Part shown: positions 1 to 22,806 of the stretch, piece after piece
Layout: each line of letters opens with the position of its first letter
How positions within the stretch are numbered: the first letter of the stretch is position 1
Made by a program: the position numbers and the translations under genes
From: a virus
IMG/VR virus record: IMGVR_UViG_3300045135_000973
Coordinates: 1 to 22,806 of that record
Length of the DNA stretch: 22,806 nucleotides
Reading direction: 5' to 3' (one strand)
The notes under the pieces: model-generated
Database searches by the model: none
Seen by the model: the letters and a program-made list of their open reading frames with translations, nothing else
Told to the model about the DNA's origin: nothing

Positions 1-43
1 GACTAACCTCAGCGAAGCAACCATGTCCGTTCACCGTAGGTGA
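1..43 (+). CDS. 3' end of an upstream gene (partial)
   Basis: The frame starting at base 2 is open from the window edge and ends in TGA at 41-43, reading TNLSEATMSVHRR. The TGA overlaps an ATG at 43, the same TGATG junction seen at 6349 and 8088. Only 13 residues are visible, so no function can be given. A competing open frame (base 3 to TAA at 75-77) also enters from the left, so the assignment is weak. Confidence 0.3.
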   Translation, partial: TNLSEATMSVHRR

Positions 44-187
44 TGGCAAGCAAGCAAAAAGCCTAAACCCCAACTAACCGTACCTCAACGGTACAAAGAG
101 TCAGATGTCCGTTTTGCCGTAGTTAGCGGCTGCGTACTCGGCATTATTTTAACTATCACAGCAGCAGCATTTATAGGAGTCATCTAA
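43..187 (+). pseudogene. Disrupted or recoded small membrane-protein ORF
   Basis: ATG at 43 reads MASKQKA and stops at TAA 64-66. One frame over (codons in phase with base 44) the DNA is open to TAA 185-187 and encodes a basic stretch (KKPKPQ), then a typical membrane segment (FAVVSGCVLGIILTITAAAF), and ends in a TAATG junction with the next gene. That frame contains no ATG, GTG or TTG. A +1 slip, or loss of one A in the A5 run at 56-60, would join the two into a product of about 47 residues beginning MASKQKPKPQ. Alternatively the frame continues from the upstream gene across the in-frame TGA at 41-43. The coupled stop and the clean hydrophobic segment suggest a real product. Whether this is a sequencing error, a pseudogene or programmed recoding cannot be told from one sequence. 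Confidence 0.4.
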
Positions 188-444
188 TGGCATACGAAAA
201 CAAACCAAATACCTTTGTCCTATTCAAGAACGAGAACAAGCGCAAAGACACCGATTCGGATTACACCGGTACATTCTATGACGGCGACTGTGTTGAGCAT
301 TGGCTGAACGTCTGGATTAACGAAACCAAAGACGGACGCAAGTACATGAAAGGGTCTGTTGGAAAGCCTAAAGAGCAACAACAAGCTGTAGCGCAACCTA
401 AAGACCATGCGTCTGATATTGATGACTCAGATTTGCCGTTTTGA
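187..444 (+). CDS. Small protein with SSB-like acidic C-terminal tip
   Basis: This 85-residue protein has a compact N-terminal part of alternating aromatic and charged residues (NTFVLFKNE, YTGTFYDGD, EHWLNVWINE, DGRKYMKGSV), then a Gln/Lys-rich linker, and ends DIDDSDLPF. The acidic tail ending in Pro-Phe is the signature of bacterial single-stranded-DNA-binding proteins, where it recruits replication and repair partners. The body is shorter than a usual SSB OB-fold (about 110 residues) and no canonical SSB motif is seen. It may be a reduced ssDNA-binding protein or a small decoy/partner of the host SSB interactome. It starts in a TAATG overlap and is followed by recombination genes, which fits a DNA-metabolism role. 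The tail is a direct observation; the function is inferred. Confidence 0.75.
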   Translation: MAYENKPNTFVLFKNENKRKDTDSDYTGTFYDGDCVEHWLNVWINETKDGRKYMKGSVGKPKEQQQAVAQPKDHASDIDDSDLPF

Positions 445-452
445 GGTAGGTA

Positions 453-839
453 ATGAATATCGCTGAATTAACGCAAATTTCAGCACCAAAGAGAGAGCAA
501 CACGCCGGTCACGCACTGGCGATATGCCTCTCGGTACTGAATAGAAGCCCGAAGGATTTGGCTGAGCATTTGAATGTATCACGCCAACACCTGCACAAAA
601 TGAAAGACACCAAGAAGATTAACCAAGACCGTTTAGAGGAAATAGCCAAGTGGTTTGAGATGGATGTCGATGAGTTTGTGGACTTACCTAATCACGTCAT
701 TTCTTTCTCACTAGAAACCTACTTCCGTCAAAGCATCAGTTATCTCAGTAAGAAAGGGATTACCCAATCTGAGGCTGATGATTTGGCTAACGGCATGGTG
801 AAGGTTCTGAGTCTAGTTAGAGCGATTGAGGAGCGATAA
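453..839 (+). CDS. Helix-turn-helix DNA-binding protein (XRE/Cro-like)
   Basis: This is a 128-residue protein. Residues about 34-53 (KDLAEHLNVSRQHLHKMKD) have the spacing of an XRE/Cro-type helix-turn-helix, followed by a typical helix (RLEEIAKWFEMDVDEFVDL). The C-terminal 50 residues are predicted helical and may dimerise. The start is supported by a GAGGTAGG Shine-Dalgarno just upstream of ATG 453. The gene overlaps ninB by one base (TAATG). It could be a regulator of the early operon or a replication-associated DNA-binding protein; no operator sites were recognised nearby. Confidence 0.75.
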   Translation: MNIAELTQISAPKREQHAGHALAICLSVLNRSPKDLAEHLNVSRQHLHKMKDTKKINQDRLEEIAKWFEMDVDEFVDLPNHVISFSLETYFRQSISYLSKKGITQSEADDLANGMVKVLSLVRAIEER

Positions 840-1279
840 TGCAAAAGGGGTCACATACGATAAGCAGTAATGAGTATCTGCGTTCAATCTTCAATCAAGT
901 GGCTGCGGCTGTGAAAGACCACGGCTTTGTCAAACTTGAATGGTCAGCAGGGTCTAATCGCTCTCTCTCCCAGAATGCCCTCTACTGGGCATGGATGGGC
1001 GAGTTAGCCGTATCGTTCACTAACAGGGCTAAGGATGGCTCTGCGTGGACTAAGGATGATATGCACGACCTAATGCGTCATCAGTTCTTAGGCTATGAAG
1101 ATAAGGTCATCGGGAAAACCGAGCTAAAACCATGTCTAAAGTCTACGGCTGACTTAGATAGAGGTGAGATGCACTATTTCATGGAGCAGATTGACGCTTG
1201 GAGCGCAGAGCATGGTGTCATGCTGCCGCGACCTGTTGACAGTGAATATATAAAACTGATGGAGCGTCAAACCCGATGA
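839..1279 (+). CDS. ninB: NinB/Orf-like recombination mediator
   Basis: The 146-residue protein resembles the lambda NinB (Orf) family, recombination mediators that bind ssDNA and SSB and help load recombinase, substituting for RecFOR. The hallmark RSLSQNALYWAWM lies at residues 41-53, with the family's preceding helix and a C-terminal half carrying a YKLMERQ-like end. Its length matches lambda Orf (146 residues). It overlaps both neighbours (TAATG before, ATGA after), so it is translationally coupled. Its partner ninG lies 1.4 kb downstream, and an SSB-tailed protein lies upstream. Recognition is by motif and length only. Confidence 0.85.
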   Translation: MQKGSHTISSNEYLRSIFNQVAAAVKDHGFVKLEWSAGSNRSLSQNALYWAWMGELAVSFTNRAKDGSAWTKDDMHDLMRHQFLGYEDKVIGKTELKPCLKSTADLDRGEMHYFMEQIDAWSAEHGVMLPRPVDSEYIKLMERQTR

Positions 1280-1677
1280 GTGAAATTAACTATGACGAGC
1301 GATTCCGTCAGAGAATCAGCTTTACGGGTATGAATTATCACAGGGGTATTAGCCCGACCGATATAGACTTCATGCTTGATTTTAACGGTCATCTCATCAT
1401 GGCTGAGATTAAATCAGGAGATGCCCCATTTACGGCAGGTCAGAAGATAGCACTCACTAACTTAGCTATCAGATTTGTGGATACCGATAAGAAGTTTCTA
1501 GCCATGTTCTGTACCCACAACACGCCAAGCAATGAGGATGTGGTGGCTGCGGATACAGACGTTGAAGAATATATCTGCGTCACTGGCGGCAAACTCTATA
1601 ACTGGCAACGCCCCGCTAATGCAAAAACGTTATCAGAAGCTATCGACTTCTGGATAACGACTCAGGAGATACGATAA
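1276..1677 (+). CDS. PD-(D/E)XK nuclease-like protein
   Basis: The 133-residue protein contains PTDIDFMLDFNG at residues 28-39 and MAEIKSG at 42-48, giving acidic residue(s) D29/D31, then E44-x-K46, followed by a conserved-type Gln at 56. This is the core arrangement of PD-(D/E)XK nucleases such as VRR-NUC or small Holliday-junction resolvase-like phage proteins. The start forms an ATGA overlap with ninB, so the two are coupled, and this fits a junction- or flap-cleaving recombination role. The C-terminal third (CVTGGKLYNWQRP, then an amphipathic helix) is not recognised. A restriction-type or anti-restriction nuclease is possible but less likely from the context. Confidence 0.7.
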   Translation: MSEINYDERFRQRISFTGMNYHRGISPTDIDFMLDFNGHLIMAEIKSGDAPFTAGQKIALTNLAIRFVDTDKKFLAMFCTHNTPSNEDVVAADTDVEEYICVTGGKLYNWQRPANAKTLSEAIDFWITTQEIR

Positions 1678-1889
1678 TGGCTAAAGGAAACCGTAAGCTC
1701 ACAGAGGAGCAGGTGCATGAGATTCGCTGTTGGGAGCGCAAACGCGCACACTATGAAGGATTAGCCAAACTGTATAAGCGTGAGAACATCGCTAAACAGT
1801 ATGGTGTCAGCTACTCAGTTATCACATCCGTAGTGGATAAAACCGCCTACGCAGACATACCGGATAAGTATTGTGCAGAAAATGAATAA
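1677..1889 (+). CDS. Small basic HTH-like protein
   Basis: The 70-residue, Lys/Arg-rich protein has a LTEEQVHEIRCWERKRA helix followed by RENIAKQYGVSYSVITSVV, which has the spacing of a helix-turn-helix with the recognition helix at about residues 48-58. This is the form of small phage HTH proteins that often begin with KLTEEQV-x-I-R. It starts in a TAATG overlap with the nuclease gene and overlaps the next gene's start. A DNA-binding role is likely; its target is unknown. Confidence 0.65.
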   Translation: MAKGNRKLTEEQVHEIRCWERKRAHYEGLAKLYKRENIAKQYGVSYSVITSVVDKTAYADIPDKYCAENE

Positions 1890-2739
1890 TGTAGTCAGTT
1901 TTAGCGGTGGCAGAACATCCGCTTACCTAGTACACCTGATGGAGCAGAAGCGCAAAGCAGGTGAGATTGACAATGTTCACTATGTCTTTATGGACACTGG
2001 TGCAGAACACCCTAAGACATACGAGTTCATCCGTAACTGCGTAGAGCATTTCGGCATTGATTTGGTGTGTTTACGGGTAAATGTCAATCCAACGCTAGGT
2101 GAGGCAAACGGATATGACGTAATACCGCTATCTAACTGCAAGCCTGATTTACAACCGTGGCGCGATATTTCACAGAAGTATGGAACGCCACACGTCCACG
2201 GTGCTTTCTGCACCCAGTTTATGAAAACCCGTCCTTACTACAAATATTGTGATGAGCAGTTTGGCAAAGGTGAGTATGTGTCATGGCTTGGCATCCGCGT
2301 GGATGAAGGCTCACGACTAAAGCAAAAAGATGGTACACGTTATCTGGCTGAGATTAGCCCAATGGAAAAGCACGATATTCTCGGTTGGTGGCGTGAGCAG
2401 AAATTTGACCTTGAAATTGAGTCTGAATGGTTAGGCAACTGTGTTTTCTGCCTCAAGAAAGGCACTAATCGAATTGAATTAGCTAGACGCACTGAGCCAC
2501 GCATGGCGATGGCATTTGATGCTATGTTGAAGAATCCAGATAACCGTGTTGCAGAGGGCAAAAAAGCGCCTAACGAGTACATATTCCGCAATACGATGAG
2601 CCTTGAGATGATTGAGAAATCATACGAGGGAATCAGCACTGAGCAATTAATGGCAGGAATGCGTATGCAATCTGGCGCGTGTGCTGAATCATGTGAAGTT
2701 TTTGGCTGTCAGGGTGACCTCTTTGCTGAGCAAGAATAG
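1882..2739 (+). CDS. PAPS reductase-like PP-loop ATPase
   Basis: The 285-residue protein (from ATG 1882) belongs to the adenine-nucleotide alpha-hydrolase group. The PP-loop SFSGGRTSAYLV is at residues 6-17, the downstream VFMDTGAEHP is typical of PAPS/APS-sulfotransferase folds, and CTQFMKTRP follows at 110-118. Cysteines lie at C187-x2-C190 (GNCVFCLKKG) and near the C terminus at C267, C271 and C276, which could hold a metal or Fe-S cluster. Phage members of this family are usually annotated as phosphoadenosine phosphosulfate reductase, but their true substrate is unsettled; sulfur chemistry on nucleic acid, as in DndC, is one idea. A GTG at 1873 would add three residues. No other dnd-type gene is present. 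Confidence 0.8.
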   Translation: MNNVVSFSGGRTSAYLVHLMEQKRKAGEIDNVHYVFMDTGAEHPKTYEFIRNCVEHFGIDLVCLRVNVNPTLGEANGYDVIPLSNCKPDLQPWRDISQKYGTPHVHGAFCTQFMKTRPYYKYCDEQFGKGEYVSWLGIRVDEGSRLKQKDGTRYLAEISPMEKHDILGWWREQKFDLEIESEWLGNCVFCLKKGTNRIELARRTEPRMAMAFDAMLKNPDNRVAEGKKAPNEYIFRNTMSLEMIEKSYEGISTEQLMAGMRMQSGACAESCEVFGCQGDLFAEQE

Positions 2740-3304
2740 ACGCTGTTCTTACTGCAAGAAGAAAGTACCGGCAGAAACCGCCAAAATAACGCGATTAAAG
2801 GCGTTTTGTAGTACAGACCATGCCATCGCATGGCTAGAGTCAGAAAGCGGCTCTATCGCGCTTAAAAAGGCTCAGAAGGCTAAGTTACAGGCTAAGAAAC
2901 AGTCCTTTCTAACCAAGTCTGACCACATCAAGCTCGCTCAGGCTGCAATCAACGCTTGGGTCAGGTGGAGAGATAGGGATTTAGGCTGTATTTCTTGCGG
3001 CTCTAAACCTGCTCAACGCTATGGCGGCTCTATGGATGCAGGGCATTACCGTAGTCGTGGTGCTGCCGGTCATCTACGTTTTCACCTGTGGAATATCCAT
3101 GCCCAGTGCAAGAAATGTAACCGCAACCTATCTGGCAACGTGGTTGAGTACCGCATCAGGCTGATTGAGCGCATCGGGCTAGATAAGGTTGAGTGGCTAG
3201 AAAATAACAACGAAATGAGGTCATTTTCGATTGATTATCTAAAGCGATTAACCAAAGTATTTAAGAAAAGGCTACGAATAAACAAAAAAGTGGTTGACGA
3301 GTAG
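2723..3304 (+). CDS. ninG: NinG/Rap-like recombination nuclease
   Basis: This resembles lambda NinG (Rap), a structure-specific nuclease that cleaves branched recombination intermediates. An N-terminal RRCSYCKKK zinc-type pair is followed by a Lys/Ala-rich coiled segment, then a core with CISCG, SMDAGHYRSRG, a histidine-containing helix and CKKCNRNLSG, the expected Cys/His layout. The frame is open upstream, with GTG possible at 2681 or 2714. TTG 2723 is preferred because AGGGTGA (2711-2717) sits five bases before it and because family members begin just before the first Cys pair; this gives 193 residues against 204 in lambda. The gene starts inside the end of the PP-loop gene. Its last codons double as the -35 region of a promoter. 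Confidence 0.85.
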   Translation: MLSKNRRCSYCKKKVPAETAKITRLKAFCSTDHAIAWLESESGSIALKKAQKAKLQAKKQSFLTKSDHIKLAQAAINAWVRWRDRDLGCISCGSKPAQRYGGSMDAGHYRSRGAAGHLRFHLWNIHAQCKKCNRNLSGNVVEYRIRLIERIGLDKVEWLENNNEMRSFSIDYLKRLTKVFKKRLRINKKVVDE

Positions 3305-3321
3305 TTGTATATCAATATACT
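3294..3321 (+). promoter_or_regulatory. Sigma70-type promoter
   Basis: TTGACG (3294-3299) and TATACT (3316-3321) are separated by 16 bases. The -35 box lies within the last codons of ninG. It precedes the run of small genes from 3350 and the methyltransferase. The surrounding sequence, an A-run then GTG(G)TTGACGAGTA, is nearly repeated at 7312-7330. Confidence 0.65.
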
Positions 3322-3349
3322 CAAGATTCATTTACATGAGGGTCAAAAC

Positions 3350-3544
3350 ATGAAATCTACCTATCGTTTCTACATCCGTCCTAAGTTGGATTACCGCAGC
3401 CGTGTTGCACCGTATGAGGTGGCGCACTGGGCTTACTCAATCGAAGGGGCAAAGCACCATGCCCGTAAGCTGAACGAGGAGTTGAGCCATACTGAGATTT
3501 GGCGTATTGAAGAAGTATCATCTGGCGAAACGGAGTACCTGTAA
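3350..3544 (+). CDS. Small hypothetical phage protein
   Basis: The 64-residue protein begins MKSTYRFYIRPKLDYRSR and contains WAYSIEGAKHHARKLNEEL and IWRIEEVSSGE. No family is recognised. The composition is that of a soluble alpha/beta mini-protein. ATG 3350 is chosen because GAGGG (3337-3341) sits at good spacing; a TTG at 3305 would place the start between the promoter boxes and is unlikely. It is the first gene after the 3294 promoter and is coupled to the next gene by TAATG. Confidence 0.65.
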   Translation: MKSTYRFYIRPKLDYRSRVAPYEVAHWAYSIEGAKHHARKLNEELSHTEIWRIEEVSSGETEYL

Positions 3545-3792
3545 TGTTTGCTAAATTAAAGCAATGGTTTTGCTCTAAGGTATGCCAACCAAAGTATGAT
3601 GCTGCTCAGATAAGGCAAGATTTATCTGACATTATCTACGGCATTGATGCTGAAAAAACAACCTATAAGCAGACGCTTTTTGATAGTGCTATGCGGGATA
3701 TGTATAGGGATTACGCTGAAAATGCTGAGCCAACTTATCTCAGTCTGGATAAAATGAATGAAGCATTGCATGGGGATAAGCGAGAGAAATGA
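3544..3792 (+). CDS. Small hypothetical phage protein
   Basis: This is an 82-residue protein. It begins MFAKLKQWFCSKVC, an amphipathic basic stretch with two cysteines, then an acidic helical region rich in Asp and Tyr. No family is recognised. It overlaps the preceding gene (TAATG) and the following gene (ATGA), so it is an integral part of the early operon. Confidence 0.6.
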   Translation: MFAKLKQWFCSKVCQPKYDAAQIRQDLSDIIYGIDAEKTTYKQTLFDSAMRDMYRDYAENAEPTYLSLDKMNEALHGDKREK

Positions 3793-4154
3793 TGCACCTA
3801 ATGGAAGCTGAGTGGGCAGTGTTAGAGCCAATGCTGCGCCGACCAGAATTACTTGCTGAATATATGCCGTTAATCAATCCAGAGGAGCTAGAGGCTCGCT
3901 GTGATGACATCGTGGAGTCCAAGCAGTTCAACCACCATGACGCTACAGAGTGGGCAATTATGATTAACTGCGTCCAAGAGTCAGACATCCATGAGCATCT
4001 ACCTAAGATGCCACTAGATTACGGTGTCACGCTAGACATGATTGACGCTGCTTACAGCTTGCAGGATAGGTTTGCGACTCGCTTTAGAGTTGAGCCTAAC
4101 CTTTGGCGTGACTTAGTTGGTACTGAGGTTGACGCACCAATCAGAACAAATTAA
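3789..4154 (+). CDS. Hypothetical acidic phage protein
   Basis: This 121-residue, mainly helical, acidic protein has no motif I recognise. Segments such as EAEWAVLEPMLRRPELLAEYMPLI and DATEWAIMINCVQ suggest an all-helical soluble fold. It starts at the first ATG of ATGATG, overlapping the upstream stop, and ends nine bases before the methyltransferase start. The shared promoter and coupling suggest expression with the methyltransferase. Confidence 0.6.
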   Translation: MMHLMEAEWAVLEPMLRRPELLAEYMPLINPEELEARCDDIVESKQFNHHDATEWAIMINCVQESDIHEHLPKMPLDYGVTLDMIDAAYSLQDRFATRFRVEPNLWRDLVGTEVDAPIRTN

Positions 4155-4162
4155 GGGTCAAA

Positions 4163-5017
4163 ATGAATGAGCAAATTAGAACAATGCACCTCTTCGCAGG
4201 AGCCGGCGGTGGAATCCTCGCTGACCTCATCCTCGGACACCAACCAGTTGTCGCTGTTGAATGGGATAAATACGCTTGCAACGTCCTTAGAGAACGAGCC
4301 GCAGACGGATGGTTTGACGGACTTGATGTCTGGGAAGGTGACGTTAGAGAATTTGCCGCACATGACTGGCAAGGACGAGTGGATTGCATTCATGCAGGAT
4401 TCCCTTGCCAAGATATTAGCGTCGCAGGGAGTCAAGCAGGGGTTGGCGAAGATACGCGGTCTGGACTTTACCGAGAAGTTTTACGCATTGCCGATGAGGT
4501 ACGACCTGAGTACATCTTCTTGGAGAATGTTGCAGCCATCGTTACTGGAGATGACGGAGCCATGCTCAGAACAGTCGCAGGAGATATTGCCTCACGCGGC
4601 TATGATGCGGTCTGGTTGTGTCTATCCGCTGCCCAAGTTGGAGCCAACCATAAACGAGATAGATGGTGGTTATTGGCGTACCCCAACGGCTCACATAGGG
4701 AAGGAGTGCGGCTCACCGAGCGAGTTTCAGCGCGACAGTTGCTTGACGGCAGATGTGAATCGGAGCCTGTATCCGACACCGACAGCACATCTTCACAACG
4801 AGAAAAACTCACCATCGGAAGCCAACAGAAATCAACCAACTATGGCGAGTATGTTTGGTGGGAAACTGAACCCGATGTGGGTAGAGTGGCTCATGGGATT
4901 CCCAGTGCATCACACAGACTTAAAGCGTTAGGTAACGCACAGGTTCCGTTGCAGTGCGCTACAGCATTTAGCTTGCTGTGGGAAATTGCATTTGACGGGC
5001 AAGATAGAACAAATTAA
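4163..5017 (+). CDS. dcm: C5-cytosine DNA methyltransferase (Dcm-like)
   Basis: This 284-residue enzyme would transfer a methyl group from SAM to C5 of cytosine in a DNA target. The motifs run in order: I, LFAGAGGG (10-17); II, VAVEWD (30-35); III, GDV (59-61); IV, GFPCQDIS with catalytic Cys82; VI, FLENV (119-123); VIII, QVGANHKRDRWWLLAY (158-173); a short target-recognition region (about 178-235); then the motif IX-X region RVAHGIP...LKALGNAQVP (241-262). It is compact but complete, so likely active; the target sequence cannot be read from the protein. It probably protects phage DNA from host restriction. SD AAGGGT (4153-4158) precedes ATG 4163. A second ORF covers nearly the whole gene in the +1 frame. 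Confidence 0.93.
   Translation: MNEQIRTMHLFAGAGGGILADLILGHQPVVAVEWDKYACNVLRERAADGWFDGLDVWEGDVREFAAHDWQGRVDCIHAGFPCQDISVAGSQAGVGEDTRSGLYREVLRIADEVRPEYIFLENVAAIVTGDDGAMLRTVAGDIASRGYDAVWLCLSAAQVGANHKRDRWWLLAYPNGSHREGVRLTERVSARQLLDGRCESEPVSDTDSTSSQREKLTIGSQQKSTNYGEYVWWETEPDVGRVAHGIPSASHRLKALGNAQVPLQCATAFSLLWEIAFDGQDRTN
4167..4931 (+). CDS. Embedded +1-frame ORF: TPTA / WVEWLMGFP family protein
   Basis: This is a stop-free 254-codon ORF lying wholly within the methyltransferase gene, one frame over. Its ATG (4167) is four bases after the methyltransferase ATG and eight bases from the shared SD AAGGGT. The product has RYDLSTSSWRMLQPSLLE (111-128), MMRSGCVYPLPKL (146-158), YWRTPTAH (169-176), YPTPTAH (202-208) and LNPMWVEWLMGFP (234-246). 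From memory, proteins of unknown function in many phages carry this same series (SSW-T-QxSLL, RSGM-x-G-x-Y, PTPTA, LNP-x-WVEWLMGFP-x-GWTDL). These signatures are the +1 reading of methyltransferase motifs VI, VIII and IX-X in the same DNA. It is therefore a good candidate for an overprinted protein; expression is inferred. Confidence 0.65.
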   Translation: MSKLEQCTSSQEPAVESSLTSSSDTNQLSLLNGINTLATSLENEPQTDGLTDLMSGKVTLENLPHMTGKDEWIAFMQDSLAKILASQGVKQGLAKIRGLDFTEKFYALPMRYDLSTSSWRMLQPSLLEMTEPCSEQSQEILPHAAMMRSGCVYPLPKLEPTINEIDGGYWRTPTAHIGKECGSPSEFQRDSCLTADVNRSLYPTPTAHLHNEKNSPSEANRNQPTMASMFGGKLNPMWVEWLMGFPVHHTDLKR

Positions 5018-5191
5018 TCTTGAACAATACCGGACGAGGTGTGCGAAGCCTCTAGCGTTCCGGAATGAGGGTAAAGAAAAGTCCGTTACCGCACTCCGGT
5101 ACGTTCAGAGTCCATTGTACGCATACGCACTCTTGTGGACAACCTTCATTCCCCTACTATGTCCGGTTTTTTACAATTAACGGGGGGAATA
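5018..5191 (+). other. Intergenic region with imperfect hairpin and weak promoter
   Basis: This is a non-coding gap of 174 bases. An imperfect hairpin spans 5030-5063: CCGGA pairs with TCCGG, and inside it GAGG (5036-5039) pairs with CCTC (5049-5052). No T-run follows, so it is not a simple terminator. TTGTGG (5133-5138) and TACTAT (5155-5160), 16 bases apart, form a weak possible promoter for the primase-like gene. A G6 Shine-Dalgarno (5182-5187) precedes ATG 5192. Confidence 0.35.
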
Positions 5192-5722
5192 ATGACACCT
5201 GAAGAATTCGTAAGCCGACTCACTGGCGTAAAAAAGAACGGCAATGGCAAGTGGATGGCTTGCTGTCCTGCCCATAAAGACTCAGACCCATCACTCGCAA
5301 TCGGTCAGACCAACACCGGAAAAATCCTACTCAGATGCTTTGCAGGTTGTTCAGCCTTAGACGTAGTTCAATCTATGGGCTTAGGGCTAGAGGACTTGTT
5401 CCCTGATGCCTATGAGGAAAACCCACTGGCATTTGCCCAGAGGGAAATAGCCGCTAGAGGTCGTACAGATACTAGCGATGACTTCAAGATTACATGGGTT
5501 GCCATCGCACTAAATAAGATGCGAGATGGCTATATTTTGACTAAGCCTGAAGCCGCTAAGTTTGAATCATTTAGCAAATATCTAACCGAAAAGGGGCTAA
5601 ATAAACTCGCCGCAGGTATGGCAAAACATACTATAAATCACGACCTATCTGGCTTTATCGACTTCAACTCAGCCAGATATAAAAGCACCGTTAAGATGCT
5701 GAGAGAGGATTTAGCCAAGTGA
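5192..5722 (+). CDS. CHC2 zinc-finger primase-like protein (no TOPRIM domain)
   Basis: This is a 176-residue protein. Residues 24-53 hold the DnaG-type zinc-binding ribbon: CCPAHKDSDPSL with C25 and H28, then LLRCFAGCSALDVV with C49 and C53. In primases this domain recognises the template start site. The rest (about 75-176) is helical and lacks the TOPRIM and polymerase core, so on its own it should not synthesise primers. It may recruit the host primase to the phage origin, working with the organiser and helicase encoded next. ATG 5192 follows a strong G-rich SD; an upstream ATG at 5135 in frame would add 19 residues that look non-coding. It overlaps the next gene (GTGA). Confidence 0.8.
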   Translation: MTPEEFVSRLTGVKKNGNGKWMACCPAHKDSDPSLAIGQTNTGKILLRCFAGCSALDVVQSMGLGLEDLFPDAYEENPLAFAQREIAARGRTDTSDDFKITWVAIALNKMRDGYILTKPEAAKFESFSKYLTEKGLNKLAAGMAKHTINHDLSGFIDFNSARYKSTVKMLREDLAK

Positions 5723-6351
5723 TTTTACGCATTAAGAATTGGGCTAAGTTCCAACACTACTCAAATCGGCACAGTATGCCGTGGATAAAACTTCACAAAT
5801 CTTTACTCGATGACCGCAAGTTTATGTGCTTGCCAGATGATAGCAAGTGGCTAGCAATTCAGCTCTGGTTGCTAGCAAGTGAGGGCGATGAAAAGGGTCA
5901 AATTGACTGCGATATGGAAGATTTAGCCTTCCGCACCCGTAAAAATTTGCGGTCTTTAGAGGGTCAACTTAACTTGCTGATTGAAAAGGGTTTTATTGAA
6001 AATGCTAGCACGATGCTAGCAGACTGCAAGCAAGAGGCTAGCCTAGATAAGATAAGAGAAGATAATAATATATCCGCAAATGCGGTCGCATCCGCTTCCG
6101 CATCTGACGGGTTTGTGGATTTCTGGGAAAAGTATCCCCGCAAGAAAGACAAGAAGGCAGCACAAAGAGCTTGGTCAAAACTCTCCAAGAAAAGCCGTGA
6201 GCTTGCGTTGTCAGATATTCTTACCCGCTTTGACGGCAAAGATGTAAATTACCTGCCCTATCCTGCCACCTACCTAAACGGTGCTCGTTGGGAAGATGAG
6301 CCAGATGGCAGCGTTAGTGAGTTTCAGGATATGTTGAGAGGGGGAATCTGA
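5719..6351 (+). CDS. Replisome organiser / helicase-loader-like replication protein
   Basis: This is a 210-residue protein. The N-terminal half (about 10-95) looks like a winged-helix DNA-binding domain as in phage replication initiators (WIKLHKSLLDDRKFMCL, WLAIQLWLLAS, DLAFRTRKNLRSLEGQL). An Ala/Ser linker (about 118-130) follows, then a C-terminal module FWEKYPRKKDKKAAQRAW (135-152) and YPATYLNGARWEDE (181-194), which I know from many phage replication proteins of the lambda O / DnaD-associated type. Start GTG 5719 overlaps the upstream TGA. It likely binds the origin and passes the helicase encoded immediately downstream onto DNA. No obvious origin iterons were seen inside the gene. Confidence 0.75.
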   Translation: MILRIKNWAKFQHYSNRHSMPWIKLHKSLLDDRKFMCLPDDSKWLAIQLWLLASEGDEKGQIDCDMEDLAFRTRKNLRSLEGQLNLLIEKGFIENASTMLADCKQEASLDKIREDNNISANAVASASASDGFVDFWEKYPRKKDKKAAQRAWSKLSKKSRELALSDILTRFDGKDVNYLPYPATYLNGARWEDEPDGSVSEFQDMLRGGI

Positions 6352-7301
6352 TGACTGAGATAGACGAAGATATTGACTTGCTTGCGTACTTACGGGAACA
6401 CCAAAGCCGTGAAGTGGCGCAGCACATTGAGAAATTCAGCGACAACTGGGAAGATGTTTACGAATACCTCATTAACGGCTCAAAACTATCTGGCGATACG
6501 ATGCCGTGGGCTAAAACCCATGACCAGTTCCGCTTCCGTCCACAAGAGCTGACCATCTGGGCGGGTGTGAACGGTAACGGTAAATCTCTAGTGATGAGCC
6601 AGTGTGCGCTTTGGTTTACGGGCAAGACGGTCATTGCGTCAATGGAAATGCCTACTAAGACCACCAAGAGCCGGATTATTCGTCAGGCTTGCGGCGGCAC
6701 TAATCCGTCCAAGCAGTACGTCAAAGCCACGATGGAGTCACTGGACGAGAAAATCTACCTGTTTAACCGCGTTGGCAAGGTCAGCAGTGACGAGGTGAGA
6801 GGGCTGATTATCTATGCCGCAGAGGTGCTAGGGGTGAGTCATGTGATGATTGACTCGCTAGTGAAGTGCGGCATGGGAGTCGATGACTACAACGCTCAAC
6901 GTGATTTCGTATCTGAGCTGTCTGAGTACGCCAAAGAGTTCAACGTCCATATTCACCTTGTCGTCCACATGAGGAAGGGTCAGAGTGAGGCTGCTATTCC
7001 TGACAAGTTTGACGTGAAGGGAGCCGGTGAAATTACTGACTTGACGGATAACCTGCTTATCGTGGCGAGAAACACAAAGAAAGAAAAGATTATGGAAGAT
7101 GGCACAGAGGCAGAAATGCAAAAAATGCACCCTCAGCCTGATTGCTTCATCCGAGTGGCAAAGAATCGTCACGGAGAATGGGATGGCAGATTGAATTTCT
7201 GGTGGCATGAGGAATCCCTGCAATGGATAACTCGCCAAAACGCAGGGGCTATGCCTTACCCTGCGCCTAAGCAGCAATGGTCACGAAATCAGATAAATTG
7301 A
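6351..7301 (+). CDS. DnaB-like replicative helicase (RecA-fold)
   Basis: This 316-residue protein corresponds to the C-terminal motor domain of DnaB/T7 gp4-type helicases, without a full DnaB N-terminal domain. It has Walker A GVNGNGKS (72-79), the DnaB-type SMEMP motif with the likely catalytic Glu99 (97-101), Walker B HVMIDSL (164-170), and a C-terminal VKGAGEITDLTDNLLIVARN segment matching the DNA-loop/arginine-finger region. It would form a hexamer that unwinds DNA 5'-3' at the fork. The start TGATG overlaps the replication-protein stop, and GAGAGGGGGA gives a strong SD. It closes the replication block and is followed by a new promoter. Confidence 0.88.
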   Translation: MTEIDEDIDLLAYLREHQSREVAQHIEKFSDNWEDVYEYLINGSKLSGDTMPWAKTHDQFRFRPQELTIWAGVNGNGKSLVMSQCALWFTGKTVIASMEMPTKTTKSRIIRQACGGTNPSKQYVKATMESLDEKIYLFNRVGKVSSDEVRGLIIYAAEVLGVSHVMIDSLVKCGMGVDDYNAQRDFVSELSEYAKEFNVHIHLVVHMRKGQSEAAIPDKFDVKGAGEITDLTDNLLIVARNTKKEKIMEDGTEAEMQKMHPQPDCFIRVAKNRHGEWDGRLNFWWHEESLQWITRQNAGAMPYPAPKQQWSRNQIN

Positions 7302-7320
7302 AAAATAATGTAAAAAAGTG

Positions 7321-7349
7321 TTGACGAGTAAACTAACATATCGTATATT
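7321..7349 (+). promoter_or_regulatory. Sigma70-type promoter
   Basis: TTGACG (7321-7326) and TATATT (7344-7349) are 17 bases apart in an A/T-rich gap between the helicase gene and ATG 7387. The upstream A-run, GTG and TTGACGAGTA nearly repeat the 3294 promoter. It should drive the small genes from 7387 through 8182 and the RNA region up to the terminator at 8380. Confidence 0.75.
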
Positions 7350-7386
7350 TAATACTCCAAAACAACTAAACAACAGGAAAACAGAG

Positions 7387-7737
7387 ATGAAAATTACTTA
7401 CGCATACATTGAAGAAAATCTTTTCAACTTAGGTCAGTCTGCTGATGGTCACGCTATCGATGGCTTGCGCTACACAGTCGTTGTTAAGACTGCAAATGGT
7501 CGCCGCTTTGCTCACAGCTTTGATGTGCAGCAGTCGCTTGAGTGGGATGAAGATGTTCACACAATCGTTCAGTGGGATGACGCTGACATGGAAAAGCTAG
7601 ATGCTTTGAAAGAGCGTGTAAACAAAGCCGGCTCAATCAATCCTGATAACGGTCACTGGGTAGAGATTGAGCCACAATACGGCACTAAAGCGTGGCTAGA
7701 TTACGAAGTATCAGAAAATTCGTTTTACGCAGCATAA
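7387..7737 (+). CDS. Hypothetical acidic phage protein
   Basis: This is a 116-residue protein. It begins MKITYAYIEENLFNLGQS and has YTVVVKTANGRRFAHSFD and an acidic, tryptophan-containing C-terminal half (WDDADMEKLDAL, WVEIEPQYGTKAWLDYE). No family is recognised; the mix suggests a small alpha/beta fold. ATG 7387 is used because the in-frame upstream extension would run through the promoter; ACAGG (7374-7378) is a modest SD. It is the first gene of the transcript from the 7321 promoter. Confidence 0.65.
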   Translation: MKITYAYIEENLFNLGQSADGHAIDGLRYTVVVKTANGRRFAHSFDVQQSLEWDEDVHTIVQWDDADMEKLDALKERVNKAGSINPDNGHWVEIEPQYGTKAWLDYEVSENSFYAA

Positions 7738-7744
7738 TTTCAAC

Positions 7745-7759
7745 GGGGGCTTAGCCCCC
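7745..7759 (+). other. Perfect GC-rich hairpin between small genes
   Basis: GGGGGC (7745-7750), loop TTA, GCCCCC (7754-7759): a six-pair stem just after the stop of the 7387 gene. It is not followed by T residues, so it is more likely an RNA-stability or processing element than a full terminator. An AGGGG ribosome-binding site for the next gene follows at 7767-7771. Confidence 0.55.
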
Positions 7760-7778
7760 ACACATAGGGGTCAAGACT

Positions 7779-8090
7779 ATGAGCATTAACACTTTCTACC
7801 GCGAGCAGCTAGTTGAGCGTATGTACGATGACGGCACATACGAGGAGAAGAAAGCCGAAGCATTTGACTTCATCATGGACAACAAAGACCGCAAGGATTG
7901 GATTAACGATGCGCTACTGACTAAGTTGGCTGAGGATTACGACCTAACCCACGCTGTACGCAAGTTCACCGATGAGCAGAAGCTAGAAGTATTCTCTACC
8001 TTGCTTGAGTTTGCCGGTGAGCTGCTTGATGACGAAACTGACAACTTGGCGCACAGTGAGATTGTGTGCATGGCAGAGGACGGTGAGTGA
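7779..8090 (+). CDS. Hypothetical acidic phage protein
   Basis: This is a 103-residue, mostly helical, strongly acidic protein (MSINTFYREQLVERMYDDG, WINDALLTKLAEDYDL, ELLDDETDNLAHSE). No family is recognised. AGGGGTC at good spacing supports ATG 7779. The stop overlaps the ATG of a tiny membrane ORF (TGATG), so the two are probably translated together. The high acidity recalls DNA-mimic or antirestriction small proteins, but no specific motif supports that. Confidence 0.6.
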   Translation: MSINTFYREQLVERMYDDGTYEEKKAEAFDFIMDNKDRKDWINDALLTKLAEDYDLTHAVRKFTDEQKLEVFSTLLEFAGELLDDETDNLAHSEIVCMAEDGE

Positions 8091-8182
8091 TGGCAGTTCG
8101 TTTCGTAAAATACTTTATCTCAGGCATGACAATGGCTTTAGTGGCAATCATATTTGCTGAAGCATTTGTCCGAGCTTTCTGA
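8090..8182 (+). CDS. 30-residue single-pass membrane peptide
   Basis: ATG 8090 lies in a TGATG overlap with the preceding stop, and GGTGAG upstream can serve as SD. The product begins MAVRFVKYF and continues as a hydrophobic helix (ISGMTMALVAIIFAEAFV) ending RAF: basic residues before the helix, then one membrane segment. It resembles the membrane segment encoded near 110-187 in size, position in the operon and the VRF start. It could be a small membrane regulator or superinfection factor. The ORF is short, so chance cannot be excluded, but coupling and composition support it. Confidence 0.5.
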   Translation: MAVRFVKYFISGMTMALVAIIFAEAFVRAF

Positions 8183-8379
8183 TACAGTAGAAAAATACAG
8201 GTATAGGTAAATCTAGCCGAGATGCGTACAGGAGTCGCCAGACCCTAACAAGCATCGCTGAGTTGTAGTTGGCGCTTTAACTCCTACGGCACTATCTGTA
8301 ATCTGGCACTTATCAGAGTCATCTGATGTTTTCCTAAGGGTGGATTTAACGGTCGCTCCAACTACCGTAAATTCAATTA
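8183..8379 (+). other. Non-coding region rich in inverted repeats, upstream of terminase
   Basis: About 200 bases carry no convincing ORF on either strand. Visible pairings are GATGC (8221-8225) with GCATC (8252-8256); GGAGTCGCCA (8231-8240) with TGGCG (8270-8274) plus ACTCC (8280-8284), across a CTTTA bulge; GTAGTTGG (8265-8272) with CCAACTAC (8358-8365); and ATCAGA (8312-8317) with TCTGAT (8322-8327) around GTCA, followed by GTTTT. The first two pairings interleave as in a pseudoknot, and the second and third are mutually exclusive. The position directly before terS also suits a cos/pac packaging site. No tRNA fold was found. Confidence 0.5.
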
Positions 8380-8409
8380 AGCCTCTGGCATTGCTAGGGG
8401 CTTTTTTTT
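8380..8409 (+). terminator. Intrinsic terminator before the packaging genes
   Basis: AGCCTCTGGC (8380-8389), loop ATT, GCTAGGGGCT (8393-8402) forms a ten-pair stem with two G-T pairs, followed by T8 (8402-8409). It separates the early/RNA transcript from the late terminase-head operon. Confidence 0.85.
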
Positions 8410-8460
8410 GCTACAATATTGCCGTATAAACCTATTTAGGTTGTTTTTAGGGTATTGGTC

Positions 8461-8811
8461 ATGTCTGAGCAGCACATCAACGAAAGACGCGATTTAACGG
8501 AACAAGAGTATGCTGACGTTCAAGAGTTAGCTGCCTACATGACACAGGTTCAAATCGCTGATTATCTTGGGATTACGGACAGGTGCTTCCGAAAAATTAT
8601 GGAGCGCGACCCAAAAGCACGTTCCGCGTATAAAAAGGGCAGGGCTTTAGCACACAAGAAAGTCGCCAATTCTCTGATAGCACAAGCCAATGACGGCAAC
8701 ACCGCAGCAGCCATCTTCTACCTGAAAACTCAGCAGGGATGGAAAGAGGAAACTCAAGCGACTATCGACTTGCCACAGCTCAAGATAGTGTCACCGAATG
8801 CAACTGAGTGA
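8461..8811 (+). CDS. terS: Terminase small subunit
   Basis: This is a 116-residue protein. The N-terminal half has a helix-turn-helix (QVQIADYLGITDRCFRKIMERDP) for recognising the packaging site. The C-terminal half has the TerS signature AHKKVANSLIAQANDGNTAAAIFYLKTQQGWKEE, an oligomerisation helix pair ending in the typical FYLK-x-QGWKE. ATG 8461 is preferred to an in-frame TTG at 8455; AGGG (8449-8452) is the SD. It overlaps terL by 14 bases. It would bind cos or pac DNA and deliver it to TerL. The inverted-repeat region just upstream is a natural candidate site. Confidence 0.85.
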   Translation: MSEQHINERRDLTEQEYADVQELAAYMTQVQIADYLGITDRCFRKIMERDPKARSAYKKGRALAHKKVANSLIAQANDGNTAAAIFYLKTQQGWKEETQATIDLPQLKIVSPNATE

Positions 8812-10030
8812 ACTGACTCAGCCACAAGCTGACATATTCCACGATGACTCAAGATTCCGAGTAGTTGTCGCAGGACGTAGATTCGGCAAAACCTTCCTCT
8901 CAACGGCAGAACTACTCAAAGCAGCACTATCCGGCAGAGATAAAAACGTCTGGTACGTTGCCCCAACCTACAAGGCAGCTAAAGAAATTGCTTGGGATAT
9001 GCTGAAGAAGCTAATACCTGAGAGCTATATCGCCAAGAGTCACGAAACCGAGCTGACCATCAAACTGCATAATGGCTCACTCATTTCCCTCAAAGGAGCT
9101 GAACACGGTGGTCAAGCCTTACGGGGCAGAAGTTTAGACATGGTGGTCTGTGACGAATATGCCGACATGAAGCCTGAAACGTGGAATGAGGTACTACGCC
9201 CATCACTGGCAGACAGGCACACTGAGGATAATCCGACCAGAGCGTTATTCATCGGCACACCGAAAGGACGTAACCACTTCTACGACCTCTGGACACAAGA
9301 CTTACCCGATTGGGCAAGCTACCAGTACACAACGCTAGATGGTGGCAACGTATCGTCTGAGGAAGTTGAGGCAGCTAGACGGGATTTAGACGAGCGCACC
9401 TTCAACCAAGAGTTCTGTGCCAGATTCGTCAACTATGCCGGAATCATCTACTACAACTTTGACCGCAAAGAGTCGATTAAGACTGTGGCAGATGATGGCG
9501 AGATATTGCATATCGGCATGGACTTCAACTTAGACCCAATGAGTGCTGTGGTTGCTCAACACACTAACGGCAATCTGAACATACTCGATGAGGTCGTCAT
9601 TTACGGCTCAAATACAGACGAGATGGTGGACGAGCTGAAACAGCGTTATCCGAATCGCAGGATGGTTATCTACCCTGACCCTGCCTGTCGCCAACGCAAA
9701 ACCTCAGCCGGTGGACGCACAGATTTGAGCATCTTGCAAAACGCAGGGTTTGCAGTGAAGGTAAGAGAGCGTCATACTTCCATCCGTGACCGTATAAACT
9801 CGGTCAACGCTCGCTTGAAAACGACTGACGATAAACGACATTTATTCGTAGACCCGAAGTGCAAGCAAGTGATTAAGTCGCTAGAGCGACAAACGTACAA
9901 AGAGGGTACTAGCCAACCCGATAAGGATTCTGGCTATGACCACATGAATGACGCATTGGGCTACTTGGTTGATTACTTGTACCCAATCAAGAGATTACAC
10001 GATACGCCACAACCGACTAGGTGGAGCTAA
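8798..10030 (+). CDS. terL: Terminase large subunit (ATPase/nuclease)
   Basis: This 410-residue packaging motor has Walker A AGRRFGKT (25-32), Walker B LDMVVCDE (113-120) with catalytic Glu120, and coupling motif FIGTPKG (151-157). It also carries a C-terminal RNase H-like nuclease with first acidic residue in HIGMDFNLDP (D242) and last in GYDHMNDALGY (D381/D385). It translocates DNA into the prohead through the portal encoded next and cuts the concatemer. The length is usual for compact siphovirus TerL proteins. ATG 8798 lies inside the terS 3' end. The stop overlaps the portal ATG (TAATG). Confidence 0.95.
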   Translation: MQLSELTQPQADIFHDDSRFRVVVAGRRFGKTFLSTAELLKAALSGRDKNVWYVAPTYKAAKEIAWDMLKKLIPESYIAKSHETELTIKLHNGSLISLKGAEHGGQALRGRSLDMVVCDEYADMKPETWNEVLRPSLADRHTEDNPTRALFIGTPKGRNHFYDLWTQDLPDWASYQYTTLDGGNVSSEEVEAARRDLDERTFNQEFCARFVNYAGIIYYNFDRKESIKTVADDGEILHIGMDFNLDPMSAVVAQHTNGNLNILDEVVIYGSNTDEMVDELKQRYPNRRMVIYPDPACRQRKTSAGGRTDLSILQNAGFAVKVRERHTSIRDRINSVNARLKTTDDKRHLFVDPKCKQVIKSLERQTYKEGTSQPDKDSGYDHMNDALGYLVDYLYPIKRLHDTPQPTRWS

Positions 10031-11400
10031 TGGATACAATCACTTCTACTCATCCTGACTATCTGGACAATGAGAGCAAATGGGAGTTCTACCTACGCTC
10101 ATATCTTGGTGGTGACGATTACCGTGACGGTGAATATTTGGTTAAGTACCTGAACGAATCTACCGAAGATTACGGCAGACGCATTAACCTCACCCCTATC
10201 GACAACCACTGTGCAAACGTAGTCCACATCTACTCTAGCTTCCTGTGGAAAAACTCACCTATCCGTAACTACAACTCACTAGAGGGCGACCCAGTATTAG
10301 AGCCTATGATGCGTGACACTGACTTAGATGGTCAGTCGTTAGACACGTTTATGAAAGAGGCTCAGATTTGGTCATCTGTTTACGGTCACTGTTGGATTAT
10401 AGTGGACAAGCCTAAATCCAATGCCGGTACTCGCGCTGAGGAGCTAGAGCAACAGATTCGTCCTTACTTCAACCTCTACACCCCCGAGAACGTGTTTGAT
10501 TGGAAGTATGAGCGCAGTGAATCAGGTCGTCACCGCTTAACCTATCTCAAGCTGCGCGAGTCTATCGTCAAGGTAAATGCTACCGAAACCATCGCTTACT
10601 TCCGTGAGTGGACTGAAGAAACCGTTAAGCTGATTGAGGTACATGGCAAGAATGAGAGCGTGGTTGAAGAAATGGATAACCCGATTGGCGTTATTCCCGC
10701 TGTTTATCTTCCTGCCGCTCGCACTGTTACTCGCGGGATTGGTAAGTCTGACATTGCAGACATATCTATCATGCAGAAAGCGATTTATAACGAATTATCT
10801 GAGATAGAGCAGCTAATCCGCATCTCTAATCATCCGACACTGGTTAAGTCATTTGACACTGATGCCTCTGCCGGTGCAGGTGGTATCGTGAATATGCCTG
10901 ACGAGCTAGATGGCAACCTCAAGCCGTATATGCTCCAACCATCAGGCGCAAACCTACAGGCAGTTATGGAGTCTATTGCAAGCAAGACTGAATCTATCAA
11001 CCGCATGGCTCATCTAGGTGCTGTTCGTGGCACTGATGCTGTAAAGGCTTCCGGTATTGCATTGCAGACCGAGTTCCAACTGCTCAACGCTAAGTTAGCG
11101 GAGAAGGCTGACCTGCTAGAGAACGCTGAGGAGCAACTGTGGCGATACGTTGCCCTATGGCAAGGCAAGATGCCTGACGTAGAGGTTTTCTACCCAGATA
11201 GCTTCGATGTCCGCGATTACCCGAACGAGCTTCAATTCCTACAGCAAGCTCGCGCCTCTGGTGTCAACTCACCTACGTTCCAACGTGGTGTAGACAAGAT
11301 GATTGTTGACCTGATTCTCGATGACGAAGAATTGCAGAAAGCGTATGACGAGATTGATGCTGCCCGTCAACTAGGTGACTTCACTGCTCCGGCTGAGTAA
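10030..11400 (+). CDS. Portal protein
   Basis: This 456-residue protein sits directly after terL, the standard portal position. Features typical of portals are RRINLTPIDNHCANVVHIYSSFLWKNSP near the N terminus, GIGKSDIADISIMQKAIYNELSEIEQLIRI in the stem region, and a long C-terminal helix (LLENAEEQLWRYVALW) followed by an acidic tail. The family resembles DUF4055/SPP1-like portals, but the subfamily is uncertain. It would form a 12-subunit ring at one head vertex. ATG 10030 in a TAATG overlap, with GGAG just upstream, is chosen over a GTG at 10021. Confidence 0.85.
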   Translation: MDTITSTHPDYLDNESKWEFYLRSYLGGDDYRDGEYLVKYLNESTEDYGRRINLTPIDNHCANVVHIYSSFLWKNSPIRNYNSLEGDPVLEPMMRDTDLDGQSLDTFMKEAQIWSSVYGHCWIIVDKPKSNAGTRAEELEQQIRPYFNLYTPENVFDWKYERSESGRHRLTYLKLRESIVKVNATETIAYFREWTEETVKLIEVHGKNESVVEEMDNPIGVIPAVYLPAARTVTRGIGKSDIADISIMQKAIYNELSEIEQLIRISNHPTLVKSFDTDASAGAGGIVNMPDELDGNLKPYMLQPSGANLQAVMESIASKTESINRMAHLGAVRGTDAVKASGIALQTEFQLLNAKLAEKADLLENAEEQLWRYVALWQGKMPDVEVFYPDSFDVRDYPNELQFLQQARASGVNSPTFQRGVDKMIVDLILDDEELQKAYDEIDAARQLGDFTAPAE

Positions 11401-12284
11401 TGTCTGAACGTGACCATGAGCGTATTGTTGACCTGTTGGGTAGTACCCACGAGCAACGCCTACTCCGAAGCCTCAAGGACTTAGAGGAAAGGCTCGCTAC
11501 ACTGGTCATTCAAGCCCCTGAATCAGAGGGCAAACTGGCTGATACCGCATGGGCATTAAAGGCTAGAGCTGACATACAGCAGATATTTCGCGAAACCTTT
11601 CTGACCGAAGCTGATGTCAATATCCGTGACTACACCCAGATTGCCGAGTCTATGTCTGAGCTATTTGCTGAGTACAACGAAGTGTTTGGCGTAACGAATG
11701 ACGTTATAGGGCAACTACAGTCTGTATCGTTTCAGGGCTTCCAAGATATTGCCTCTACCTTTGCGGATGAGTTAGCTAACGAGCTATACCAAAACACGTT
11801 AGTGGGCAGACCACGCGATGAGGCTGTCAGAAATATCCGACAGAAGATTAACGGGGTCTACATGACATCAGACCAAGACGAGATTAATCGCTTGGTGGCT
11901 ATTGTTGAGGCAGGTGGTGAGGATGCTGAGGAAGCATTAGAAACCCTTCACCGGACGTATGCGGCTGACCGATTGGGTCGGAATATGCGCCGATATGCCT
12001 CACAGATGGTTTACGACTCAATCACCCAGTTTGACTCAGCTCTAGCGGTAACTGCCGGTCGTGAGATTGGGGCAACAAAGTGGAAATATTATGGCGGTGT
12101 AGTTCAGGATTCGCGTGATTGGTGCATAGCCCATGTGAATAAAACCTACACTGAAGATGAGATTCGCCAAGAATGGGATGAAAACGTCTGGACAGGTAAA
12201 GCTGCGGGCGACCCATTCATTGTGCGAGGCGGCTACAACTGCCGTCACCTCTGGCGACCCGCTTTTAGCTTGGAGCTAGATTAA
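11400..12284 (+). CDS. MuF / SPP1 gp7-like minor head protein
   Basis: This is a 294-residue protein. It has an N-terminal coiled, helical region and a C-terminal MuF-type domain (about 215-290): KWKYYGGVVQDSRDWCIAHVNK, then GGYNCRHLWRPAF, with paired cysteines and the terminal RH-x-W-RP signature. Such proteins bind the portal, enter the prohead in a few copies and may be ejected with DNA. No toxin domain is fused at the C terminus. It starts in a TAATG overlap with the portal gene. Confidence 0.85.
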   Translation: MSERDHERIVDLLGSTHEQRLLRSLKDLEERLATLVIQAPESEGKLADTAWALKARADIQQIFRETFLTEADVNIRDYTQIAESMSELFAEYNEVFGVTNDVIGQLQSVSFQGFQDIASTFADELANELYQNTLVGRPRDEAVRNIRQKINGVYMTSDQDEINRLVAIVEAGGEDAEEALETLHRTYAADRLGRNMRRYASQMVYDSITQFDSALAVTAGREIGATKWKYYGGVVQDSRDWCIAHVNKTYTEDEIRQEWDENVWTGKAAGDPFIVRGGYNCRHLWRPAFSLELD

Positions 12285-12312
12285 CTTTCACTCACTACGA
12301 GGTAACGCAGAC

Positions 12313-12978
12313 ATGAGCGATAACATGGAAAACACGGAAACAGAAGCAGTCGAAACTCAAGAAACTGAGCAGCCGACAGAAAAGATGTTCACCCAATCAG
12401 ACGTTGACCGCTTAATTGAGCAGCGTTTGGGTCGTGAACGTAAGAAATATGAGAAGCAGCTAGACGGCATTGACCTCAATGAGGCTAAGCAGCTACTCCA
12501 AGAGAAAGAAGCAGCCGAGCTAGAACGAGCCAAAGAGAAAGGTGAGTTTGAGAAGGTGCTTCAACAGCTTGCAGAGAAGAAAGACCAACAGATTAATCAG
12601 CTCAACTCTCGACTCCATGAGATTCAGGTTGACGGGTCACTACTGAAGGCAGCAAGCGCGAATAATGCGGTTCATCCTGAGCAGGTTGTACAACTACTCA
12701 AGAATCAGGTTAAACTCGCAGAAGATGGCAGTGTAGAGGTACTAGATACTACGGGTACAGTCCGCTATACTGACAACGGAACTCCAATGTCGGTTGAAGA
12801 TTTGGCAGCAGAGTTCCTTACTGCAAACCCTCATTTTGTCCGAGCTACCGTAGGTGGCACAGGCTCGCAGGGTGCAGCAGGTGGTTCTACACAGAAACCT
12901 ATGTCTGTGGCAGATATGCTTTCTAACTGGGAATCCGGTGGTAAGGCTGCGTTTGCCGCAATGACAGGCAAACGGTAA
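12313..12978 (+). CDS. Scaffolding protein
   Basis: This 221-residue, highly charged protein has a Glu/Thr-rich N terminus, a long coiled coil (about 50-110, rich in Glu, Lys and Gln), and a Gly/Ser-rich C-terminal tail ending AAFAAMTGKR. FTQSDVDRLIEQRLGRERKKYE is the common opening of phage scaffold proteins. It would guide capsid assembly and leave the head before DNA packaging. It sits between the minor head and major capsid genes as expected, and has a GAGGTAA SD. Confidence 0.88.
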   Translation: MSDNMENTETEAVETQETEQPTEKMFTQSDVDRLIEQRLGRERKKYEKQLDGIDLNEAKQLLQEKEAAELERAKEKGEFEKVLQQLAEKKDQQINQLNSRLHEIQVDGSLLKAASANNAVHPEQVVQLLKNQVKLAEDGSVEVLDTTGTVRYTDNGTPMSVEDLAAEFLTANPHFVRATVGGTGSQGAAGGSTQKPMSVADMLSNWESGGKAAFAAMTGKR

Positions 12979-13015
12979 TTAAACTTATTGTTTGCAACGT
13001 TTCAGGAGATAACCA

Positions 13016-13852
13016 ATGGCTGCAACAACTACTACTACTCTTGACGACTTATTCGTCAATATCGTGGCTGCTCAGGCGCGTCATACCGCTGAAGAAGCCT
13101 CTATCATGCGTAACCTTGTTACCATCTATGACATCGGTAACATCGCAGGTAAAACTATCCAAGTTCCTAAGTACGGCTCTGTTTCAGCAGCAGACCTGAC
13201 TGAAGGTACTGATATGTCATCTACCGCAGTTTCAACTTCTAGCGCATCTATCACCGTTGGTGAGGTTGGCGTTCAGGCAGTTGTTACTGATATGTCTTTG
13301 CATGGCACTGGTAACGTGGCATTGGAAGTGGGTACTGTGTTGGGTAACGCAATGGCTCGCAAGATGGACACTGACTTGATTGCTCTGTTTGATGGTTTCT
13401 CTACCTCTTTGGGTGCGACCACTACTGAGATGTCAGCTTCTTACTTGTTCCAAGCTGCTGCTACTCTACGCGCTAACAAAGCTACTGGTCGTTTGGTTGC
13501 TGTATTGCACCCATACCAAACCTACGCTTTGAAAGCTAACTTGACTAACACCTTTGCTAACCCTAACGGCGGTGACTTGCAGAACGAAGCTATGCGTTCT
13601 GGCTATGTAGGCACTATCGCAGGTATCGACATCTACGAATCAGCTAACATCACTGTTGACGGTTCTGGTGACGCTAAAGGTGCGGTATTCGCTCCTGAAG
13701 CACTTGCTATGGCAATGAAGAAGGACTTCATCATCGAAACTCAGCGTGACGCATCTTTGCGCGCAACTGAGCTTAACGCAGTAGCTACCTACGGCGTTGG
13801 TGAGTTAGATGACTCATTCGGTGTTGAAATGTACTTTGACGCGGGTCTATAA
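13016..13852 (+). CDS. Major capsid protein (HK97 fold)
   Basis: This is a 278-residue protein. The signs of an HK97-fold shell protein are GKTIQVPKYGSVSAADLTEG (extended/E-loop region), a long spine-type helix (VGTVLGNAMARKMDTDLIALF), AVLHPYQTYALKANL, and the closing GVELDDSFGVEMY-type strand region. It has a strong AGGAG SD, as expected for the most abundant product, and its codons are noticeably regular (many GCT, GGT, ACT). A terminator follows 13 bases after the stop. The protein is slightly short but within the family range; no protease gene or large cleaved delta domain is visible. Confidence 0.9.
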   Translation: MAATTTTTLDDLFVNIVAAQARHTAEEASIMRNLVTIYDIGNIAGKTIQVPKYGSVSAADLTEGTDMSSTAVSTSSASITVGEVGVQAVVTDMSLHGTGNVALEVGTVLGNAMARKMDTDLIALFDGFSTSLGATTTEMSASYLFQAAATLRANKATGRLVAVLHPYQTYALKANLTNTFANPNGGDLQNEAMRSGYVGTIAGIDIYESANITVDGSGDAKGAVFAPEALAMAMKKDFIIETQRDASLRATELNAVATYGVGELDDSFGVEMYFDAGL

Positions 13853-13864
13853 GACCAACTGACT

Positions 13865-13885
13865 AGCCCCCTTCGGGGGGCTTTT
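13865..13885 (+). terminator. UUCG-tetraloop terminator after the capsid gene
   Basis: AGCCCCC (13865-13871), loop TTCG, GGGGGCT (13876-13882), then a short T4 run (13882-13885). The C(UUCG)G loop makes a very stable stem. The short U-tract suggests partial termination, giving more capsid than downstream mRNA. Confidence 0.8.
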
Positions 13886-13900
13886 CTACTGAGGTGAGCG

Positions 13901-14314
13901 ATGGCATTTTCTACTGATTCCGATTTGACCGATATTCAGCCAGACATTCTGGACTTGGGTATTTCATCGTTTTACGCAGAACACGCTAAAGCACAGGCTG
14001 ACATTGAGCGTGATTTACGCGCTAAATTCTGGTCACGCACTGGACGCTCTGGCGAAATGGATGCAGCTCAACTTACTTCAACGCAATGGACACGCGCTTC
14101 TGCTTATCTAGTCCTCTGGAAATACGCACTCCCACAACTGACAAACTGGGTTGATGGTGACCGCTTTCAGGGCATGATTGGCTTCTACAAGGATATGTAC
14201 AACCAAGAAATGCAAGCCGTCTACGAAGATGGCGTTGAGTATGACTTTGACGATGATGGCTCTATCTCTAACGGTGAGAAAGATATGCACATCACGAGCC
14301 GCCTCAACCGATGA
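13901..14314 (+). CDS. Head-tail connector (adaptor) with EF-hand-like loop
   Basis: This is a 137-residue, helical protein in the slot of gp6/gp15-type adaptors that bind the portal. IERDLRAKFWSRTG and WTRASAYLVLWKYALPQL are in the style of these connectors. The C-terminal segment D115-F-D117-D-D119-G-S-I-S-N-G-E126 fits the 12-residue EF-hand/dockerin calcium loop (positions 1, 3, 5, 6, 8 and 12). It overlaps the next gene (ATGA). Confidence 0.75.
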   Translation: MAFSTDSDLTDIQPDILDLGISSFYAEHAKAQADIERDLRAKFWSRTGRSGEMDAAQLTSTQWTRASAYLVLWKYALPQLTNWVDGDRFQGMIGFYKDMYNQEMQAVYEDGVEYDFDDDGSISNGEKDMHITSRLNR

Positions 14315-14766
14315 ACATTACCCTTGACGTTTCCGGCGCACTAAAGGAAATCGGCAAGGTAGCGTCAGACTATTCTGACAAAAGCATATCAGTGGCATTG
14401 CACAGTACCGCTCAGGCAGGAATCCAAGTGATTCAAGACCGGACTGAGAAGGGCAAAGGCTACAAAGGCAACTTAAAGCCCTATACGCCAAGCTATGCAG
14501 CATGGAAAACCAAACCTAAGCGTAGAAGCAAAAGCGGCTACTTGTTAGGCGGTGGCGCAGTTAGCACAAAGGTAAATCTGAGTCTTACTGGCGACATGAT
14601 GCGTGGTATGCAAGCTAAGAAAGGCAACCGCTTTGCAGAGATATACTTTGCGGGCAATCCCGAAAGGGGCAAAAAAGCCGTCTGGAATAACCGTACCAGA
14701 CCATTCTTCGGCTTTAGTGCTAAAGAACGTAAGGCATTGATAAGGCATTTTGTGAGCGTTCTATGA
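14311..14766 (+). CDS. Neck / head-tail completion protein (HK97 gp10- or GpG-like)
   Basis: This is a 151-residue basic protein. LSLTGDMMRGMQAKKGNRFAEIYF followed by NRTRPFFGFSAKERKAL resembles the C-terminal region of phage virion-morphogenesis/tail-completion proteins (Mu gpG-like, HK97 gp10-like). The order connector, this gene, tail terminator, tail tube supports a neck role. It overlaps both neighbours by four bases. The exact subfamily is uncertain. Confidence 0.7.
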   Translation: MNITLDVSGALKEIGKVASDYSDKSISVALHSTAQAGIQVIQDRTEKGKGYKGNLKPYTPSYAAWKTKPKRRSKSGYLLGGGAVSTKVNLSLTGDMMRGMQAKKGNRFAEIYFAGNPERGKKAVWNNRTRPFFGFSAKERKALIRHFVSVL

Positions 14767-15197
14767 GTATCAGAGAGGACATTGCTAAGAACATTGTGAC
14801 TACGCTAAAAGCAATGCGTAGCCCTGTTTCTGCCTCTTACGTTACCCGTGAGCCATTTGAGTTCAACGAACTATCTAACGCTCAATTTCCGGCATTGTTA
14901 GTACGCACTGCGGGCGAAACCCGTGATGACGTTACGATTGGTGACAGCTCTATTAGTCGGATGGCAACTGTGACTTATGACGTTGTTTGTTACGTCAAGA
15001 GCAAAGAGATTGATACAGCCCGTAATGAGATTATTGAGGCTGTTGAGGAAGCCTTAGATTCTGACCGCACTAGAGGCGGTTACGCTAAGGATACTCAAGT
15101 CACTGGTATTGATATTGATGACGGTGCGATTGAGCCTGTTGGCGGTGTCGTCATTACTGTTGAAGTGGAATATTTCTACACTAGAGGTGCGACATGA
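14763..15197 (+). CDS. Tail terminator protein
   Basis: This is a 144-residue protein in the position of lambda gpU / SPP1 gp17-type tail terminators, which cap the tail tube and join it to the head. The pattern N-terminal helix (IREDIAKNIVTTLKAM), FPALLV strand, TYDVVCYVKSKE, IIEAVEEALDSD and a final strand (VITVEVEYFYTRG) matches this alpha/beta family. It overlaps neighbours on both sides (ATGA). Assignment rests on pattern and gene order. Confidence 0.7.
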   Translation: MSIREDIAKNIVTTLKAMRSPVSASYVTREPFEFNELSNAQFPALLVRTAGETRDDVTIGDSSISRMATVTYDVVCYVKSKEIDTARNEIIEAVEEALDSDRTRGGYAKDTQVTGIDIDDGAIEPVGGVVITVEVEYFYTRGAT

Positions 15198-15364
15198 AAA
15201 TGTATCATCCAGACTCAAATTACCCTATTGATGTTCATCCTACGCGAGTAGAATCTATGCAAGCGAAAGGATGGACTTTCGATGAGCCTACTAAGGCAAA
15301 GCCAAAACGTAAGGCTAAAGATGCTATTGAAACAACACAGGAGATAGACAATGGCGAATCATAA
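15194..15364 (+). CDS. Small hypothetical protein before the tail tube gene
   Basis: This 56-residue ORF starts by an ATGA overlap with the tail terminator stop and ends 14 bases inside the next gene. It begins MKMYHPDSNYPIDVHPTRV and has MQAKGWTFDEPTKAKPKRK. Short proteins with a YHP...I-V....V..M.A.GW pattern occur in many phages between neck and tube genes, with unknown function. Filling the gap and overlapping on both sides makes it a real gene. The Lys-rich C terminus may bind nucleic acid or acidic tail parts. Confidence 0.7.
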   Translation: MKMYHPDSNYPIDVHPTRVESMQAKGWTFDEPTKAKPKRKAKDAIETTQEIDNGES

Positions 15365-15743
15365 AGGCAGCGAGGGCTACGTTAAGGTTGGCTCTAACAC
15401 CGTTTCAGAAGTACGCGATTGGTCATTGACCATCTCTGCGGACACTGTTGAAGATACTACTATGGGTGACGCAGCGCGTACCTATAAGCCATCTTTGACT
15501 TCAGGCTCAGGCTCAGTTACTTGTTACTGGGATGAAACTGATACCACTGGTCAAGGCGCAATGTCAGCAGGTTCAGAGGTAACTCTTAACTTGTACCCAG
15601 AAGGCGCAACCACTGGTGATACTTATTACACCATGTCAGCAATCATCACTGAAGAAGGCGCATCAGCATCTTTTGACGGTATGGTTGAGGCAACCTTCTC
15701 ATTCCAAGCTAACGGCGCAGTTACTACTAGCACAGTAGCTTAA
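15351..15743 (+). CDS. Major tail protein (tail tube)
   Basis: This 130-residue, beta-rich protein begins MANHKGSEGYVKVGSNTVSEVRDW, typical of short tail-tube proteins (GSEG-x-V-x-VG...V...W...). VEDTTMGD, a central Cys/Trp strand and a closing VEATFSFQANG strand match the tube fold. GAGATAG before ATG 15351 is the SD. It is followed by the structured RNA element and the tail chaperones, the standard order. It would polymerise around the tape measure. Confidence 0.85.
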   Translation: MANHKGSEGYVKVGSNTVSEVRDWSLTISADTVEDTTMGDAARTYKPSLTSGSGSVTCYWDETDTTGQGAMSAGSEVTLNLYPEGATTGDTYYTMSAIITEEGASASFDGMVEATFSFQANGAVTTSTVA

Positions 15744-15750
15744 TAGGTGG

Positions 15751-15804
15751 GGCGGTCTAGGGTAGCACCCGAAAAGCAGGACTTCCGTGACCTGTCTGAC
15801 CGCC
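15751..15804 (+). ncRNA. Three-way-junction-like RNA element between tube and chaperone genes
   Basis: A seven-pair closing stem, GGCGGTC (15751-15757) with GACCGCC (15798-15804), encloses two hairpins: GGGT-AGC-ACCC (15760-15770) and CAGG (15777-15780) pairing with CCTG (15791-15794) around a ten-base loop. It lies in the 91-base gap between the tail-tube stop and the chaperone start. It has no U-tract, so it is not an ordinary terminator. It may stabilise the abundant tube mRNA 3' end or control chaperone translation. The pairing is seen; the function is inferred. Confidence 0.5.
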
Positions 15805-15834
15805 GCTTAATCACGGGCTTAACGGAGAGCAAAT

Positions 15835-16173
15835 ATGTCGGTATTAGACAGAGCTAAAACGCACTTTGAAGCTAAAGGCTTAAAGCGCATTGAAGTACCC
15901 GAATGGAAAGACGAGCAAGGCAATCCAACCGTCTTGTTATCTGAGCCATTCACACTCGATGACCAGAGAAAGCTGCTTAAGTTTTCTGACGGTGACTCAA
16001 TAGAGTTCATTGCCCGTTTGGTCATTATGAAGGCTAAGAACGAAGATGGCTCAATGGCATTTGACCTGAGTGACAAGCCAGTTCTGATGGGCAAGGTAGA
16101 CCCTGCTGTTGTCAGACGCATTGCAGATGAAATCTCGGCAAGCCCAAGTGTTGAGGATATGTCGGGAAACTAA
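15835..16173 (+). CDS. Tail assembly chaperone G
   Basis: This is a 112-residue protein. It has the G-type position and profile: a short domain with EPFTLDDQRKLLKF and a C-terminal helix (VVRRIADEISASPS). It ends SGN at TAA 16171-16173. The last codons contain the slippery heptamer GGGAAAC directly before the stop, so a fraction of ribosomes shift -1 and make the longer GT form. G and GT coat the tape measure during tail assembly and are absent from the virion. ATG 15835 has a GGAG SD. Confidence 0.85.
   Translation: MSVLDRAKTHFEAKGLKRIEVPEWKDEQGNPTVLLSEPFTLDDQRKLLKFSDGDSIEFIARLVIMKAKNEDGSMAFDLSDKPVLMGKVDPAVVRRIADEISASPSVEDMSGN
16164..16170 (+). promoter_or_regulatory. -1 ribosomal frameshift slippery site
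   Basis: GGGAAAC read as G GGA AAC then TAA in the G frame; a -1 slip re-pairs as GGG AAA and continues with CTA ACG. It fits X-XXY-YYZ exactly and differs from the lambda site (GGGAAAG) only in the last base. ACTGTT (16184-16189) and AACAGT (16226-16231) could pair downstream. Confidence 0.88.
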
Positions 16174-16313
16174 CGCAAGACCCACTGTTGGAATCTATGT
16201 ATTCACTGGCAGAAAGACTACACAAAACAGTAGCCGAGATAAGCCAAATGAGCGTAGAGGAATTTAACGGTTGGGTCGCATACTTTAAGAGGCACAAAGA
16301 TGGCAACGGCTGA
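16170..16313 (+). CDS. T extension of tail chaperone GT (by -1 frameshift)
   Basis: After the slip at 16164-16170 the -1 frame reads LTQDPLLESMYSLAERL and later MSVEEFNGWVAYFKRHKDGNG to TGA 16311-16313, about 47 residues. SVEEFNGWVAYFK is the kind of sequence found in T domains of siphovirus chaperones (EF-x-GW-x-AYF). The frame has no ribosome-binding site of its own and a TGA at 16152-16154 just before the slippery site, so it can only be made as an extension of G, about 159 residues in all. It overlaps the tape-measure start by 14 bases. In lambda the T part binds the major tail protein. Confidence 0.85.
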   Translation, partial: LTQDPLLESMYSLAERLHKTVAEISQMSVEEFNGWVAYFKRHKDGNG

Positions 16314-17739
16314 AGATATTAAAATTCGACTTACGGCTGACAACCAAGCCTCTAAAAACATCCAGAAAGTCAAAGGCGACATCCAAGATTTAGGTATGTC
16401 ATCTAAGCAAGCTGCCGCCACGCTTGCTGCCTCTAACGGCAAAATCACTAAGAACTTCTCTACGCTTGGTCGCTCTGCGGGTATGGCGGGTATGCAGGTT
16501 CAGCAATTTGTCGGTCAGGTGCAGATGGGTACTAACCCACTGATGGCGCTCTCTCAACAAGGTGCTGACTTAGGTTTCGTTCTGGGTGTTCCATTACTCG
16601 GCGCAATCGTAGGTATTGGCTCATCGATTGCCATGACCCTTATCCCATCGCTGAATGAGGCTGAGGTAAAGCTATCGGATATGCGAGATAGCTTGAAGGG
16701 TCTTACTGGCGACTTCAAGAATATGAGTGCTGAGATGCAAGCTGCATCTGTCGCTATCTTAGTCGGTGAGTTGACCGAGCAGACGCTTGAGTACAACAAA
16801 GCCGTAAAAGCCCGTGAAGAAGCTGAGAAGAAGGTTGTAGAAGCTCAAAAGGACTTAGCTGAGTCAAAAGCCTACACAACCATTAAGGACGCTTCAGATA
16901 CTCTGGCTAAATACAACACTGAGCTTAATATCTTAGTGGCTCAGGAAGCGATTGCTAACGGTGTCCGTCAAGAAACTCAGGCAACGCTAGATAGAGTGAT
17001 TGGCGCGACCTCAAATCTAACCAAAGAGCAAGAAGCCCAGAATGAGGCTCACGCTGAGTACATTCAGCAGCTTGAAGAAGAAATGCTGACCTTTGGCATG
17101 AACGCTGACCAAAAGGCGCGTTACAAAATGCTCAATATGCCAGAGGAATACCGTCAGACTGCTATTGCTATCCATGAGAAAATCATGGCGCAGAAAGCCG
17201 AGCAGAAACAGTTTGAGGACACAGAAAAGGCTAGAACTCAATCGATGGATGATGCCAAGAAGGGATTACAGGCACTCGGTCAGTACAATAAGACTGCATT
17301 TGCCGCATCTAAGGCTTACAACATCGCTGAGGCGGTAATGAATACCTACACTGGTGCGACTAAAGCACTGGCTACTTATCCACCACCCTATTCGTATATT
17401 GCGGCAGCAGGTCAGGTGGCATTTGGTATGGCTCAGGTAGCTAATATCAAATCACAGTCATTCTCAGGTCGTGCTGTCGGTGGTCGTGTTGAGGCAGGTT
17501 CGCCTTACATGGTTGGTGAGCAAGGTCGTGAGATGTTCATCCCATCGACTCGCGGTCAGATTGTGAAGAATTCAGATGTTGAGGCTATGGGCGGTTCAGG
17601 TGGCTCAACCAATATCTCATTTACGGTTAATGCGGTAGATACTCGCGGATTTGATGAATTACTTACCTCAAGACGCAGCCAGATTGTTAATATGGTCAAC
17701 CAAGCAATGAATGACCGTGGACGCACTGGAGTTGTCTAA
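16300..17739 (+). CDS. Tape measure protein
   Basis: This is a 479-residue protein. Order: an N-terminal helical part with AATLAASNGKITKNFS; IMALSQQGADLG-type sequence (residues 81-92) followed by a hydrophobic segment (91-116, LGFVLGVPLLGAIVGIGSSI); long coiled coils (about 165-330); a second Ala-rich hydrophobic stretch (about 350-380); and the common AVGGRVEAGSPYMVGEQGREMF end signature. It sets tail length and helps DNA cross the inner membrane. It is short for a siphovirus (lambda gpH is 853 residues), so the tail should be roughly half the lambda length. It follows G/GT directly, as expected. Confidence 0.92.
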   Translation: MATAEDIKIRLTADNQASKNIQKVKGDIQDLGMSSKQAAATLAASNGKITKNFSTLGRSAGMAGMQVQQFVGQVQMGTNPLMALSQQGADLGFVLGVPLLGAIVGIGSSIAMTLIPSLNEAEVKLSDMRDSLKGLTGDFKNMSAEMQAASVAILVGELTEQTLEYNKAVKAREEAEKKVVEAQKDLAESKAYTTIKDASDTLAKYNTELNILVAQEAIANGVRQETQATLDRVIGATSNLTKEQEAQNEAHAEYIQQLEEEMLTFGMNADQKARYKMLNMPEEYRQTAIAIHEKIMAQKAEQKQFEDTEKARTQSMDDAKKGLQALGQYNKTAFAASKAYNIAEAVMNTYTGATKALATYPPPYSYIAAAGQVAFGMAQVANIKSQSFSGRAVGGRVEAGSPYMVGEQGREMFIPSTRGQIVKNSDVEAMGGSGGSTNISFTVNAVDTRGFDELLTSRRSQIVNMVNQAMNDRGRTGVV

Positions 17740-18314
17740 TGGCTTACCCAACATCACCCGTATTTAAGTCAGTCAATCTGCAATCGCAGTCACCGACTCT
17801 TATCTCTGAGGCGGTTTCAGGCAAAGTCCAAGCCCGTCAGATAGCCGGTCAGCGTTGGTCATTTACGGCATCTTATCCACCAATGACCCGTTCAGAGTTT
17901 GCTCCCGTATCCGCATTTATCATGCAGCAGCGTGGCAGACTCAATACCTTCTACATCGAGTTACCGATTGTGTCGGACTCTGCAAGCTCCGCTACAGGCA
18001 CGTTGGCTGTAAATGGGGCAGTGACAGCCGGAAACACCGTTATTACCGTAGATGGCATGACAGGCACTCTGGAAGCCGGAGATTTGGTTAAGTTCAACGG
18101 TCACGACAAGGTTTACATGGTTGTGGCTAAATCTGGCACAAACATGACCTCTATGACAGTTGAGCCGCCTCTAGCTGAGAACGTGGCTAACGATGAGGAA
18201 ATCCACTACAACAATGTCCAGATGAAAGTCAGACTGAACAATGATGTTCAGGAGTTTGGCTTACGGACAGACTCGCTAGTATCGTATGAAGTAGACTTCT
18301 TAGAGGCTATCTAA
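17739..18314 (+). CDS. Minor tail / distal-tail-type protein
   Basis: This 191-residue, beta-rich protein directly follows the tape measure. FKSVNLQSQSPTLISEAVSGKVQARQIAGQRWSF and YPPMTRSEF...FIMQQRGRLNTFYI are patterns of tail-tip proteins of this gene slot. An inserted Gly/Thr/Val-rich module (about 85-145: VTAGNTVITVDGMTGTLEAGDLVKF...HDKVYMVV) looks like a small beta domain found in many minor tail proteins. The end DSLVSYEVDFLEAI is a closing strand. It overlaps both neighbours (TAATG). It may be the distal tail ring. Confidence 0.7.
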   Translation: MAYPTSPVFKSVNLQSQSPTLISEAVSGKVQARQIAGQRWSFTASYPPMTRSEFAPVSAFIMQQRGRLNTFYIELPIVSDSASSATGTLAVNGAVTAGNTVITVDGMTGTLEAGDLVKFNGHDKVYMVVAKSGTNMTSMTVEPPLAENVANDEEIHYNNVQMKVRLNNDVQEFGLRTDSLVSYEVDFLEAI

Positions 18315-18868
18315 TGTCACGCTCACTCAATGCTAGTGTAATTACCGAGATAGCCAAAAGCTCAGTCACCATGTGCCATCTGATTAAGATGGACTTGTCG
18401 GTTGCTCAATATATGACCGATGCGGCTTTTGATATTGCGTATGACGGTAATACCTACACCTCAAGCAATTACTTTATGTCGATGGGGTCTGTTGAGGAAT
18501 CATCTGACGTAAGAGTTGGCTCAATCAACATCGAATTATCGTCAGTAGGACAGACATTCACGTCAGCCTTCCTGTCCTATCCGTATATTGGTAAGCAGGT
18601 CATTATTTATCGGGCTTTCCTGAATTCAACAGGCTCAATCATTGGCGTACCTGTTGTCATGTATGACGGGCGTATTGATGGCTTTGACATGACTGAATCT
18701 GATGGTGAGTCTAGCCTGAACGTATCGGTTGCTTCTCACTGGTCAGACTTTGAGAAGAAAGCCGGACGCTACACCAATACCAACTCACAAGAGTTATTCT
18801 TCACAGGTGACAAGGGCTTTGATTTTGCAGCTCAGTCGGTGAAGGACATTAAGTGGGGTAAGGCGTAA
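18314..18868 (+). CDS. Tail-tip component (DUF2163-like)
   Basis: This 184-residue protein has MCHLIKMDLSVAQYMTDA, then IAYDGNTYTSSN, a beta-rich body, and DGRIDGFDMTESDGESSLNVSVASHWSDFEKKAGRYTN. The pattern of a GR-x-NTN end after a series of strands is like DUF2163/hub-type proteins that precede the J-like protein in many siphoviruses. It lies between the distal-tail-type and J-like proteins, with TAATG overlaps. The function is inferred: a baseplate hub or adaptor subunit. Confidence 0.65.
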   Translation: MSRSLNASVITEIAKSSVTMCHLIKMDLSVAQYMTDAAFDIAYDGNTYTSSNYFMSMGSVEESSDVRVGSINIELSSVGQTFTSAFLSYPYIGKQVIIYRAFLNSTGSIIGVPVVMYDGRIDGFDMTESDGESSLNVSVASHWSDFEKKAGRYTNTNSQELFFTGDKGFDFAAQSVKDIKWGKA

Positions 18869-20835
18869 TGGGCTTTTTCAGCAAGGTATTTGATTTTGTA
18901 GGCGACATCTTCAATGAGGTCGTTGAGTGGTTTGTTGATATTCCCGATGTGCCGCAGTATGACAATCAGGCTCAAGGCGTATTACTCAACAAGCAGTCAA
19001 ATCTAGCCCAGATTCCGGTTGTTTACGGTCGCCGTAAGATTGGTGGTACTCGCGTATTTGTCGAAACCTCTGGCTCAGACAATGAATATCTGTATGTTTG
19101 TCTAGTCTTGTGTGAGGGCGAGATTGAGTCTATTGATGAGGTTTACATCAATGACGTTCTATCAACGGACAGCAAATACTCAGGCTTAGTCAGTATTGAT
19201 AAGAAATTAGGCTCTGATACCCAGACTGCCTCTACGGTACTAACTCCGGCAAGCAGTTGGACTACCTCACACACCCTGAAAGGCGTGGCTTATCTGGGCT
19301 TACGCTTTAAGTGGGATAGAGATGTCTTTAGCGGCATCCCTGAAGTGACCGCAGTGGTTAAGGGCAAGAAAGTCTATGACCCACGCACCTCAACTACGGC
19401 ATATCGCACCAATCCGGCTATCTGCTTATTGGATTACCTGACCAATACCCGTTATGGCAAAGGCTTACCCAGTTCAGCCTTTGAATCTGGCTACACCTCA
19501 TGGCAAACAGCCGCTAACAAGTGTGACCAAAATGTAACCCCGTATTCTGGCGGTACAGACATTGATTTGTTTAGCTGTAACGCAGTTTTGGACGTATCAA
19601 AGTCAATTATTGACAACGTAAAGATTCTGCTATCCGGTATGCAGGGTCAGCTAGTGTATACACAAGGTATCTACAAGCTGATTATCGAGGATGACTACAC
19701 TGCGAGTTATGCGTTCACTGAGGATAATATTCTTGGCGGCATCACCGTTAATGGTGAGAAACGTAAGGATAGATATAACCGTGTGATTGCGACTTTTGCC
19801 AATCCAAGCAATAACTGGCAGCAAGACCAAGTTGAGTACCCTGAAGCCGGTAGCTCAACCTACACAACCTTAAAGGCAGAGGACGCAGGATTTGAGCTAG
19901 AAACCCGTATTTCTCTCGATACCTGTACTTCTATATATCAGGCGAGAAACCTTGCCTATACCCTCTTATATCGCTCCAGAAGCCAGATTAAATGCTCATT
20001 CTTGGCAACAATTGACGCATTACAGGTGGCTATTGGCGATGTGGTGACTGTGACCCATTCATCACTTGGTTGGTCATCTAAGAAGTTCCGTGTGACAGGC
20101 TTATCCCTTCAACATGATGGCAATGTAGGTGTTTCCTTGCATGAACACGATGCAACCATCTACCCGTGGTATGAAGGCGTTGAGATAACTGCACCTGCGG
20201 CGACTACCTTGCCTGACCCATTCTCAGTAGCTACTCCAACCTCTGTGACAGTGGCTTCTGGTGAGAATTACCAGATTACTAACGACAACGGCTCAACCTC
20301 ACCCCGTATGTACGTCAACTGGTCTAATGCGACTGACAGCTTTGTAGATTACTACTTAGTGCAGATTCGTGTAGCCGGTGGTACGCCAACAGAGAATCCG
20401 TGGGAGTTTGATACTCGCGCAGAATCCGCTCCGGTCTACATCTCAGGCGTTAAGTCAGGTGTTACCTACGATGTTAGAGTGAAATCAGTCAACTCAGCCG
20501 GTGTTTCATCGTCATGGGTTCAGGTAGATGACCATTCTGTAGCAGCTCTAGTGGGTGGTGCTATTGGTGGCGTGACGACCTTCTCGCAAGCCGCAGCTCC
20601 AACAGCAGATTTGGAAGCCGGTGATATTTGGTTTGATACTGACGATAACAACAAGGTTTACCGTTACAGCGGTACTGCTTGGGTGGCTCAATCAGGCAAC
20701 CTTATCGGTACGACTGTAACCTCTGGCTTATCTGACATTTCTGCGAATATGGGTACGCTGACAGCCGGTAAGATTCAGAATGCTGACTCAAGTTTCATCA
20801 TCGACTTAGCACTGAAGAAAATCTACATCGCATGA
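18868..20835 (+). CDS. J-like tail tip / host-specificity protein with Fn3-like module
   Basis: This is a 655-residue protein. It opens with an amphipathic MGFFSKVFDFVGDIFNEVVEWF and the J-family pattern NLAQIPVVYGRRKIGGTRVF...LCEGEIESIDEVYIND. The middle has TNPAICLLDYLTNTRYGKGL, which is typical of phage tail-tip proteins. Residues about 450-570 form a fibronectin III-like module (PRMYVNWSNATDSFVDYYLVQI...YDVRVKSVNSAGVSSSW). The C terminus has an IWFDTDDNNKVYRY motif, then SDISANMGTLTAGKIQ and FIIDLALKKIYIA, as in J-type ends. It would form the tail tip hub that contacts the receptor-binding protein encoded next. Confidence 0.85.
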   Translation: MGFFSKVFDFVGDIFNEVVEWFVDIPDVPQYDNQAQGVLLNKQSNLAQIPVVYGRRKIGGTRVFVETSGSDNEYLYVCLVLCEGEIESIDEVYINDVLSTDSKYSGLVSIDKKLGSDTQTASTVLTPASSWTTSHTLKGVAYLGLRFKWDRDVFSGIPEVTAVVKGKKVYDPRTSTTAYRTNPAICLLDYLTNTRYGKGLPSSAFESGYTSWQTAANKCDQNVTPYSGGTDIDLFSCNAVLDVSKSIIDNVKILLSGMQGQLVYTQGIYKLIIEDDYTASYAFTEDNILGGITVNGEKRKDRYNRVIATFANPSNNWQQDQVEYPEAGSSTYTTLKAEDAGFELETRISLDTCTSIYQARNLAYTLLYRSRSQIKCSFLATIDALQVAIGDVVTVTHSSLGWSSKKFRVTGLSLQHDGNVGVSLHEHDATIYPWYEGVEITAPAATTLPDPFSVATPTSVTVASGENYQITNDNGSTSPRMYVNWSNATDSFVDYYLVQIRVAGGTPTENPWEFDTRAESAPVYISGVKSGVTYDVRVKSVNSAGVSSSWVQVDDHSVAALVGGAIGGVTTFSQAAAPTADLEAGDIWFDTDDNNKVYRYSGTAWVAQSGNLIGTTVTSGLSDISANMGTLTAGKIQNADSSFIIDLALKKIYIA

Positions 20836-22334
20836 GTACCTTTATCGGCAAAGTTGGCACGACTCCGATATGTCACATGACATCGGATACGCAGACGCAA
20901 ACTACGCTTGAAGGCAGTCCAATCTCGACTACGCTATTCCACTCAGAATTACCGTATGTGTTTGCGCGTGAGCAGTTTGAGCTGACCTCATACTCTAGTT
21001 GGAACAGCGGGTATGGTAGGACATTTGCGTTTAGCCAAGACCTAATTGATTTTAAGGACAATAACCCTGACCTAGCTTGTTTGGTAATACTTGAGGATTC
21101 AAGCGGTAAAAGAGGGTTATTCACACCAACCATCACGCTAAGACACCAAGACCGACAAGGCTCTAAGCATGGTATGAGTTCACTTGGCAATCAGTACACT
21201 TGTGCATTCACAAGCAGTGATAGCCAGTTAGAGGATATGACCCGTCAGCCTAACATTAACTTTACTTTATACACGTTTGATACAGTAGATACGCGAATAA
21301 CGGTATTTAAACACGCATACGTTGGCACTTATTCAAATACCAATAGTGCTTGTTATATGCGGGCATTATCAACAATGTGGTCAGACGAATGCACAGACCG
21401 CTATGATTATTTAAGGGCTAACTTTCCTTCACTCGCTAACTGTTTAGATGATTGGGGCGGTGGTTCTCCAGTAGATTTACGCTCACTAGCCTCTGGCGGT
21501 GTTGATATTGTTAAGGTCAGATTTGTGTTTCTTAACATTACAAATACCGCATCCACATTTGACCGTCAGAAAGATTACTCAGGAACATCAAGCATTACGA
21601 TTAAGGACGATGAATTTAGCGTTGGTAATATTGACCTGATTAAGAATGCGCCGATTATCTCACACGGGCTAAAGAATACGACAGACACCGTAAATTCAAC
21701 TATTGGCACATTAGTTGGCGGTATGCCATCTACTTACACTAATGGCATAGTCAATCCACTAGGAAAGCTGTCAGATGGTGGTAGCCCTTTAGCAAACAGC
21801 ACTCCGGTATTAGAGTTTCCATCTGAATCAGATTCCAATACCACAATGGAGTATGACTTCGCAGCACAAGTATTTAAACGAGATGGAAAGCCGGTATTTA
21901 GTGCAACTACAGCCGCAAAAGGACTGCAAGTTATAGGCACAAAGGAAATTGAATTTGATTTTGCTTCTGGTACTTTTGGCGGTGGCACAGATACATTTGT
22001 ATCGCTCACGCAAACACAATCCGGCACGATAACAGGAGCAGGAGCGAATACTTTGTACTTAGCTTCTATGGTTTATGCAGGTGATGGCACAAATTTTAAT
22101 CAGCCGCTTCCATCATGTGTATACGGTGTTGGAAGAAATAAAATGATGTTGTTTCATTATGCTCGGGTTGTTAATAACCAGAATTATTGGATAGCAGCTC
22201 CGGCTTGGGTGTGCGACATAGATTCATCTGGCAATATTGACGTAAAGGTTCATCGAAGGGGCGGCGATATGACATCATCCATATCCTTTACCTTCGGGGC
22301 TATGAAACTCAGATTAATAGCGATGGATTCCTGA
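20832..22334 (+). CDS. Probable tail fibre / receptor-binding protein
   Basis: This is a 500-residue protein with no enzyme motif that I recognise. The opening MSTFIGKVGTTPICHMTS looks like a tail-attachment segment. The middle is rich in Ser, Thr, Asn and aromatic residues, and the C-terminal 130 residues are beta-rich (FGGGTDTFVSLTQTQSGTITGAGANTLYLA, then a closing ISFTFGAMKLRLIAMDS). Eight cysteines are spread through it. Base usage is somewhat more AT-rich than the neighbouring J-like gene. Location after J, size and composition fit a host-recognition protein. It overlaps the J-like gene by four bases. Confidence 0.65.
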   Translation: MSTFIGKVGTTPICHMTSDTQTQTTLEGSPISTTLFHSELPYVFAREQFELTSYSSWNSGYGRTFAFSQDLIDFKDNNPDLACLVILEDSSGKRGLFTPTITLRHQDRQGSKHGMSSLGNQYTCAFTSSDSQLEDMTRQPNINFTLYTFDTVDTRITVFKHAYVGTYSNTNSACYMRALSTMWSDECTDRYDYLRANFPSLANCLDDWGGGSPVDLRSLASGGVDIVKVRFVFLNITNTASTFDRQKDYSGTSSITIKDDEFSVGNIDLIKNAPIISHGLKNTTDTVNSTIGTLVGGMPSTYTNGIVNPLGKLSDGGSPLANSTPVLEFPSESDSNTTMEYDFAAQVFKRDGKPVFSATTAAKGLQVIGTKEIEFDFASGTFGGGTDTFVSLTQTQSGTITGAGANTLYLASMVYAGDGTNFNQPLPSCVYGVGRNKMMLFHYARVVNNQNYWIAAPAWVCDIDSSGNIDVKVHRRGGDMTSSISFTFGAMKLRLIAMDS

Positions 22335-22374
22335 TTTTGTGCCAGAATGCCGATAGATTATTTGGAGTAACGCT

Positions 22375-22698
22375 ATGTTATATCTAGTAAAAGACGACAA
22401 CGGAACGCAAGTACGAGCTACGTTGACCCGTGAACATGACGGTTCTGTGGTTGATTTGAGTTCAGCTACCGCTGTTCTGAAGTTCCGTAAAAAAGGCACT
22501 TCGACTGTTCTAGCAACCCTGTCAAACTCGGCTACTACTGGTCAGAAGTCTAATGGCATTGCTATTTTCTCATTTACGTCTGCTGCTCTAGCTAACGATG
22601 AGGGCAAATACGAAGGTGAGATTGAGGTGACATTCTCTGGCGGTACAGTTGAAACCGTGTTTGAGATTGAGGACTTCTACCTGCGAGATGACTTCTAA
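22375..22698 (+). CDS. BppU-N-like baseplate/tail protein
   Basis: This is a 107-residue protein. The pattern DNGTQVRATLTREHDGSVVDLSSATAVLKFRKKG...IAIFSFTSAALANDEGKYEGEIEVTF...FEIEDFYLRDDF matches the N-terminal domain of phage baseplate upper proteins (BppU/DUF2479): a small beta-sandwich with the DLSSATAVLKF and GKYEGEIEV strands. Here it stands alone without the usual C-terminal shaft, so it may be an adaptor or decoration of the tail tip. It has a GGAG SD, and is coupled to the next gene by TAATG. Confidence 0.75.
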   Translation: MLYLVKDDNGTQVRATLTREHDGSVVDLSSATAVLKFRKKGTSTVLATLSNSATTGQKSNGIAIFSFTSAALANDEGKYEGEIEVTFSGGTVETVFEIEDFYLRDDF

Positions 22699-22806
22699 TG
22701 AAGATTAAAGTCCTATCAGAGCGAATACTCGCCACGATAGGCGACATGAGGCTGACCGCGAAGGTCGCTTCTGAGCGTATTGTCGCATTAGTTGAAGCCG
22801 GTGCAT
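22698..22806 (+). CDS. Start of a downstream gene (cut by window end)
   Basis: ATG 22698 overlaps the preceding TAA (TAATG). The 36 visible residues begin MKIKVLSERILATIGDMRL and continue as a basic/hydrophobic helix-forming stretch with two SERI-type repeats (LSERILA, ASERIVA). It runs off the window, so no function can be given. Confidence 0.6.
   Translation, partial: MKIKVLSERILATIGDMRLTAKVASERIVALVEAGA

Follow-up and report, generated by a model that had tools for sequence, protein, structure and literature searches.

Positions 8310–8409 of the DNA analyzed here, a linear virus record of 22,806 bases (IMG/VR IMGVR_UViG_3300045135_000973, hereafter the window), carry on the plus strand a conserved module of three hairpins that five independent sequences share, each time upstream of an identified or presumed terS. 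The module consists of a first hairpin (SL1), a linker (GUUUUCCUAAGGG), a second hairpin (SL2) and an intrinsic terminator, and is recognized both by its alignment with contig L208 and by a covariance model. We propose, with about an even chance of being right, that the early operon ends here in a phage small RNA of about 100 nt that acts by antisense pairing, and we class it as a new family within a known kind, the phage small RNAs.

All genes used from the window are on the plus strand. The early half encodes a Cro/C1-type helix-turn-helix protein, NinB, NinG, a DNA methylase, replication proteins and a helicase, while the late half holds the terminase, portal, scaffold, capsid and tail genes; a gene resembling phosphoadenosine phosphosulfate reductase was also seen in the early region (1873–2739). 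An initial annotation had singled out positions 8183–8379 as a non-coding block rich in inverted repeats, situated between the early genes and terS, and this placement holds: the block separates a 30-codon open reading frame (ATG at 8090, stop at 8182) from terS (ATG at 8461), and a coding reading of it gives short reading frames only. The first late gene, terS (8461–8811, plus strand), matches PHROG 309 and begins 51 nt past the T-run of the terminator. Upstream, the plus-strand early gene at 7779–8090 has no assigned function, its product matching nothing in Pfam, PHROGs or NCBIfam; resembling proteins were recognized by eye in contigs L209 and L217. A search with the adjacent gene (7318–7737) gave no relative. 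The 30-codon frame of the window (8090–8182) would encode a hydrophobic peptide, MAVRFVKYFISGMTMALVAIIFAEAFVRAF, and stops directly before the block.

Searches with the whole block found no relatives in phages by blastn, nor any by blastn and nhmmer among 80 TerL relatives of the window. A protein search with the product of 7779–8090 returned one contig, L208, in which a 79% identical protein accompanies the module: 3′ of that gene lies a stretch 84% identical to window positions 8319–8410 (79 of 94 columns, E 8e-20), with an SL1 that begins 13 nt after the stop codon of the preceding gene. A pattern built from the shared loop and the T-run, run against IMG/VR, yielded 11 stretches, five of which carry the module: L209, L212, L217, L214 and, as L210, the L208 contig again were obtained in this way. 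GTCGCTCCAACTAC and TTTTT were fixed in the pattern, which forces these letters to be identical in L209, L212 and L214; GTCGCTCCAACTAC is also identical in L208, which was found by the protein search instead. The remaining matches (L211, L213, L215, L216, L218 and L219) were judged by eye to be chance. As L210 is the L208 contig and L212 is 99.9% identical to L217 over 5381 letters, there are four independent relatives, that is, five independent sequences including the window.

A covariance model (R1) built from the four other sequences, without the window, recovered the window with 83 bits (E 9.3e-18). Up to E 1, the search gave 12 matches, seven of which are the module (five independent); the other five, set aside, scored 14.1–17.3 bits, and four of these are opposite-strand matches in module contigs. 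No credible copy was found by R1 in the 80 TerL relatives, which are closer to the window in TerL, where the single match up to E 1 (16.2 bits) was taken as chance, and none appeared at E 1e-4 in 369 genomes of one class, a search run without a positive control. Two R1 matches in cellular genomes (30.4 and 28.1 bits) rest mainly on their terminators and were rejected. Exact pieces of the sequence were equally unproductive: GGAGTCGCCAGACCC occurred in 32 stretches and GTAGTTGGNG..CNCCAACTAC in 27, both about the number estimated for chance, with nhmmer around them giving nothing for the former and only E 5 for the latter, and the best blastn piece around such matches (27 letters, E 6e-4) came from L025, which contains the searched letters.

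Each folded alone, the five sequences give the same three hairpins, with fold z-scores of −4.1 (window), −1.7 (L209), −4.1 (L210), −4.2 (L212) and −2.7 (L214); the weakest of these folds, that of L209, was matched by 13 of 200 shuffles. SL1 (8312–8327, plus strand) is the small ATCAGA/TCTGAT hairpin of the initial annotation (8312–8317 with 8322–8327, loop gtca), here confirmed and found to be conserved, its arms being ACAAGA/TCTTGT or CAAGA/TCTTG in the other four sequences; two-sided changes affect three of its seven pairs, one of them giving a U-G pair. The lower stem of SL2 (8342–8374, plus strand) is built from five different complementary sequences (GGATTTA/TAAATTC, CATAC/GTATG, TCAC/GTGA, TACATAG/CTATGTA and TCGT/ACGA, arms chosen by hand from the single-sequence folds), and its apical part, GGTCGCTCCAACTACC (8351–8366), is unchanged. 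The plus-strand terminator (8379–8409, eight T's; z −4.9 for 8376–8410) is as strong as had been announced and is likewise conserved. Between SL1 and SL2, the plus-strand linker GTTTTCCTAAGGG (8328–8340) is identical in all five carriers, as is most of the terminator, and these letters lay outside the search pattern apart from five T's.

Compensatory changes, the check suggested in the initial annotation, are thus present in the stems of 8310–8409 across the four relatives. Two-sided changes were counted at 7 of 25 pairs, against a shuffle mean of 3.3 and with none of 500 shuffles reaching 7, in an alignment that was fitted to the model and so leans towards it; sliding the partners by 1–3 columns left 1–4 such pairs. 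Overall, 91.2% of the alignment cells are paired (50 of 50 in the terminator), and some cells count as unpaired because the register of the lower SL2 stem differs between sequences. The idea of a structured RNA stands for 8310–8409, with the same three hairpins and covarying stems in five sequences, while the pairings proposed for the upstream stretch, 8183–8309, are not supported.

That plus-strand stretch carries the long-range arms on which a more elaborate proposal had been based, namely a pseudoknot with two exclusive states spanning 8183–8379. All the repeats named for it exist in the sequence: GATGC/GCATC (8221–8225 and 8252–8256), which would cross GGAGTCGCCA (8231–8240) paired with TGGCG and ACTCC (8270–8274 and 8280–8284), and GTAGTTGG/CCAACTAC (8265–8272 and 8358–8365), the alternative pairing. 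In addition, 8265–8275 is complementary to the SL2 loop (8355–8365) at 10 of 11 positions, a match reached in none of 300 shuffles of the upstream stretch, for a pair that was picked after being seen; this complementarity is particular to the window, its upstream arm being absent from the other carriers. Both the crossing pairings and the two-state switch depend on arms in 8183–8309 that have no counterpart in L208/L210, L209, L212/L217 or L214, where SL1 begins 5–13 nt past the stop of the preceding called gene, so that the two partners of these pairings are not conserved together. The fold z of the block without its terminator (8183–8375) is only −1.3, from an energy model that cannot score pseudoknots, and that of its minus strand is +0.3; with the terminator, it drops to −2.7 (8183–8410) or −3.7 (a separate run on 8183–8412). 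Of 227 windows of 193 nt scanned along the contig, three overlap the block, with z from −1.5 to −2.7; ten others were lower than the best of these. The longest exact inverted repeat of the block measures 8 bp, and at least 8 bp is attained in 87 of 500 dinucleotide shuffles. Most inverted repeats of the block are not the functional signal, and we consider the bistable pseudoknot very improbable.

The position of the module had also raised the possibility of a cos or pac packaging site recognized by TerS. From the end of the module, the next called gene is 40–58 nt away in all five contigs; terS profiles recognize it in the window, L208 and L217, and it is taken as terS in L209 and L214 by position and by eye. 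This constant position would suit a packaging site, but the same module precedes different terminases, TerL of the window and of L217 being 30% identical (BLASTP) and their TerS showing no BLASTP similarity, both with weak matches to PHROG 309. Since the terminases differ in this way, the module is not tied to one packaging system, and it is not inherited together with its TerS in these two phages. Furthermore, the changes keep base pairing rather than the DNA sequence, the contigs continue through the module, and terS follows the preceding reading frame almost without a gap (35 nt or less, by mechanical ORF calls) in 66 of the 69 scorable cases among the 80 TerL relatives that lack the module. 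A packaging site is in our judgment extremely unlikely.

A boundary of transcription is a less remote explanation. The module could simply combine an early terminator with a late promoter whose −35 box lies inside that terminator, SL1 and SL2 protecting or shaping the 3′ end of the early mRNA. A strong terminator stands at the same spot in five of five sequences, between the early genes and terS, and a possible late promoter was noticed by eye on the plus strand of the window (8391–8417), composed of TTGCTA (8391–8396, within the terminator), 15 nt and TACAAT (8412–8417, directly after the T-run), hexamers absent from the list of a promoter scan that allowed spacers of 16–18. Promoter-like letters, again recognized by eye, occupy the matching place 3′ of the terminator in the other four carriers. 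This explanation does not account for the invariant 13-nt linker or the covarying SL1 and SL2, and we regard it as unlikely while granting it a real chance. Independently, a DNA stretch comprising TGTTAGTATTCACT and its neighbors, about 1–35 nt past the T-run, is common to L209, L210, L214 and L217 and not found in the window; lying between terminator and terS, it is possibly the late promoter of the four relatives. A minus-strand start site, AGGAAAACAAGATG, was rejected, the frames after it being short or differing between carriers by eye.

In phage lambda, the late promoter pR′, the 6S RNA and the terminator tR′ form a late leader, and the module resembles 6S in place and length. By analogy, a promoter 5′ of SL1 would produce a short terminated RNA, with an antiterminator allowing transcription into terS. 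The sequence TGTAAwCT does precede SL1 in three of the five sequences, but the promoter scan lists nothing just upstream of SL1, the nearest site (8126–8154, 9 of 12 matches) being weak and the total of three sites comparing with 5.3 in shuffles. Nor was a Q-like protein recognized among the window proteins scanned, several of whose genes have no assigned function. We consider such a late leader unlikely.

Under the antisense reading that we favor, the 3′ arm of SL1 and the linker would form a seed, TCATCT(TG or GATG)TTTTCCT, the linker contributing its proposed anti-Shine-Dalgarno part. Read in reverse complement, this seed gives AGGAAAACAAGATGA, a start codon with its Shine-Dalgarno sequence. 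Its mean pairing energy with the translation starts of its own contig was reached by none of 300 shuffled seeds in L209 (10 starts) and L217 (8 starts), and by fractions of 0.013 in L210 (4 starts), 0.03 in L214 (18 starts) and 0.053 in the window (34 starts). These values come from seeds shuffled letter by letter rather than by dinucleotide, and the test largely measures the mutual resemblance of Shine-Dalgarno/AUG sequences; the starts, like those of the single-site scans, of the AGGAAA[AG]C search and of the comparison between early and late genes, as well as the distances between module and terS, were provided by a simple purpose-written gene caller, and the 18 starts of L214 include a candidate gene that overlaps another reading frame and was added by hand after the match was seen.

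In three carriers, a gene upstream of the RNA is among the starts complementary to the seed. The strongest site belongs to the gene two before terS in L209, at −24.3 kcal/mol, a value that no other site attains (2 of 1833 windows). In the window, the candidate target is AGGAAAACAGAGATGA (7375–7390, plus strand), comprising the Shine-Dalgarno sequence and start of the early gene 7387–7737, the second called gene upstream of the RNA; its predicted duplex with the seed has −18.8 kcal/mol and ranks only fourth, 13 of 7573 windows, in four sites, reaching this energy. The hand-added candidate gene upstream in L214 gives −16.8 kcal/mol, also at a fourth-best site (12 of 4225 windows, four sites). 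The motif AGGAAA[AG]C, sought on the plus strands of the five contigs, lies at most 11 nt before an ATG at five of six sites, and at four of these five the ATG is a called or candidate gene start; no such site occurs in L217 or in the short L210 contig. Candidates for pairing at a start in the RNA's own operon were seen in the window, L209 and, with the hand-added gene, L214, with none of that type in L217; L210 is truncated. Two extensions found no support: a general early-gene shut-off, early and late starts not differing as targets (43 versus 31, p 0.26), and a role of the SL2 loop as a second anti-Shine-Dalgarno seed, which gave no target signal (P of mean 0.14–0.69). From these comparisons, the presence of an anti-start segment is supported, and a specific target for it only moderately so.

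No Rfam 15 family reaches its gathering score in 8183–8410. Below threshold, RF02837 (anti-hemB; gathering 49.5 bits) scores 20.3 bits in the window and 17.6 in L208, and RF02278 (Betaproteobacteria toxic small RNA; gathering 50 bits) 16.5 bits in the window; the others are PyrR (21.2 bits), Qrr (17.7), Spot 42 (16.3), ClpQY promoter (14) and NsiR1 (13.8). The available text of PMC5688073 presents RF02278 members as double-hairpin RNAs with CU-rich unpaired stretches. The two families align with the module through hairpins and a U-tailed terminator, giving the weak matches of 16.5 and 20.3 bits, but the module stays far below their gathering scores and differs by its three hairpins and by another linker and loop. 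In the literature on phage-encoded and UTR-derived small RNAs, covered mostly through papers readable without subscription, we did not find this RNA described.

Antisense RNAs of phages may be encoded opposite their targets, as is the case for P22 sar. According to the accessible part of a review (PMC12197685), P22 sar and lambda OOP are phage antisense RNAs, and lambda 6S is Hfq-dependent and was not explored for its function. The proposed action of the module, an antisense block of the translation or stability of a phage mRNA, resembles that of sar and OOP as presented there, but these are encoded opposite their target whereas the module RNA would pair at a distance with a target from the same strand. 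With 6S/tR′ it would share a short RNA ending in a terminator where the late genes begin, but no Q-type gene or pR′-like promoter was recognized in the window. The closest parallel may come from OppZ and CarZ of Vibrio cholerae, given in the accessible text of PMC7398697 as 3′-UTR-derived autoregulatory sRNAs. Like them, the module lies at the 3′ end of an operon, deduced from gene order, and has a Rho-independent terminator, and a translation block of a gene of the same operon is proposed for it. Unlike them, it belongs to a phage; maturation by RNase E, a role of Hfq and repression would be putative in its case, and the comparison concerns arrangement. By analogy with this portion of PMC7398697, the 3′-end RNA could limit its own operon.

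Other structured RNAs were observed in the window and its TerL relatives. At 15750–15817 (plus strand), between the major tail gene and the tail chaperone gene, the window carries an int-alpA RNA (RF02996; 40 bits, above the gathering score of 35.8), whose P3 loop CCGTG (15785–15789) can pair with CACGG (15812–15816), fitting the Rfam consensus loop and 3′ end. Five TerL relatives (L057, L058, L107, L044 and L049) were read by eye and showed no copy of the block; because these stretches were read, a different conserved RNA was noticed, which is present in 13 of the 80 TerL relatives, about 0.5–2.3 kb upstream of terS (L044, L045, L049, L051, L058, L066, L067, L072, L081, L083, L106, L107 and L108). 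Its layout is that of int-alpA, comprising P1, P2, P3 and a P3 loop pairing downstream, with stem changes that preserve pairing by eye (for example GGTTC/GAACC, AGTCC/GGACT and GATCC/GGATC), and short hydrophobic reading frames were seen by eye 3′ of it in L044, L049 and L058. Six further loci were set aside as chance. A scan of 11 of the 13 carrier loci gave no int-alpA match at the gathering score or at E 0.5. A strict pattern for this RNA finds 54 stretches in IMG/VR, and a looser descriptor also matches by chance (15 in shuffled loci). It is possibly a divergent int-alpA branch.

For the module RNA itself, we infer expression, processing and target. The small RNA would end at the terminator that divides early from late genes and would accumulate either as its own transcript or by being cut from the 3′ end of the early mRNA. 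The 3′ arm of SL1 and the linker (TCATCT..GTTTTCCT) may then pair with the Shine-Dalgarno and AUG region of phage mRNAs and block ribosome binding, the candidate target being the mRNA of the gene at 7387, probably of the same operon; host mRNAs could perhaps be blocked by seed pairing as well, and the SL2 loop might provide a second contact with some partner. A broader and more speculative proposal, which we think is probably not correct, is that of a mobile phage cassette whose early operon ends in its own regulatory RNA, pairing with ribosome-binding sites, that of a gene of its own operon first, thereby acting as a self-limiting early-to-late timer and being kept as a unit while the surrounding terminases are exchanged. 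The structure of the RNA is backed by comparative evidence, and the RNA combines a constant location with a candidate pairing segment; its phages come from metagenomes only. Should the pairing prove true, these phages would use the 3′ end of their own operon for feedback, and the module would offer a handle on the passage from early to late expression in such phages.
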